64,000 nt of DNA from contig JAKPPT010000068.1 of the NCBI GenBank assembly GCA_029547205.1, positions 105,922-169,921 on the forward strand, written 5' to 3'. How positions within the stretch are numbered: the first letter of the stretch is position 1; each line of letters starts with the position of its first letter. The DNA comes from Spirochaetota bacterium (GTDB taxonomy: Bacteria; Spirochaetota; Spirochaetia; Treponematales; UBA12059). The notes beneath the pieces were generated by a model, which saw nothing but the letters and a program-made list of their open reading frames with translations, did not search any database and was not told the DNA's origin. Positions 1 through 64,000 of this stretch are shown here, one piece after another. A program made the position numbers and the translations under genes.

Positions 1-2
1 AA

Positions 3-380
3 CTCGATGCTGGTACACCGGATCAATTTTACCGCATGAGCGGACTAAAACCAGAAAGCAATGCATTCGAAACAGTAAAACGAAATATTATCACAGCAGG
101 CAAAATTCTACCGCTGGTCATACAAACTATGCTTGCTCGCTATCAAGGATTTCCTCCGACAGACTATGAATTAACCGAGTACACCAAACTGATACATTCA
201 ATGCTTGACAGTGGTGTGCTCATCGAACGAATTGATTTATATACAATTTCTAGAAAACCAATAACACCAGTAGTGAGTCCCCTTACCGATGCTGAACTGA
301 TTGATGCGGTTCATAGCATTGCTAATCATCTTCCAGGGAAAGCCATACGAGCTTTTGGAAAATCTACTCGAATTATGTAA
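3..380 (+). CDS. Radical SAM protein, C-terminal part (cut by window edge)
   Basis: The frame is open from base 3, the first complete codon, so this is the 3' end of a gene that starts upstream. The residues before the first Met read LDAGTPDQFYR, which resembles the SLDAG(D/T)PE.FR motif of COG0731-type radical SAM proteins. The following stretch (KILPLVIQTMLARYQG, then ERIDLYTISRKP, then SPLTDAELIDAV) matches the usual C-terminal pattern of that group. The CX3CX2C cluster site would lie upstream and cannot be seen. The substrate is unknown. Confidence 0.7.
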   Translation, partial: LDAGTPDQFYRMSGLKPESNAFETVKRNIITAGKILPLVIQTMLARYQGFPPTDYELTEYTKLIHSMLDSGVLIERIDLYTISRKPITPVVSPLTDAELIDAVHSIANHLPGKAIRAFGKSTRIM

Positions 381-460
381 GTAACAAGCTGTACTCAATA
401 CAATTACTAATTTTAAAAACGGCGCATGAAACCCACTGGTAAAGAAGCGAAAAATATCCG

Positions 461-479
461 ATACTGTATAATAGTATAA
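461..479 (+). promoter_or_regulatory. Possible -10 element for the 515 gene
   Basis: A perfect TATAAT lies at 467-472, about 42 bases before the ATG at 515 and after the stop of the preceding gene at 380. No convincing -35 box sits 16-18 bases upstream, so this is a weak call. A GGGAG ribosome-binding site lies at about 500-504. Confidence 0.35.
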
Positions 480-514
480 GAGGTTGAGACCATCCTTTCA
501 GGGAGCTTATAAGC

Positions 515-2896
515 ATGAATAAACCTTTCATTGTCTTGTTGTGCATACTAGTGCTTGTAACAGCTGGTATTGTCGCTATACATAATCAGTATCTCATATT
601 TGTTCCAGGGACTAACTCTATTTCTATAGAACAACCAATTTTTACATTTGCCTTTGACAGTGGTTATGTAATAATTGATCATAATGGCGAACGAATCTTA
701 TATTGCGATAAAAATTTTATTCTACAATGGATACATACACAAAATGAAATGCTCGGAACGATTACAGGAGCAGCTGCTAATCCTCTTACCCACGAATTGT
801 ATCTATTTGATTCTATATATTTAGCAGATGTTCATTATGAAAGGCTTATCCGATTTGATGTTTTAAAAGGCACACCAAAAGAAACAATCGTACAGTATAA
901 AACAGCTGACAGGCGATCATTTGTGCCCCGATCCCTTACGCTTTCGAACGATTCATTATTATACATGGAAAAGGATTCAGAAAACATTGTATATCTTAAA
1001 AAGAAATCACTTACCTCAAGTGCAGAAAAAGGCCTCTTTCGCACAAAATGGAATATAGATAGTGCAGAAATTGCAGCTCTTGATTCAAAATATTTTATTA
1101 AATCCGAAGGAACAGTGTTTCTGTATTATGGAGGTATTTTACAGACACTTCCAGAAATTCAGCAAAAACTAAAATACTGTTCAGCGATTTCGCAAGGCAA
1201 AGATAACTCACTCCTCTTAGCTGATACCTCCAGTGGCACACTGTTCCAGTATCAGTTTAATGGTCAGCTTGATCAATTTGCGCGAACATCTGAGCTTCTC
1301 GCATCGCTTACACCACGACCAGATCGACCCGGGTTACTGCTAGAAGATTATTTAAGCAAAAATTTTACTCTGAAATGGGATTCTGGACTTACATATTCAT
1401 CCGGTATTTCTTTTATATCATATAGTTCAGAAAAATATCTATTTATAGATAATATCAATAACAAAATTGTTATTGCATCAGATAAAGTTCCTGACACCTG
1501 TATGCAAGGGGTTATGCTCAGCAAAAAAACAATTCAAAAAACAATTTTGACATGGGCAGCACTGGCAATTGCATGTATAGCCTTTTTAGTTCTAATTTTT
1601 AACGTATTATTTTATCTTTATACAATTAAAAATAATCTAATAACATTTTTACTGGCACTTTTGCCAAGCATACTGATAATCATCGGTGTACTATTATTGG
1701 TGTTTTTTAATGCAGAACGCGCCACACTCAATACACAGCTAAAAGCAATTCAAAAGCAAGCCGTTAGTGCTGCGCAAAAAGCTGCTTCTTTAACTGATGG
1801 CGATAAGCTCTTAAAACTGAAAAGTGATAAAACTACCACCTATATTGAGGATCTAAAAAAAATAGTCTCAAAAACAGCAACTGATATTTCAAGAGATATT
1901 TTATTAACTGTCTGTATTCCTGGTGATATTTTACCGCTCACCGTTACAGATAACCTAAACGTATACCAGCCAAATCAACCTATACGTTTTATACCAACAC
2001 AAATATACGCAGAATTGCTTAAAATAAAACCAATTTCATATACCAGTAAAACAGGATCATTACTTTCGGTTTATGCACTGGCTCCAATTGTTGACAGTAG
2101 CAATAATCTCTCTGGGTTTTCGTGTGCAAAGATTAACATACTTATACCCACCATTAAAATTATAATGCAATATACAGTCGAAAAATATATAGTATACATG
2201 ATTATAACAGCAATAGGATTAGTATTAATTGGTTTAGTATTTTATCTAGTTACAAACAAATCACATGAACGCCCTCACATTACTAGCACTAAAGGAAATA
2301 CAACCGATAGCACTCAAGAAGAAACAACCACTGAACCTATTCTTGAAGACGACGATTTTGAAATACCCGTCATACCCGATATTAAATTCGAAGAAAATTA
2401 TAATGCCACAAGTGTTTTTTCGTTAGAAGAACTCCCTCCTATTGAAGATGCAAGCTTGCTTAAAAAGCTAGATAATATTACTAACACACCACTCTCTGAC
2501 AGTGGTGATAATAATACGTTACATAACAAAATGCTCTCACCAGAATCATCATTTTTTGCACGCGCTTCACAAATTCAGCAACATAGTGAACAACGACAAT
2601 CTGTAAAGCCAGAAGGTGCCGAGGAAAAATCTCCCGATCATGCCGATATCATCGAAATGCATAAAAATGCAGTATCGGCACTCAAATCTGGCAACAATAA
2701 ACTTGCTATTTCGATTCTGGAAAAATTGAGTGGACTTGTACCAAATGACACAAAAGTGTTAAACAATTTAGCAGTTGCATACAAACGAGATGGTGATGTA
2801 GCAAAAGCTATTACCAGTCTGGAGAAAGCTATTGCAATAAATCCAGACGATGCAGCAGCTAGAAAAAATCTTGCACTATTGAGGAAATCTAACTAA
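515..2896 (+). CDS. Membrane protein: propeller-like N-terminus, sensor-like loop, C-terminal TPR
   Basis: This is a 793-residue protein of unknown function. An N-terminal hydrophobic segment (about 5-22) is followed by about 300 residues of short beta-type repeats that look like an NHL-type propeller (GYVIIDHNGERIL, DSGLTYSSG). Two membrane helices follow (about 345-370 and 373-400), then an extracytoplasmic-looking segment of about 140 residues and a last helix near 548-572. The cytoplasmic tail is acidic and ends in about two TPR units (about 705-793, with LNNLAVAYKRDG and AIAINPDDAAARKNLA). Its TAA overlaps the ATG of the PHP gene by one base, so the two are probably cotranslated. A scaffold or sensor role is inference only. 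Confidence 0.75.
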   Translation: MNKPFIVLLCILVLVTAGIVAIHNQYLIFVPGTNSISIEQPIFTFAFDSGYVIIDHNGERILYCDKNFILQWIHTQNEMLGTITGAAANPLTHELYLFDSIYLADVHYERLIRFDVLKGTPKETIVQYKTADRRSFVPRSLTLSNDSLLYMEKDSENIVYLKKKSLTSSAEKGLFRTKWNIDSAEIAALDSKYFIKSEGTVFLYYGGILQTLPEIQQKLKYCSAISQGKDNSLLLADTSSGTLFQYQFNGQLDQFARTSELLASLTPRPDRPGLLLEDYLSKNFTLKWDSGLTYSSGISFISYSSEKYLFIDNINNKIVIASDKVPDTCMQGVMLSKKTIQKTILTWAALAIACIAFLVLIFNVLFYLYTIKNNLITFLLALLPSILIIIGVLLLVFFNAERATLNTQLKAIQKQAVSAAQKAASLTDGDKLLKLKSDKTTTYIEDLKKIVSKTATDISRDILLTVCIPGDILPLTVTDNLNVYQPNQPIRFIPTQIYAELLKIKPISYTSKTGSLLSVYALAPIVDSSNNLSGFSCAKINILIPTIKIIMQYTVEKYIVYMIITAIGLVLIGLVFYLVTNKSHERPHITSTKGNTTDSTQEETTTEPILEDDDFEIPVIPDIKFEENYNATSVFSLEELPPIEDASLLKKLDNITNTPLSDSGDNNTLHNKMLSPESSFFARASQIQQHSEQRQSVKPEGAEEKSPDHADIIEMHKNAVSALKSGNNKLAISILEKLSGLVPNDTKVLNNLAVAYKRDGDVAKAITSLEKAIAINPDDAAARKNLALLRKSN

Positions 2897-3744
2897 TGAT
2901 TGATCTTCATACACACTCAAGCGCCAGCGATGGCTCCTGGTCACCAGCAAAACTTATACATATGGCAAAAGACGCAGGTATTGGAGCAATTGCATTAACC
3001 GATCACGACTGTATTGATGGCATCCAGGAAGCAGAACAAGCTGCAGCACGTTGTGGTATCAGACTCATACGAGGTGTTGAAATTGAAATTGTCTTTTCAC
3101 CAGGAGAATTTCATTTGTTAGGATTAGATCTTGCTCCAGAAACCGATCTGGAACATTTCTTTGACACAAAGCTTTTTGAAACAATGAAACAACTTGCTCA
3201 AGCAAGGGAAACCAGGAACCGTCAAGTGTTAAAAAAATTTGCAGACGATGGCTATCCGGTAAGCTATGATGAAATCAAAGAAAAATACGGAACACGGATG
3301 ATAGGACGTCCTCATATTGCAGAACACCTTGTTGATAAAGGAATTGTTAAAAACAAACAAAAGGCTTTCGATGAATTTCTTGCTAAAGGTAAACCGTACT
3401 TTATTCAAAAAAATTGTATTGATCTCCAGCTTGCAATTAATCTTATTCATGATGCAGGAGGTCTTGCATTTACCGCACATCCTATGTCGTTATACGTTAG
3501 CTGGCCACATCTTAAATCACTCCTCATAGAATGGAAAGAAATGGGTCTTGATGGTATTGAAGCATGGCATCCGCTTGCTCGGGTTACCGACTGTGAACGT
3601 CTTGAGCGCCTTGCCCGTGAACTCGGGTTGAGAATCAGTGCAGGAAGCGATTATCACGGCCCCATCCGCCCTGACAGGAAACTTGGTCTTACTGCAGGCG
3701 ATAGACCTATTGATGATATGTACCTTTCTGCAATTAAGCGTTAA
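2896..3744 (+). CDS. PHP-domain phosphoesterase (RNase AM / nucleoside bisphosphate phosphatase type)
   Basis: This 282-residue protein has the metal-binding motifs of the PHP family: DLHTHSSASDG at 3-13, LTDHD at about 34-38, GVEIEI at about 59-64, AHP at about 195 and GSDYHG near 253. Length and motif order match the YciV/TrpH group, which removes 3' phosphates from nucleoside 3',5'-bisphosphates and trims RNA 5' ends. It is stop-start coupled to the upstream membrane/TPR gene. The exact substrate cannot be decided from sequence. Confidence 0.85.
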   Translation: MIDLHTHSSASDGSWSPAKLIHMAKDAGIGAIALTDHDCIDGIQEAEQAAARCGIRLIRGVEIEIVFSPGEFHLLGLDLAPETDLEHFFDTKLFETMKQLAQARETRNRQVLKKFADDGYPVSYDEIKEKYGTRMIGRPHIAEHLVDKGIVKNKQKAFDEFLAKGKPYFIQKNCIDLQLAINLIHDAGGLAFTAHPMSLYVSWPHLKSLLIEWKEMGLDGIEAWHPLARVTDCERLERLARELGLRISAGSDYHGPIRPDRKLGLTAGDRPIDDMYLSAIKR

Positions 3745-3816
3745 AATAATAGTAAGCACTGATTACCTTGTTGAGCTCTATAAATATTTCTGTACAATTT
3801 CAATAGGGAGGCTGCT

Positions 3817-5286
3817 ATGTACATACTTCTTGATTTTTTTACACTGTTACTTAGTTTTGGATTTTTAGTCATCGCTCGTTATTTTTTTAAATATAAGAAA
3901 ATGTTAATTAAATTTTTTACGCCACTATTTATTATTTGCTTTCTCGCTTTAGTAGCTACATCTATCAATAATTGGCGTACATTTTATTTATATGAGTTTT
4001 GCTTCATACTGCTCATTACTGATGCATTGAACATTGTTTCAATCTGGTCAGAGCAGTCTGCACTTCCTCGTCCTCTATTTATTATTGGCATAATCTTTGG
4101 CATACTCGCAGTGATTGCTGTGTACGCATTCCCCATAAAAAATATCACGCCTCCCACGGGTGAGAAGAATGTCGGGACCACAGCTTTTATGCTTATCGAT
4201 GAAAACCGTAAAGAAATTTATGGGCCAGATTCACAGAAAGGATGTCCGCGCCGCATTATGGTTCAGGTCTGGTACCCGGCTCTTCCAGTAACTACTAAAT
4301 CAAAAGCAGCATCGAGTACCAATAGTAAAACAGCACACGGTAAACGCACGCAATGGCTTCCTGATAGAATCATATATAAATCACTTGCACAATTTGGAAA
4401 TCTGCCACCATTTGCAATGTCACACCTGGGCTATATTATGAGCAACTCTTATGAAAATGTATATTTTTTTAACCCATCACAACGCTATCCTGTCATAATA
4501 ATTTCACACGGATGGGGAGGCTCTCGTTTTATACATACTAATCTTGCAGAGGAATATGCCAGCCATGGATTTATTGTTCTGGCAATTGATCATTCGTATG
4601 GATCGCTCGCTGTCCAATTCCCGGACGGCTTACAGGCCATACAGGATAAAAATGCTCTTGGTACTTTTTTTTCGCACAAAAACGAAGCTTACTGGCAAAG
4701 AGCAAGAGTACTCGAAGAAACCTACGCTGCAGATACTGCTCTGGTTCTCGATTATATACTTACAGGTAAACTTCCTCTGGAATTACCTACAGTTGCAGGG
4801 ACAGTCTCTCTCAATGCTGTTATAGATTCCAGATCAATAGGACTCATTGCTCATTCCACAGGAGCTGGAGCTGGTTACTATTTAACGCAAAATCGCAGTG
4901 AAATAAAAGCGTTCATTGCACTCGATGCATGGCTTGAACCCGTTGAACAAGTTCTCGCTCCATCCCTCTCCTCTGTACTGCAAATCGGTAGTGCTCAGTG
5001 GGAACAGGGACATAATGCTGATCTTGTAAGCAAAACAATTTCGTTAACACCACAGAGCATGAGCATACGAATAAAAGATAGTACTCACATGGATATGGCA
5101 ATGATCAGATATTTAACGAATGTTGGTGCAATAATTAAATGGAGCGGTACGATTAATAGTTCTCTATACGAAAAAACATTGCGAAATATTACCTTAAATT
5201 GGTTTACAAGCATACTTATAAACCATGATTTTGAAGAGGCCCGACTGAAAATTGAGTCCTTGCGAGGAACCTATCCTGTATATTAA
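3817..5286 (+). CDS. Alpha/beta hydrolase, PAF-acetylhydrolase-like, membrane-anchored
   Basis: This is a 489-residue protein. Three or four hydrophobic segments fill the first 110 residues and the hydrolase domain follows. The oxyanion-hole motif is ISHGWGGSR (about 229-237). The nucleophile elbow is LIAHSTGAGAG, a G-x-S-x-G-like site with Ala for the first Gly. The acid lies in IALDAWLEP and the histidine in KDSTHMDMA. This arrangement is that of the platelet-activating-factor acetylhydrolase family. A good ribosome site (TAGGGAGG) precedes the ATG. A lipase or esterase role at the membrane is inference. Confidence 0.8.
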   Translation: MYILLDFFTLLLSFGFLVIARYFFKYKKMLIKFFTPLFIICFLALVATSINNWRTFYLYEFCFILLITDALNIVSIWSEQSALPRPLFIIGIIFGILAVIAVYAFPIKNITPPTGEKNVGTTAFMLIDENRKEIYGPDSQKGCPRRIMVQVWYPALPVTTKSKAASSTNSKTAHGKRTQWLPDRIIYKSLAQFGNLPPFAMSHLGYIMSNSYENVYFFNPSQRYPVIIISHGWGGSRFIHTNLAEEYASHGFIVLAIDHSYGSLAVQFPDGLQAIQDKNALGTFFSHKNEAYWQRARVLEETYAADTALVLDYILTGKLPLELPTVAGTVSLNAVIDSRSIGLIAHSTGAGAGYYLTQNRSEIKAFIALDAWLEPVEQVLAPSLSSVLQIGSAQWEQGHNADLVSKTISLTPQSMSIRIKDSTHMDMAMIRYLTNVGAIIKWSGTINSSLYEKTLRNITLNWFTSILINHDFEEARLKIESLRGTYPVY

Positions 5287-5302
5287 TTTTTACTAACACA
5301 GT

Positions 5303-6193
5303 ATGTACATTGATGCGCATTTTCATATTGATGACCTCATGGAATATGTAGCAAACGTATCTGAACACCTTACTGGAGCAAATATCTCTGGAATTGCATC
5401 CTGTCATTCGCTTGAGAGCTTTGAAACAACAGCTGCCCTCATAAACAATATCAATACAAACACTATGACTGCATCTTGCACAAATACTACATCGAGTGCC
5501 CCCTGTATTCATATAAGTTTTGGTATCCATCCGCAAGCAGTATCGATGAGTCTTGTCGAACTAATTACCGATTTAGCTCACAGAAATGCCATTCGAGCCA
5601 TTGGAGAATGTGGGTTTGATTTTTATGGGGACAGACCCGGTTGTATGCTTAACGATACAAATCTTTCACTTCAAAAAGAGGCGTTTGAAGCTCAACTGGA
5701 TCTTGCAGAACGATTCGGACTTCCCATCATTATTCATGCACGCAAAGCAGAATCCATACTATTCCAGTATACGAAACAGCTTGCAAAACTGCGGGCTGTC
5801 ATCTTTCATTCATGGAACAAATCTCCACAAGAAGCTCGAGACCTGCTCCGCCATATTCCCGAAGCGTTCTTTTCAATTGGCACAAGCATTGTGAATGGCA
5901 ATAAGAAAACCTTTGCATCAGCAGGTACGCTCCCGCTTACCCATATACTTACTGAATCCGATGCTCCCTGGCAACCACCACGATTAGAACCCGTACAGGG
6001 TTCACCTGTTATACGCCCCTTTAGCAGCCAGGAAGACATTCCACGAATAATCTCATTTATTACTGCGGCACGAGAGCTCAATGGCACATTCGTTCCAGGA
6101 TTCTGGTTACAACAACCAGACAATACGTTGCGCAGTGAAATTATTCATACGATATCGAACAATTTTGAAAGGATTTTTAATGAACATATTTGA
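5303..6193 (+). CDS. tatD: TatD family metal-dependent hydrolase
   Basis: This 296-residue protein has the TatD signatures: DAHFHID (4-10), FGIHPQ, GECGFD with the metal-bridging Glu, IIHARKA, IFHSW and TESDAPW. TatD proteins are Mg2+-dependent 3'-5' DNases with proofreading roles for D-aminoacyl-tRNA or in DNA repair. The stretch just after GECGFDFY reads GDRPG and is encoded by a copy of the dispersed GGGGACAGACC repeat at 5627-5637, in a loop where relatives are shorter. The gene overlaps tcdA by 14 bases. Confidence 0.88.
   Translation: MYIDAHFHIDDLMEYVANVSEHLTGANISGIASCHSLESFETTAALINNINTNTMTASCTNTTSSAPCIHISFGIHPQAVSMSLVELITDLAHRNAIRAIGECGFDFYGDRPGCMLNDTNLSLQKEAFEAQLDLAERFGLPIIIHARKAESILFQYTKQLAKLRAVIFHSWNKSPQEARDLLRHIPEAFFSIGTSIVNGNKKTFASAGTLPLTHILTESDAPWQPPRLEPVQGSPVIRPFSSQEDIPRIISFITAARELNGTFVPGFWLQQPDNTLRSEIIHTISNNFERIFNEHI
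5627..5637 (-). repeat. Dispersed GGTCTGTCCCC repeat inside tatD
   Basis: The + strand reads GGGGACAGACC and the minus strand reads CCGGGTCTGTCCCCATA, close to the full consensus SCGGGTCTGTCCCCNTAG. It lies in frame in tatD and encodes GDRP. Confidence 0.7.
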
Positions 6194-7100
6194 TCGACTT
6201 GAAATTCTCATTGGTACTCAAGGTCTCGAAAAACTTTCCAGGAGCCATGTCTGTATTTTTGGGCTTGGAGGAGTAGGTGCTGCAGCTGCAATGGATTTAG
6301 TACGCTCGGGTATTGGAACACTTACTGTGTTTGATTTCGATACAGTACAGTCAAGCAACCTCAACAGATTATATTTTGGTTACCGTTCCGAAATAGGTAA
6401 ATCAAAAACACAGGTATTTATGGAATATGCAAAAAATATTAACCCTACTATCACCATACATGAGCACAACGTTCTTGTATCGAGCAAACAAAAACCAGAA
6501 TACAATGCTGGACATAATCATTCTGAAAGTAATACTGAAATGCGACACAGTGCTACTGCTGCTCCATTTGAAACAATTTCTGCACGCGATATTCCGCTCT
6601 CATGTGATTTTTATCTTGATTGTATAGACACACTTGCTCCAAAACTTGCAGTTCTTTCAATATTGCTGGAACAAAAACTTCCATTTGCTTCGAGCATGGG
6701 GACTGGTGGCAGACTCTGCCCGGAACTCCTTAAAATTAGCAGTATCTGGGAGACACGAGGATGCCCGCTTGCTCAGCGTGTTCGTACCCGCCTTCGAAAG
6801 TTTGGGTTCCTGGAGCCGATAAAGCAAAATAAAAAACAATTTCCTGACCGCTGTGCTGATTTTCTCTGTGTCTGGTCTGACGAACCTCCAGTTAAACCGC
6901 GCATGCCGAACCAAACTGAACAAGGAAATTCCAGTTCCCTGTCAACATACTCCTTCGAAAGTGATCATTCAACAGATTCAGAGTATGCATACAAAGAAAT
7001 ACGCAAGCGTGGCGAACAGGGATCATCAGCATTTGTACCACAAACAGCCGGGCATATGCTGGCCAGCTTATGCGTAAGAAAACTACTCGGGAAACTATGA
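6180..7100 (+). CDS. tcdA: ThiF/E1-like tRNA threonylcarbamoyladenosine dehydratase (TcdA family)
   Basis: The frame is open further upstream, but the family start MNIFDRLEILIGTQGLEKL fits the ATG at 6180, giving 306 residues with an AAAGG ribosome site just upstream. The nucleotide-binding motif is CIFGLGGVGAAAA, followed by FDFDTVQSSNLNR. The stretch PLAQRVRTRLRKFG matches the TcdA signature DPLARRVRKRLRK. TcdA dehydrates t6A37 of tRNA to cyclic t6A using ATP. An insertion of about 30 residues rich in His, Ser and Thr interrupts the domain near 100-130. Overlap with tatD suggests a shared transcript. Confidence 0.85.
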   Translation: MNIFDRLEILIGTQGLEKLSRSHVCIFGLGGVGAAAAMDLVRSGIGTLTVFDFDTVQSSNLNRLYFGYRSEIGKSKTQVFMEYAKNINPTITIHEHNVLVSSKQKPEYNAGHNHSESNTEMRHSATAAPFETISARDIPLSCDFYLDCIDTLAPKLAVLSILLEQKLPFASSMGTGGRLCPELLKISSIWETRGCPLAQRVRTRLRKFGFLEPIKQNKKQFPDRCADFLCVWSDEPPVKPRMPNQTEQGNSSSLSTYSFESDHSTDSEYAYKEIRKRGEQGSSAFVPQTAGHMLASLCVRKLLGKL

Positions 7101-7141
7101 CTGCATTACACCTACTTCTAACGTGCTTTTCACAATAAAAA

Positions 7142-9169
7142 CTAACGTTTATGTCTTTTAATCTTCCAGCTAAAACCGTATGGCGGCAATGTTTTAAAAC
7201 AGACACGACGTGTTTTATCAGTATGGTTAAGGAGTAGCGTGCAGGTATTGCCATCATTCAATGTACGCTGTACTACTTCTATACCATATCCTTTGAATCG
7301 TGCTTTTATACCAGCATCGTGAAGTATTTTTTTATATAAAATAAATGTTAACACAGCATCAGGAGAGGTACCAATGTAATATACAAATCCTTTACCATGT
7401 TGATTTCGTGTTATTGCAGGTTTACCACTATAAAAAACTTTTGCTTTTTTCCCATTTATCCAGCGTGTTCCTCCATAACGAGCAATCACCTCTGCTGTAT
7501 AAGGAATTAACTGTTCAGCCCACACTTCTCCTTTACCCAGCAGAAAACCTCTCCTAACTCCGATAGAACCTTTCCCTAATGCCTCGAACGCTTCAACTTG
7601 CACACCTGCCATCTCGGAAAAAATGCCGGGTAGCGGTTTATCAATATTCCAGTTTTCCAGAGTCCGTGCCCCTGCTCGCCAGCCCAGAACAAGCACACCA
7701 CCATCTTTCACCCAAGCGTCAATCTTCTGTGCAAACGCAGGATCAGCAAGCTCATAGAGTGGAAGCGAAATCAATTTATAGTTCTGCAGCGTTACTGCCT
7801 CTGCAGGTTTTACATCGGCTTCCACATTAAAAATAGAAAAACCAGCGTACCAGCGCGCAAGCTCAGCATCAAACCCTACACTGCTCCAGCTGTTCATCCA
7901 ATTTTCAAGACCAGTACTGAGCGGCTGCTGTCGAATCAGGTTGGCATTATCTCGCGTATAGACAAGGCATGCTTGGGCAGAAACCGGGTTACCAGCAAAT
8001 GAATTAAAAAGCTCTGCAGTGTGCTCAATATTTTCTTTTATTTTTTTTGAACGCGGTGTATCCTCATTATCAGTATCAAAAATACCATAACAGAGCTGTT
8101 CCTGAGCAAACGGTGCGGTACGCCATCTAAAATAGAAAAGTCGATCGGCACCATGCGCTACAGCCTGATTTGTCCACAACACAACCTGCTCTGGAGGAGG
8201 GAGATATCCTAGTTTAGTGTGTCCCTGAATTCCAGTAAACTGCTCCATTATTGCAAAGTTTCCTGTTGATTTTAGTCCGCGGGTATATGCAAGCGCATAA
8301 TTGGTGAATATATAAGGGACAGGTTCACTCTGGTCTCCCCAGACCGGATAATTATCATATGCAGCTATATCGAGCGGCTCAAAAAGCTTTTTCATATCGA
8401 TACACTGAGAAAGCGGTGATGGATAGAGGTTTGTTGTTATCCAGTGCTTTTTGCCACAAAAACGTCTGAGAATTGCTGCCTGCTCATGCACAAAATCGAC
8501 ATTGGTATCTGACATGAACCGATCGTAATCCAAAATGAGGGATGGATTTTGCTGAGTTGCAGGCTGAGAACGAGGCACAGGAACCTGTTCAAATCGTGAA
8601 TACGAAGTACTCCAGAAGACTGTCCCCCACGTTTCATTGAGATTTTTTATCGTTCCATATTTTTTTTGCAGCCATTCATGCCAGGCTCGCTCACATGAAG
8701 CACAGATACAGTGGTCCGAACCCTCATGGCCTATTTCGTTATCGATCTGCCAGCCTGCCACAGCAGGGTTCTCTGCAAAATGTTCGGCCACTGCTGTAAC
8801 CAATTTTCTTGCGGCATCTCGATATGTTTTATTGTTTAAACACGCCAAACGCCGTGCACCAAAATCTCTATCCATTCTATTACTAAAAACAGCACGTATT
8901 GATGGGTCTTTTTCAAGGAGCCAGATTGGGAACGTTGCAGTTGGTGTACCTAAGACAACTTGTAAACCTGCATTATAAAGAACCTGAATCGCCTCATCAA
9001 ATAATGTAAAATCATAGGTGCCTTCAACCGGCTCAAGGAGTGCCCAGGCAAATTCCATAATGCGCACATGAGTAAAGCCAAAATTCCGTATTCTAACTGC
9101 ATCTTCTGCCCAGCGCTTTTTTTCCCACTGTTCAGGATAATAGTCCACACCCCATATAAAATTATGCAT
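7142..9169 (-). CDS. GH42 beta-galactosidase
   Basis: This 675-residue protein belongs to glycoside hydrolase family 42. It begins NFIWGVDYYPEQW. The acid/base Glu is E145 in WQIDNEIGHE and the nucleophile is E309 in AIMEQFTG. Cysteines at 110, 154, 156 and 159 fit the family's structural zinc site. The A domain is followed by the trimerisation domain and a short C-terminal beta domain. The start at 9169 was chosen because GGAGG lies 6 bases upstream; an in-frame upstream start would add 13 unlikely residues. There is no signal peptide, so it acts in the cytoplasm on imported galactosides. No sugar transporter lies beside it. Confidence 0.92.
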   Translation of the reverse strand: MHNFIWGVDYYPEQWEKKRWAEDAVRIRNFGFTHVRIMEFAWALLEPVEGTYDFTLFDEAIQVLYNAGLQVVLGTPTATFPIWLLEKDPSIRAVFSNRMDRDFGARRLACLNNKTYRDAARKLVTAVAEHFAENPAVAGWQIDNEIGHEGSDHCICASCERAWHEWLQKKYGTIKNLNETWGTVFWSTSYSRFEQVPVPRSQPATQQNPSLILDYDRFMSDTNVDFVHEQAAILRRFCGKKHWITTNLYPSPLSQCIDMKKLFEPLDIAAYDNYPVWGDQSEPVPYIFTNYALAYTRGLKSTGNFAIMEQFTGIQGHTKLGYLPPPEQVVLWTNQAVAHGADRLFYFRWRTAPFAQEQLCYGIFDTDNEDTPRSKKIKENIEHTAELFNSFAGNPVSAQACLVYTRDNANLIRQQPLSTGLENWMNSWSSVGFDAELARWYAGFSIFNVEADVKPAEAVTLQNYKLISLPLYELADPAFAQKIDAWVKDGGVLVLGWRAGARTLENWNIDKPLPGIFSEMAGVQVEAFEALGKGSIGVRRGFLLGKGEVWAEQLIPYTAEVIARYGGTRWINGKKAKVFYSGKPAITRNQHGKGFVYYIGTSPDAVLTFILYKKILHDAGIKARFKGYGIEVVQRTLNDGNTCTLLLNHTDKTRRVCFKTLPPYGFSWKIKRHKR

Positions 9170-9199
9170 AGATTCCTCCGAAGCTCGTTGTACAAATAT

Positions 9200-9276
9200 T
9201 TGCAACACCTTTCATTGCAACAGTGCTTATTATAAGGCTATATGAGTACTCTATCCTAATTAGCAGCGGTTTGCAA
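9200..9276 (-). promoter_or_regulatory. Upstream region of GH42 gene with three TTGCAA sites
   Basis: The palindromic hexamer TTGCAA occurs at 9200-9205, 9215-9220 and 9271-9276. The first two sit in a longer TTGCAACA direct repeat. On the minus strand TTGCAA at 9271-9276 could be a -35 box, with TAGAGT 17 bases further on, and a TATAAT is present at 9229-9234. Repeated sites in a sugar-gene promoter suggest an operator, but the regulator is unknown. Confidence 0.3.
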
Positions 9277-9317
9277 TATAATAAAGAAGTAACCTTATTT
9301 GAATATGATTGAGACGA

Positions 9318-9854
9318 TCAGCTATTCATCTGGTCCATGTATCCCGGCCTTAAAACCTTATATTCACCGGTATCGGTATTGAGGTCATAAATACTAAAAT
9401 TAGTTTTAATATCAAAACCCTCATGTCTTACTGCAAAATTCAATGATGCTGAGCCTTCAACGCCTGATTCAATCCTATGAAACACGTTACAGGGCCAGAC
9501 AAGCATAGCAGGACCATCATAGATAAGTTCTCCATTGTGTATAATCCTATCTGGCTCTACAATGAACTGCTCCACCCTGCCATACTCTTTTGTATAAATA
9601 TCTACGATGCGTTTACCATGTAACACCATGAGATTATCTTCCTGATGAGTGTGCACATACCATGGCCGCTCAACTCCCATAACAGAACCCGGTGAAAGTG
9701 CATTGCTCACATGAATGACCCTATCAATGCCGTCGATCCGGGGCAAAAACTCCATTGGCATGATATCAAAGGAAACACCTTTAGTGCGCCGGAATGGTTT
9801 GAGTGCGATTATCCTATAAAAGCGAGGAACTTCTTTAACAATATAATTTTCCAT
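9318..9854 (-). CDS. Cupin-like protein
   Basis: This 178-residue protein starts at 9854 (MENYIVKEV), with GGGGGT just upstream; the longer frame adds 14 residues and has no ribosome site. A cupin-type metal site is suggested by PWYVHTHQEDNLMVLHG (two His and a Glu) and the later His in CNVFHRIESG. No particular enzyme is recognised. It lies between the GH42 gene and a lipoprotein gene on the same strand. Confidence 0.65.
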   Translation of the reverse strand: MENYIVKEVPRFYRIIALKPFRRTKGVSFDIMPMEFLPRIDGIDRVIHVSNALSPGSVMGVERPWYVHTHQEDNLMVLHGKRIVDIYTKEYGRVEQFIVEPDRIIHNGELIYDGPAMLVWPCNVFHRIESGVEGSASLNFAVRHEGFDIKTNFSIYDLNTDTGEYKVLRPGYMDQMNS

Positions 9855-9911
9855 GGTCACCCCCACATCTTGCATTAAAATTGCTTTACAATTCACTGTA
9901 AAACTGAATAA

Positions 9912-10547
9912 TCATTCTATAATTATCTGAAACGGCTCATCCCCAAAAAGAACGGTGAGCGGCAATTCCAGTACAGCAAAATCCGGGTATGCAATGAGAG
10001 TTGCATTAAACTGCAGATCATTTCGAGTTATCGTAACCATGCTGGGGTTTGCCAGAACAGTTTTACTGATGTATAAACGGTATTTAAAACTGGAAAATAT
10101 CATCAACATCATTTCATAACTATCGCTAGCATAATCTAACTCAGTTGGCGTTACTGAGAGTATAACTTTATTGCCTCGCTTTGTTGGAAATAAAAAACTA
10201 TTATCACCTATTCCAAACTGTGCTGCATCATTTGCAGAATACTCTAACGTTATGGACGTACCATATTCCTGTTCTGTGTCAATTGTTTCGATACTTTTGA
10301 TATAGTTTTTTGGAATATCATCATCGATTGAATCTATCGGAAAATCATCCATACTTACACCTGCACCAAAGCTATCCGAAAGAATGAATAAAGATTTTTG
10401 AATAGCTAACCGGGTGTTGGTACAAATTACATTCCCATTCATACTGATATGCTGTGTAACTTCCAGACATGATGTTACGATAAGAACAAAAGAGCACACT
10501 AGCATGATGATTACTAAGCTACCAGAATTCTTTTTTTGTTTTCTCAT
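9912..10547 (-). CDS. Hypothetical lipoprotein
   Basis: This 211-residue protein has a lysine-rich start, a hydrophobic stretch and the lipobox IVTSC (about 23-27), so it should be a lipoprotein. The mature part has no motif I recognise and resembles small spirochaetal lipoproteins of beta-rich type. AAGGAG lies 6 bases before the ATG. Confidence 0.7.
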   Translation of the reverse strand: MRKQKKNSGSLVIIMLVCSFVLIVTSCLEVTQHISMNGNVICTNTRLAIQKSLFILSDSFGAGVSMDDFPIDSIDDDIPKNYIKSIETIDTEQEYGTSITLEYSANDAAQFGIGDNSFLFPTKRGNKVILSVTPTELDYASDSYEMMLMIFSSFKYRLYISKTVLANPSMVTITRNDLQFNATLIAYPDFAVLELPLTVLFGDEPFQIIIE

Positions 10548-10709
10548 TTATTTCTCCTTGTTCGATAGTGCTACAAGAATTGTAATCGATTTTTGGATGT
10601 TTGCAAGTAAAGCGAGCGCGAATAATGCAATACAACCATAGATAAATTTTTTCTAAACATGCGTTATAATTATTAAAAGAACTCACCCTTATATGAAGGA
10701 GTAAATAGC

Positions 10710-11945
10710 ATGCGGTATCAGTTTATTAAGCACTGTGTATTTTTAATTTTAGTTTTTGTATGCTCCTATACGATAATCGCACAGGACACCGACACCACAA
10801 CTGAAGATTTTGAACCAGCATATTATAGAGATTACCAGTTTCTTATTGGTGGCTGGGGAGATGTTCAAAATGCCGTAACCAATAGTAGAACACTCAGTAA
10901 AATGCTCTTTGATGCCTACTATCGCCTTGCAGCACCTGCTATTACAAATATGTTTTTACGAGAAAGCATCGGTGCTCTCTGGTCGTTTTCGGTTACCTGG
11001 CTCTCCAGTATGGCACCACATGAGCTGGGTCACTTTTTTAGAGCTAATGAAGTCAATGCAACATTCTGGATAGAAGGATTAGGCTTTCCCGGTCCTGTTG
11101 GGCACATTGTTTTTCCCGCTACAAAAACAAAAGAAGACGAGCTTGCATTTGTCACTGGTGGTATTGAAGTTAATACACTCTACGCAATGAATGTTCAAAA
11201 AGACTGGTATCGATACAATGGGCTTTTTAATGATGAAATTTTTGTAACACTTTTTCATAGAATTATTTTTCCTGCTTATGCTTTTTTTGTCGATCCAGCA
11301 GTACCTGCTAACTGGCGTGATGCAAATGGCAATGATATTGCTCTTGGAGATGTTGCTAGCGTAGCCAGGCTTGTCTTTGAACGGCAGAATAAACCTGTTT
11401 TGCTTACTGACGGATCAGTCAATCCAGAACTTGTTACCTATTACAATGCTACAAAATGGGTGTCATTGCTGGTTAATCTCCTCGATCTTAATACATACTA
11501 TGAAGCTGCTGCCCTGTTTTCAGGAGAAACGAATGGCAAAAACGCCCCTTGGCTTTTTGGAAATAGCACATGGGGCTATTCGTACGGACTCTTTACTACA
11601 GTTGCTCAGTTAGGAACCGAAATATATTTTTATAATTATGCTGCACTTAATCGACATTCTGTAAATATTTATTTACGGTACGGATTTCCCCTTAAAAATA
11701 TGGGAATAGGTCTGACACTTTTTGATCTTGTCAAGTTTAGCTTCCTATCACTCGATATGTCGATACATCTCTGGACACAGGAGTACTGCGATTTTGGTGG
11801 AGCCGTGGAAGGGACACTCTATATACCTCTTACCAAACGGTGGTCACTCTGTATGCTGGGGAGATGGAAGACTTTGGGGTATATGCTTGGGCTTCCTATT
11901 AAGGAAGGCTTTAGCGCTATGGCTGGCATATTGTATAATTGGTAA
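10710..11945 (+). CDS. Exported protein with HELGH (HExxH) motif, possible zinc metallopeptidase
   Basis: This 411-residue protein has a signal peptide (about 1-24, ending SYTIIAQ). The sequence APHELGHFF places H104, E105 and H108 in an HExxH zinc-protease arrangement inside a hydrophobic stretch. The rest is rich in aromatic residues with alternating patterns and ends in YNW, which suggests beta strands and possibly an outer-membrane location. I do not recognise the family. A site such as HExxH can occur by chance, but the surrounding hydrophobic helix and the flanking Ala-Pro and Gly are typical of membrane-type metallopeptidases. AAGGAG precedes the ATG and a terminator follows. Confidence 0.65.
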   Translation: MRYQFIKHCVFLILVFVCSYTIIAQDTDTTTEDFEPAYYRDYQFLIGGWGDVQNAVTNSRTLSKMLFDAYYRLAAPAITNMFLRESIGALWSFSVTWLSSMAPHELGHFFRANEVNATFWIEGLGFPGPVGHIVFPATKTKEDELAFVTGGIEVNTLYAMNVQKDWYRYNGLFNDEIFVTLFHRIIFPAYAFFVDPAVPANWRDANGNDIALGDVASVARLVFERQNKPVLLTDGSVNPELVTYYNATKWVSLLVNLLDLNTYYEAAALFSGETNGKNAPWLFGNSTWGYSYGLFTTVAQLGTEIYFYNYAALNRHSVNIYLRYGFPLKNMGIGLTLFDLVKFSFLSLDMSIHLWTQEYCDFGGAVEGTLYIPLTKRWSLCMLGRWKTLGYMLGLPIKEGFSAMAGILYNW

Positions 11946-11952
11946 TAAATAA

Positions 11953-11988
11953 AAACCGCAGAGCAATTCCAGTTGGGCTCTGCGGTTT
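11953..11988. terminator. Bidirectional terminator between convergent genes
   Basis: A perfect 12-bp stem (AAACCGCAGAGC at 11953-11964 pairing with GCTCTGCGGTTT at 11977-11988) with a 12-base loop lies between the 3' ends of the HELGH gene and hutU. A-rich and T-rich flanks let it serve both strands. Confidence 0.85.
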
Positions 11989-12009
11989 ATTGTTTAACAC
12001 ATTCAAATA

Positions 12010-14022
12010 TTATTTTACAACCTTTTCAATAATGCTTTCATCAACAAAGTAGGGAAGCGTAACATGTCCTAAATCACTATGCTCGGTGTTGTATTCCGCA
12101 CAAACTTCAATTGCATGCTCATTTCGTGCCCATGCTCGACGAGCAACTCCACCCATTACATCCCAGGGCATTGCCATTTTGATGATGGTATCAACTCGTT
12201 CTGAGCCATCAAGCACTAAGCCGAACCCACCGTTGATACTCTTACCGATGCCCACTCCGCCTCCATTGTGAAGCGCTATGAGGCTCATACCACGAGCCGC
12301 ATCGCCTGCATAATTCTGAACAGCCATATCTGCCATTATATTTGATCCATCTTTTATATTACTGGTTTCTCGGAAAGGACTATCGGTACCACCACAGTCA
12401 TGGTGATCTCGTCCAAGCATGATTGGACCAACTTCTCCATTGCGCACCATTTCATTAAACTTTAGCGCGATGCGTGTCCTTCCGAGTGCATCTTGATACA
12501 AAATCCGTGCCTTTGTACCTACAACAAGCTTATTCTTTTCTGCATCGCGTATCCACGCCCAATTGTCCCTATCCTGTCCCCGTCGGTTTGGATCGATGCA
12601 ATCCATTGCAGCTTTATCAGTTTTCCTGAGATCCTCATCTTTACCGGAAAGACACACCCACCTGAACGGACCATATCCGTAATCAAAGAGCTCTGGACCA
12701 AGAATATCTTCAACATAGCTTGGGAAGATAAAACCGTCTTTTTCATCAACCCCATTCCGTGATACTTCTTTAACACCAGCATCAAATACTGCTTTTAAGA
12801 ACGAATTCCCATAATCAAAAAAGTATGTGCCTTTTGCTGTGAGGCGCTTAATAACTTCAAAATGTTTTCTGAGGCTCCTGTCCACAAGTGTTCTAAACTT
12901 ATCAGGCTGTTCTTTAAGCATTCTCGTTCGTTCTTCAAAACTGATGCCCTGAGGACAGTAACCACCTTCATACGCAGCATGGCAGCTTGTTTGATCCGAT
13001 AACAGATCAAGCTCAATATTGTTTTTATCAATGTACTCAAGTAAATCGACGATATTGCCATAGTATGCTACCGCAATGGGCTCTCCAGCTTTTTTTGCCG
13101 CAAGCGCACGCGCAACTGCACCCTCGAGTGTTTCCTCAACACATGATACCCAACCCTGTGTATACCGTGTTTCTATTCTGCTTTTATCAACTTCTGCAAT
13201 GATGCATGCAGCGCCAGCGATTATTGCAGCCTTGCCTTGCGCACCAGACATGCCTCCCAGTCCACTCGAAACAAACAATTTGCCTTTAAGATCGCTGTCT
13301 TGAGGAACACCCAACTTCAAGCGACCAGCATTGAGGAGTGTATTAAACGTTCCATGTACAATACCCTGTGGCCCAATATACATCCATCCGCCTGCTGTCA
13401 TTTGTCCATAATTTGCAACACCAAGAGCTGCAGCATGGTTAAAATCTTTTAAGTTATCAAACATTCCTATCATGAGCCCATTGGTAATAATAACTCGTGG
13501 TGCGAGCTCATGGCTCTTGAAAAGCCCCAGCGGATGTCCGCTTTCAATGACCAGCGTTGTTGAATGATCGAGTACTTCGAGATATTTTTTTATTAGCTGA
13601 TACTGCATCCAGTTCTGACAGACCTGGCCGGTTTCACCATAGGTAACAAGCTCATATGGATACAGCGCAATATCAAAATCGAGATTATTATCTATCATTA
13701 CCTGAAAAGCTTTTCCTTCAATACATTTTCCTTTATATTGATCTATTGGCTTTCCATAAATCTTCCCGGCAGGCCGGAATCGATACCCATAAATCCGTCC
13801 TCGTGTTCGAAGTTCCTCAAGGAATTCTTCAGCAAGTGCATCATGGAACTGTTCAGGGATATACCGTAAAGCATTTTTAAGCGCAAGCTTTTCATGTTCA
13901 CGTGTTAAGTTTGCTTCACGTTTAGGTGCACGCCTGATGCCTTCTACAAATGCAGGATATTCAGGCAGTTTATCAAAATCCAGCTTTATTTGCATTGCAT
14001 TTTTTATTGTCGTATTATTCAT
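12010..14022 (-). CDS. hutU: Urocanate hydratase
   Basis: This 670-residue enzyme performs the second step of histidine degradation, urocanate to imidazolonepropionate, using tightly bound NAD+. Family motifs include GKIYGKPIDQYKGKCIEGKA, YGETGQVCQNWMQY, SGLGGMSGAQGKAA and GRDHHDCGGTDSPFRET with the catalytic-loop Cys. It is longer than the roughly 555-residue Pseudomonas form, matching the long version found in some anaerobes. It lies 17 bases downstream of hutH on the same strand, so they form an operon. hutI and later steps are not in the window. Confidence 0.95.
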   Translation of the reverse strand: MNNTTIKNAMQIKLDFDKLPEYPAFVEGIRRAPKREANLTREHEKLALKNALRYIPEQFHDALAEEFLEELRTRGRIYGYRFRPAGKIYGKPIDQYKGKCIEGKAFQVMIDNNLDFDIALYPYELVTYGETGQVCQNWMQYQLIKKYLEVLDHSTTLVIESGHPLGLFKSHELAPRVIITNGLMIGMFDNLKDFNHAAALGVANYGQMTAGGWMYIGPQGIVHGTFNTLLNAGRLKLGVPQDSDLKGKLFVSSGLGGMSGAQGKAAIIAGAACIIAEVDKSRIETRYTQGWVSCVEETLEGAVARALAAKKAGEPIAVAYYGNIVDLLEYIDKNNIELDLLSDQTSCHAAYEGGYCPQGISFEERTRMLKEQPDKFRTLVDRSLRKHFEVIKRLTAKGTYFFDYGNSFLKAVFDAGVKEVSRNGVDEKDGFIFPSYVEDILGPELFDYGYGPFRWVCLSGKDEDLRKTDKAAMDCIDPNRRGQDRDNWAWIRDAEKNKLVVGTKARILYQDALGRTRIALKFNEMVRNGEVGPIMLGRDHHDCGGTDSPFRETSNIKDGSNIMADMAVQNYAGDAARGMSLIALHNGGGVGIGKSINGGFGLVLDGSERVDTIIKMAMPWDVMGGVARRAWARNEHAIEVCAEYNTEHSDLGHVTLPYFVDESIIEKVVK

Positions 14023-14039
14023 AGCACCTCCTCTATCGT

Positions 14040-15620
14040 TTATAGTATTTCCAGAGTCTGTTCAGCTGCACGTAACACAGCACCATCAGCTATCAATCGT
14101 CTTACCTTTTCGATATCTTCATACATTATTCTATCTTTATCAACCATTGGAACTGCAGACCTAACAAGTCCATACACAGCGGCAGCAGGTGCAGAGAGTA
14201 CCGATTGAGGTGACTTACCCAGTCCCTCTGATTCCGTTCTGAGATCTACTGCTTGGAGCGCAGAGAGGAGCTCTATCGCCAGAACATTTTGCGCATTTTC
14301 CAGTATCGTACGAGCCTTGCGTGCTGCTATTGTACCCATTGAAACATGATCTTCCTGGTTTGCGCTTGAAGGTATTGAATCAACCGATGCAGGATGAGCG
14401 AGAACCTTATTTTCTGAAACGAGTGAAGCTGCTGTATACTGCATTATCATAAAGCCAGAATTGACACCACCGTCTTTAACGAGGAATGGAGGCAACTTGT
14501 TTGAAAGCGCGGGATTGACAAGACGCTCAATTCTGCGTTCTGAAACATTGGCAAGTTCAGAAAGAGCTATACCGAGGAAATCCATAGCAAGAGCTACAGG
14601 CTGGCCATGGAAGTTTCCTCCAGAAAGTATGTCGCCTCCCGAAGGATCATTTTCATTAACAAATATTAACGGATTATCAGTAACTGCATTCAACTCACGA
14701 TTTATTACATCAAGGACATATCCCACTGCATCTCGACTTGCACCGTGGATTTGCGGAATACACCGCAGGACATATGCGTCCTGTACACGCTCCTCACCCT
14801 GTCGTGTAACGAGTCGGGAACCTTTAAGGAGTTCCCGCATATGTTCTGCGCATTCAATCTGCCCTTTCTGACCTCGTGCGCGGTGAATTCGTTCGTCAAA
14901 AGCATCGGTTATGCCTTTAAGAGCCTGCACAGTCAATGCTGCAATAACATCGGCTGTCAACATAAGTTTTCGCGCATCAAACACAGCAAGTGCGCCAATA
15001 CCAGTCATGCATTGTGTACCATTGATAAGCGCAAGTCCTTCTTTAGCAGTGAGCACAACAGGTTTTATATCAGCGAGCTTAAGTGCTTCTTCTGCCGGCA
15101 TACGTTTTCCAGCATAGTACACCTCACCCATACCACAGAGTGCTATCGCTATGTGACTCAACGGCGCGAGGTCTCCCGAAGCACCGAGTGAACCCTTTTC
15201 AGGGACAACAGGCGTGATTCCTCTGTTAAGGAAATTTATCAGTGCATTGACCGTTTCACAGCGAATTCCTGAATTACCAACAGCGAGCGCATTTACCCTA
15301 AGAAGCATCATTGCACGAACTACTTCTTCCGGAAGAGGATTCCCAACTCCCACAGCATGGCTCATTACCAGATTTTTCTGCAATAAAGTATTATTTTCTT
15401 TTGAAATTACAACATCGCTGAATTTTCCAAAACCTGTTGTAATTCCGTATCTAATAAGTGATTCATCAACACAACGGTCTACGATACTTCTGGACTGTTC
15501 GATACGTTTAATTGCTGCTTCTGACAATGCAACACTTCTCCCGTACCGGGCAGTAGTTACGACATCTTTAATTGTTAAATTCTGTCCTGTGATTTCAAGT
15601 GTTTCCATATTTGAACCCAT
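14040..15620 (-). CDS. hutH: Histidine ammonia-lyase
   Basis: This 526-residue enzyme converts histidine to urocanate and ammonia. The Ala-Ser-Gly triplet that forms the MIO cofactor is at 147-149 within GSLGASGDLAPLSH, and RYGITTGFG (58-66) carries the conserved active-site Tyr. The ATG at 15620 has AAGGAG upstream at good spacing and so is preferred over an ATG four codons later. Together with hutU it supplies a histidine-fermentation entry. Confidence 0.96.
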   Translation of the reverse strand: MGSNMETLEITGQNLTIKDVVTTARYGRSVALSEAAIKRIEQSRSIVDRCVDESLIRYGITTGFGKFSDVVISKENNTLLQKNLVMSHAVGVGNPLPEEVVRAMMLLRVNALAVGNSGIRCETVNALINFLNRGITPVVPEKGSLGASGDLAPLSHIAIALCGMGEVYYAGKRMPAEEALKLADIKPVVLTAKEGLALINGTQCMTGIGALAVFDARKLMLTADVIAALTVQALKGITDAFDERIHRARGQKGQIECAEHMRELLKGSRLVTRQGEERVQDAYVLRCIPQIHGASRDAVGYVLDVINRELNAVTDNPLIFVNENDPSGGDILSGGNFHGQPVALAMDFLGIALSELANVSERRIERLVNPALSNKLPPFLVKDGGVNSGFMIMQYTAASLVSENKVLAHPASVDSIPSSANQEDHVSMGTIAARKARTILENAQNVLAIELLSALQAVDLRTESEGLGKSPQSVLSAPAAAVYGLVRSAVPMVDKDRIMYEDIEKVRRLIADGAVLRAAEQTLEIL

Positions 15621-15645
15621 ATGTTCTCCTTAACTCATGGTAGTT

Positions 15646-16278
15646 TTATAAACCTAAAAAACTAATAACAGCACGCCAGAATTCTCCTGACTCAAGTCTA
15701 CCCTCAAGCAACGCTTTGATGAGCGCTTTGATAGTATCGGGAAATGCTTTCCAATAGTTATCTTTCCAGTTAGCCATCCAGTCCCAGAGTTCTTTTTGTT
15801 TTGATGGAGGCATAGCACCTGTAGAATATTCCACAAAATCTCGTACCATACTCAACATTGCTTCAGGAGGCAGACCTGTTTTCTGAGCATCATAATCGAC
15901 AACACCTTGTGAAACAGTGTTTGTATCTCCACCCTGTTTCAGTTCAGCTTCTGCCTGTCCAACATAATGATCGAGAAGTACCGATAATTCCTCATCAGTG
16001 ATATCGGGTGCATTTTTTCTAATAATTTCTTCTACATAGTTGCGTACAGTTTCTCTGATTGATTCTAAACTTTCAGAAAGGCTTTGATTGATGCTTGCTG
16101 ACATTCGTTCTGCCATGGCTCCCGGGTTAAACCCGCCTAGTGCAGCGAACCTTGTTGCATCCTGCTTCCTTCGCTCGAGAGCTTTGCCAATTACTTCAAG
16201 TTCAGCATCATCGGCCTCATTGAGAATATAATGAAGAATTGTTTCAAGCGATTTTCGGCTCACAGACAGTTTCCACAC
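15646..16278 (-). CDS. Conserved-looking hypothetical protein upstream of hutH
   Basis: This 210-residue soluble protein has no signal peptide. It is mostly alpha-helical, with an acidic central part (APDITDEELSVLLDHYVGQAEAEL) and a Trp-rich C-terminal part (KELWDWMANWKDNYWK). The predicted start is GTG at 16278 without a clear ribosome site, so the true start may be internal. It ends 25 bases before hutH, in the same direction, and may belong to the hut operon. I do not recognise the family. Confidence 0.6.
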   Translation of the reverse strand: MWKLSVSRKSLETILHYILNEADDAELEVIGKALERRKQDATRFAALGGFNPGAMAERMSASINQSLSESLESIRETVRNYVEEIIRKNAPDITDEELSVLLDHYVGQAEAELKQGGDTNTVSQGVVDYDAQKTGLPPEAMLSMVRDFVEYSTGAMPPSKQKELWDWMANWKDNYWKAFPDTIKALIKALLEGRLESGEFWRAVISFLGL

Positions 16279-16615
16279 AACGAGTCAGGCTTGTAAGCTG
16301 CTTGCAAGCATTCTATAGCAACAGCTATGAGCAGTTTTAATGAGCCTGGCTTCTTTCAAATTCAAATATTGCTTCAAGGCTACCACAAAGCGGGAAATTC
16401 TACAAGGGTTTACTATTTGCAATTTTGTTTCATTTATTAAAACACAGTCTGGGGTACTAATTCACTGAGGTATGAAAATTGATGCTGGTGCCCCGAAGAT
16501 TGTGATTAAAAGTATTTCCACATGTATTGTGGTACTAACCACAGTTCCTGCTAACTACGATTGCATCCAGTCCATCTATTACCTGGTGTACTAAACCTGA
16601 GCCTCTCGCTAACAA
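16279..16615. other. Gene-free stretch between rsmA and the hut operon
   Basis: I see no coding pattern in these 337 bases. It should hold the promoter of the minus-strand hut operon. No pair of -35 and -10 boxes at normal spacing stands out, and no riboswitch was recognised. Confidence 0.4.
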
Positions 16616-17482
16616 TCAGGAATTAGGTTGATGTAAATATTCGTAGAGTGTATCAAATGTATCTACAGAGAGGTCTTCTGCACGGACATCAACTGCTATT
16701 CCAGCTCTGCTATATGCTTGTGCTATAGTTTCATCGGTAAAGCCAGTTTTTTTGAGATTATTTTTTAACATTTTTCTTCGGCTCAAAAAACATGCACGGG
16801 TAAACTGTGTAAATGCCGATTCGCCTGCATGTTTGCAAGGATTGTTACGTTTTGTCATTAATACCACAGAGCTTTTTACCCGCGGCTGTGGCCAAAAATA
16901 CTCAGCCAGTAAATCCATGATTATTCTTGAAGTATAGAGTGATGCACAGAGCACAGAAAATGCAGAATAATTCTTAGACCCGGGTTGCGCACACATACGT
17001 TCTGCAGCTTCCCGCTGTACTGTGAAAACCATACTATCGGGATGCACATTATGTTCCAATAGCTCAGCAATGATTGCGCTCGCAGCATTATAAGGAAGGT
17101 TACCAAAAACACGATATGGCATTCCTTTTTCACTGAGCGCTCTATTCCAGGTTTTTAAAAAATCACCTTCATAAACCGTTATAGCCGGATAATGGTTTCT
17201 GATAAATTCTGCAAACCCATGATCAATTTCAAAAACAACCAGGTTATTGCATTGCTCTGTCGCAAGAAAAGTCAGTGAACCGAGTCCTGGACCAATTTCC
17301 CACGCATAACTGTCTTTTTCTAATTGTACTGCATCGACAATTTTTTTTCGTATTACTTCATCGAGTAAAAAATTTTGACCAAAACGTTTTTGCATTCCCC
17401 ACTCTTCACCTGCAAGAAAAGCTGATAGTTTTGTAGGAGCGGTATAGAGCTGTTTTAATTCATCATACTGCAATTGTTTCAT
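16616..17482 (-). CDS. rsmA: 16S rRNA dimethyladenosine transferase
   Basis: This 288-residue protein (KsgA family) methylates two adjacent adenosines near the 3' end of 16S rRNA. Visible motifs are FGQNFLLDE (N-terminal), EIGPGLGSLT (SAM binding) and NLPYNAAS (the NLPY catalytic motif). AGGA lies 6 bases before the ATG. Its first 20 bases overlap the 3' end of comEC, so the two are probably cotranscribed. Confidence 0.95.
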   Translation of the reverse strand: MKQLQYDELKQLYTAPTKLSAFLAGEEWGMQKRFGQNFLLDEVIRKKIVDAVQLEKDSYAWEIGPGLGSLTFLATEQCNNLVVFEIDHGFAEFIRNHYPAITVYEGDFLKTWNRALSEKGMPYRVFGNLPYNAASAIIAELLEHNVHPDSMVFTVQREAAERMCAQPGSKNYSAFSVLCASLYTSRIIMDLLAEYFWPQPRVKSSVVLMTKRNNPCKHAGESAFTQFTRACFLSRRKMLKNNLKKTGFTDETIAQAYSRAGIAVDVRAEDLSVDTFDTLYEYLHQPNS

Positions 17483-18965
17483 TATAATCCTGTGGCTTAC
17501 TCACATAGCAATCATACATATGTAATTTTTTTATCGTCATTATCCTGAAACGCCAGGCTCGATAGATTCTTAAACAATACAATACAGCTGCAATAATGAC
17601 AAGGAGGATATATACTTTCCCAATCCAGATCCCTTGAATAATTCCAATTCTTCCCCCTGCTTGTGTGAGCTCGAGCATTACGGCTTCGATTTTCTCAAGC
17701 AAGTATTGTGTAATAAACTTTAACAATGGAATAAAGCTCACAATAATACTGCCAACAATACCTCCAATTATAAGACATGTCACAAAAGGACTTACCAGTG
17801 CAGAAGTAATGGGTGAAAGTATATTTATTTTATTAAAAACAGATACACTGAGTAACACTGTGCCTATGAGCGCAGATACTCCTTGAGAAAGTGCATTTGC
17901 TGCAAATTGAGGAAACCATCGCCTGAGCATAAACACACATGTATCATTAAAGAGAATGATTCCAAGGACCGCAAGGTACGACAACTGAAATGACAGGGTA
18001 TACGGGCTTTCTGGAAACAAGCAAATAGCTGCTATAAATGAATAACTAAATACAATAATATTTTTTTGTGGTCTTCCCATACTGGAACATATTCCTGCTA
18101 TAGCAAATTGTAACACTGCGCGTACAACAGAAGGACTTGCTCCAGTAAACCATGAAAAAACTATCAATAAACAAAAACAAATAACAAACTCATGCTTTTT
18201 CCCAAAAATTGTACGAATAATAATACCTAATAATGATACTATAACTGCAACATGTTGTCCCGACAGCGCAAGAATATGAGCACACCCTGCACGAATAAAT
18301 ATTTGCACGCTCTCATTTTCAAGATCGCCTCGATAACCAGTTAATAGCGCTTTCACAAGCGGTGCAGCGTTTCCTGAGCTTTTTTCAATAGCACCCTCTA
18401 CTTTCTTGCGTAAAAAGAACCGTATCTGTTCATGAATCCCCGGTATTTTTTGCATGTATACATCTTTACTCCGCACAAAGAATATTCCCTTTTCAAAATC
18501 GGAACTCAATGGAACTTCCACCAGTGAGCCAGTCACTAATTCGGTATCCGATATCAACATGCATATACCCTGTGCTGATGCGCTACTTCCATAATCACCA
18601 TGCACCGATATCAGCCTGCCTGTCATTTTATAATAGCCTTTTGAAGTTTTACCGCTAGTGGCAATTATTTTTACAGTTATCTTTTTTACATACTGTTCAT
18701 CAAGTCCCGCTGCTAATTTTTCAGAATCATGGATTCGTATCGAGCGTACAGCAGCAAACATTCCAATACACAGAGCTACTACAATTGCAGCAGCTCTATA
18801 TCGTGCAGTATTTTTAAGCACAATACACAGCACGCAGGAAATCAGAACCCCTGCAAGAGCAAGACATGTGAAAACAATTTTATATGGTAAATACATCAAT
18901 GCTGCAGCAAGTCCAGCACAAACAAGAGAAGGACACAACAATAATTGAGCATAAGGTCGTTTCAT
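17463..18965 (-). CDS. comEC: ComEC/Rec2-family DNA-uptake channel (competence domain)
   Basis: This protein of about 500 residues has several N-terminal hydrophobic helices, a DUF4131-like soluble region (about 60-190) and a multi-helix competence domain with the hallmark HILALSGQHVAVI. The C-terminal metallo-beta-lactamase domain of full-length ComEC is absent; the protein ends in a basic cytoplasmic tail. An in-frame TTG at 18971 adds two residues, and neither start has a clear ribosome site. ComEC moves single-stranded DNA across the inner membrane, but other uptake genes are not in view. Confidence 0.88.
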   Translation of the reverse strand: MKRPYAQLLLCPSLVCAGLAAALMYLPYKIVFTCLALAGVLISCVLCIVLKNTARYRAAAIVVALCIGMFAAVRSIRIHDSEKLAAGLDEQYVKKITVKIIATSGKTSKGYYKMTGRLISVHGDYGSSASAQGICMLISDTELVTGSLVEVPLSSDFEKGIFFVRSKDVYMQKIPGIHEQIRFFLRKKVEGAIEKSSGNAAPLVKALLTGYRGDLENESVQIFIRAGCAHILALSGQHVAVIVSLLGIIIRTIFGKKHEFVICFCLLIVFSWFTGASPSVVRAVLQFAIAGICSSMGRPQKNIIVFSYSFIAAICLFPESPYTLSFQLSYLAVLGIILFNDTCVFMLRRWFPQFAANALSQGVSALIGTVLLSVSVFNKINILSPITSALVSPFVTCLIIGGIVGSIIVSFIPLLKFITQYLLEKIEAVMLELTQAGGRIGIIQGIWIGKVYILLVIIAAVLYCLRIYRAWRFRIMTIKKLHMYDCYVSKPQDYNETIAV

Positions 18966-19103
18966 ACTCAATTATATGCTTGAATCGCCACATCTGCATG
19001 CGCCATTCAAAAAGCCAGCCAGTAATGACTGACAGACATGTTTCCTGGCTCTGTATTATGGTTACGGAGAAAATAAAATTAGTAAAAATTATTTACTACC
19101 AGA

Positions 19104-20285
19104 CTACCACTTAAGTTTTTGCAACGCCTCTTGTGCTGCTTTTTTAATTGTATCGGAGTATTGTAGATAGCTTACATATAAAAGTTGATCAAAAGCTATT
19201 TTATCACCAAGAAGACCAAGATTGTAAATAACAGCAATTGTTATCTGCTCATCTGACGCTTTTCCCTGTTCCATCTGTGTGTTGATATACTGCAGGTACA
19301 GGGCTAAAGTCTGTGCTGCCTCAGAGGTTGCAACAGCACCTAACAGTGCTATAGCTTCAAGAAAATAGGATTTAGGTATACGGTTTCTCGCATACTGAAC
19401 CTGAAAATCCTGAAAATGCTGTATTGCTATAGAGGATGCACTCTGCCATTTAAGATTTGTTAACTCTCGAGCGGCCAGCAATCGCAGTTCTAAAAGGGCA
19501 TTCTGATCAAACTGGATATCGCTTTTAGTGGTAGTACCTATTCTCAGTGCATTCTCTGCAATTTCACCTCGTTTTTCCTTTGGGAGCGTGGTAAGCTGGA
19601 GTCCTATTTTTAATGCTGCTAATTTTTCAACAGGCTGATTCCTGGTTATAATTTCATTGAGCATTGACCCAACATCTACACCAAGACTGTCAATTGCAGC
19701 CTGTGCCCGCTTTGTTATTGATTCACCATACCCAAGGGAATATGCAGTGAAAATAGGATTAAAACTATCTTTATTGCCAATCTTACCTAATGCAAAGAGA
19801 AGTGCATCCATAACCTGCATATCAATTACCTCTCCAGCACGAAACAGGGTATTTTGGGTATTGAGAAAATTATTCATGCTGGCAATAACATCCTGGTTTT
19901 CTTTTCCAATAACAGCAAGCGTTTGTAAAATAGGTACACGTATTGATGAATCTCTAAACGTTAGAAACAGTTTCCATACAGTAGATGCAGCGGGGGCATA
20001 CTGATATTTTTTTACCATCTCAACAGAAAACAGTGTCATCTCTCTGAGCAATGCGTCATTACCCAGAATCCCAGCATTATCTAGAACGAACTGTAATGCT
20101 GTATCATAGAGCGGTCCCATATTGATATTTGTGTATGATGCTGCTTCTTTTAAAAGCTCCACTTTTGTGCCAAGTGATGATCGGGCAAAGTTGCGTTTAT
20201 AGGTTTCTATTACCGTATCTGCATCTTGAGCAAAGCCTGTACATGTCAACACAACAACAAGTATTGCTATAAAAGCTTTTTTCAT
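19104..20285 (-). CDS. Exported HEAT-like repeat protein
   Basis: This 393-residue protein has a signal peptide (about 1-19, cut before QDAD). The rest is built of helical repeats of about 35-40 residues resembling HEAT or armadillo repeats (VMDALLFALGKIG, AAQTLALYLQYI, AVIYNLGLLGDK). It is probably periplasmic and may bind proteins. AAAGGA lies 7 bases before the ATG. The partner is unknown. Confidence 0.7.
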   Translation of the reverse strand: MKKAFIAILVVVLTCTGFAQDADTVIETYKRNFARSSLGTKVELLKEAASYTNINMGPLYDTALQFVLDNAGILGNDALLREMTLFSVEMVKKYQYAPAASTVWKLFLTFRDSSIRVPILQTLAVIGKENQDVIASMNNFLNTQNTLFRAGEVIDMQVMDALLFALGKIGNKDSFNPIFTAYSLGYGESITKRAQAAIDSLGVDVGSMLNEIITRNQPVEKLAALKIGLQLTTLPKEKRGEIAENALRIGTTTKSDIQFDQNALLELRLLAARELTNLKWQSASSIAIQHFQDFQVQYARNRIPKSYFLEAIALLGAVATSEAAQTLALYLQYINTQMEQGKASDEQITIAVIYNLGLLGDKIAFDQLLYVSYLQYSDTIKKAAQEALQKLKW

Positions 20286-20410
20286 CGCGCAATCCTTTTC
20301 CCTCTGAATAGTTTTTTGCTGTACGTTTACGTATGCCCTACTATAGAATATATCATAAAAATATTAGAAAAAACAGGCACTTTTCTTTTCCGCGCAACTA
20401 CACTCACATA

Positions 20411-21457
20411 TTAGGTACTAAAAATATTTCCATCTAGCAATGTCGATTCGTCCTCGTGCTTTGCACGCTCCTTGATATTATACACATGAGAACGAACCAG
20501 GTTACGCATTCGTGGACTCAATGGCATCGCCTGGATATGCAAGACAGATTGGTTCTTGTTTGTTTCATAGTCGACACCTTTAACAGTACCACTCATTACA
20601 ATGATATCATCATTAATCCAGAGCTGAACCTTAACCATCATGCCAGCTTTGGCCTTGCCTCCAATACGTATCGCAGCCCCATCATCAGAAATATCTTCGA
20701 CAATACACCGCAAACCTGGAATTCGTTCAGGACGTTCATAAGCAGTGTCACCTTTTCTGAGCAGATAGAGGTAAGCAGGTGAATTAGCCCGCATACGAAT
20801 TGATTTTCGCTTCTGGGATCTAAAGAGACTATCGCTATGTGCAATCTGCAATACCGGGATATTGTTTATACGAACTTCATCAAGCACATACGTATCAAAA
20901 ACATATTCTGCATCATTCTCTCTCCGAAAATAAACTGATATTTTTTTACCTTTCCAGTTAAAACCTGGATCAACCCTGACACCCATAGGATAGGTAATCA
21001 CGAGATACCGCTCATTGTTATCAATTAATGTAGACTGATACACACCCATTCCATGAATCAGTACGCGCAACTTTTGGTTTCTGTGAATGAGTTTTGTCGA
21101 ATGAATACCAAACTTGTATCGAGGATTATCAAATTCCAGTCGCTTTCTAAAGTCATAGAGTTTTTCCATAAAGGCTATTGTATCCCGCTGTTTATCAACT
21201 TTTTGAGCACGAAACTCTTCGGTGAAACCTGCAATAACCATATCGAGTTCCCGTGTGTGCCAGAGTGCTTCACCTGGATCGACAATACCAAGTTCTCGTG
21301 CTTTATTTTTTATTCTATTTGCTTCAGTTATTGTAAAACCTACTTCCTTAGCTCGATCATAGTAAGTTACAGCAGAGTATGGCTTTTCAGCTTTTGAAAG
21401 TAATAGCACTATGGGAATAAGGATAATTATTACAATTGCAATTATAAACCAGGTCAT
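20411..21457 (-). CDS. PilZ-domain cyclic-di-GMP receptor, membrane-anchored
   Basis: This 348-residue protein has one N-terminal helix (about 3-21). A YcgR-N-like beta domain occupies about 105-215. The C-terminal PilZ domain has the RxxxR site (SQKRKSIRM, near 218-226) and the DISDDGAAIRIGG motif (near 262-270), which together bind cyclic-di-GMP. In spirochaetes such proteins control motility; here the membrane anchor is unusual for YcgR. The RBS is GGAG at normal spacing. An HD-GYP phosphodiesterase pseudogene lies later in the window, so the same signalling system is in use. Confidence 0.85.
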   Translation of the reverse strand: MTWFIIAIVIIILIPIVLLLSKAEKPYSAVTYYDRAKEVGFTITEANRIKNKARELGIVDPGEALWHTRELDMVIAGFTEEFRAQKVDKQRDTIAFMEKLYDFRKRLEFDNPRYKFGIHSTKLIHRNQKLRVLIHGMGVYQSTLIDNNERYLVITYPMGVRVDPGFNWKGKKISVYFRRENDAEYVFDTYVLDEVRINNIPVLQIAHSDSLFRSQKRKSIRMRANSPAYLYLLRKGDTAYERPERIPGLRCIVEDISDDGAAIRIGGKAKAGMMVKVQLWINDDIIVMSGTVKGVDYETNKNQSVLHIQAMPLSPRMRNLVRSHVYNIKERAKHEDESTLLDGNIFST

Positions 21458-21481
21458 TACTTACTCCATTTTTAGTCATCA

Positions 21482-22369
21482 ATGTTGACAATAATTTATT
21501 ATTTACTATATGTTACATTATGTCAAATGAACAATTTAAAAGATCTTTTCCAATATAATAATGCACATGCATCACTGCAACAACAATTTCGAACAAATAC
21601 AATACGGGAAATCTGTACGCCATTACGAGGGTGGTCTGCAATAGTATTCCTGTTTTTCATTGCGTATACTGCAACACCGTACTTGCATATAGGTTTTGAT
21701 GCCGCAGCAAACCAAATCCTAACCCTAGGGAACTGGGATAGTGCACTGCCACGAACAATAATTCATCGAACACTTGCATCATCGTGCGCAATAGCATATT
21801 TTGGTTTACTTTATTGCATATCCCAGTGCTTTAAAAAAAAATTAAATTTGCACACATCAGAATCACTTACGACAAAGCGCTTTCTCTACCAATTTCTTTT
21901 TGCCTTAGTAATTCTTGCATTGTGTGGTCTTTCTGCAGCAATAGTCGAGGGTCTATACGTGCAATCAAGCGGGCACAGCGTACAGCGTGATAGCCTGCAG
22001 CTTCGCACAACGAATTTAGGGTTGATCACACTCGTTATCGATACAACGATTCTGGCGTTTAAAGAAGAGCTTATCTATCGGGCGATACCAAGCTTTGTAC
22101 TGAGCACCTTGTTTTTCCCTGAGTTAACGAACAGAAGCCAGGTGAGTAACAGCTCTCGCACCTATCCTCGAGGCTTGTTTATAATCCTGGTACTGTTCAG
22201 TATTCCGTTTGCTATTGCCCATACTGGAATAGGAACCATGTTCGGCAGTCTGCTAGCGGGAACAGCCTTTTTGTTCATGATTATCACCAAACAGTACCGG
22301 TGGTGGATACTTGCCCTTGCGCACGCCGTTTACAATTTTCTCGTGCTCATGAACGTGCCAGTAGCTTAA
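21482..22369 (+). CDS. CPBP-family (Abi) intramembrane metalloprotease
   Basis: This 295-residue protein has about seven hydrophobic helices. Motif 1 is KEELIYRAIPS, with E195, E196 and R200. The metal histidines are H247 in AIAHTG and H281 in LAHAVYN. This is the CPBP (CAAX-protease/bacteriocin-processing) pattern. A later in-frame ATG at 21527 (MNNLKDL) is also possible; neither start has a strong ribosome site. The substrate is unknown. Confidence 0.8.
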   Translation: MLTIIYYLLYVTLCQMNNLKDLFQYNNAHASLQQQFRTNTIREICTPLRGWSAIVFLFFIAYTATPYLHIGFDAAANQILTLGNWDSALPRTIIHRTLASSCAIAYFGLLYCISQCFKKKLNLHTSESLTTKRFLYQFLFALVILALCGLSAAIVEGLYVQSSGHSVQRDSLQLRTTNLGLITLVIDTTILAFKEELIYRAIPSFVLSTLFFPELTNRSQVSNSSRTYPRGLFIILVLFSIPFAIAHTGIGTMFGSLLAGTAFLFMIITKQYRWWILALAHAVYNFLVLMNVPVA

Positions 22370-22388
22370 TGCTGCTTTAAGCATTTTT
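22368..22388 (+). terminator. Weak terminator after the CPBP gene
   Basis: AATGCT (22368-22373) and AGCATT (22380-22385) form a 6-bp stem with a 6-base loop, followed by a short T run. It overlaps the stop codon. Confidence 0.4.
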
Positions 22389-22477
22389 CCAATTATTCGA
22401 GCAGATGGCCGAAATCCATCGACCATCGTGCCCATATAAACTATCTTCGGTACGGTGATAGTACTGTAATGCTTTCT

Positions 22478-23524
22478 TTAAGCTTGCTTCCTGCGCTCTT
22501 CCGCTTTTCTGGCAATTCTATTCCATACTGATGCAAGCCCCATCGCTTTCTTTGCAATTGAGAGCGTTTCGCGTGCTTCCTGACGCATGCGCTGTGTTCC
22601 CTCATAGACAATTTCATCAACAAGCCCTTTTTGTGCTTCATAGTATGCTCGTCGTTCACGAATGGGATCAAGAAATGCATTGAGGGCACGTGCAAGCTTT
22701 TGTTTTACTTCAACATCACCAACTTTTCCAGCGCGGTACCGGGTTTTAAGGTCTTCCACCTCTTCTTTATCTGGATTAAATACATCATGGTAAATAAAGA
22801 CAGGGTTCCCCTCAACAGTTCCAGGGATATCAGCACGAGTACGGTTAGGATCGGTATACATAGACATGACACGCTTTTCCACAGTTTTCGGGTCATCAGA
22901 AAGATAGATGGCATTGTTGAGGCTCTTGGACATTTTTGCGTCTCCATCAGTTCCAACAAGGGACCCCTGATCAGAAACCAGTACTTCAGGAATAGGGAAA
23001 ACCTCTCCATATAAATTGTTAAAGCGACGTGCAATCTCACGGGTAATTTCCACATGTGCTACATTGTCTTTGCCAACCGGAACAAGGTGCGCACGAGGAA
23101 GCAGTATATCAGCTGCCTGGAGCACAGGATACCCTAAAAGCCCAAACGGCATTTCTTCAAAACCAGCGCCTTTTGCCATATCTTTTAGACTCGGCAGCCT
23201 GGAGAGACGGGGTACCGTAACAAGGTTCTGGAAAAAGAGACTGAGCTCGATTACTTCCGGAACAGCAGACTGTAGATATATGACACTTTTCTGGGGATCA
23301 ATTCCACAGGCCAGGTAGTCAAGCACTGCTGATCGAACATTATCAGCCAGTTCCTCTATATGCTCCTTCTCAGGTTTTGTAGTCAACGTATGCAAATCTG
23401 CGATAATAAAGAAACATTCATACTCATCCTGGAGTGCTACTCGATTTTTTATAGAGCCTACATAGTGTCCAAGATGCAGTTTACCTGTAGGTCTGTCCCC
23501 TGTTAATATTCGTTTTTTATCCAT
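22478..23524 (-). CDS. trpS: Tryptophan-tRNA ligase
   Basis: This 348-residue class I synthetase has [17 protein letters not shown] at 8-24 (HIGH-type motif) and KMSKSLNN. The ATG at 23524 is preferred over an in-frame GTG six codons earlier because AAGGAG lies 9 bases upstream of it. The codons for GDRP contain an exact GGTCTGTCCCC (23490-23500) on the + strand, but these residues are normal in TrpS. Confidence 0.96.
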
Positions 23525-23652
23525 AATAAAAATCTCCTTCACGAATGATAGAGTATAATTTTAGACTTACTCTGTCCCACTGATATGCTTGCATGTAACT
23601 CAGATTGAGCTTACAGAACAGCTTATACTATTCGTCTGCTCCACAAGCATGG

Positions 23653-25035
23653 TTAGAATTCTTCATCAAAGAAGAGATTACCAGTTCCAAGGCTATCTGC
23701 TTTTGCTCCAAAGAAATTACCAAGCGGACTTCCTGCTGCTGCCCAGGCAAAAAGCTTAAGCGCCTCTCGTGCTTCTGCCATAGCGGTTACAACTGCCTGT
23801 GTCTTGGTGTCAAAATCGCTAAAATATGCTGTTGTACTCCGGCCATCTTTCATGACACCCGTCCCTATTCCGCTTGCATGCAATGCTTTGAGCTCAAGAA
23901 GGCGGTAATAAGGCCGCTCTATTGCAAAGAGCGCTGTTAAGACTTCAAAGAGAGCCGGTGCTATCGTTTTTTTCTCGGTCATATAATCGGTAAAGCGAGG
24001 CTCTTTTCCAGAAGCCTTATCATTTGCCCACATATCAAGAATTGCCTGGTGCGATCGAAGCTTTTGCAGTGCAGAGAGAAGCTTTGATGTCTGGCTATCC
24101 ACAATGCCAGCATACATGGTTGTATAATTTAATGCTTTTGATGCAAAAGCATCATACATGGCTTTCCGCCAGTCATTGCGGAATCCGATCAGTGATTCTG
24201 GTGGCATATCCTTTTTAACCGGGTTGCCATCCTGTACAATCACAGCACTGCCTGCTGGTGCTCTCACATCGTCGCCATCTTCAGTCTTTACCGAGACAAA
24301 ACCTTCTGCACAGGTAACCATCATGGTACCATCAGGAATTGTGTCTACAATAAATAGCGTTCCTCGTACACCGAGCGTTGCAGCATCGGTCGCTATGGTG
24401 AATGAACCATTAGCAAGTTTATCAACTTTTACCTGCACTGCTCCAGCGAGAAGCTGTATTACCGTTTTTCGTGCTCCATTATCGAGCACCTTTGTATCAA
24501 AATAGAATGAAGTATTTTCCGTGAGTTTAACTATGCCGCCACCAGGAGTGCCTGCGGCTAAATCTATTTCAAGCTTGCTTTTTGGTCCTGTCGTAACGAC
24601 ATCAAAGGTATAAACTGTATCTCCAATCTGGACGTTTTTTACTGTTGCGCCTTTACGCGCTATGGTAACAGTCCCGTCAAAAAATACAATTTCTCCTATT
24701 TTCCGGCGAGGAACCGTATCCTGCTGAGATGGCGTCTGTTGAGTATTTGCCGGGCTGGTCTGTCCCTGTTGCTGCCCCTGCTGTTGCTGCGATGTAGCTT
24801 GTTGAGTGCTGCTCCCCTGCGCTGAACCCTGTGCAGATTGGCCTTCTGTGCCTTGTTGGCTGCCTTGAGAAGTACTCGCAGTTGTGTTTTCAGTCTGAAC
24901 GTTTGCATCCTGATGTACAGTTTGTGATGCAGACTGTCCCTGAGAAGTTTTACCTGCTTCACTTTGCTTGCAGGAAATAAAAGTGATACAAACAACCAGA
25001 CAAAGTATAGAAATAGTTCCAAATAGCTTTTTCAT
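23653..25035 (-). CDS. FecR-domain lipoprotein with Gln/Ser-rich linker
   Basis: This 460-residue protein starts at 25035 (GAGG upstream). It has a signal peptide with lipobox TFISC (about 18-22). A low-complexity Gln/Ser/Thr/Gly linker spans about 25-108. A FecR domain (about 110-260) follows, with DTVYTFDVVTTGPKSKLEID and ATLGVRGTLF motifs. The helical C-terminal part is unknown. Spirochaetes carry many FecR lipoproteins unrelated to iron-dicitrate sensing; no ECF sigma factor is adjacent. Confidence 0.83.
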   Translation of the reverse strand: MKKLFGTISILCLVVCITFISCKQSEAGKTSQGQSASQTVHQDANVQTENTTASTSQGSQQGTEGQSAQGSAQGSSTQQATSQQQQGQQQGQTSPANTQQTPSQQDTVPRRKIGEIVFFDGTVTIARKGATVKNVQIGDTVYTFDVVTTGPKSKLEIDLAAGTPGGGIVKLTENTSFYFDTKVLDNGARKTVIQLLAGAVQVKVDKLANGSFTIATDAATLGVRGTLFIVDTIPDGTMMVTCAEGFVSVKTEDGDDVRAPAGSAVIVQDGNPVKKDMPPESLIGFRNDWRKAMYDAFASKALNYTTMYAGIVDSQTSKLLSALQKLRSHQAILDMWANDKASGKEPRFTDYMTEKKTIAPALFEVLTALFAIERPYYRLLELKALHASGIGTGVMKDGRSTTAYFSDFDTKTQAVVTAMAEAREALKLFAWAAAGSPLGNFFGAKADSLGTGNLFFDEEF

Positions 25036-25134
25036 AGGCACCTCGCTAAAACTATATCCTAAATTGTTCAGGTTTGCCAGTAGCACGCAAGGAATAATAT
25101 TTTATAAAAACCTTTAACATGCTATACTCAAAAC

Positions 25135-26343
25135 GTGACATATCAATGGCATACATATAAAGCTAGTAATAAACGATTCCCGGTTCAAATTGATACTGTG
25201 TATAATAAAGAAATAATTTCGCATGAAGTTACCGATTTAACAGATAGCGGCTATATCTACAACCAACTCATTACCTGCATAGGCAATAAACGCAGCTTAC
25301 TTCTCCCCATTGCTCAAGTGATAAAAAAAATACAACAGCGTCTTGGTAATAAAAAACTTCGATGTGCTGATCTTTTCAGCGGGTCGGGCGTTGTTTCCCG
25401 ACTGCTTAAATCATACGCAAAGTTCATTGTAAGTAATGATCTTGAACCATATGGGGAAGCCCTGGCAAACTGCTATTTAACTAACAAAAGCACAGTAGAA
25501 ATAGCTGGTTTAGAGAACATTGTTGCTGAATATAATAACATTGCTGCATCGCTCATTAAAACAAATACTCAGTATGGTTTTATCGAGGAACTATACACCG
25601 CAAAAGATGAAAATAATATAACTCATCATGATAGGCTATTTTACACAAAAGAAAACGCACGAAGAATCGATATATACCGCCAGCTCATCGAAAAAACTGA
25701 TGAGCCAGTAAAAAAACTGCTTTTAGGTCCGCTCTTAAGTAAGGCATCAATCCATACTAACACCGCTGGTGTTTTTAAAGGTTTTTATAAAGACCGGAAA
25801 ACAGGAATAGGTCATTTTGGAGGGAGCGGACGAGATGCACTATCACGTATACTTGGAAAAATTGAACTCGCAGTTCCTGTACTGAGCCAATATGAATGTG
25901 AGTATCAAGTTTTCAGAACAAATGCAAATGAACTTGCTCCTCTGTTACACGATATGGATCTTGTATACCTCGATCCTCCGTATAACCAACACCCCTATGG
26001 CTCAAATTACTTTATGCTCAACCTTATCGTATCGTATAAACGTCCTGATAAAATCAGCAGAGTATCGGGAATACCATGTAACTGGCAGCGATCGGAATAC
26101 AATCAGAAAGCCAGGGCATTCCATGTATTTAAAAATCTTGTAGAATCACTCGATGCAAAGTATGTGCTTATTTCTTTTAATAGCGAAGGTTTTATCACCA
26201 CAGAAATGATGGCTTCAATTCTCAAGCCGCTAGGAAAACTTGAAATAATTGCCTGTCCCTACAATACATTCCGCGGAAGCAGAAATCTACAAAACCGCTC
26301 AATCCATGTTACGGAGTTTCTCTATTTACTTGAAAAACACTAA
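25135..26343 (+). CDS. D12-class adenine-specific DNA methyltransferase (orphan)
   Basis: This 402-residue protein has YNQLITCIGNKRSLLLPI (target/SAM region), ADLFSGSGVVSRLL (motif I) and VYLDPPYNQHPYGSNYF (motif IV, DPPY). This order is that of D12 adenine methylases of the FokI/Dam type. No restriction endonuclease is adjacent, so it is probably a solitary methylase. It starts with GTG at 25135; there is no ribosome site, and a TATACT -10 box lies about 8 bases upstream (25123-25128), which suggests a leaderless transcript. Confidence 0.85.
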   Translation: MTYQWHTYKASNKRFPVQIDTVYNKEIISHEVTDLTDSGYIYNQLITCIGNKRSLLLPIAQVIKKIQQRLGNKKLRCADLFSGSGVVSRLLKSYAKFIVSNDLEPYGEALANCYLTNKSTVEIAGLENIVAEYNNIAASLIKTNTQYGFIEELYTAKDENNITHHDRLFYTKENARRIDIYRQLIEKTDEPVKKLLLGPLLSKASIHTNTAGVFKGFYKDRKTGIGHFGGSGRDALSRILGKIELAVPVLSQYECEYQVFRTNANELAPLLHDMDLVYLDPPYNQHPYGSNYFMLNLIVSYKRPDKISRVSGIPCNWQRSEYNQKARAFHVFKNLVESLDAKYVLISFNSEGFITTEMMASILKPLGKLEIIACPYNTFRGSRNLQNRSIHVTEFLYLLEKH

Positions 26344-26352
26344 AAGCGATGT

Positions 26353-28746
26353 TTAGCTTAAATACTCTTTAATCGTATCAGCCATACGTTTGAGTTCTTT
26401 GAGTACTCTATCATTGAAGCTTCCTGGTTCAAACGACCCATTTTTATCGAGGGTTCCAGCTTGGATACCCGAAAGCAGCTCTAAGCCTTCATCAATTGTG
26501 GCGACAGCATAGATATGAAATTTTTCCTCTTTAATTGCTTTCATAACCTCGCTTGACAGTGTCAGGTTAACGATGTTTTGCCTTGGAATCATGACTCCCT
26601 GCGTGCCCGTAAGCCCAGAACGTTTACATATCTGGAAAAACCCTTCGATCTTTTCAGTAATACCACCCACTGGCTGAACCTGCCCCATTTGATTCACAGA
26701 ACCTGTTACTGCAATGTCCTGGCGTAGAGGGATTTGCGCAATAGCTGATAGGAGCGCATATACTGCGGTACTCGATGCGGAATCCCCTTCAATTACTGCA
26801 TACGACTGTTCAAAACAAATACTTGCAGAAACTGCGAGCGGAAAATTGCGTGCATAGCGGCTTCTTAAAAAACCTTCCACAATTAAGACCGCTTTATCGT
26901 AAATTTCTCCCGAAAGGCCTGACTCTCCCTCTATGTTGATGACTCCGCTCTCACCGGGGCTAACCTGTGCAGAAATTACCGCTGGAAGTCCAAAGGAATA
27001 ATACCCACGATCATGGACAGCAAGCCCATTGACTCTCCCGATAGCAGTTCCCTGCACTTGTAAGAGTATTTCTCCTGCTACAATCATCTCTGCAAGTTTT
27101 TCTTCTGGAAGATCTGCAAGCCAGCCTCGAGCACGCAGTGCGGTATCTATGGATTCGCTATCAATAAAAGCTTTCCCTGCTTTTATGCTTCTGTACTCCC
27201 CTTCTCGCAAAAGGTCTGCTATACGCGAAAATCGTGTAGAAAGGCGTTGCCGATGTTCCGAAAGCCTTCTTCCATACTCTATTACCGCTGCAATGCCGTC
27301 ATACGTAATTGGACAGAGTTTTTCATCACGAATAATTTTTCGTATAAAAGCTATATACTCTGCGACGGCTTCGTCGGTAAACTGCATCGTATCATCAAAC
27401 TCTGCGGTTATTTTAAAGAGCTTTTGAAAATCAGGATCTGCGTTATAGAGGATATCGTACAGCATTTCACCACTTATCATAATTACCTTTACATCGATAG
27501 GAATAGGTTTAGGATTGATGAGCTGTACAGTTCCAAAGGGAGATGGGGCCGGTTGAATTTCTAATGAACCAGTACTCAATACTCGTTTTAGGGTAATCCA
27601 GCTCTCTTCCTCTTTGAGTATATCTTCTGCCTGAATAATCAAAAAACCACCATTTGCTCTGAGCAGGGAACCGGCACGGATATTGAGATAAGCATTCTTC
27701 TCGGTTGGATTTGCAGATTCTATAGTGCCAAAGAGGTTAGTAAATGTAGGATGGCTCTCGATTACAATTGGTACCGATTTTGCAGCACTGTTATCGACGA
27801 TTATATTGACACCATACCGCCTGAGCCTGTTTTTTCGAGATTCACGAGCAGTAGCACTATCCTCTTCATCCTGTAAAAAAAGGTACAGATGATTAAGGAT
27901 ATCATCCTCAAGACTCATAAGCCAATCATCAAGCTCAGGGCTTTTTATTGCAGTCTTAACAGATTCTATTTCTTCATGTATGAGCGGACTCAAGATAGTG
28001 CGCTGAAGCTGAACAAGCTTTTCCTGTAATAATGCATGGTTATGTTTTATTTCCAAAAAAACTTTGCGAAGCTCTTCAAGATGAATGCTATATTCATTTT
28101 CTAATTTCTCATAGGTTTCTTGAGGTAGCTGATGACTTTCAACCATATTTGAAGCTTCTTCAAAACTTATTGCTTTTCCATCGATAACAGGGAAAATGTC
28201 CGTTGTACTTGTGCCATCTTCGCCCTGAATTTGAACAATCTGAAAACCATGTTTTTCAAGATGCTCCTCAAACTCAGTCAGTTTTTGTGCATCAGCATCC
28301 TCGAGATTTTTAATGAGCCCTTCTTTTTTAACGGCATACTCTGAGTTTTCATTCTGCATTGAAAGCAATTTCTTGATGCTCTCAACCAGACCGTGAATCT
28401 GCTTTTTGAGGAGTTGCGCTTTACCGGCTGGAAGAATAAGAATTTCCGGCATAAGTGGGTTTTTATAATTGTATACGTAAGCATAGTCTTTTAATTTAAT
28501 GTTCTCTGGTTTGTAATTAGCGAGCACCTGAAGTATAGCTGTTTTGCGGCCTGTACCAGGTACACCTGAACAAAATATATTATACCCTTTAGCTTTGATA
28601 TGGATTCCCATTTCGAGTGCTTCCAGTGCCCGAGGCTGGCCAATAATAGTTTTACCCCAATCTTCACCATCAAGCTTTTGAATAAGTTCCGTAGAAACTG
28701 AATAATCTATCTGTTCAAATGGAATACGAAATTGTGCCTGATACAT
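26353..28746 (-). CDS. Lon-family ATP-dependent protease (LonB-like, COG1067)
   Basis: This 797-residue protein starts at 28746 (AAAGGAAG upstream); the frame is open further but the extra 55 residues look non-coding. A Walker A motif (CSGVPGTGRKT, 59-69) is followed by a long helical insertion and an AAA region. The C-terminal Lon domain has EGDSASST with S656 and GGITEKIEG with K699 as the catalytic dyad. It is not the classic Lon with an N-terminal LAN domain. It points away from the chemotaxis gene. Confidence 0.9.
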   Translation of the reverse strand: MYQAQFRIPFEQIDYSVSTELIQKLDGEDWGKTIIGQPRALEALEMGIHIKAKGYNIFCSGVPGTGRKTAILQVLANYKPENIKLKDYAYVYNYKNPLMPEILILPAGKAQLLKKQIHGLVESIKKLLSMQNENSEYAVKKEGLIKNLEDADAQKLTEFEEHLEKHGFQIVQIQGEDGTSTTDIFPVIDGKAISFEEASNMVESHQLPQETYEKLENEYSIHLEELRKVFLEIKHNHALLQEKLVQLQRTILSPLIHEEIESVKTAIKSPELDDWLMSLEDDILNHLYLFLQDEEDSATARESRKNRLRRYGVNIIVDNSAAKSVPIVIESHPTFTNLFGTIESANPTEKNAYLNIRAGSLLRANGGFLIIQAEDILKEEESWITLKRVLSTGSLEIQPAPSPFGTVQLINPKPIPIDVKVIMISGEMLYDILYNADPDFQKLFKITAEFDDTMQFTDEAVAEYIAFIRKIIRDEKLCPITYDGIAAVIEYGRRLSEHRQRLSTRFSRIADLLREGEYRSIKAGKAFIDSESIDTALRARGWLADLPEEKLAEMIVAGEILLQVQGTAIGRVNGLAVHDRGYYSFGLPAVISAQVSPGESGVINIEGESGLSGEIYDKAVLIVEGFLRSRYARNFPLAVSASICFEQSYAVIEGDSASSTAVYALLSAIAQIPLRQDIAVTGSVNQMGQVQPVGGITEKIEGFFQICKRSGLTGTQGVMIPRQNIVNLTLSSEVMKAIKEEKFHIYAVATIDEGLELLSGIQAGTLDKNGSFEPGSFNDRVLKELKRMADTIKEYLS

Positions 28747-28834
28747 ACGAGCTTCCTTTCTGCTTGTTATAGTGTAGTATAAACCATGAAATTTGCCAAA
28801 TTTTAAAAAATAAGAAAAAAAAATTGAATTTTGA

Positions 28835-29353
28835 CCTTGCATTATAAAATTAATTGAATATATTTTTAAATATAATGTTATCAATACCTGGTTTATTTCT
28901 ACTAATCTCATAAATGTAACAAATGAAAAAATACAATACCAGTGCCAGACCTATGCGCAATCAACTGAAGCCATTCTCAAAACAGTCTATGATAATGCAT
29001 ATGCAGTAAAGCATGCCGGTGAATTATTTTATGAAATTGCAAAAAATCTAAACAACGTACCTGAAAAGGAAATTGAACAGTTTCTTGAAAAGCAAGTTGC
29101 CACTAATCCAAACATTTTTGGTTCCGGTATCTGGTATGAAAAGTATCTAGTAAAAGGAAGAGAATACTACGGTCCCTATCTCTATCGTGATCAAGGATCA
29201 GTAGTCTTAACATACGATTACTCTAATGCAGAATATGATTATCCAAAGCAAAGCTGGTACACGCTCGCCATACCCGAATCATGGGATAGAGGTCAAAAGC
29301 GCGATAAAGATATTTATATTACTGATCCCTATTACGATGAAACACTCAATTCG
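28835..29353 (+). pseudogene. 5' part of MCP gene: open dCACHE frame without start codon
   Basis: From 28835 the frame of the downstream receptor gene is open with no ATG, GTG or TTG before 29354. It encodes clear sensor-domain sequence (AYAVKHAGELFYEIAKNL, FGSGIWYEKY, GREYYGPYLY, ESWDRGQKRDKD, ITDPYYDE). A hydrophobic TM-like segment (LNIFLNIMLSIPGLFLLIS) sits in another frame at about 28852-28909. This suggests a frameshift in or just after the first transmembrane segment. Confidence 0.7.
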
Positions 29354-30952
29354 ATGTTTATTACTATAACTTCTATAATGTACAGTTCTGAGGGAACCAT
29401 TATTGGTGCAGCATCAACAGACTGGACGCTTGAATTTATACCTATTCTTTTTAAAGATATACACATTACTCCCAATTCACTCACTGTACTTTTAAATCCC
29501 AGCGGAGAGCAAGTGCTCTATCTTTCAGGAAGTACCGATGTGAATAAACACTATAGTGATTACTGGTGGGGGCAATCGGTTTCAAAAACCGGTGAAATTA
29601 TTAAAACAAAGTATTATGCAAATAATTATATTATCTATCTTGAAAAATTAAGTACCGGATATCTTTTTGGGTTTATCATTCCAGAAAAAGAAATTTATGG
29701 TGCCATTGCTATCTTTAAGCGTCAGAATATTCTCATATACGGAATCATAGTAACAGCAGTGCTAGTACTCATCGGTATAATGGTCACAGCAATCGTTAAC
29801 CCAATTAAAAAAATTACAAAAAAACTAGAAGAAATTGCAAAAGCTGAAGGAGACCTTACACAATCCATTGAACATACATCAAATGACGAACTAGGTGCTC
29901 TTTCCAATAACTTTAATATGCACATTCGATCTTTGCGTGATATTATAGCAGCAACAGTTGAAGGGATAACACTCTTTGCAAACACAAGCCAGGAACTAGC
30001 TGCAACATCTACAGAAACATCAGCATCTACTAACGAAATTGCTGCAAATACTCACGCAATTAAAGAACGTGTCGATCTGCTTGATGAAACTATAAAACAA
30101 ATGGAAATAGTATTTGCTGATGTAATAAAAAACATACAATCTATTGCCTTGAGCATCGCTGAACAATCTGCAGACATAACTGAGTCATCATCAGCAATAG
30201 AACAAATGACAAAATCAACCAATCGAATTTCAAAAGATATTGATGAGCGAGTTCAAGCAGTCCGTGAGCTTCAAACGACAATAGAATCAGGCCGGCATGA
30301 GATGGAAGAAACTATCGACATTGTAAAGGAAATTGCTGATTCAGCTACAGTCATTCTTGAACTCCTTACTGTTATCGATAATATTGCATCGCAAACAAAT
30401 CTCCTTGCAATGAACGCTGCAATCGAGGCTGCTCATGCAGGAGATTCCGGAAAAGGTTTTAGTGTCGTCGCAGATGAAATACGAAAGCTTTCCGAAAGTA
30501 CCGAACAAAATGCAAAGGAAATTAGCTCAACACTCACACGAATTATTAACAGAATTCAAGGAGCAGAACAAAAAGCAGAAATTACAGGTAAGACATTTAG
30601 TGTCATCAGTTCTGAAATCCAGGAAGTTGCAGGCAGCATGGAAAACATTAAAGGAGTAATGAGTGAACTAGCACAAGGAAGTAATCAAATTGTCATTGCT
30701 TTACAATCGCTTATGAATAAGACGGTTCATATAAAAGATGCAAGTGGTAATGTTTCTGAAATTGCTAATAAAAATTCTAACTTTATGACTACTATCAGCA
30801 ATATTTCTAAAGAGGTTACTAATGGCGTTTCCGAAATTGTAATGCATGTTGATGATATCAACAAGGCAATGATTATTGTTAACAATATATCACTTCAAAA
30901 CAAGAAGAACGCACAAGACCTTCGTTTATTAATTAATAAATTCATTGTCTAG
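29354..30952 (+). CDS. Methyl-accepting chemotaxis protein (5' end damaged)
   Basis: The 532 residues from the first usable ATG hold the rest of a dCACHE sensor domain, a membrane helix (about 128-150), a HAMP domain (NPIKKITKKLEEIA) and a full MCP signalling domain with the hairpin tip TNLLAMNAAIEAAHAGDSG. Starting at 29354 would cut the sensor domain in half and lose the first membrane helix, so the real product either uses an unusual start or the gene is inactive. It is transcribed divergently from the Lon gene. Confidence 0.8.
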   Translation: MFITITSIMYSSEGTIIGAASTDWTLEFIPILFKDIHITPNSLTVLLNPSGEQVLYLSGSTDVNKHYSDYWWGQSVSKTGEIIKTKYYANNYIIYLEKLSTGYLFGFIIPEKEIYGAIAIFKRQNILIYGIIVTAVLVLIGIMVTAIVNPIKKITKKLEEIAKAEGDLTQSIEHTSNDELGALSNNFNMHIRSLRDIIAATVEGITLFANTSQELAATSTETSASTNEIAANTHAIKERVDLLDETIKQMEIVFADVIKNIQSIALSIAEQSADITESSSAIEQMTKSTNRISKDIDERVQAVRELQTTIESGRHEMEETIDIVKEIADSATVILELLTVIDNIASQTNLLAMNAAIEAAHAGDSGKGFSVVADEIRKLSESTEQNAKEISSTLTRIINRIQGAEQKAEITGKTFSVISSEIQEVAGSMENIKGVMSELAQGSNQIVIALQSLMNKTVHIKDASGNVSEIANKNSNFMTTISNISKEVTNGVSEIVMHVDDINKAMIIVNNISLQNKKNAQDLRLLINKFIV

Positions 30953-31026
30953 CAGCAAGCATGAGGCAGGTGTAAGCATACCAGTTCTGTTACTTTATTG
31001 TGCGCTCCACAGCATGCACTACCATA

Positions 31027-31054
31027 CACGCACTCTACTACTATAGGGTGCGTG
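31027..31054. terminator. Hairpin between convergent genes (possible terminator)
   Basis: CACGCAC (31027-31033) and GTGCGTG (31048-31054) form a 7-bp stem in the gap between the chemotaxis gene and the convergent NodB-like gene. No clear T run follows, so termination is uncertain. Confidence 0.3.
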
Positions 31055-31063
31055 CATGTATAC

Positions 31064-33337
31064 TTAATTGAGATTTTCGATAAGTGTTGATACTGGAACA
31101 ATGCTGTAGCCCTCTGAAAGCAAAGCATTGATAAGGAGCGGCAGCTCAAGAAACAGATAGGTTTCCCGCTCACCTTCTGGTTTACCAATTCGGATTGGTA
31201 TAATAGACCCTGGTTTTACCTGCTGCATGACTTTGTCGATAATTGTTGTTACGTTGTAGTAGAGTGATGCAGTAGAAAAATCAAGACGATTTACCCAGTC
31301 TAGAGGATCGATATCTCTCCCTATGTACTGATAGTTCATGCTTTTTGCTGCTTCTAAAATTGTTTTATTTACAGAATAACCTGGAGTATGCCAGAAAAGA
31401 CTCAACTCTTTTCCTGTAGCCTGATAGTACTCATCTTCATTCCGGGCTAATCCTCGTTTAATAAAATCAGCTGAAATTTCATACTGCGAGCTTGTTGGAT
31501 CAAATATTGTAAAGAAAAGGTTACCGGTTTCATGACCGCTCTGTGCAATCAATCGTGCTGCACCTGGATTTCTTCTGACAAACTCACCATTAATAAAGAA
31601 CATAGATTTAATACCATAATTGGCAAGTACATCAAGAACGGTAACAAGACCATCTGTAGTATCGAGAGCATTAAACACAAGAGCAACTTCACGCCTTCTT
31701 ATGCGTGAACCAAAATTAAACATGAGAGGGTCTCTCGGATCATCAACAGTGGGAAACGGAGCAAAGATTTTCGCAGGTGCTTTTATAAGAGGTTTTGTAA
31801 CAAGTGTCTTTATCGAACGTACCATAATCATATTTTTATATGAACCAGCTGGAACTTCATCAAGATAGACACGATATTCTGCACTCATTGTACGAGGAAC
31901 CTGCGGTGTATAAGTACTGAGCAGCGACCAGGAAACTGTTCCTGAAAGCTTATACGCGTTATTGCCAGACGCTACTTGAACCTCACTATCATTATTCCAG
32001 GAAAATTGATCAATCTGGCTCAGCGCAACCAATGTTTTGGACCCAGTGCTTACTGATACTATCTCTGTCGTATACACCCCTGCTAAGACAAGTCTATCGC
32101 TATCAAGCCATTTGACATGCAAAACAGCGGCGGTCACCGGTATCGATTTATAGATTGACCAATCGGAGGTTCTCCGTATCTGCACTGCTGATGTTGTAAT
32201 TACAGCACTATATTGTTCATCCTGAGATAGTTCGACTGCACTGGCGCCACTCATATCAAGCTGTTTGAAAGAAGTTGTAAGGCTGGTTACTTTTTCTATA
32301 CGATACAATTCCAGAACACGCGTATTATTTTTAAATGCAGAACATAATATTGAAATAGTACCATTTCTGGTCCATATAACATTTTTTACTATAGTGTTGC
32401 CTTGAAGATAGAGGTACGGTTGTGCAGAAACTGCAGATGGCTGTCCGTAATCATCGGTTTCAAGTTTTAAATAAAAAACATTACGCCCCTCTTTGCACAA
32501 AAGTATTGCATCTGCATTTGGACTGAGCCAGAATCTGTCAAAATTTGCATCAAACGTAAATGGAATTTTACCTACCAGTGTCCCGGGAGAAAGAATACCC
32601 GAATATAACCCTTGTGTAAAGAATTCTTCCGGGCGTATTCTAAAAACCGATGTATTCTGCATATAGTACAGGCTTCCATTTGTATTCCACTGTACCTGAT
32701 TTATTTTACCTTTACCTAATTTTCTCCAGGACTCATGCGCGACACGGTTATTCTTAAACTGGTCAATACTAAAATAAAATAACTCACCATTTTTTGCATA
32801 AATAAAATATGCCGAATCAGGCGACCAGATCGCAGGAAACCCACTATAGGAAAACTCTATACTCTGTGCAACAACTGTACTGGTTCCAGTCGCCACATCA
32901 TAGAGAACGATATCAGCTCTTGTATAGCTTTTTTGATTGAGATACAAGAAATATGCGCCAGATGGTGCACTCAAAACATCAAAGTAAAGACCGTCCTGTA
33001 TTCGATTTCCAGTAACAAAAGAAGGAAGTCCACGAATTGGCGTCAATGCAGTAAAATCAGCATTGGAAACAAAAATACCAAACCTGTTGCGGATTTGCAA
33101 TGTACGTCCGTTATTCACAATATCGATAGCTTCCGGATAAAATGTTAACTGTGTAAGCTCTTCTGTTGCAACATTACCCATGAAAAGTGTTGTGTAAGGA
33201 GCACTACCAGGTGTAATTATACGAGCAGAGAACAACACCTGATTAGCAGTATTAAAATCGAGGGCTAAAAACTGTAAATCGGCAAAGAGACAATTTGCAG
33301 CTGCTATAAGTACAATACAAATAATAAGCTTTTTCAT
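31064..33337 (-). CDS. Exported propeller protein with degenerate NodB (polysaccharide deacetylase) domain
   Basis: This 757-residue protein has a signal peptide (1-19). A TolB-like beta-propeller of about 450 residues follows (WSPDSAYFIYAKNG and similar blades). The C-terminal domain (about 548-750) resembles NodB carbohydrate deacetylases. The catalytic TFDD motif is replaced by VFNA (553-557 region, N556), and the GNHxxxH zinc histidines are replaced (GHETGNLFF at 601-609). The later motif FWHTPGYS keeps the general shape of RxPxG. It is probably non-catalytic and may bind glycan. GAGG precedes the ATG. Confidence 0.78.
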   Translation of the reverse strand: MKKLIICIVLIAAANCLFADLQFLALDFNTANQVLFSARIITPGSAPYTTLFMGNVATEELTQLTFYPEAIDIVNNGRTLQIRNRFGIFVSNADFTALTPIRGLPSFVTGNRIQDGLYFDVLSAPSGAYFLYLNQKSYTRADIVLYDVATGTSTVVAQSIEFSYSGFPAIWSPDSAYFIYAKNGELFYFSIDQFKNNRVAHESWRKLGKGKINQVQWNTNGSLYYMQNTSVFRIRPEEFFTQGLYSGILSPGTLVGKIPFTFDANFDRFWLSPNADAILLCKEGRNVFYLKLETDDYGQPSAVSAQPYLYLQGNTIVKNVIWTRNGTISILCSAFKNNTRVLELYRIEKVTSLTTSFKQLDMSGASAVELSQDEQYSAVITTSAVQIRRTSDWSIYKSIPVTAAVLHVKWLDSDRLVLAGVYTTEIVSVSTGSKTLVALSQIDQFSWNNDSEVQVASGNNAYKLSGTVSWSLLSTYTPQVPRTMSAEYRVYLDEVPAGSYKNMIMVRSIKTLVTKPLIKAPAKIFAPFPTVDDPRDPLMFNFGSRIRRREVALVFNALDTTDGLVTVLDVLANYGIKSMFFINGEFVRRNPGAARLIAQSGHETGNLFFTIFDPTSSQYEISADFIKRGLARNEDEYYQATGKELSLFWHTPGYSVNKTILEAAKSMNYQYIGRDIDPLDWVNRLDFSTASLYYNVTTIIDKVMQQVKPGSIIPIRIGKPEGERETYLFLELPLLINALLSEGYSIVPVSTLIENLN

Positions 33338-33418
33338 AGAGCCTCACGCATATAACCAAATTTAATGAGAGTAACTCTTTTAAGCTATCGGCTATTTTTG
33401 AGGCTATATTGAGAACGT

Positions 33419-33970
33419 TTATTTCCTCATTACCTGTTTAATAGTGATAACAGGATCTTTTTCTGCTTTTGGAATGGTAAACAGTATATACGGTTTTGTT
33501 ATTGCCATGGTAACCATTTCTTTCATTCCAGGAGTACTTTCAATAACTTCTACTGTCCAGATACCGTCTTTTAGAACAGTCGTTCCTAGCTCATAGTAAT
33601 ACCCGCCAGTATTCCGTATTCCCATAAATACTGCAGCTGCAACCGTTTTCGAAAAATCAACAGGAGGCAGCTCTCCCTGTGAAGTTATTTTACGCCATAC
33701 TTGTTCCAATGCTGTTTTATCCCTGATAAGTTCAATAGCATGCTCTTGAACAGAGCACTGGCTTCCTTGAGCAAGGATAATACAGCTTGTTTGTGCTGTC
33801 ATAGAAGCATCCTTTGGGGCTATTTCAACCGAGACAGTGCTTTTCTGGGGTTCCGTCTGCGATTGTGCCTGCTGTACCCCTGACTGTTGATTCTTGTTAC
33901 CCGATACACATGACAGAATAAGCATTGGTGCTACAAAAAGCACGAGTACATAATATAGTTGCTTTCTCAT
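33419..33970 (-). CDS. PrcB-like lipoprotein
   Basis: This protein of about 183 residues begins at 33970 (MRKQLYY). It has a signal peptide with lipobox LILSC (about 17-21) and a Gln/Ser-rich spacer. The C-terminal about 100 residues match the PrcB_C domain pattern (FSKTVAAAVFMG, NTGGYYYELG, STPGMKEMVTMAITKPYILFTI). In T. denticola PrcB is part of the dentilisin protease complex; here no PrtP or PrcA lies nearby. The alternative start at 33991 has no ribosome site either. Confidence 0.7.
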   Translation of the reverse strand: MRKQLYYVLVLFVAPMLILSCVSGNKNQQSGVQQAQSQTEPQKSTVSVEIAPKDASMTAQTSCIILAQGSQCSVQEHAIELIRDKTALEQVWRKITSQGELPPVDFSKTVAAAVFMGIRNTGGYYYELGTTVLKDGIWTVEVIESTPGMKEMVTMAITKPYILFTIPKAEKDPVITIKQVMRK

Positions 33971-34058
33971 AGCTTGTAGTATAACGCTCATTTAATAATT
34001 CCACAACTAAGATTGGACAGTACTATGACTGCGTTTTACAAGCTTCGAGACACCAGCA

Positions 34059-35219
34059 CTATTTGAGCATTTCCATGCCCTCGAACTTGCGATAGAGTGA
34101 TAGCTCTTCAAAAATATACCCGTACTGTGTTTCCTGTGGTTTGCGAGAGTCCGTAATAACTTCTGCCATGATTTTTCCAAGACCTGGACCAAGCATAAAA
34201 CCCTGTCCGCACATGCCTACCAATAATAAGAAATTATCGAGTTCGTGTGCATAACCTACAATTGGAAGTCCATCTGGTGTCATTGGATACAGTCCCCGCC
34301 ATGTTCTTCTGATCTTGAGATTTGCAAGTCGGGGATATAATGCAACCATACGACGGAGTACATGAGGAAGAAACCCCGATGTATTATCAGTATCCTTACC
34401 CCAGATCTGCGGTTTAGGAGTGATACAAAATACAATTTGACCTGTCTCAGCCTGATAAAAATAGTAGTTCCCTGATTTATCATCAGGACGGATATCTACA
34501 AGCATCGGTACCATGAAACGCTCAACAGGATCGGTAACCCCTGCCTCATGACAATCGGGATGCACCGGGATTTCAAGATCAGCAAGGGATGCCAGCTCCG
34601 CGGCATCTGCTCCAGCAGCGTTTACAATGAGCTTTGCTGCATACTCATCTTTATCAGTGATTACTGTAGTTATTTGTGAGCCTTGTGTTTTAAGAGCAGT
34701 AACCGTTTCACAAAAATGAAATACAGCACCTGCTTCTTTTGCTAATTTATAAAATGCAGTACCTGTCATGAGCGGAGATGCGTATCCGTCTTCTGGACTG
34801 TATGTACCGCCTCGAAGCCCCTCCATATTGATTCCGGGAACAAGTTGATTAACCCGTTCTGGACCTATCCAGTCAATATTAAGACCAGCCTCATGCTGAA
34901 CTTTCAGCAGATTTTTGAAAGCGGTTTCCCGTTCTGCATCGTATGCAACAAAAAGATAACCGCCAGCTTTCCACTCAATGTCAATTCCCTGCTCTTCCTG
35001 CATCGACCGAACAATATTGATGGACTCTTTGCAAATTGCAATTTTTGCAGGATCTGAATGCGTTGCACGTATGCCGCCAATTGCAGCCCTGTTTTGCCCG
35101 CGTCCCCACGAAGCATTTTTTTCAATTACTATAACGGATAAACCTTTTTGTGCACAGAAATATGCAAGCGGAACACCAACTGAACCAGCACCAAGAATGA
35201 GTATATCGCAGGTTTTCAT
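34059..35219 (-). CDS. FAD-dependent oxidoreductase, DAO family (beta-subunit type)
   Basis: This 386-residue protein has the FAD motif ILILGAGSVGVPLA near the N-terminus, RAAIGGIRATHSD and a C-terminal MTPDGLPIVGY and GLGKIMAEVI. These are typical of D-amino-acid oxidase-like subunits of sarcosine, opine or hydroxyproline dehydrogenases. It begins 3 bases after the 693-residue Fe-S flavoprotein gene, and its AGGAG site overlaps that gene's stop region, so they encode one complex. The substrate, a secondary or D-amino acid, is inferred. Confidence 0.82.
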   Translation of the reverse strand: MKTCDILILGAGSVGVPLAYFCAQKGLSVIVIEKNASWGRGQNRAAIGGIRATHSDPAKIAICKESINIVRSMQEEQGIDIEWKAGGYLFVAYDAERETAFKNLLKVQHEAGLNIDWIGPERVNQLVPGINMEGLRGGTYSPEDGYASPLMTGTAFYKLAKEAGAVFHFCETVTALKTQGSQITTVITDKDEYAAKLIVNAAGADAAELASLADLEIPVHPDCHEAGVTDPVERFMVPMLVDIRPDDKSGNYYFYQAETGQIVFCITPKPQIWGKDTDNTSGFLPHVLRRMVALYPRLANLKIRRTWRGLYPMTPDGLPIVGYAHELDNFLLLVGMCGQGFMLGPGLGKIMAEVITDSRKPQETQYGYIFEELSLYRKFEGMEMLK

Positions 35220-35222
35220 GAA

Positions 35223-37304
35223 TTAGCTCCTATCTTCTTGTACAGCGTGTACGATATCACCAATGGATACTTCCATGACGAGCGGTCTTTGAGTGCCTTT
35301 TGTCACCTGTGCAGGATCGATGCCGCACTGTCTGAAAATCTGAGGAAGCAATACAGAACATGTTTTTGAACCACAAGCTCCCATGCCGACACGAATCGTC
35401 TTTAGCTGATTGATATCCGTTACAGCATGACTGGTTATATATTCTTTAATCTCTTTTACTGTAATACGTTCACAGCGGCACACTATTGCATTGTCAGGAA
35501 GATATGAAAAACGAGGCACAGCAAGACTCTGTGTTGCGGATTCTGGCTGCACTCGTATACCAATTGCTCGAGGGGCATTTGTACGAGAAACTTTTAGCGT
35601 TAATACAGATGTTTTATATTTTTTATTGTAAATTTTCTTTAACAGCTCAGCATGTTCAAGAAAATTGCCATCCTGATCAAGAACCGGCAATCTAGCACCT
35701 GGAGCATATGCATCAGTGCTAAACTCAAACGGTAACTGTACCTCACACCACTCTGCATCAATTTCACGAATAAGCGATACAGCTAGTCCTGGACATGCTG
35801 CAACACAGGCAGTACACCCCTTACAGGTACTCCCTGTAAAATAAGGGAGATCCATAATCGAACCGCGCACCGGTTTTAAATTGATAGACTTTGTGGGACA
35901 TACTGTGGTACAGGGATTACAAGGAATTTCTTCGGTACAAAAAAAGACCGGCTGCCATTCTTTCCCGGGTACAACAGGATCTCTATTGATAATATTTCCT
36001 GGACGGCTCTTAAGCACTTCCCGTTTTTCCAGCCACGCAGCATCAATCGAAACATTTTGTCCCAGCATTTTAGCGAGCGCAAGAGCAGCAATCTTACCGC
36101 CAAAAATTGCGCTCGATGCTTCCGCTATTTCTTCTGCATCACCTGCTTTTACAGCTGTAAACCCAAAATGTATTGCTTGGCTATAGAGTTCATCACACGG
36201 GGACAGACCTGTAGCAACGAGTACTGTATCAACCTCGAATGTTCGCGCAGTTTCAAGGATAGGGCGCCAATCCTTATCAACCTGGGCGATTGTGATACGC
36301 TCAACTTTTCCCTCGCCCTCAACACAGAACACGCTCGTATTGAGGTAGATAGGAACACCCATTCGCACTATTTTATCAGCATGAACCTTGTATCCATTTA
36401 CTTTTGGAAGAATTTCGCAGATACCAGCTACTTCGATGCCTGCCTGCAGCGCATGGTATGAGCTGATTAGTCCAACATTTCCCGAACCGATCACAAATAC
36501 ACGTTTTGCAGCTTTTATAAAATCACGGTTTACGAGCGTCTGAAATGCACCAGCACCGTATACGCCAGGAAGATCATTACCTGGAAACACAAGCGAACGC
36601 TCCCGTGCACCCGCAGCAATGACCAGCGCTTGAAAATCGATGAGACCATACGCTTTGTAATCAAGGTAAACACCCGCCTTTTTATCCTTGTACAGTCCTA
36701 CAACTGGCGAATTAGTCAAAATCCTGACATTGGGATTGTTCTTGAGCTTCTCGGTGAGGATTGTTGCGATATCATAGCCTCGTGTGCCCGCATAACAGTC
36801 CTCTTCTGAACCAAAAAACTTATGTGTCTGAAGCACGAGCTTTCCGCCTAGCCTATCTTTGTCATCAGCAATGATTACTTTAAAGCCGCGATCTGCAAGC
36901 TCCTGTGCTGCTGCAAGACCTGAGGGTCCACCGCCAACGACAAGGATATCGCAGGAAAGTTCTGGATTACCTGCTGTCAGCTCATACGCGCTCATTTCCG
37001 GAAGTTTTGGAAGCCCTTTAAGTGTTCGAATATCCATACCTGCCTTGAGGGGTGTAATGCAGGACTTTTTTGGCACACCATCGATGAGCACGGTGCATTG
37101 ACTGCACTGACCATTTGCACAAAATATGCCCTGTGGCGCACCATCTTTACTGTGACGTGAAAACTCTCTGATATTATTTGCAAACAGAGCAGAGCTAACT
37201 GCTTCGCCTGCATAACCAGAAAGCGCCTGCCCATCAAACAAAAATTCCACTCGCTCTTTGTATTCCGGAGGATTTGCAACAGGATGACTCGTGATGCGGT
37301 TCAT
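35223..37304 (-). CDS. Multi-domain Fe-S/FAD oxidoreductase (fused HcnA/HcnB-like alpha subunit)
   Basis: This 693-residue protein has a [2Fe-2S] domain (C62, C67, C70, C82), an FAD/NAD domain (GGGPSG 124-129, GSGNVG about 272-277), two [4Fe-4S] sites (C461, C464, C468 and C493, C496, C499, C503) and a BFD-like [2Fe-2S] region (CRCE at 608-611, C643, C648). This is the fused alpha and ferredoxin layout seen in amino-acid/opine dehydrogenase complexes related to HCN synthase. The added 8Fe ferredoxin region suggests electron delivery to a low-potential acceptor. The codons at 36199-36209 contain GGGGACAGACC, but these residues (GLSP) are normal for the family. Confidence 0.85.
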   Translation of the reverse strand: MNRITSHPVANPPEYKERVEFLFDGQALSGYAGEAVSSALFANNIREFSRHSKDGAPQGIFCANGQCSQCTVLIDGVPKKSCITPLKAGMDIRTLKGLPKLPEMSAYELTAGNPELSCDILVVGGGPSGLAAAQELADRGFKVIIADDKDRLGGKLVLQTHKFFGSEEDCYAGTRGYDIATILTEKLKNNPNVRILTNSPVVGLYKDKKAGVYLDYKAYGLIDFQALVIAAGARERSLVFPGNDLPGVYGAGAFQTLVNRDFIKAAKRVFVIGSGNVGLISSYHALQAGIEVAGICEILPKVNGYKVHADKIVRMGVPIYLNTSVFCVEGEGKVERITIAQVDKDWRPILETARTFEVDTVLVATGLSPCDELYSQAIHFGFTAVKAGDAEEIAEASSAIFGGKIAALALAKMLGQNVSIDAAWLEKREVLKSRPGNIINRDPVVPGKEWQPVFFCTEEIPCNPCTTVCPTKSINLKPVRGSIMDLPYFTGSTCKGCTACVAACPGLAVSLIREIDAEWCEVQLPFEFSTDAYAPGARLPVLDQDGNFLEHAELLKKIYNKKYKTSVLTLKVSRTNAPRAIGIRVQPESATQSLAVPRFSYLPDNAIVCRCERITVKEIKEYITSHAVTDINQLKTIRVGMGACGSKTCSVLLPQIFRQCGIDPAQVTKGTQRPLVMEVSIGDIVHAVQEDRS

Positions 37305-37433
37305 GATTGTCCCTTCATTTCTATATTTGAAACAGTGTTTATGATAATGAAATCATAGCAGGGTATCGTGTGTCAAGGTTACGTAACGATAGAATTGGTA
37401 AGTGCTAAAATAATTGCTAAAAATTTATAAATA

Positions 37434-37476
37434 TTGACAGATGAAACATACAACATTACCCTGATGCTTGTATAAT
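37434..37476 (+). promoter_or_regulatory. Possible promoter of the rhomboid gene
   Basis: TATAAT lies at 37471-37476, about 35 bases before the ATG. A TTGACA lies at 37434-37439, but the gap of 31 bases is too long for one promoter. A -35 box at normal spacing is weak, so only the -10 is credible. Confidence 0.35.
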
Positions 37477-37510
37477 GAAGATATGATTAAAGAATTATAA
37501 TGGGGGTAAC

Positions 37511-38266
37511 ATGATACCAATTGGTGATGATAACAGTATGCGATTTCGAACTCCGTATGTAACCTGGGCTCTAATCATTGTAAATATTCTCATGTTTATT
37601 TTTTTCCAGGGTTTTGGAATAAATTCGAAAGCAACACTTGCTTACGCAATGGTCCCGGAAGAAATACTTACCGGTAAAGATATTGTAACTGCCCCTCGTA
37701 TCATTGTTGATAGGTGGTCAAGAGATCGATACACCATTCCCGGACTCGCTCCAACGCCTGTTTTTGTCTACTTTACAATTATCATTTCCATGTTTATGCA
37801 TGGTGGATTTGCGCACATAGCCGGCAACATGCTTTTTTTGGCAATTTTTGGAGATAACATCGAAGATTCTCTCGGACATTTCAGGTTTATTATTTTTTAC
37901 TTAATGTCTGGAATAATAGCTGCACTTGCCCACGTTCTTGTATGTTTTATTACACGTGATGCACTGCTCACTCCCACACTGGGTGCAAGCGGCGCTATCT
38001 CCGGCATACTGGGAGCGTATCTTGTTTTATTTCCTGGTAATCGTGTTCGTGTTTTACTATTTAATTTTATTCCAACGACAATCAGCGCAATTTTTGTCAT
38101 TGGGTTCTGGTTCATTTTCCAGCTTATAAATGGCCTGGGGTATCTGGGTGGTCTCCGAAGCGATGGTGTAGCATACGCTGCGCATATTGGGGGCTTCCTG
38201 TATGGTTTATTTGCTATCAAGAAGTATCTGCCTCGTAAACGACATGAATACAGATACTGGGAATAA
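37511..38266 (+). CDS. Rhomboid-family intramembrane serine protease
   Basis: This 251-residue protein has about six membrane helices. The catalytic Ser is S160 in LGASGAISG and the His is H225 in AYAAHIGG. HGGFAHIAGNMLFL (97-110) is the family's conserved loop and helix-2 motif. A GGGGG ribosome site precedes the ATG. The substrate is unknown. Confidence 0.92.
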   Translation: MIPIGDDNSMRFRTPYVTWALIIVNILMFIFFQGFGINSKATLAYAMVPEEILTGKDIVTAPRIIVDRWSRDRYTIPGLAPTPVFVYFTIIISMFMHGGFAHIAGNMLFLAIFGDNIEDSLGHFRFIIFYLMSGIIAALAHVLVCFITRDALLTPTLGASGAISGILGAYLVLFPGNRVRVLLFNFIPTTISAIFVIGFWFIFQLINGLGYLGGLRSDGVAYAAHIGGFLYGLFAIKKYLPRKRHEYRYWE

Positions 38267-38306
38267 CACAATGTGTTTATAAACCGACTTGATGTATCAA
38301 TCAACC

Positions 38307-38321
38307 AATGCCTTTTAGGCA
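38307..38321 (+). terminator. Small hairpin downstream of the rhomboid gene
   Basis: ATGCCT and AGGCAT form a 6-bp stem with a 3-base loop. The following sequence is AT-rich but has no strong T run. Confidence 0.3.
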
Positions 38322-38385
38322 TATAAATTTGCATAAAAATAATTAGTTTTGTATATTTTGAACATAGTTATGAAAGGAGCGCTTC

Positions 38386-38838
38386 ATGTCTGCTGAAGTT
38401 GAATTTACCATTAAAAACCTAGATCATCTACTGCAGCTTTGGACAAATACCTATAACAATGCTCATAAACCGGACTGGTCACACCTTTTGCCCTACTATG
38501 CTGAAGATATCCATTTTACCGATTCAGTTCAAGAAATACATGGTATCAAAGAATTTTCAGCAATGGTTAACCGTCTTACAAAACGCTCGGGAGAACTCTC
38601 GATGTATATAGTACATGCAATCCAGAATGGTAACCTCATATTCATTGAATGGGAAATGACCATTCTTTTTAAAAAAACAAGAACTTCTGTTATTCATGGC
38701 GCAAGTCGTCTCTTGCTTAATGAAAAAGGAAAAATTGCGGAGCAGCGTGATTACTACGATTTGTGGGGTGATATCTTTGATAACATCCCCGGCTTTAATA
38801 AAATGTATCGTAGGTTTATGAGAAAGACATTTGGATAA
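38386..38838 (+). CDS. NTF2-like / SnoaL-type protein
   Basis: This 150-residue protein matches the small alpha+beta NTF2-like fold: an early WTNTYNNAHKPDWSHLLPYYAEDIHF stretch typical of limonene-epoxide-hydrolase-like domains, then beta strands ending YYDLW. AAAGGAG lies before the ATG. It is followed closely by an SDR and a DNA-glycosylase gene. NTF2-like plus SDR pairs are known neighbours of photolyase genes in some bacteria, which fits the third gene here. Its own activity is unknown. Confidence 0.7.
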   Translation: MSAEVEFTIKNLDHLLQLWTNTYNNAHKPDWSHLLPYYAEDIHFTDSVQEIHGIKEFSAMVNRLTKRSGELSMYIVHAIQNGNLIFIEWEMTILFKKTRTSVIHGASRLLLNEKGKIAEQRDYYDLWGDIFDNIPGFNKMYRRFMRKTFG

Positions 38839-38849
38839 CGGAGAAAAGG

Positions 38850-39797
38850 GTGAATGCAATAAAAAAATACTGGAAAGCATATAAATGGTCAAATATTTTT
38901 GCAATGCTCAGCAATAACAAAAAAAAGCCTGCAGTCTGCAGCGATAGGTTTCAAGGGAAACTTGTAGTACTAACCGGTGCAACATCTGGCATAGGGTACT
39001 ATACTGCAAGAAAATATGCTGAGCATGGTGCACATATTCTTACCATCAATAGAAACAAACAAAAATCCGAAGCACTCTGTGAGGAACTACAGCGTGATTT
39101 TGGTGCTTCGTGCAGCTATATACTTGCCGACTTGAGTACCCTTGACGCAATGCATCATGCTGCAGATGAACTTGCGAAACTCAAAGAACCAATTGCAGTG
39201 CTCATTCACAATGCTGGTGTGTTTTTGAAAAGGAGAACGCTAACCACTGATGGCCTTGAAACAACATTTGCCGTACATTATCTTGCACCATTTGTTATTA
39301 ATTATAAACTTCAGGAAAAATTCATGCGCGATAAAACCGGTCGAATAATTTTTGTAAATTCCGAAGGGCACAGATTTGCTGCCTGGGGACTTCATTTAGA
39401 CGACCTGCAATGGGAACACCATGCATACAGCGGACTCAAAGCTTATGGATCTGCAAAGCTTGCTCAGCTGTTAACCATGCACAAACTTGCAGATATGCTT
39501 AAACACTATGGCATTACCGTTAATGCAATGCATCCCGGAATGGTAAAAAGCAATACAGGTCATGAAAATGATGCTGTATATAAATTTTTTAAGCGCAACA
39601 TGATAGATTCGATATCGCAATCTGCAGAAATTTCTGCGCAAGCACTGTATTACCTTGGTGTTTCATCAGAAGTTGCTGCTGTAACTGATACGTTTTTTAA
39701 CCTTACAACACCAGAAGAACCTGCCCCGCCCGCTCTGGATTTAGATGTTGTTCCTGAACTCTGGGATATCAGCATGCAGTTAGGTAAATTGAAATAA
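38850..39797 (+). CDS. Short-chain dehydrogenase/reductase
   Basis: This 315-residue protein has TGATSGIGYYTARKYAEHG (NAD(P) binding), HNAG, and the active site YGSAK with catalytic Tyr and Lys. It resembles the retinol-dehydrogenase-like branch. It starts with GTG at 38850, 12 bases after the NTF2-like gene. Its TAA directly precedes the ATG of the next gene, so the three genes are one operon. Confidence 0.85.
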   Translation: MNAIKKYWKAYKWSNIFAMLSNNKKKPAVCSDRFQGKLVVLTGATSGIGYYTARKYAEHGAHILTINRNKQKSEALCEELQRDFGASCSYILADLSTLDAMHHAADELAKLKEPIAVLIHNAGVFLKRRTLTTDGLETTFAVHYLAPFVINYKLQEKFMRDKTGRIIFVNSEGHRFAAWGLHLDDLQWEHHAYSGLKAYGSAKLAQLLTMHKLADMLKHYGITVNAMHPGMVKSNTGHENDAVYKFFKRNMIDSISQSAEISAQALYYLGVSSEVAAVTDTFFNLTTPEEPAPPALDLDVVPELWDISMQLGKLK

Positions 39798-40253
39798 ATG
39801 AGACTATGGTCACTCAATCCAGAATTGCTTGATGTAAAAGGCCTTCTTGCTGTGTGGCGGGAAGGTCTTCTTGCAAAACATGTACTTCAGGGAAAGACTA
39901 AAGGGTACACACATCATCCGCAGCTCATACGGTTCAAAAACACGGAGAATCCTCTGACATCCATCAATAGCTATCTATTTTACGTTTACAATGATGCAGT
40001 AAAACGTGGATATAAATTTGATAGCAGTAAAATCGATACCAAACATATACTCGAACATTTTATTCCGGTAACAGAGGGACAGGTGTACTACGAATTTGAA
40101 CATCTCTGCAAAAAGCTTTCGGTACGGGATCCTGAACGTTACAAACAACTCTGTCTCTGTTATCAATTTCAAAAATCGGCAGAAGTGCTCATACATCCAC
40201 TATTCTACAGTATACCTGGCCCAATTGAAGCATGGGAAAAACATATCTCCTAA
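39798..40253 (+). CDS. Pyrimidine dimer DNA glycosylase family protein (PF03013 type)
   Basis: This 151-residue protein begins MRLWSLNPELLDVKGLLAVWREGLLA-like, the signature N-terminus of the bacterial relatives of T4 endonuclease V; then KTKGYTHHPQLIRF follows. E22 lies where the catalytic Glu of T4 endonuclease V would fall. The T4 enzyme cuts DNA at UV-induced pyrimidine dimers. It starts directly at the SDR stop codon. Its last 4 bases overlap tail-to-tail with copA. Confidence 0.85.
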   Translation: MRLWSLNPELLDVKGLLAVWREGLLAKHVLQGKTKGYTHHPQLIRFKNTENPLTSINSYLFYVYNDAVKRGYKFDSSKIDTKHILEHFIPVTEGQVYYEFEHLCKKLSVRDPERYKQLCLCYQFQKSAEVLIHPLFYSIPGPIEAWEKHIS

Positions 40254-42514
40254 TGCTTCATTGGAAATTGCAATTTCCGCAAACGCAGTGAATTTGATAC
40301 AACAGTAATGGAACTTAAAGCCATTGCACTTTCCGCTATTACAGGATGCAATATACCGAGCATTGCAAGTGGAATTGCAACCAGATTGTAGAAAAATGCC
40401 CAAAACAAATTTTGTTTTATTTTTTTAAACATTGCACGAGCTAATGTAATGACCACTATCAAACTTTCAAGTTTGCCCTGTACGAGGGTTATGTCAGCTG
40501 AGCTAATTGCTATATCAGTGCCCGTTCCAATAGCAATACCAACATCAGCTTGCTTTAGTGCGGGTGCGTCATTAATCCCATCACCTACCATAATAACTTT
40601 GTGACCGCTTTCCTGAAGTCTCTTTATTTCAGCAATCTTATCGTGTGGCAAAAGCCCTGCTTTAATGCTATCAATTCCAGCTAATGTTCCTATTTTTTGA
40701 GCACTGGCGGTTGTGTCACCTGAAAGTACCATAGTAGAAAAACCCAATGTTTTAAGTGATTGTACAACATCGTATGTACCAGGTTTAAGGGTATCCTCTA
40801 ATATAAATATACCAATTATAGTCCTGTTTTTTGCGATTCCAACTATTGTGGCTGCCTTAGCATCAATCTCTGACAATTTTTGTTTAAAAGCACTCAGCAA
40901 TACACCATTATTTTCTAGAAATGAAAGACTTCCTGCATAAACAGCTTCACCATTGAGCAGTGCTTCTGCTCCCATCCCAGGTTTTGCAGAAAATTTTTCA
41001 ATTGTATATTTTTTTAACACACTATCAGTATCCGTTTTTGAATGATTTGTATCAACTAGTTTCTTATAAGCATAATCTGTAATTGCGTGAGCAAGTGGAT
41101 GTTCTGAATTCTTTTCAAGCAAATATGCTGTTACAAAAAACTCTTGCTCGTTATCGGTGAGGTACTTTGAAACTATTGGCTTACCGCTTGTCAGTGTTCC
41201 GGTTTTATCAAACACGATAACATCGGCATTTCGTATTTCCTGTATCGCATCGCCTCTTCGAATTAAAATGCCTCGCTGAGCTCCCATACTGATACCAACC
41301 ATAAGTGCTGTTGGAGTTGCAAGTCCAAGAGCGCAGGGACAGGCAATAACCAGTGTTGCAATTGCAGAAAACAGAGCCATAGAAAGCCTGCTGGAACCAG
41401 GCTGAACCCATGGTAATAATTTTTTAAAAGTTTCTAGTATTTGCAAATTTTTCTCGGGCAGCACCATCCAGAATAAAAATGCACCCGCTGATAAAATAAG
41501 AATAACAGGTACAAATATATTCGTAATTTTATCAGCAAACTGCTGAATAGGAATTTTTGATGCCTGTGCCTCCTCAATAAGATGAATGACCTGTGCTATA
41601 AACGTATCATTTCCAGTTTTTTCAATTTTTACTTCAATTGCTCCAACTTGATTTATTGTTCCGCCTATTACTTTACTGCCTTCCAACTTATCAACAGGAA
41701 TTGATTCACCTGTAGCAAGCGATTCATCAACTGCTGTTGTACCTTTTACTATTACACCATCAGAAGGGATAATTTCTCCTGGTTTTACCAAAACCACATC
41801 ACCTGGGACAAGCAGTTTAATTGGAATATCTATTAGTGAACCATCAATTAGTTTATGTGCACTTTTTGCTGACATACTGGCTAGTTTTTTTATTGCATCA
41901 CCAGCTTTTTTTGTGCTATTGAGCTTAATATAATTACCTGTATTGTTAATTGCAATTATCATCGAGCTTATCATAGCAAAATTTTCTATAGGGAATTGTG
42001 CCAAGTGCAAAATTCCTGATACCAACGCTGCAATACTTCCAATCCCGATGAGCGAGTCCATTGTAAAAATCAATGTTTTAAAGGCGAAGAACGTTGCCTT
42101 GAGAACAGGCATACCAGCGAACAATAAAACTAGAGTGCTTCCGATAACGGTAATCAATCCCTCATACTCCATGGGAATAAGCATTACATGAAAAGCGTAC
42201 ATGCTGATCATTGCCACCATGAATGGAAATGCTATACTCCATGATATAATGAGTCTACAACGTTCCTTTTTTAGCGCAGGATCCTCTTCATCCGAACTCT
42301 GGTCATCATCAGGTGATGCCTCATAGCCAGCATCAGCAACAGCCTCAGAAAGTGCTGTAACAGTTACAGATGCATCATGTATAACCCTCGCTTTGCCTGT
42401 AGCAAAATCCACATGAGCCTCCTCGACACCTGGAACTTTTGATAATAAACGCTCAGCAGTTCTTGCACAGTTTACGCAATGCATACCTCGTACTGATAGT
42501 TGTGTAGTTTTCAT
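40250..42514 (-). CDS. copA: Copper-translocating P-type ATPase
   Basis: This 754-residue P1B ATPase has one N-terminal HMA domain (GMHCVNC, C13 and C16), the TGES actuator loop (268-271), the CPC metal site (392-394), DKTGTLT with phospho-Asp D436, SEHPLAHAI, and YN plus MALSS motifs in the last helices. These mark Cu(I) export. It lies 23 bases after csoR on the same strand and is repressed through the operator at 42857-42875. Confidence 0.96.
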   Translation of the reverse strand: MKTTQLSVRGMHCVNCARTAERLLSKVPGVEEAHVDFATGKARVIHDASVTVTALSEAVADAGYEASPDDDQSSDEEDPALKKERCRLIISWSIAFPFMVAMISMYAFHVMLIPMEYEGLITVIGSTLVLLFAGMPVLKATFFAFKTLIFTMDSLIGIGSIAALVSGILHLAQFPIENFAMISSMIIAINNTGNYIKLNSTKKAGDAIKKLASMSAKSAHKLIDGSLIDIPIKLLVPGDVVLVKPGEIIPSDGVIVKGTTAVDESLATGESIPVDKLEGSKVIGGTINQVGAIEVKIEKTGNDTFIAQVIHLIEEAQASKIPIQQFADKITNIFVPVILILSAGAFLFWMVLPEKNLQILETFKKLLPWVQPGSSRLSMALFSAIATLVIACPCALGLATPTALMVGISMGAQRGILIRRGDAIQEIRNADVIVFDKTGTLTSGKPIVSKYLTDNEQEFFVTAYLLEKNSEHPLAHAITDYAYKKLVDTNHSKTDTDSVLKKYTIEKFSAKPGMGAEALLNGEAVYAGSLSFLENNGVLLSAFKQKLSEIDAKAATIVGIAKNRTIIGIFILEDTLKPGTYDVVQSLKTLGFSTMVLSGDTTASAQKIGTLAGIDSIKAGLLPHDKIAEIKRLQESGHKVIMVGDGINDAPALKQADVGIAIGTGTDIAISSADITLVQGKLESLIVVITLARAMFKKIKQNLFWAFFYNLVAIPLAMLGILHPVIAESAMALSSITVVSNSLRLRKLQFPMKH

Positions 42515-42537
42515 GTTTTCTTCCTTTCTGCATGGTT

Positions 42538-42825
42538 TTATCGTACCATGCGACGTATAGTTTCCAGCAGCTCATCAATAACCGCTTCATTTCCTTCCTG
42601 TATTTGTTCAACAACACAAGAAGCAATATGCCCTTCGAGCAATTTTCTCTGTACTGCAGCCAGTGCAGAGCGTATACCTGTTATGAGGTTAAGAACATTA
42701 TCGCAATAAGCATCCTGCTCTATCATCGTTTTAACACCATTTATTTGGCCATTAATACGATTCAACCGATGTATAAGATCTTTTTTAAACGACTCAGAAT
42801 GATGCGCTTTTCTACAGTGTTCCAT
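42538..42825 (-). CDS. csoR: CsoR/FrmR-family copper-sensing repressor
   Basis: This 95-residue all-helical protein has the Cu(I) ligand set C41, H66 and C70 (in DAYCDNV and EGHIASC). CsoR leaves DNA when Cu(I) binds. AAGGAA precedes the ATG. The gene is first in the operon with copA, directly downstream of its own operator. Confidence 0.92.
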   Translation of the reverse strand: MEHCRKAHHSESFKKDLIHRLNRINGQINGVKTMIEQDAYCDNVLNLITGIRSALAAVQRKLLEGHIASCVVEQIQEGNEAVIDELLETIRRMVR

Positions 42826-42856
42826 AATTGTTCCTTTTGAATTTGCTGCTTATCGA

Positions 42857-42875
42857 TATACCCCCATAGGGTATA
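42857..42875 (-). promoter_or_regulatory. CsoR operator
   Basis: TATACCC (42857-42863) and GGGTATA (42869-42875) form an inverted repeat separated by CCATA, matching the classic CsoR site with TACCC and GGGTA halves around a G/C-rich centre. It sits 32 bases before the csoR ATG. Confidence 0.85.
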
Positions 42876-42954
42876 TGAAATATAGTAACTATTCTTAAGA
42901 GTGGCAAGTGTTTAAAAAGATTGATTTTTTAATAAAATTGTTTACACTAGAAAT

Positions 42955-43053
42955 ATGAATATGTTTTCGCAATATACGCGAGATAATAATAATTATGTAT
43001 TGTCACTCTCTTATATAACTCTCAGGCAACTTATCGGAATACTTGGACTATAA
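42955..43053 (+). pseudogene. Possible gene fragment (32-residue frame)
   Basis: The short frame ends LSLSYITLRQLIGILGL and then stops. It resembles the N-terminus of a family of small membrane proteins in which a similar LRK.IGILG segment leads into a first helix. No continuation is seen. It may be a remnant or chance. Confidence 0.3.
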
Positions 43054-43136
43054 AAGGAGAAACACTCCTTAACGACAAATATACTTATAGTAAAACATAA
43101 AACTAAGACTCAACGAAATAGTAAATTGCAATTCAA

Positions 43137-44174
43137 TTATTTGTTCTCCAGGATACTATTTGCTAAAATTGTATTATGGAAATCATAATAGTATGGGTCT
43201 TTTTCTCGTCTGGTTTTTAGATCAATATAGTAAAACAGATTGAACTGGGGAATAAAGAAAAGCATTATAAGAGTAGCGATAGTTATACTAATCTGTAATG
43301 GCAAAAGTTGATTGACTTGTGTCATAAGATATTCTTTTGCTTCAAGCATCGTAATTGTATTAGGATACATTGATGGAATTTCTTTGGCAAGCATTGTATA
43401 AATCCGTGATGAATAGGAAACAATCGAAATGCCACTTAATAAATGTGAAAAAGCCTGTGCAATCAAAAAAACAATAATTGTTATCGGCAGCACAGTAAAA
43501 ACTGTTCTCAACCAATACTTACCGCCTGCAAGCGAACTCGAATACTCATAACTATTAAAGATTCCGCAATCATCAAAAAGTACAGCTTCATTTGCAAACC
43601 AAAACGATACTGAAAGCAATACAATAATAATGGCAGGCAAAATGTTTGCTGTAAAATAGTATATAGTACTTATACTCGTTGCAAACAAATCATTACCGTA
43701 AGCAACAAAATATGCTGCGACCAACTTGCAAAGAAATGGCACAATAATTACAACAAGAATAAAAATGATAGTATGTGATACTAAAGCAATAATTTTTTTT
43801 AACAAGTATTTTATTGAAATAAGTAATGAAGGCTTACTATTATTTTGAACATAAAAATAAAAAATACTTATTACATAAAATGCAAAAATTGCAACAGCAG
43901 CATAACAGCAGATAGAAAAAACCACTGCAGAAGAATAATCTGATAAGAGAGCACCAAACTCTTTCATTGTTACTGGTGTATTATAGAGATTTTCAGATAC
44001 CGAAAAAATAGAAAATTTTGAGAGTATATATGTCCGACTCAATAGCCATGCAAGTGCATTGAGAGGTACAATATAAAACAATGCTACTTTCAATACTGCT
44101 CGCCAGGTACTATACATCGATTGAATCGATAAACCAGCTATCGCAAATACATTTATTTTTTTTCGTATATCCAT
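43137..44174 (-). CDS. Integral membrane protein of unknown function
   Basis: This 345-residue protein has about six hydrophobic helices and short polar loops, with no recognised catalytic motif. The first 40 residues include a positive-charged start (MDIRKKIN). A strong GGAGG lies before the ATG. It does not overlap neighbours, and its nearest partner upstream on the other strand is msrA. Confidence 0.7.
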   Translation of the reverse strand: MDIRKKINVFAIAGLSIQSMYSTWRAVLKVALFYIVPLNALAWLLSRTYILSKFSIFSVSENLYNTPVTMKEFGALLSDYSSAVVFSICCYAAVAIFAFYVISIFYFYVQNNSKPSLLISIKYLLKKIIALVSHTIIFILVVIIVPFLCKLVAAYFVAYGNDLFATSISTIYYFTANILPAIIIVLLSVSFWFANEAVLFDDCGIFNSYEYSSSLAGGKYWLRTVFTVLPITIIVFLIAQAFSHLLSGISIVSYSSRIYTMLAKEIPSMYPNTITMLEAKEYLMTQVNQLLPLQISITIATLIMLFFIPQFNLFYYIDLKTRREKDPYYYDFHNTILANSILENK

Positions 44175-44372
44175 TGTAATCCTCCAAAATCAACATATGC
44201 TAGTACCAGTATCAAAACAATTAATTCAGCACTTATATTCAAAACAATTATATCACATATCAAAAGAAAGTATAATGCTAAAACTTAAATAAACTTCCTG
44301 ATTTCATATAGTACACTAAAGATTATCACCAGCATATATGTCATACAAGTATATTTTTCATTAATATATATT

Positions 44373-44400
44373 TTGATTTATATACAATATTTATTATATT
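44373..44400 (+). promoter_or_regulatory. Likely msrA promoter giving a leaderless transcript
   Basis: TTGATT (44373-44378) and TATATT (44395-44400) are separated by 16 bases. The first ATG at 44407 lies only 6 bases after the -10 box, and no ribosome site precedes it. A transcript starting at the usual distance would begin at or next to that ATG. Confidence 0.5.
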
Positions 44401-44406
44401 AACAGC

Positions 44407-45045
44407 ATGAAAACTAAGTTGGTTTTATATCTTTTAGTATTTATTGCATTAATTACAATTTCAAGTTGCTCTGAAATAAAGAGCAATTCGATAGTGCATG
44501 CTGATTCACTATCGGCTCAAATAACAAAGGAGAGAGCAATGAACTATGAAAATGCACTACTCGGAGGCGGTTGTTTCTGGTGTCTGGAAGCTGTATTTGA
44601 GCACCTACCAGGTGTTATTGATGTTGTTAATGGATATGCTGGCGGAAATCGTGATAACCCAACATATGAAGAAGTTTGTACAGGACTCACCGGTCATGCA
44701 GAAGTAGTAAAAATCACGTTTGATCCAGCAATAGTATCCTATGAAAAATTACTTGAATTATTCTGGAAAATTCATAATCCTACAACTCTTAATAGACAAG
44801 GGGCAGATGTAGGGACACAGTATCGTTCTGTCATTTTTTATTACACTGATGAGCAGAAACGCATTGCTGAAGCTTCAATTGCACATGAGCAGACTAATTA
44901 TGATGATCCCATCGTAACAGAACTACTACCAGCACCGACCTTTTGGCAGGCAGAAGATTACCATCAAGATTATTTTAGAAATCATCCTGAAAATGCTTAC
45001 TGCCAAATTGTCATTGCCCCAAAAATAAAAAAGAGTGGTTTATAA
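44407..45045 (+). CDS. msrA: Peptide methionine sulfoxide reductase A, lipoprotein form
   Basis: This 212-residue protein has a signal peptide with lipobox TISSC (about 17-21), followed by a short linker and the MsrA domain with catalytic C56 in GGGCFWC, VVNGYAGG, and GTQYRS. It repairs oxidised Met residues. A second in-frame ATG at 44539 (M45) lies 6 bases after a perfect AAGGAG and starts just before the catalytic domain, so a cytosolic form is also likely. Bcp follows, making an oxidative-stress pair. Confidence 0.93.
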   Translation: MKTKLVLYLLVFIALITISSCSEIKSNSIVHADSLSAQITKERAMNYENALLGGGCFWCLEAVFEHLPGVIDVVNGYAGGNRDNPTYEEVCTGLTGHAEVVKITFDPAIVSYEKLLELFWKIHNPTTLNRQGADVGTQYRSVIFYYTDEQKRIAEASIAHEQTNYDDPIVTELLPAPTFWQAEDYHQDYFRNHPENAYCQIVIAPKIKKSGL

Positions 45046-45093
45046 TGCATACTGCGTGGTTATCAAATTTTATATTCAAGGTAGGAGGCTATT

Positions 45094-45549
45094 ATGTTGA
45101 ATATTGGAGAAAAAGCTCCGGAATTTTCCCTGCCGGATTCTGATGGGAATATAGTTACCTTATCGCAATTTAAGGGAAAAACAGTAATTCTGTACTTTTA
45201 TCCTAAAGATGATACACCAGGCTGCACGAAAGAAGCCTGTAGCTTCCGTGACAATTATGACCGATTTCTTGAAAAAGGTGCAGTGGTTATCGGTATCAGC
45301 AAAGACAAACCTGCCTCACATGCAAAATTTAGAGCAAAATATCAGCTTCCATTCTATCTCTTATCTGATGAGTCAACGGATATACTACAAGCATATGGTG
45401 CCTGGGATAAAAAATCTCTTTACGGAAAAAGTTTTTTCGGAATTATACGGTCAACCTATGTTATCGGTCCTGATGGCAGGATAGTAAAATTTTATCCAAA
45501 AGTAAAACCAGAAGGGCATGCAGAAGAAATACTATCACTATTGTCATAG
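45094..45549 (+). CDS. bcp: Thiol peroxidase, BCP/PrxQ type
   Basis: This 151-residue peroxiredoxin has the active-site motif DDTPGCTKEACSFRD, with C44 (peroxidatic) and C49 (resolving). It reduces peroxides with thioredoxin. GGAGG precedes the ATG. Confidence 0.95.
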   Translation: MLNIGEKAPEFSLPDSDGNIVTLSQFKGKTVILYFYPKDDTPGCTKEACSFRDNYDRFLEKGAVVIGISKDKPASHAKFRAKYQLPFYLLSDESTDILQAYGAWDKKSLYGKSFFGIIRSTYVIGPDGRIVKFYPKVKPEGHAEEILSLLS

Positions 45550-45581
45550 GAGCGTATTGTTACCTACTACCGGGCGCACGC

Positions 45582-45610
45582 AAAAAAAAGACCGCTCAGC
45601 GAGCGGTCTT
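45582..45610 (-). terminator. Rho-independent terminator of tRNA-Phe
   Basis: A perfect 10-bp stem (45588-45597 with 45601-45610) with loop AGC is followed on the minus strand by a T run (A run at 45582-45589). It lies directly after the tRNA 3' end. Confidence 0.85.
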
Positions 45611-45612
45611 GC

Positions 45613-45685
<73 letters not shown>

Positions 45686-45767
45686 AAGTGAGAGTATTTA
45701 TAGCAAATGAGTATAAAAAGGTCAAGACCTGGATAATTACAAGTTTATACAAACCATTCTATAATTT

Positions 45768-46538
45768 TCAATAATTTAGATACTTTTCGAGGATTTTTTT
45801 ATATTCATCGGAATTGCGAACTGAAAAAATGGCTTTATTGATTAACTCCATTACAATTGGAGGGACAGCTTTTGAAGCAATAATATAGCGGTCTGGTCCC
45901 GCTTTTGCATCCTTTAACTTGATTATTTTTGTTTTTTCTCTGGAATTCTGACTCATGCCGCGAAGATAGACAGCTTCTTCGATACTTAAGAACATATAAT
46001 CAACTCTGCCAGCAGCTACCATAGCAAGCAAGGCTTCTTGTGTCCCTGAAACAACTTCCTGTTTAGGTTTATATGTCTGTATCGCAGTATCAATATCCAT
46101 ACCATAGGAAAATCCACTAATTACACCAAGCTTATACTGAGACATAACCAGGGTATTAATAGTAACAGAATCTTGCAGAGATACTTTTGAGGCATTTATT
46201 ATAGCAACCATGGGACCATCTGTATAAATAGGGCGCGAATATTGTGCCCATTCTTCTCGTTCATGTTTATAGTACCATCCAACAGCTAGTGCAAATTGTC
46301 CATCTCGAAACAACTGCTCAACTCGGCTGGAGGGTACTTCTTTCCATTGATAGCGTAAACCCGATTTTTTTAATATTAAATCCACAATTTCGCAGATAAA
46401 TCCGCTTGGGACAGAACTTTCTGAGTACATATAGAGCGGAGGTCTATGGAAATAGTAAACGGTGAGTTCCTGCGGGTGTTCTTGTGAAAAAAGAGCAAGT
46501 ACAGTAAAAAGCAAAAATACTGCAATCAAACGTTTCAA
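45768..46538 (-). CDS. Periplasmic solute-binding protein, family 3 (amino-acid type)
   Basis: This 256-residue protein starts with TTG at 46538, preceded by AGGAG at 8 bases; the longer frame would put about 24 polar residues before the signal peptide (KRLIAVFLLFTVLALFSQ). It matches SBP_bac_3: YFHRPPLYM, GFICEIVDLILKKSGL, LGVISGFSYG. No ABC permease or ATPase adjoins it, so it could be a solitary receptor. Confidence 0.83.
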   Translation of the reverse strand: MKRLIAVFLLFTVLALFSQEHPQELTVYYFHRPPLYMYSESSVPSGFICEIVDLILKKSGLRYQWKEVPSSRVEQLFRDGQFALAVGWYYKHEREEWAQYSRPIYTDGPMVAIINASKVSLQDSVTINTLVMSQYKLGVISGFSYGMDIDTAIQTYKPKQEVVSGTQEALLAMVAAGRVDYMFLSIEEAVYLRGMSQNSREKTKIIKLKDAKAGPDRYIIASKAVPPIVMELINKAIFSVRNSDEYKKILEKYLNY

Positions 46539-46709
46539 AATATACACTCCTGTTACTAGAGCTGTATGGATATTAATATTCTTACTGACACACTTATTAG
46601 TATAGTACAACTACCAGCACAAAGCAATTAACAGTAAGCTACTATGCAAGTTAGCTATAGAATCTTGCTGAAAATCGCTTAGTTACAGTAACCTCGCATT
46701 GGCTAAATC

Positions 46710-47390
46710 TCAGCTAGTTTTTCCAAATAGCAATTGATATGCAAGTTGCGACCAGGTTTCAAAATAATCCAGTGTGAGTTTTTGTGCAGGAACCCAACGC
46801 CATTGCTCAAGCTCTGCATCGACATCTACAATCTTACTGGCAGAAACCACAAGGCCAATAACCAGTCCAACATGCACTGAACCTACAGCAGAAAGTTCTT
46901 CATTAATGAGCCCATGCATTACGATGTGCGGTATACGCTGTTCAATTCTCCTATCAGTATCATCTAAAACAAGTTTTTGGAACAAGGCAGGAAGCATATC
47001 ATGTAGTGATGGCAGTTCTTCACGTAGCTCTCTCATTGCACCTGAAATAATTATAGAAAAGAGGTCTGTCCCCGTATCTTTTTCAGTCCCCGTATCTTTT
47101 TCATTGATATGCCCACCTATGCCAAGAGAACTAAAACCATGGAGGCGAGTTTCGGAACCTTTTCTATCGTATACAAAAAAATCCCCATGCTCATTTTGCA
47201 CAACGCAATAGGGAATTATCTGTTTGAATGTGCTATCGTGCTCTGCTATATGTCGATCAATAAAACAATAGGGCATAGAACTAAAAATCTTAATAGCCTC
47301 AACAGTACTCAAAGGAATTATACCCGTCTTAAGGTTCACAGCTTGTTCAAGGTCTTTGCGGGCAATACATAAAATTTTTTCATGTTTCAT
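46710..47390 (-). CDS. NUDIX-like hydrolase with an in-frame repeat insertion
   Basis: This protein of about 226 residues is started at 47390 (AAGGA upstream). It has a NUDIX-like GGHINEKD... then AMRELREELP, so the Nudix box is present but interrupted. The insertion EKDTGTEKDTGTD is encoded by an 18-bp tandem duplication joined to the dispersed repeat (47063-47103). The insertion separates GG from RELREE by more than the usual 23 residues, so activity may be changed. The N-terminal half (ARKDLEQAV) is unknown. Confidence 0.7.
   Translation of the reverse strand: MKHEKILCIARKDLEQAVNLKTGIIPLSTVEAIKIFSSMPYCFIDRHIAEHDSTFKQIIPYCVVQNEHGDFFVYDRKGSETRLHGFSSLGIGGHINEKDTGTEKDTGTDLFSIIISGAMRELREELPSLHDMLPALFQKLVLDDTDRRIEQRIPHIVMHGLINEELSAVGSVHVGLVIGLVVSASKIVDVDAELEQWRWVPAQKLTLDYFETWSQLAYQLLFGKTS
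47063..47073 (+). repeat. Dispersed GGTCTGTCCCC repeat inside NUDIX gene
   Basis: An exact core copy lies at the start of a tandem duplication in the NUDIX gene. The flank reads AAGAGGTCTGTCCCCGTATC. Confidence 0.75.
47068..47103 (+). repeat. 18-bp tandem duplication within NUDIX gene
   Basis: Two exact copies of GTCCCCGTATCTTTTTCA (47068-47085 and 47086-47103). On the coding strand this gives EKDTGT twice, keeping the frame. Confidence 0.9.
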
Positions 47391-47489
47391 GTTGTACATC
47401 CTTATACTACATGAGATTATTTGTCTAGCTATGTATAATTACTCTCAATACTCTTGTTTTTTCTCCAATATGCCATTATTCTAGCCAAT

Positions 47490-48167
47490 ATGCTTACGCT
47501 TCTGTATACCCATGATGATTTTCTCATCGTTAATAAGCCACCAGGCCTTGCAGTTCAAGGGGGGAAGCGTATACAGACATCGCTTATCGATGAAATTGAA
47601 CGAGATTTTCATTGCAAAACATGGCTCGTTCACAGATTAGACCAGGAAACTTCTAGTTGTATGCTGGTTGCACGTTCTCCACGAGCTGCTTCAACGCTCT
47701 CAAAATTGATTGTTTCTGACACTGTCCAAAAAACATACGCGGTACTTACTACAGGTCAATTCCCCGAAACATGCCGAGTACTTGATTTACCACTCATAAT
47801 AGAAGGAAAATCTGTATCAGCCCGAACCATCATTAACAAAGTAATAAGGATTGGATCATATAGTTTTCTTGCATGCACACTCAAAACAGGCCGTATGCAC
47901 CAGATCCGCAGACAGTGTGCAATGAGCGGTTTCCCCGTAGTCGGCGATGACAAATATGGAAATTTTGAAGCAAACAGAAATTTTGCAAAAACATATGGCG
48001 TAAAAGCATTATTTTTACATTCATGGATACTTTCTCTTGCCAAGCCATATGCAGTAAAGGTATCTGCACCATTGCCAGAGCACTTTACCCGCTTTTTTAG
48101 CCTGTCTGATGAATCCTTACTTAATGAGTTAGCTGATTATGAGCAAAAGGACTGTCCCCATGAGTGA
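47490..48167 (+). CDS. RluA-family pseudouridine synthase (first paralogue)
   Basis: This protein of about 225 residues starts at the ATG at 47490 (MLTLLYTHDDFLIVNKPPG); an earlier ATG at 47454 would add a hydrophobic stretch. WLVHRLDQETSS holds the catalytic Asp, and KTGRMHQIRRQ is the RluA signature. It makes pseudouridine in rRNA or tRNA. No S4 domain is seen. It overlaps the next gene by 8 bases. Confidence 0.88.
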   Translation: MLTLLYTHDDFLIVNKPPGLAVQGGKRIQTSLIDEIERDFHCKTWLVHRLDQETSSCMLVARSPRAASTLSKLIVSDTVQKTYAVLTTGQFPETCRVLDLPLIIEGKSVSARTIINKVIRIGSYSFLACTLKTGRMHQIRRQCAMSGFPVVGDDKYGNFEANRNFAKTYGVKALFLHSWILSLAKPYAVKVSAPLPEHFTRFFSLSDESLLNELADYEQKDCPHE

Positions 48168-48549
48168 CTCCCAATTTCCTTTTGCATGGACTCATGGGGC
48201 AATCTGGCTCTTACATGATGGAACAATTTATACTGTACCCGGTTTCCATGATGAATGGATTAAACAGCATCAAGATCTTGTACCAGGTTGTACAAATGTT
48301 AGTGATGTAATTCTTACATATCACTGGATTTCAGTCGTAACATACGCAAAAAATTATATCGAAGTAATGATCGATTCGCGTAAAAACATGCAATCAATCG
48401 ATACCGCATTAACCTACCTTGGACTACACCTGGAAAAATGGGAAAACACTCTCTTAATGGCCATGCAAGAAGATTATTACGAAAAAATATCTGTAGAAGA
48501 CTTCAATAACCTGGAAACGCTCAAAATAAAACTACGAGGCTCTGAATAA
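48160..48549 (+). CDS. Hypothetical protein between two RluA paralogues
   Basis: This 129-residue protein starts at 48160 (MSDSQFPFAWTHGAIW), with AAAGGA 8 bases upstream. It is acidic, without helices or signal. It overlaps the first RluA gene and touches the second (TAA and ATG share a base at 48549), so all three are translated together. I do not recognise it. Confidence 0.7.
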   Translation: MSDSQFPFAWTHGAIWLLHDGTIYTVPGFHDEWIKQHQDLVPGCTNVSDVILTYHWISVVTYAKNYIEVMIDSRKNMQSIDTALTYLGLHLEKWENTLLMAMQEDYYEKISVEDFNNLETLKIKLRGSE

Positions 48550-49274
48550 TGCCATTACCGAATAAAAACATAGCAAAATCTCAGGACAAGCGGATAAAAA
48601 AGCCTAAAAATACAACTAGGGGGACAGACCCGCTAATTATGTATGAGGATAAAGATATCATCGCGATTGAAAAACCTGCCGGTATCCCGGTAATTTCACC
48701 TGACAACCGCAAAACACGAAACATGCTAGATATGGTAACGAGGCATATTCAGAAAAAAAACCCAAAAGGCAGGGCTGCTCTTGTACACCGCCTCGATAGA
48801 GATACCTCAGGCATTATGATTTTTGCAAAAAATGCAAAAACAAAGTCAATCCTGATGAGAAATTGGAATACACTGGTACAAAAACGCTGCTATATCGCGC
48901 TTGTTGAAGGAACGCTTCCTCAAGACTCTGGCACCATCGATACCTGGCTCGTAGAACGCAACGCACAAAAGGTACAGCAAGTTCCGCCTCATACACGAAA
49001 AGCTTTGCGAGCCATTACACACTACAGACGATTACAATCTGTACCCGGATTTTGCCTTGTAGAACTCGAACTTGAAACAGGAAGACGACATCAGATACGG
49101 GTACAGATGGCTGGTATAGGCTGCCCAATTGCAGGAGATTACCTCTATGGCGCACAAACAAATCCATTTAACCGGCTTTGCCTCCATGCGTATCTACTTG
49201 TATTCATTCATCCATACACAAAACAGCTTGTAACACTAACAAGCACAGAACATGACTTTAATCTATCAGGTTAG
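48549..49274 (+). CDS. RluA-family pseudouridine synthase (second paralogue)
   Basis: This 241-residue protein has LVHRLDRDTSG with the catalytic Asp, EKPAGIPV and LETGRRHQIRVQMA. A variable N-terminal linker (RGTDPL) is encoded by a copy of the dispersed repeat at 48620-48630. The target base is unknown; two paralogues in one operon suggest different RNA sites. Confidence 0.88.
   Translation: MPLPNKNIAKSQDKRIKKPKNTTRGTDPLIMYEDKDIIAIEKPAGIPVISPDNRKTRNMLDMVTRHIQKKNPKGRAALVHRLDRDTSGIMIFAKNAKTKSILMRNWNTLVQKRCYIALVEGTLPQDSGTIDTWLVERNAQKVQQVPPHTRKALRAITHYRRLQSVPGFCLVELELETGRRHQIRVQMAGIGCPIAGDYLYGAQTNPFNRLCLHAYLLVFIHPYTKQLVTLTSTEHDFNLSG
48620..48630 (-). repeat. Dispersed GGTCTGTCCCC repeat inside second RluA gene
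   Basis: The minus strand reads GCGGGTCTGTCCCCCTAG, matching the full consensus. It encodes RGTDP in the linker before the catalytic domain. Confidence 0.8.
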
Positions 49275-49344
49275 CCTGATATCGTAGCTGAAACAACTGT
49301 ATTCTCCGACTAGAATATTACAGAGAACTACCAGTGCTACCTGA

Positions 49345-49354
49345 GGGACAGACC
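49345..49354 (-). repeat. Dispersed repeat copy (10/11) beside the tandem array
   Basis: The minus strand reads CCGGGTCTGTCCCTCAG; the last core base differs. It lies between the RluA gene and the 60-bp array. Confidence 0.65.
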
Positions 49355-49380
49355 CGGATGCAACCGAATGCAGCTACAAC

Positions 49381-49589
49381 GCCGGACATCTGGCCGGATG
49401 CGCGCCAGAACCATCCGATTAGTTCCGAACACCTGGTTGCGCTGATACATGGCAGGATGCGCGCCTGAGCCGTCCGATTAGTTCTGATGCACCGGGCTGC
49501 GCTGATACATAGCCAGATGCGCGCCTGAGCCGTCCGATTAGTTCTGATGCACCGGGCTGCGCTGATTACATGGCCGGATGCGCGCTCCA
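49381..49589. repeat. GC-rich tandem repeat, 60-bp unit, about 3.4 copies
   Basis: Units begin at 49381 (divergent), 49441, 49501 and 49561 (partial). The copies at 49441 and 49501 differ at only 3 of 60 positions. GC content of the 49441 unit is 37/60 (about 62%), much higher than the surrounding DNA. Each unit contains ATGCGCGCC and CCGATTAGTTC. The array lies between the convergent RluA and DUF72 genes. The frame that runs through it on the minus strand looks spurious. Its function is unknown. Confidence 0.85.
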
Positions 49590-49619
49590 ATACTATTTAA
49601 ATAAACTGAGACAAAGCAA

Positions 49620-50408
49620 TTAATAAACTGGTGTCCTTGCATGAATTAGCGCGGTTAGCTGCTTGGCATTTTTTACAGCGCTTCCACGTGCATGGTTATT
49701 GAAAGCAATAAATAAGACTGCCTTTTGAGCCATTGAAAAAATTTTGGGAATCCAGCTGATTAGTTCACTATCGGTATAGTCGTAGTCATATCTGTTTGTC
49801 GCATCTCCTTCCCACCAGTTCTGAGCATTACGGCCATGCATACGAATATACGCCTTGTTGCCCGTAACAAGGTTCTGAGGTGTCGGAAGACCTCGCAGTT
49901 CAGGTGCATCAACCATAACAAGTCCTGCATTACGCTTATCTAAAGCTTCGTATACACGATCAGTGAACCATTCGGAATTTCTAAACTCCACAAAACAGGG
50001 CACACTGGCTAACATTTGTAGCAGTGATGCAAGATATTGTCTATTTTCCTCTGTATAGTGGAAACTATATGGTAATTGTATGAGTATACCAGCAAGCTGA
50101 TTGTTCTCAGCAAGAGGAGCAATATTCTGCAAAAAAAGCTCAGCATGATTTTTCCAATCAGAACTACGCTCATGAGTAAGTCCTTTATATGCTTTAATGC
50201 TAAATAAAAATGATTTAGGCGTTTTTTGAAGAAGCCTCTGAAGGGCATTTCGAGAAGGCATTGTATAATAAGAAAAATTAAGCTCAACAAATGGAAACTG
50301 AAGGGCATAATATTTAAGATACTCAGACTGAGGAAGTACTTCTGGATAGAGAATCCCTGTCCAATCTTTGTATGAATAACCGCTTGTTCCTATGTAGATT
50401 GGATACAC
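49620..50408 (-). CDS. DUF72-family protein
   Basis: This 262-residue protein matches DUF72 (YecE-like), a TIM-barrel-like family: IYIGTSGYSYKDW, ELNFSYYTMP, FLFSIKAYKGLTH, FVEFRNSEW, IRMHGRN. The start is GTG at 50408 with GGAGGAGG upstream. Function of the family is unknown. Confidence 0.92.
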   Translation of the reverse strand: MYPIYIGTSGYSYKDWTGILYPEVLPQSEYLKYYALQFPFVELNFSYYTMPSRNALQRLLQKTPKSFLFSIKAYKGLTHERSSDWKNHAELFLQNIAPLAENNQLAGILIQLPYSFHYTEENRQYLASLLQMLASVPCFVEFRNSEWFTDRVYEALDKRNAGLVMVDAPELRGLPTPQNLVTGNKAYIRMHGRNAQNWWEGDATNRYDYDYTDSELISWIPKIFSMAQKAVLFIAFNNHARGSAVKNAKQLTALIHARTPVY

Positions 50409-50683
50409 AATGTTATCCTCCTCCTAATAAACACCAAATTACAAACAGTGCAGCGCTATATCTCTAATATACTATACAAATAAATAAATAAAAATTGTAA
50501 TACTTCTTTACACTAGGTGTAGTAGTAATTTTTTATATAACAACGTGCACATGAATGCTTAGACCACACCTGTAATGCTTATTACTTTCAGTCAATATAA
50601 TTAAAATTTATTTCTACGTTAATTTTTTAATCCGGTATACTATACTTTGATTATGCTGCAATGACGATTCAAGGAGGTTTTTT

Positions 50684-50866
50684 ATGGCAGGCAAATTTGA
50701 ATATTTTAAAGACACATCAGGGAAATATCGATTCAGACTCAAAGCAGGAAACGGTGAAATTATTGCGGTATCAGAAGCATACAATTCACTCGATACCTGT
50801 CTTAATGGCATAGAGAGCGTTAAAAAAAATGCACCAGATGCGAGTGTTGTTGAAGTAAAAGCATAA
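50684..50866 (+). CDS. DUF1508 (YegP-like) protein
   Basis: This 60-residue protein is a single DUF1508 repeat: KFEYFKDTSGKYRFRLKAGNG, then SEAYNS. AGGAGG precedes the ATG. Upstream (50409-50683) is AT-rich with TATACT near 50636 as a possible -10 box. Confidence 0.92.
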   Translation: MAGKFEYFKDTSGKYRFRLKAGNGEIIAVSEAYNSLDTCLNGIESVKKNAPDASVVEVKA

Positions 50867-50909
50867 CATCTCAACCACTTTTATTAGGAAGCTGGACAGT
50901 TTTAGCAAG

Positions 50910-53900
50910 TTATAGTTTACGCTGAATCGAGAGCATCGTTAAATCATCATACTGTTCATCTTCTTTGAGGTGCCCATAGAGTCTGTATTCGGTAATATGC
51001 TCATCAGGATAGGGTCGCTTATCACCGCAGTACTTACTGTATTCCTTAAAATGTTTCACAAGAAAATCATCGATGAGACTGTCAACGACAACCGTATCCG
51101 TATCGGTAGCATTGGGATCTGGAATCATCCTAAACACTTTTTCTACTGCAGCTAATCCGATAACAAGATCGTGAAGACTTCCATCGCAAGTAGAAAAATC
51201 GAAAGTACACTGTTCATCTGGTCCTGCAGGATCATCCTGTCTTTTTAATACGTAGTGCGATCGAGTATAAATAGCTTCTGTGATTGCTTTAATACGTTCT
51301 TCACCAAATTGTTCCTTGAGATATTCTTCATGCACTTTCCCAGTTCTGGGATCCTTGACAGCTTCTGTGAGCGGTGTAAAGTCGAGTTTGCGTCGGGCAC
51401 GGCTTGACTCTTCAAATCCATCAGTATAGAGGAGCAAAACATCTCCAGGTTCTAACGGAAGGCTAACTACCCGGAACGGTGCTGTTGCTTCGACCGTTGT
51501 GTTATCAAATGTTCCTGCAGTAGGACTCGAAGGCAATTCCTGAGTCACAAATTGTTTTTGTTTCCACTTATAAAAATGCACAAGCTTATCACCTGCATGA
51601 CAGAGATGTAAGAGCCCTCGCGAACTATCATACAATCCCATGATAAATGCAGCAAACCTGCCTTTAAAGCCTTTTTTTTCTATGAAATCATTAATTTTAT
51701 ACGTTATCGCTGCAAGGTTGATGCCACTTTTCTTGAATGACCAATTTGCAAATTCCGTTGAAAAAATTGTTGCCACACCAACCATAATGAGAGCAGCAGG
51801 AACACCCTTACCTGCAACATCACATTTGATAAATGCATAATAGGGAGGCTCAAGTGTTTTAAAATCAAAATAATCACCGGATACACCTTTTGCGCCCTCA
51901 TAGTATCCATATACAGAAAGATTATTTGATTCATGAGCAAAGATACTGAGCTTCTCTCCTGTCGGTTTTGTTGCAAGCGGCAAAAACATCTTTTGCACTT
52001 CCTTTCCTACTGTTAGAAGCTCAGCTTCTTTTGCTGCATCAACTAAACTGACAGTCATGTTATTAATTGTTTCAGTAAGTACTCCTATCTCATTTTTTGC
52101 TTTAACATGTATTACAAAATTTTCAAGCTTCTTTTTATCTTCTGTTGTTCTGATTACCTCTATGCCTTCTGCAAGTTTTAGTATTGGCCGGGCAATGATT
52201 CTAGCCAATGCCAGCGCACCAATTATACCGATGATAAGAGCAAGCGCAGCAATGATCAACGTATTCTGAATGAGTAATGCTCTAACGCGCAAGAGTTCTT
52301 GCACAATTAGCTCTGTTGAAACCGAAAGTCGGACAAAACCCCGGAAGTACTCATCACTCCCTTCCTGCCGGTAAATTATTGGCTTAAGAAAAACATAGTG
52401 AGCGGGAATAGTATTTAAATTAAGCGGATTTAACGCCTTTATATTAAAAGCAGGTTCTGCCGTTACAGCTTCTTCTGCTATAGCACTCAATCGTTCATTA
52501 AGCGTTTTCTCTATATCACGTAAGGCTGCTGACAACTCTTGGAGACGCTGCTGGCTTTTAGGGTCATCGAGTTTAGTCGCTAGAGCTCTTCCCTCCAAAC
52601 TGATACTCTGAACTGTTTTTGCAAGATCACCAACTCTTGTCTCAGCTTGAGTATTCACCCAATTTCGTATTTCTTCCAGTCTTGATGAAAGTGAATCAGA
52701 ATATATACTGACACCCGGGTCTTCGCCTTTTGCCTTTTCTTTTATATCAGGATCATTAGATGCCCAGAAAATTTCATTTCCAATATTTTGAGGATTAACC
52801 GATGTTATAGTAATATAATCAGCTTCTTTGATAGCTGCTTTTTGAGCTGGCAGTAATGAAAGCTCAAGAATATTCTTTGCAGGCAGATAGGTTTTTGCAC
52901 CCTGTGCCACACTTTCCAATAGCACACGAGAGCGCTGTTCTAGTCCTTGGGCAAGAGATTCTCCCTGAGCATTGAGAAGTTGGTAACCAAGAGGAAGTGA
53001 AACCAAAATAACAACAAAGAGAACAAGAAGTGCTATCGTCATTGCAAACTGAATAAAAAGGCCACCGCCTTTTGCTCTGAGTTCACGTTTCTTTGTTTCC
53101 GCAATATGCTCCGCTTTACCTTTCATAATATTAGTCACCTCCTCAAGCAGCACATACCGTTCTACTGTTAAATTTTTCAATCGTACAACCGAACCCGTAA
53201 CACCCAGCAGGGCTACCATTGCAGTAAGCACAATGAAAATAAAAGAAAGATTTATTTGTCTATGTGGCGGTTTTACGAATGTCCACGAAGGCTTCCATGA
53301 AATAGAATAATCACCAATTTTTACTGTACCCGTTACATCTATTTTAAAAATTGGACCTGTAAAAAACCACCCTCTTCCTGTATGATAAACACCTATTCGG
53401 TATACACCTGGATCCGTATCATTTACTTTGATATTCCGTATAACCCCATCAGATAAAATCTGATAGTCTTTTTGTTCAAAAACTTTATCATATGGTTCTT
53501 TACCATCGAGGTCTAAAACAATACGGGAAATTATTCCATCTTCCAAAAAGCCTCTACCAATTATACTTGCATTGATATCACCAAAGAATTCCTGATTGAC
53601 AAGCACATTTGTTACTATAGTATATGGAATAAATCTATCAGCACGGATAATCATCCGCGCTGGTTCGCTGATATTTCCTACAGAATCAATTGCAGAAACT
53701 GCAAAGACATAGTACCCATCATCGATATTGGTAAAGGAAGCTAATGGAGAAACAGTTTTTCGCTGCGATGGCGGTTTAATATTCTCATATTTTTTTATTA
53801 TATTTTTTTCATATTCAGTAATAGGTTCAAATGCGTACTGCATTGACACATCAGCCTTTTCTGGTTTCTCCTGACGTTTCCTTACAGGGAGTCGATCCAG

Positions 53901-55628
53901 AGAACCTACATACTGCAGAGTCCATGTATACCCCACAATTTCATCATCGTTTGGTGCTTGCCATGTTAATGAAAACGTATTGGAAAGTAAAAAATATTCA
54001 CTATCAAACTCTGGAGCATTGATGATTGGTGAAGAAGGTGGTGTTGTATCACGAACAAATGTTACAAGAGCAGGAGTCGACCAGTTTCCAGCATAATCGA
54101 GCGTTCGTAGTTTGAAATACCACTCCCCATCCCCATCAGCAACAAGTTGCTTTTTTGTAACATTGCTCAATTCCATTACTGTTTCCGGAGGCTCTACCCG
54201 TGGATCTCTACTCCAGCTCCATGAAAAGCCCATAATTCCAGAAGAATCCTGAGGGACAGACCACTCGATAAGTGGATTTGAATTATTTGTTCTTGTTCCA
54301 GAAGTAAAATTAAGTGGGCGTATACGGGGACTGTCTACAGATGTATCAGGAAGTAGTCCAATGATTCGATATGGTTCTTCTGCGGTCTGCCAAAATGAAT
54401 AAATTCCGCCATTTTGGTACAACGTTCTTCCAAATAAAGCAGATTGCCTTGTTTTTAGCGAAAGATTTGTCTCACTCCACAGGAGTCCATCTCGAATAGC
54501 CATAATCACAGCGGGGGTTCCTCTCCTGTCATCAACCCAGGAAACCCCCAGCGTATTTTCAAGCTCAAACAATCGAGGATCCGAACAGTTCCCCTGACCG
54601 GTAGAAACACGTTCGATTGTGGCTTTTTTTGGCTTGCCCTCCCGATCAAGCTGCATTAGGTATATCTGGCTCGTACCACCAGTTACAAGCTGACGGCGTT
54701 CCCACACAAGCCAGAGCTCATTTTTATAGGCAAACAGAACTGGACGTTGATTATCAAAATTAAAAGCCGCGGATCTGCTTTTAATAACAGGATCATCAAA
54801 ATAGGTAATGAGCTCAGCTTCCGACCAGGTCTGTCCCCCATCGTCGGAATACTTGGAGTAAAGTTGAAAACTGCTTCGTTCAGAACCAGGCAGGGCTGCT
54901 AATGACTGAAAAACTACAAAATCCCGGTTGTCCAATGAGCTTGCTGTTGGTAAAAAATTCATATTGAAAGCAGATTCATACACTAATGGACTCAAGTTAG
55001 TCCACTGAACCCCATCCAGAGATGATGTGTAAACAATCGAAAGATTTGCATCCTGGCCTTTTGTTAAAAAGATGTACCAGCCACCACGCGCTCTTACCGA
55101 TAATCTTGGTAACACCGCAGGTTCAGAAAGTATCGTTTCAGAAATTCTCTTGAATGCAAAAGTACCCTTTTCCAGTAGAAAAAACTGAATAGTATCAACA
55201 GATGAAGACACTGCAAGACCAGCTTGTCCATTATTGTTGCTCTGAAGAGAAAAAAGTACTGGGACCGTTGTTCCCTTGAAACTATATGGTCCTGCAAAGC
55301 GTTCAAGATACTGAGTTTCTTCAGCTGAATAGATTGATCCTGAAAGCCAGACTGTCCCTCCATCTGCAGTTTTTTCATAGGTCTGCCATACGACAACTAT
55401 TCTTGTACTCGAACCGCTCTTAACGAGTACTGCCTGCGGGAAAGCACCATTCCCTTTTGAAATTTGGAGCGGATCTTCCCAATAGTAGAGAGCTGCAGTT
55501 CCAGACTGATATGTCATGCAAAAAATAATACCTGCTAGAACTATGAAGCGGATCCATGCAAAGCTTGATGTATGCTGGGAGATTGGAATTATTGAAAGAT
55601 GAAATCTCTGTTTTTTGTCTTTATTCAT
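50910..55628 (-). CDS. Giant receptor with C-terminal SpoIIE/PP2C-type serine phosphatase
   Basis: This 1572-residue protein has an N-terminal membrane segment (about 25-47), a sialidase/BNR-like propeller (Asp-box motifs such as SDDGGQTW), Ig/Fn3-like repeats (about 440-700), a helix near 800, a helix near 875, an extracytoplasmic region and a further helix (about 1125-1145) leading into HAMP. The phosphatase has GDYFDF (1251-), CDVAGKG with D1270, HAGD at 1344, YTDG with D1403 and DD at 1561-1562, all metal ligands present. It resembles RsbU-type regulators that dephosphorylate an anti-sigma antagonist; no rsbV or rsbW gene is adjacent. It ends close to the TPR gene upstream. Confidence 0.88.
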   Translation of the reverse strand: MNKDKKQRFHLSIIPISQHTSSFAWIRFIVLAGIIFCMTYQSGTAALYYWEDPLQISKGNGAFPQAVLVKSGSSTRIVVVWQTYEKTADGGTVWLSGSIYSAEETQYLERFAGPYSFKGTTVPVLFSLQSNNNGQAGLAVSSSVDTIQFFLLEKGTFAFKRISETILSEPAVLPRLSVRARGGWYIFLTKGQDANLSIVYTSSLDGVQWTNLSPLVYESAFNMNFLPTASSLDNRDFVVFQSLAALPGSERSSFQLYSKYSDDGGQTWSEAELITYFDDPVIKSRSAAFNFDNQRPVLFAYKNELWLVWERRQLVTGGTSQIYLMQLDREGKPKKATIERVSTGQGNCSDPRLFELENTLGVSWVDDRRGTPAVIMAIRDGLLWSETNLSLKTRQSALFGRTLYQNGGIYSFWQTAEEPYRIIGLLPDTSVDSPRIRPLNFTSGTRTNNSNPLIEWSVPQDSSGIMGFSWSWSRDPRVEPPETVMELSNVTKKQLVADGDGEWYFKLRTLDYAGNWSTPALVTFVRDTTPPSSPIINAPEFDSEYFLLSNTFSLTWQAPNDDEIVGYTWTLQYVGSLDRLPVRKRQEKPEKADVSMQYAFEPITEYEKNIIKKYENIKPPSQRKTVSPLASFTNIDDGYYVFAVSAIDSVGNISEPARMIIRADRFIPYTIVTNVLVNQEFFGDINASIIGRGFLEDGIISRIVLDLDGKEPYDKVFEQKDYQILSDGVIRNIKVNDTDPGVYRIGVYHTGRGWFFTGPIFKIDVTGTVKIGDYSISWKPSWTFVKPPHRQINLSFIFIVLTAMVALLGVTGSVVRLKNLTVERYVLLEEVTNIMKGKAEHIAETKKRELRAKGGGLFIQFAMTIALLVLFVVILVSLPLGYQLLNAQGESLAQGLEQRSRVLLESVAQGAKTYLPAKNILELSLLPAQKAAIKEADYITITSVNPQNIGNEIFWASNDPDIKEKAKGEDPGVSIYSDSLSSRLEEIRNWVNTQAETRVGDLAKTVQSISLEGRALATKLDDPKSQQRLQELSAALRDIEKTLNERLSAIAEEAVTAEPAFNIKALNPLNLNTIPAHYVFLKPIIYRQEGSDEYFRGFVRLSVSTELIVQELLRVRALLIQNTLIIAALALIIGIIGALALARIIARPILKLAEGIEVIRTTEDKKKLENFVIHVKAKNEIGVLTETINNMTVSLVDAAKEAELLTVGKEVQKMFLPLATKPTGEKLSIFAHESNNLSVYGYYEGAKGVSGDYFDFKTLEPPYYAFIKCDVAGKGVPAALIMVGVATIFSTEFANWSFKKSGINLAAITYKINDFIEKKGFKGRFAAFIMGLYDSSRGLLHLCHAGDKLVHFYKWKQKQFVTQELPSSPTAGTFDNTTVEATAPFRVVSLPLEPGDVLLLYTDGFEESSRARRKLDFTPLTEAVKDPRTGKVHEEYLKEQFGEERIKAITEAIYTRSHYVLKRQDDPAGPDEQCTFDFSTCDGSLHDLVIGLAAVEKVFRMIPDPNATDTDTVVVDSLIDDFLVKHFKEYSKYCGDKRPYPDEHITEYRLYGHLKEDEQYDDLTMLSIQRKL

Positions 55629-55640
55629 ATGTCCCTGCTG

Positions 55641-58600
55641 TTAATACCCTAATGCTTTGAGCCGAGCATCAAGATCAATGACTTTTTGCATTTTTGCAGC
55701 TTGAGGATATGTTTGCAAGAGTTTTGCAAGCTGACTTCTTGCTAGAAGATAGTCCCCATTACTGAACAATCGTACAGCCTCATTATACATTGCTTCGCCA
55801 GCAGCTGGAATAACAATAGTAGTTGTTGCTCCAACAAATGTTGCAATCTTATCTTTCAGTCGAGAAGCTTCTTCATTATTAGGATTAAGTTCGAGAGCTC
55901 GATTTAACTGAATCAAAGCATTTGGGAATTGGGTAACATCCCGGCTATCATAAATCTTTTGGGCAGCAGCTGTAAGATTTTTTGATTCCGCAATTGCTTT
56001 TGGATCTGGCGGAGGCAACCGTAATCCCAGCAAAATTTCAACATCTGCAAGTAGCGCTTTTAATCCTGGATAATTAGGTTCAAGAGCTTCTATATCTTTT
56101 AAATCACTATAAGCAACAGCAAGATCAGTTTTTGCCTGAATCTTAGCCCGTGCAGTCTGTACCATCGAAGCGATTTTTTTATAAAATGCATCTGAATCAA
56201 TAAGCTTATCTATTCGCAAATCAAGTATACGAGCATCACGATTGAGCGGATACATGAGCTTCACTTCTTCAATTTTTTGACGTGCCTGGGCAAAACTCCG
56301 AAGAGCAGAAGGAGTATTTTTTTGAGCTAGTAATTTTGCTCCCTCGTCATAATATTTTTGAGCAAGAGCAAGCAGCTGGCTCATTTCCGGATAGAGGGGT
56401 GCTGTTACTGGAATTTCGCGTCCCGACTGAATTGTAACAGCATTTTGAACGAGCCTGAGCCAGTATTCCACCTCTGGTTCTGGCTCTGCATTCGTTGTTT
56501 TCCACCTTCCACGTGCCTGCAGTAATGCGTCCTCCGCCTGTGTAAAGTTTCCAGCAAAATAAGCATTTTTACCTTGCGTGAGTAGCCGCCGCGTATCAGC
56601 AATCACCTTGTCATTTTCAGCCTTAAGTATTGCTTTTGCAAGATTTTCAAGCGCAGCATCACTCTGTGCCCGTAAAGCAGGATTTTCTTCAAGCGCAAGA
56701 GAAGCACTATACCGTTCACGTGCGCGTTCAAGCCGCTCTCGAGCTGTATCAAAATTACCTGCAGTAAAAGCTGCTGTAGCTTCTTGCAGCCTTCGTTCTG
56801 CTTCTAGTTTTGCCGCGTCAGCAAGTCGTTTTTGATCTGCTGCTCGTGCAGTAAGTCCTGTAAGATTTTGTCTTTCGGTCTGTAATTGTTGATTCAATGT
56901 AGAAAATTTCTCAAGCCACTCTACTATGAGAGGAGCTTGTGCAATATAGATAGCTTCTTTTTTTATTGCCGTGGAAATATCATCAATTTGCTTGAGCAAA
57001 TTTTGGATAAAACTATTCATGGAAGCAGAAAGTTCCAGTGCTTTCCCAGGATATTTTAATACAATGGTAGTGCCTAAAAGTGGATCCGTTTTAGTTTCTC
57101 CATCAATATATATGGCAACCTGACTGATACCCGCATTGATAGTCTCATTCATAGTATTAAAGGCCATCCAGCTGTATTGAGCCTTTAATGTTACCGCCTG
57201 CACAAGAAGATCCTGCACCGATTGGAGAAATGCTAGCGCATACGCATCAAAAATGCTTTGTTGATTTTCCGCAAATGGCGAAGAATATCCAAGCTTCGTT
57301 GCAGCAGCCAACTTTTCCGCTCGTTCCATTGAATTTTTTCGAAGCATGTCATGATCGTTTATCAACGTGTAGAGACGTGTTTTCGTTTGATCAAATTGCG
57401 CTAACAGTGTACCGAGCATTTCCAGAGAAGGGACAGGAGATTCCCCTAACGTTTTAAGCTGCGTTTCTTCCTGAACTTTCCTTACCTGGTATGCAACGAG
57501 CGTTCGCCAGGAACCAATTGTTTCATACGCATGTTGATACTGTATGTAGTCCCTACCCTTTGACGCAAGAATAGCCTCTCCCAATGCAGTTGGGACACCG
57601 ATAATTTCTTCGGGGACGTACATGTTCCAAAACGTTATAAGATCCATACCAGATAAACAGAGACGCTCTGTTACATCAAGGTTATTCTGAATTTGTTGCC
57701 ATTGCCCCTGGTTGTAAGCATCAGCAATTTCCTTAAAAAGCACTTCGAGCACTGTATCTAATTCTGTCTGTGGAATACTCATTTTATGGATCCAATCAGC
57801 ATCGAGCGTTCCTACAAGACCTTCTAACTGTTCTCCTGTTTTTCTTCCAAGAATTAAACGATATGCAAAGGGTAAAAATGAGTTTTCTGTAACAATTTCT
57901 GCTCCTACATTCAGTTCGGCAAATAGTTTTTGTAAATTTGTGCCTTTTTGTTTCAATTCACGTCGAAGCTCATACAGCACAACCATAGAGTTTTTTGCTT
58001 CTTCCTGGAACAGAGTGATATCTTCAACAGCTTTTGCTTTATATGCATCTGCAAGGAGTTGCATGATTTTTTCTGTTTTTGCCGTTACCTGCTCATATCT
58101 ACTCAATATGTCTTTGATTGCATCGACTGAAGCAAGAGTCTCTTCGATGAGCGATTTTTCAAGCGAAGATTCAGCAAATTCATCTCGATAGAGCACAAAA
58201 CCAGTCTCATATAGTTTTGCAGCTTCGACAAACTGCTGTGCAGCAAGTAATTCTCTACCACGACTCATTATTGATTCAAATTGAGCTCTGTTGTAGGTAA
58301 ACAGTGCAGCTGATTTTGTTTGATCAATAAAATCTCTCAAACCAGTACTAGGATTTTTTTCGAAAGTCTGTAATTCCTTGATCATAGCAAGTTTTTTTTC
58401 GTTATTTTCTGGTTCTTTGACAATAACATCCAAAAGTTCTTTTGCCTTATTGTTGTATGCTGCACGAATTTCAACAATTCGCTTCAATCGTGCCTGGGCT
58501 TCGTCGAAACGCTCCGGATACTTTTTCATAAAATCTGTTAGATAGAGAATGGCTTCATCGTATTTTTGCTCAGCAATAAGCTTATCGATGTAGACAAGCG

Positions 58601-58688
58601 GATCTTCTTTGGCTCCAAATGCAAAAGCCATACCAGCGATGAGAAAAATCGTAATACTAAGCATCAATCGATGCCTTACTATAGACAT
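55641..58688 (-). CDS. Large exported TPR/coiled-coil protein
   Basis: This protein of about 1015 residues has a signal-like N-terminus (SIVRHRLMLSITIFLIAGMAFAFG) followed by TPR-like helical repeats throughout (KYDEAILYLTDFMKKYP, GNFDTARERLERARERY, GDYLLARSQLAKLLQTYP). Upstream in-frame starts exist at 58694, 58700 and 58733, and none has a clear ribosome site. It ends 12 bases before the phosphatase receptor gene, so it probably acts with it at the membrane or in the periplasm. Function unknown. Confidence 0.75.
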   Translation of the reverse strand: MSIVRHRLMLSITIFLIAGMAFAFGAKEDPLVYIDKLIAEQKYDEAILYLTDFMKKYPERFDEAQARLKRIVEIRAAYNNKAKELLDVIVKEPENNEKKLAMIKELQTFEKNPSTGLRDFIDQTKSAALFTYNRAQFESIMSRGRELLAAQQFVEAAKLYETGFVLYRDEFAESSLEKSLIEETLASVDAIKDILSRYEQVTAKTEKIMQLLADAYKAKAVEDITLFQEEAKNSMVVLYELRRELKQKGTNLQKLFAELNVGAEIVTENSFLPFAYRLILGRKTGEQLEGLVGTLDADWIHKMSIPQTELDTVLEVLFKEIADAYNQGQWQQIQNNLDVTERLCLSGMDLITFWNMYVPEEIIGVPTALGEAILASKGRDYIQYQHAYETIGSWRTLVAYQVRKVQEETQLKTLGESPVPSLEMLGTLLAQFDQTKTRLYTLINDHDMLRKNSMERAEKLAAATKLGYSSPFAENQQSIFDAYALAFLQSVQDLLVQAVTLKAQYSWMAFNTMNETINAGISQVAIYIDGETKTDPLLGTTIVLKYPGKALELSASMNSFIQNLLKQIDDISTAIKKEAIYIAQAPLIVEWLEKFSTLNQQLQTERQNLTGLTARAADQKRLADAAKLEAERRLQEATAAFTAGNFDTARERLERARERYSASLALEENPALRAQSDAALENLAKAILKAENDKVIADTRRLLTQGKNAYFAGNFTQAEDALLQARGRWKTTNAEPEPEVEYWLRLVQNAVTIQSGREIPVTAPLYPEMSQLLALAQKYYDEGAKLLAQKNTPSALRSFAQARQKIEEVKLMYPLNRDARILDLRIDKLIDSDAFYKKIASMVQTARAKIQAKTDLAVAYSDLKDIEALEPNYPGLKALLADVEILLGLRLPPPDPKAIAESKNLTAAAQKIYDSRDVTQFPNALIQLNRALELNPNNEEASRLKDKIATFVGATTTIVIPAAGEAMYNEAVRLFSNGDYLLARSQLAKLLQTYPQAAKMQKVIDLDARLKALGY

Positions 58689-58837
58689 ATCCATTTTCAT
58701 TGTCGGAACAACTGAACATGAGATTGAGAACATCAAAACACCAGATTCAAAATTCGGTATTAACGATAATAGTTTGCTGTTTCAATCATAGTTCCCATGT
58801 TCAATAATTTTACTTAAATTTTTGAATTTTAGCACCG

Positions 58838-58848
58838 GGTCTGTCCCC
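58838..58848 (+). repeat. Dispersed GGTCTGTCCCC repeat, intergenic
   Basis: CCGGGTCTGTCCCCATAGTT matches the full consensus. It lies in the gap between the TPR gene and UPF0164, divergent genes. Confidence 0.85.
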
Positions 58849-58923
58849 ATAGTTGCTTGGATCAACTTATAGCGTAGTCTTAGCTGGATTTTACTCATCA
58901 TATATAGTATAGTTTATATCAGA

Positions 58924-60207
58924 ATGTATAAGAAAGCACTCTTAAAGGCTATTTTTCTCACTTTGGGTGTGTTTTTTCTTTCTAATTCTGATATCCAGAG
59001 CCAGGAATTTTTTTCATCAGCATACGAACTCATATACAATATTTTTTCAGTAAGTAGTGACCCCAACGAAGGTATGACCGTTTTTTTGAGTACACTCATC
59101 CCAATGGGTGGGACTGCGGAAAGTATGGGTCTAGCCTACACTGCTGTTGCAAATGATTCATCATTTTTGGAAATAAATCCATCTGGCAGTGCTATTTTAA
59201 AAAACACGGAATTTTCACTTTTTCATAATAACTGGATTGCAGATACCAGAATTGAAGGTATTTTGTTTACACAACGGTTTGGTAGTTTAGGTTATGCCAT
59301 TGGCGGTAAATGGCTTTATATACCTTTTACAGAACGTAATGATTTTGGCGAACGGGCGGCAACAGGCTATTATTCAGAAGCAATTGGTATTGCGAACATA
59401 GCATATCACTTTTGGCCTGGATATTACTTTTATGGTATTGCGATTGGTGCAAATTTTAAAATTGCCTATCGCTCTATACCTGATTACACCGATGAAAATG
59501 GCCTTCTTGTTAAAGGCTCTGGATTGGGGCAATCTGCAGTAGCAATAATGGCTGATGTAGGTCTAATAAGCAAATTTAATTTTCTTAAACCATACTCTTC
59601 ACGTGATAAAAATTTTTCTATTGGACTTACTGTGAGAAATATTGGGCCACCAGTTCTTGACGAACCCCTTGCCACAGTTGCATCACTTGGCATTGCATAC
59701 AGCTTTCTGCGACCACTAACACTCTCAATGGATATTTTTCAACCCATTAACTTACTTGAATTTACACGAAGCGAAAAATTCTATGGAGGGATAGGTGCAT
59801 CACTACAAATAGCTGATTTCTGGAAAATGCAAGCAGGCTTTTTGCTAAAGTCCGGAAATCCACGCATATCACTTGGAGCTACCGTCACCATCGAATCATT
59901 GATTATAAATATAAATTATACACTAGACCTAACAACGCAAATAACACCTTTAAACCGAATGAGCATTGAGGTCAAATTCAATCTTGGCGATAATGGAAGA
60001 AAAGCCATAAGTGATCAAGTCGACAAACTCTATATTCTTGGTCTCGAAGCTTATGCAGCAGGTGATTTTGAACTCGCTAAAAAATACTGGGAAGAAGCAT
60101 TAAAACTTAATCCATACTTTGATCCGGCACGCGAAAGCCTTGCCATGGTTAAAGCGGCAATTGAAGTGCAAAAAAAAGTATTAGAAATACAAACACTGGG
60201 TGAATGA
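58924..60207 (+). CDS. UPF0164-family outer-membrane protein with C-terminal TPR
   Basis: This 427-residue protein has a signal peptide (about 1-26), then GGTAESMGLAYTAVANDSSFLEINPSG, the hallmark N-terminus of the treponemal UPF0164 family (FadL-like barrel, PorV-type). The barrel region is followed by a TPR unit (AAGDFELAKKYWEEALKLNP) near the C-terminus. The family may move hydrophobic substrates across the outer membrane. It has no clear ribosome site; TATAGT-like boxes lie close upstream. Confidence 0.9.
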   Translation: MYKKALLKAIFLTLGVFFLSNSDIQSQEFFSSAYELIYNIFSVSSDPNEGMTVFLSTLIPMGGTAESMGLAYTAVANDSSFLEINPSGSAILKNTEFSLFHNNWIADTRIEGILFTQRFGSLGYAIGGKWLYIPFTERNDFGERAATGYYSEAIGIANIAYHFWPGYYFYGIAIGANFKIAYRSIPDYTDENGLLVKGSGLGQSAVAIMADVGLISKFNFLKPYSSRDKNFSIGLTVRNIGPPVLDEPLATVASLGIAYSFLRPLTLSMDIFQPINLLEFTRSEKFYGGIGASLQIADFWKMQAGFLLKSGNPRISLGATVTIESLIININYTLDLTTQITPLNRMSIEVKFNLGDNGRKAISDQVDKLYILGLEAYAAGDFELAKKYWEEALKLNPYFDPARESLAMVKAAIEVQKKVLEIQTLGE

Positions 60208-60299
60208 TTTTTAATGGGAGATATTTTACAAATGACACTTACTTTTTATAGCAATTTAACTGCTTCCCAGACTAAAACTTACAAAATAGGATTGAGATT

Positions 60300-60890
60300 A
60301 TGATAGGAATTGTTGCAGTATTTTTAAATCTACTTATATTTTTCATACAAGTATATAGTTTATTTATAATTGTTTATATCGTTCTAAGCTGGATACCAAA
60401 TAGTGAAATATATCCAATACGTACATTCCTGGGTCGTTTTACTGAACCCTTTCTGAATATCTTTAGTAATCGAAATTTTTTTACAGCAGGCAGCCTTGAT
60501 TTTGGTCCTTTAGTTGCCTTGATTGTGCTTTCCATCACACGATCGTTGCTAATTCTACTGCTTATAGGTAAATTTACTATTCTTGCAATTGTTTATGTAA
60601 TGATTAGTACTTTATGGGATCCTGTTGCATTCTTTATGACACTGTATCTCATTTGCATATCAATTCGCTATGCGGGTTTTATTTTTGCACCACACAGCTT
60701 ACACCCATTCTGGCATGCTCTTGATATACTCATTAATCCAGTACTTGCTTTTATCAGTCGAAAAATTTTCCCCAATCGTATTATAAAATACGAAACAAGC
60801 TTATTTACCACGCTGATAATTTTAATCGTCTTACGTTTTGGCATAGGCTCTCTTATGAATTTATTAGGAAAATTTAGCAGTCTACGTTAA
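60300..60890 (+). CDS. YggT-family membrane protein
   Basis: This 196-residue protein has two YggT-like halves: VLSWIPNSEIYPIRTFLGRFTEPFLNIF and SLDFGPLVALIVL in the first, and HALDILINPVLAFISRKIF in the second. It has about five helices. The family is linked to osmotic response and cell-division-site proteins. A weak GGATTG ribosome site precedes the ATG. Confidence 0.82.
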   Translation: MIGIVAVFLNLLIFFIQVYSLFIIVYIVLSWIPNSEIYPIRTFLGRFTEPFLNIFSNRNFFTAGSLDFGPLVALIVLSITRSLLILLLIGKFTILAIVYVMISTLWDPVAFFMTLYLICISIRYAGFIFAPHSLHPFWHALDILINPVLAFISRKIFPNRIIKYETSLFTTLIILIVLRFGIGSLMNLLGKFSSLR

Positions 60891-60912
60891 TTAAGCATCT
60901 GGTAATCATCCG

Positions 60913-61886
60913 GGTCTGTCCCCTTAGTTTCTTAGTTTTAGTTTCTTAGTTTTTATCTTTAATTTTTCCAAATATATCTAAATCATTTCTAAATTATTTT
61001 AATATTTATTTACTTAAAAGACTAGCTGATTTTGCTTAATTAATACATTCTATATTTTGCATGATAGCACTTTATTTGCATTTTAAATTATATTATATTT
61101 ATAAAAAAATCATCATTATTATACTCGCATTGTTACTCTAAAAAAATAGTATTGAGAAAATTCTTTTTTATTAATTTTCTATACTTATAAATAAAATATA
61201 ATAAAATTCGATTTATGGAATATCATCATCTGACATACATACTTTATATTTATTCATCAGTGCATGTTGATAAATTTCATGAACCCAATCGCTTATCCAT
61301 TTTTTCATAATTTCAAAATATCTCTGATAAAACGCTAGACCAGACCATTCCCAATCATCTGCTTTTTTTACTAATTGTGCTTTTACAGGATTTTCGCTTA
61401 TATATCTAAAACATCGTTCAAAATCAAGTTTGGTCCATAAAATCTCAGATTTATACCGATCTCCCCATAGATGCCCAGAACGATTATGCCTTTTATTATA
61501 TCGAATAGCAACTGTCATAAGTAAACGCTTCATGATATCAGGAAGTTCTAAATCCAGAGTCTTAATTATTAAATGAAAATGATTACTCATAATTGTAAAA
61601 TTCTCAATCTTAAATTTAAGCTCTGCTTGAAGTGCCAAAAGCACATCAATAAATATCATTTTACATGATTTCATCTTTAGCCGATGCTCTCTACTATTAA
61701 CACGCGCAAATACATGATACGTTCCCCCAGGAACAAGCTGACGAGGCTTTCTCATACAAAACTCCTCCTATTTACTGTTGCATTTTAATTGTATATATCT
61801 GCAAAGCTGATCTTTTGCATGCAATAAATTTTGAATAATTTTAAAAACCTTAAACTAATAAAATAGAATCGCTAAGGGGACAGACC
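60913..61886. mobile_element. RAYT element with inverted 15-bp REP-like ends
   Basis: The left end GGTCTGTCCCCTTAG (60913-60927) and the right end CTAAGGGGACAGACC (61872-61886) are perfect reverse complements over 15 bases. They bracket the RAYT transposase gene (61213-61755, minus strand), with AT-rich non-coding flanks of about 285 and 115 bases. No target duplication was identified. The ends are full matches to the dispersed repeat family seen elsewhere in the window. Confidence 0.8.
61213..61755 (-). CDS. REP-associated tyrosine transposase (RAYT, Y1_Tnp)
   Basis: This 180-residue protein begins RQLVPGGTYHVFARVN, typical of RAYT/TnpA_REP. The HUH motif lies in IMSNHFHLIIK, and the Tyr-helix motif NKRHNRSGHLWGDRYKSEI follows, where the catalytic Tyr lies close to this region. 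It nicks and joins single-stranded DNA at REP-type hairpins. It is intact by eye. AGGAG lies at about 7 bases before the ATG. Confidence 0.88.
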   Translation of the reverse strand: MRKPRQLVPGGTYHVFARVNSREHRLKMKSCKMIFIDVLLALQAELKFKIENFTIMSNHFHLIIKTLDLELPDIMKRLLMTVAIRYNKRHNRSGHLWGDRYKSEILWTKLDFERCFRYISENPVKAQLVKKADDWEWSGLAFYQRYFEIMKKWISDWVHEIYQHALMNKYKVCMSDDDIP

Positions 61887-61987
61887 TATTAGTATCGCTT
61901 TATTAGTATCAATATTTTTCGTATATGCTCAAAGTAGTTTTTATGTGTGTTTTGCAGCTTACTAGTATTTCGATAAATTTTTATTTT

Positions 61988-62752
61988 TTAATATGGTATA
62001 TAAGTAAACGAATCAATAACAACTTCAATATTTTTTTGTTCCGTAGGTGCTCTTCCTTTCATGAGCCATAAATTAATACGGGCTTGAACGTTTCCATTTA
62101 ATGGTATGTCTGTCCCCATATATTCCCAACTGGCAGTTGTTTTCAATGCTGTTTCTAAATTACTGTCACCTTCTTGGCTTATGAACTGTACTTTATTTGG
62201 GTTCCATAAAAATTGATGTTTTGAGTATTTTTTATCAAATTTCAAAGTAAATTTTTTATGATTGCCATTAACTTCCCAGGGCTGTACTGAATACTGAGTA
62301 TTTGGCCCATCTGCTATTCCCCACCGTGAGAATTCAATATCTATTTCTCGATAATTGTATTCTGGAGCTGTTTCATCCCAGATAAAAAGGCCAAGCACTA
62401 CATATTTATCAAGAGTGTCAAGTGGACTAGAAAGTACAAACGTGTATTCCCCATAACCCAAAAAGCGCTGTGTGAAAACTTCAGTACAATACCATCGGTT
62501 TTTATCTTTCTTTATCGTAAGGTGAAGTCTGCCTTGCTCATCCACCCATACTGCATCTGTGCTGTCAGAAAAATAATTGGGACCAGGCCCTATACGGCTT
62601 TTACTATTCTTAACATACCAGGTATAACCAGAAAATACTATTGTTCGCATAGTATCACTATATGCATCTTCATTTTCCAGAGGCAAGGTAATAAATAGGA
62701 TAAATAATATTACCAATGAATAATATTGATATTTTCTGCGATTTATTATCAT
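61988..62752 (-). CDS. GH16-like (concanavalin-type) secreted protein
   Basis: This 254-residue protein has a signal/anchor segment (about 11-25). The sequence YREIDIEFSRWG (about 134-145) matches the EIDIE active-site motif of GH16 lichenase-type enzymes, with both Glu residues present. Glu-rich and Trp-rich beta stretches fit the jelly-roll fold. A segment EYMGTDIP is encoded by a near copy (10 bases) of the dispersed repeat at 62108-62117. Substrate unknown, likely a beta-glucan. Confidence 0.75.
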   Translation of the reverse strand: MIINRRKYQYYSLVILFILFITLPLENEDAYSDTMRTIVFSGYTWYVKNSKSRIGPGPNYFSDSTDAVWVDEQGRLHLTIKKDKNRWYCTEVFTQRFLGYGEYTFVLSSPLDTLDKYVVLGLFIWDETAPEYNYREIDIEFSRWGIADGPNTQYSVQPWEVNGNHKKFTLKFDKKYSKHQFLWNPNKVQFISQEGDSNLETALKTTASWEYMGTDIPLNGNVQARINLWLMKGRAPTEQKNIEVVIDSFTYIPY

Positions 62753-62859
62753 AATAAGATTATTATAATCTATTTTAAGAAATAAATCTTTGCTTTTCTT
62801 TTATAACCACATTATAATTGCATAAAAATATTTGTACCATGAAGTATCATATATAGATT

Positions 62860-63415
62860 GATATAGACATTAACATCCTTGAATCCCTGCTACTACTCAC
62901 TACTGTAATAGAAGCTCAGAATGAATGTATTGGAGGACATACAAGGCATGTTTCAAAATGTGCCAAAGCTCTTGCAAGTGCGTATTATTTGAGTACTGAT
63001 GAAGTTTTTGAAGTAAAAGCGAGCAGCCGTGTACATGATATCGGCTAAGTAGATATTTCTGATGCTATCTATAACAAACTGGGACTATTTGATCAAGATG
63101 AATTTGAATTAATAAAATATCCACTTATTGATAATATGGCAATTGAACAACATCATCTATCATCATTCATTCAAAACGCTATTTATAATCATCATGAGCG
63201 CATTGATAACAAAGGCTATGTTAAAGATAATACCAGTCTCTCTATCTAATAGTAAAATTATTTCCATTGCTAATACATTTGATGCAATGACAAGCTCAGG
63301 ACCTACCGAACCGGGTATTCAACATGAAAAAGCTGTAAAAATTACTTCAGACAAGGATGCGGTTCAATCAGCTTTATCAAATAATAGAAAGACAATAATG
63401 TGTCTTACTATCTAA
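62860..63415 (+). pseudogene. HD-GYP cyclic-di-GMP phosphodiesterase, inactivated
   Basis: The frame from 62860 encodes LTTVIEAQNECIGGHTRHVSKCAKAL and then VHDIG followed by TAA at 63046-63048, exactly where the Lys of HDIGK should be. It goes on (VDISDAIYNKLGLFDQDEFELIK, NHHERIDNKGY), then needs a frameshift near 63225 to continue as SNSKIISIANTFDAMTSS. The N-terminus of a normal HD-GYP protein is also absent. It cannot make a full protein. Confidence 0.85.
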
Positions 63416-63536
63416 ATACTACAATTATAAATGTTTTTCTATCGAATCCCCCTCTCCCCTAATCCTAAAGTTTTGTGTATACTTATACTAAATTATTGTA
63501 GTTTCACAGCAAACAAAGCGATCAAGGAGCTAATTC

Positions 63537-63830
63537 ATGCTTTCGTCAAAACAGCGGGCATTTTTATCTAGTTTGGCTGCCCAGCTCGATCCGATAATTC
63601 ATTTAGGCAAACAAGGTACTGAAGATGGATTTATTACTGCACTCGATAAAGCGCTTGAGGATCATGAACTTGTTAAAATACGATTCATTGATTTTAAAGC
63701 AGATCGAAAATCTATCGCTTATGAACTTGCAGAAAACCTTCATGCCGAGCTTGTTAGAGTAATTGGACATACCGCTATTTTTTACCGTAAAAGCACTAAT
63801 CCAGAAAAACAGCATCTATCCTTGCCTTGA
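63537..63830 (+). CDS. YhbY/CRM-domain RNA-binding protein
   Basis: This 97-residue protein has the CRM domain: LSSKQRAFLSSLAAQLDPIIHLGKQG, then ALEDHELVKIRF and GHTAIFYRKS. It binds 50S ribosome precursors. AAGGAG lies before the ATG. Confidence 0.93.
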   Translation: MLSSKQRAFLSSLAAQLDPIIHLGKQGTEDGFITALDKALEDHELVKIRFIDFKADRKSIAYELAENLHAELVRVIGHTAIFYRKSTNPEKQHLSLP

Positions 63831-63891
63831 ACTTTCTAGGTTACCAATTTGCAATTATCGTAACCGGTATAAAACAAGCAGAAAACAAGCG

Positions 63892-63906
63892 GGTCTGTCC
63901 CCTTAG
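63892..63906 (+). repeat. Dispersed repeat copy in the fusA upstream region
   Basis: GCGGGTCTGTCCCCTTAG matches the full consensus. It lies directly before a TATAAT (63910-63915), in the -35/spacer area of the likely fusA promoter. Confidence 0.85.
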
Positions 63907-63909
63907 CTC

Positions 63910-63915
63910 TATAAT
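63910..63915 (+). promoter_or_regulatory. Possible -10 box of fusA
   Basis: A perfect TATAAT lies 34 bases before the fusA ATG. No clear -35 box is present; that position is occupied by the dispersed repeat. Confidence 0.4.
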
Positions 63916-63948
63916 TTTTATAGTAATCAGCAATAAACGGAGATAGTA

Positions 63949-64000
63949 TGGATTTACATCGCATGAGAAATATCGGGATTATGGCGCATATTGACGCCGG
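63949..64000 (+). CDS. fusA: Elongation factor G, N-terminus (cut by window edge)
   Basis: The first 17 residues read MDLHRMRNIGIMAHIDA, typical of EF-G, ending in the start of the G1 box (AHIDAGKTT). GGAGA lies before the ATG. The rest is beyond the window. An EF-G-like paralogue cannot be excluded. Confidence 0.88.

Follow-up and report, generated by a model that had tools for sequence, protein, structure and literature searches.

A GC-rich 60-bp tandem array between two convergent genes of a Spirochaetota bacterium is probably an orphan minisatellite

A short gap between two convergent genes of a Spirochaetota bacterium holds a tandem array of 60-bp units with 61% GC. The array is probably an orphan, non-coding bacterial minisatellite that has grown by local duplication and that has no demonstrated function. 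It was studied in a stretch of 64,000 nucleotides (the window), which corresponds to bases 105922-169921 of contig 63 (C63) of the host genome, an assembly of 2.65 Mb. At positions 49391-49585 of the window, with no strand assigned, TRF finds a period of 60 bp, 3.2 copies, 88% matches and a score of 304, and this is the only strong array. In 300 simulated stretches of 345 bp with matched dinucleotide composition, the score reached a maximum of 68. By this measure the head-to-tail repetition of a bacterial minisatellite is present, although the copy number of the array may be wrong because the genome is an assembly of 151 contigs.

Both the periodicity of the array and its order of divergence are directly visible when the units are aligned. 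Read on the plus strand, the array begins with a divergent unit 1 of 59 nt (49392-49450), followed by unit 2 of 60 nt (49451-49510) and unit 3 of 61 nt (49511-49571), which carries a 1-nt insertion near its end; a partial unit 4 of 15 nt (49572-49586) stops before the AT-rich flank. An earlier note on this DNA, made from the sequence alone, had described two units with only 3 differences in 60 positions. These are units 2 and 3, which are 95% identical and form the most alike pair. The same note had called the neighbouring units more divergent, and the alignment of unit 1 with unit 2 bears this out, with eight substitutions and one 1-nt indel. Two candidate substructures within the unit were rejected: shuffles did as well as a 3 x 20-bp division in 33 of 500 cases, and as well as a 2 x 30-bp division in 66 of 500.

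The array sits in a 345-bp gap without coding constraint. To its left lies an rluA-like pseudouridine synthase gene (48549-49274, plus strand; PF00849, E=1.1e-28), and to its right is a convergent DUF72 gene (49620-50408, minus strand; PF01904, E=1.2e-60). GC content is 61.2% over 49381-49589, compared with 39.9% across the 352-kb contig. Only 0.06% of the 200-bp windows along the contig are equally GC-rich, and the remaining windows at or above the GC content of the array coincide at least in part with ORFs of 100 aa or more. Together with the TRF score, these gene calls and GC values confirm what had been described as a GC-rich 60-bp array between convergent genes. A replication terminus at the array was considered and rejected, there being no GC-skew switch nearby. 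Comparison of gene order was also tried as an empty-site test; no DUF72 gene was seen next to the rluA homologues retrieved from relatives, hence no empty site could be read.

Does the unit occur anywhere else? In its own genome it is found at one locus only, and not at the several loci of a dispersed satellite or mobile repeat family. Near matches to the 11-bp core of the unit fall to the control level after the removal of the array's own copies, and a low-stringency search of the array-masked contig returned only the dispersed motif described below and chance words. No convincing relative was detected by blastn in 99 relatives, 22 other genomes of the family and 393 genomes of the phylum, a sample in which the genus is represented by the host genome alone. 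A 60-position sequence model was run over 394 genomes of the order and 393 of the phylum, where only the three copies of the array itself score well. Phages and plasmids yielded nothing significant, and IMG/VR contains no exact match to a degenerate 26-bp core.

Several weaker candidates for kinship were rejected. Two relatives (G082 and G401) carry 18-bp tandem arrays that match with per-genome E values of about 3e-4 to 6e-4 in a search of 393 genomes; these matches are at chance level because many genomes were searched and because both sequences are repetitive and GC-rich. The 18-bp arrays differ in composition from the 60-bp unit and have some letters in common with it. The weak matches of the sequence model in genomes of the order are partial and contain no tandem unit. 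At its left edge the array has a 23-bp match in three genomes of the family; this match derives from a GGGACAGACCCGGATGCA stretch, and the matches to this stretch lie within GC-rich DNA that is similar among the three genomes. It had been stated at the outset that the original reading would fall if a longer gene, conserved among relatives, contained the unit; blastn, sequence-model and peptide searches revealed no such gene.

How might the array have arisen? The seed would have been a GC-rich stretch of about 60 bp in the gap between the two convergent genes, from which two or more rounds of head-to-tail duplication would have built the array. The latest of these rounds would have given rise to units 2 and 3, with their 3 differences in 60 positions. 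Replication slippage or unequal recombination may have driven this growth, and the resulting array is likely to have little or no function. A lineage-restricted function would, however, give an identical outcome in these tests. Duplication alone leaves the sharp contrast in GC content unexplained, and the GC-rich seed may have come from outside the present AT-rich background. The earlier suggestion that the array is foreign stands as a possibility on GC content alone; no donor was found for it, and rluA-containing stretches sampled from family relatives have 52-73% GC.

The array does have a neighbour that can be assigned to a known kind of element. A dispersed repeat copy had been reported to adjoin it, and this copy is GGGACAGACCC at 49345-49355 on the plus strand, a TIR-like motif of the GGGGWSAS type in which the first G is replaced by A. 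With up to one mismatch allowed, the motif occurs 13 times in the window against 0.22 expected, and across the genome there are 65 exact copies of the 10-mer GGGACAGACC, compared with 4 of the reversed control. A Y1 (HuH) transposase gene of the TIRYT/RAYT type is located at 61213-61755 on the minus strand (PF01797, E=2.7e-13), TIRYT being short for terminal-inverted-repeat tyrosine transposase. Its protein has HFH at residue 59 and YISENP at residue 118, in keeping with the HuH and Y---NP signature of a TIRtron. The gene is flanked by inverted copies of GGGGACAGACC at 60912-60922 (minus strand) and 61877-61887 (plus strand), which is the TIRtron arrangement of GGGGWSAS-type inverted repeats around the gene. 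Within 15 kb of the transposase gene there are 14 copies of GGGACAGACC against 0.7 expected, and the array lies inside this motif-dense zone. GGGGWSAS is the published signature of many inverted repeats that flank TIRYT genes (PMC3733652; PMC6006769), and in the case of some RAYTs the repeats accumulate close to the gene (PMC2817692). Judged by its motif, by the way in which such copies flank the gene and by the HuH/Y signature of the protein, the dispersed copy beside the array would fit among the TIRYT-type inverted repeats.

The majority of the genomic GGGACAGACC copies (52 of 65) are internal to ORFs, and the remaining 13 are intergenic. Further copies of the motif in the window are found at 48621, 47062-47072 and 5628; the copy at 48621 falls close to the N-terminal end of the rluA-like gene, where it reads RGTDPL. 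At least one copy, located at 23489 within the gene of a TrpS-like protein, seems native to that gene. The same contig bears a second gene for a Y1 transposase (C63:309130-309459), which is flanked by inverted copies of GGGACACTCC, likewise of the GGGGWSAS type. The survey of tandem repeats covered contig C63 and a few further stretches. The contig also has a 70-bp tandem duplication (60% GC, 2.1 copies, 96%) that abuts a tRNA gene at about C63:215125-215271. Its units echo letters of the tRNA end (GATCGG, GGCGCC), and it is perhaps an integration scar. At about C63:247900-249200 there is a CRISPR-like array with a repeat of approximately 37 bp, CGTTAGAAATGATTGACCTGTAAAAAGGGATTACGAC, and a period of approximately 74 bp.

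Could the array instead be the remnant of a gene, or serve a function as non-coding DNA? One candidate would be a minus-strand gene, either decayed or left unannotated, that encodes a 20-residue repeat; it is suggested by the length of the unit, 60 bp being 20 codons, and by a 90-aa frame that remains open across the array (49318-49590). However, changes in this frame are mainly non-synonymous (six, with two synonymous, between units 1 and 2; two, with none synonymous, between units 2 and 3), whereas synonymous changes and a family match would mark a gene for a repeat protein. The frame has no match in Pfam or NCBIfam, and in PHROGs matches only at E>=0.1. Its GC content by codon position is 0.49/0.67/0.60, unlike the approximately 0.5/0.38/0.31 of genes in the window, and the sequence upstream of it shows no evident ribosome-binding site. 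The pseudo-peptide has weak matches in four genomes of the order, but these are unrelated GC-rich DNA without a tandem unit; the 18-bp arrays of the two relatives, which share some letters with the unit, are as expected from chance among 393 genomes. A repeat gene at this locus is highly improbable. Equally hard to credit is a functional non-coding array, be it a structured RNA, a bidirectional terminator or a set of protein-binding sites. The position between convergent genes, where no good intrinsic terminator was found, would suit such a role, and the alignment of units 1 and 2 contains one compensatory change from an A-T to a G-C pair. With two unit types to compare, a single such pair carries little weight, however, and single units and the array as a whole, folded as RNA or DNA and on both strands, are at the level of shuffles (z-scores -0.3 to +1.5). 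Rfam gave no match up to E=1 over 49200-49700. Neither a structured RNA nor the structure-forming satellite of the earlier note is supported by these results. The array contains no inverted repeats, is confined to one locus and shows no conservation, and it does not have the palindromes, the dispersal or the alternating orientation of REP/BIME elements. The notion of a protein-binding array gained no positive evidence either, with the unit at one genomic place and no recognised candidate gene adjoining it.

Another alternative ties the array to the transposase: the adjoining motif copy would have been a site of nicking or insertion, and repair or replication restart would have duplicated nearby DNA. 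This origin is consistent with the distance of only 36 bp between the GGGACAGACCC copy and the array, with the recurrence of the motif edge CCGGATGC within the units, and with the location of the array in the motif-dense zone. In addition, a tandem array lies within 60 bp of 8 of the 65 motif copies against 1.6 expected, when all positions are used as the background (nominal p=2e-4). The excess is smaller for the intergenic copies, 4 of 13 against 1.6 expected (p=0.06), a count that includes the very array that prompted the test. Among coding copies it is 4 of 52 against 0.8 expected (p=0.009). In the whole set, one of the arrays counted is common to two motif copies, and the motif is itself part of several of the repeats. 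Against this origin, the units are free of GGGACAGACC, and the other repeats adjacent to motif copies are short (8-18 bp) and either AT-rich or motif-containing. Examples of short perfect tandem duplications, of 18 bp and 14 bp, occur at 47068-47103 and 60924-60953, where they overlap or abut motif copies. On this evidence it is unlikely that the array is a by-product of the TIRYT element, and the link between motif copies and tandem duplication is only suggestive, a lead and not a result. The more general proposal, that nicking by a TIRYT-type HuH transposase at the dispersed motif seeds neighbouring tandem duplications, of which the array would be the largest product seen beside a motif, is a long shot. 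If tandem arrays turned out to be enriched next to repeats of this kind in further genomes, that would suggest that these domesticated transposases have a mutational effect.

As a minisatellite without a demonstrated function, the array might at best serve to type strains within a lineage of uncultured treponemes. The label of VNTR, which had also been proposed for it, fits in kind, as a minisatellite that is known here from one genome of the genus; variation in length between strains would be the mark of a minisatellite that is still active. A by-product of the analysis is a clear TIRYT-type element from a bacterium of the Treponema order, with repeats clustered round the gene for its transposase.

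How does the array compare with known systems? With BIME/REP clusters it shares the nature of an intergenic repeat cluster, but it differs in having no palindrome and no alternating orientation, and in not being dispersed. The likeness to the TIRtron/TIRYT system (PMC3733652, PMC6006769) consists of the adjoining motif, its dispersed copies and the inverted copies that flank the Y1 gene; it applies only to the neighbour of the array, whereas the 60-bp units themselves are devoid of GGGACAGACC. In E. coli, minisatellites with units of at least 20 bp and at least 90% identity are reported to make up a small class of variable segments (PMC2884548). Although the array is far more GC-rich than its genome and is known from one genome, unlike bacterial minisatellites and MLVA VNTR loci, it resembles them in that its copies lie head to tail and are at least 20 bp long, the two most similar being 95% identical.
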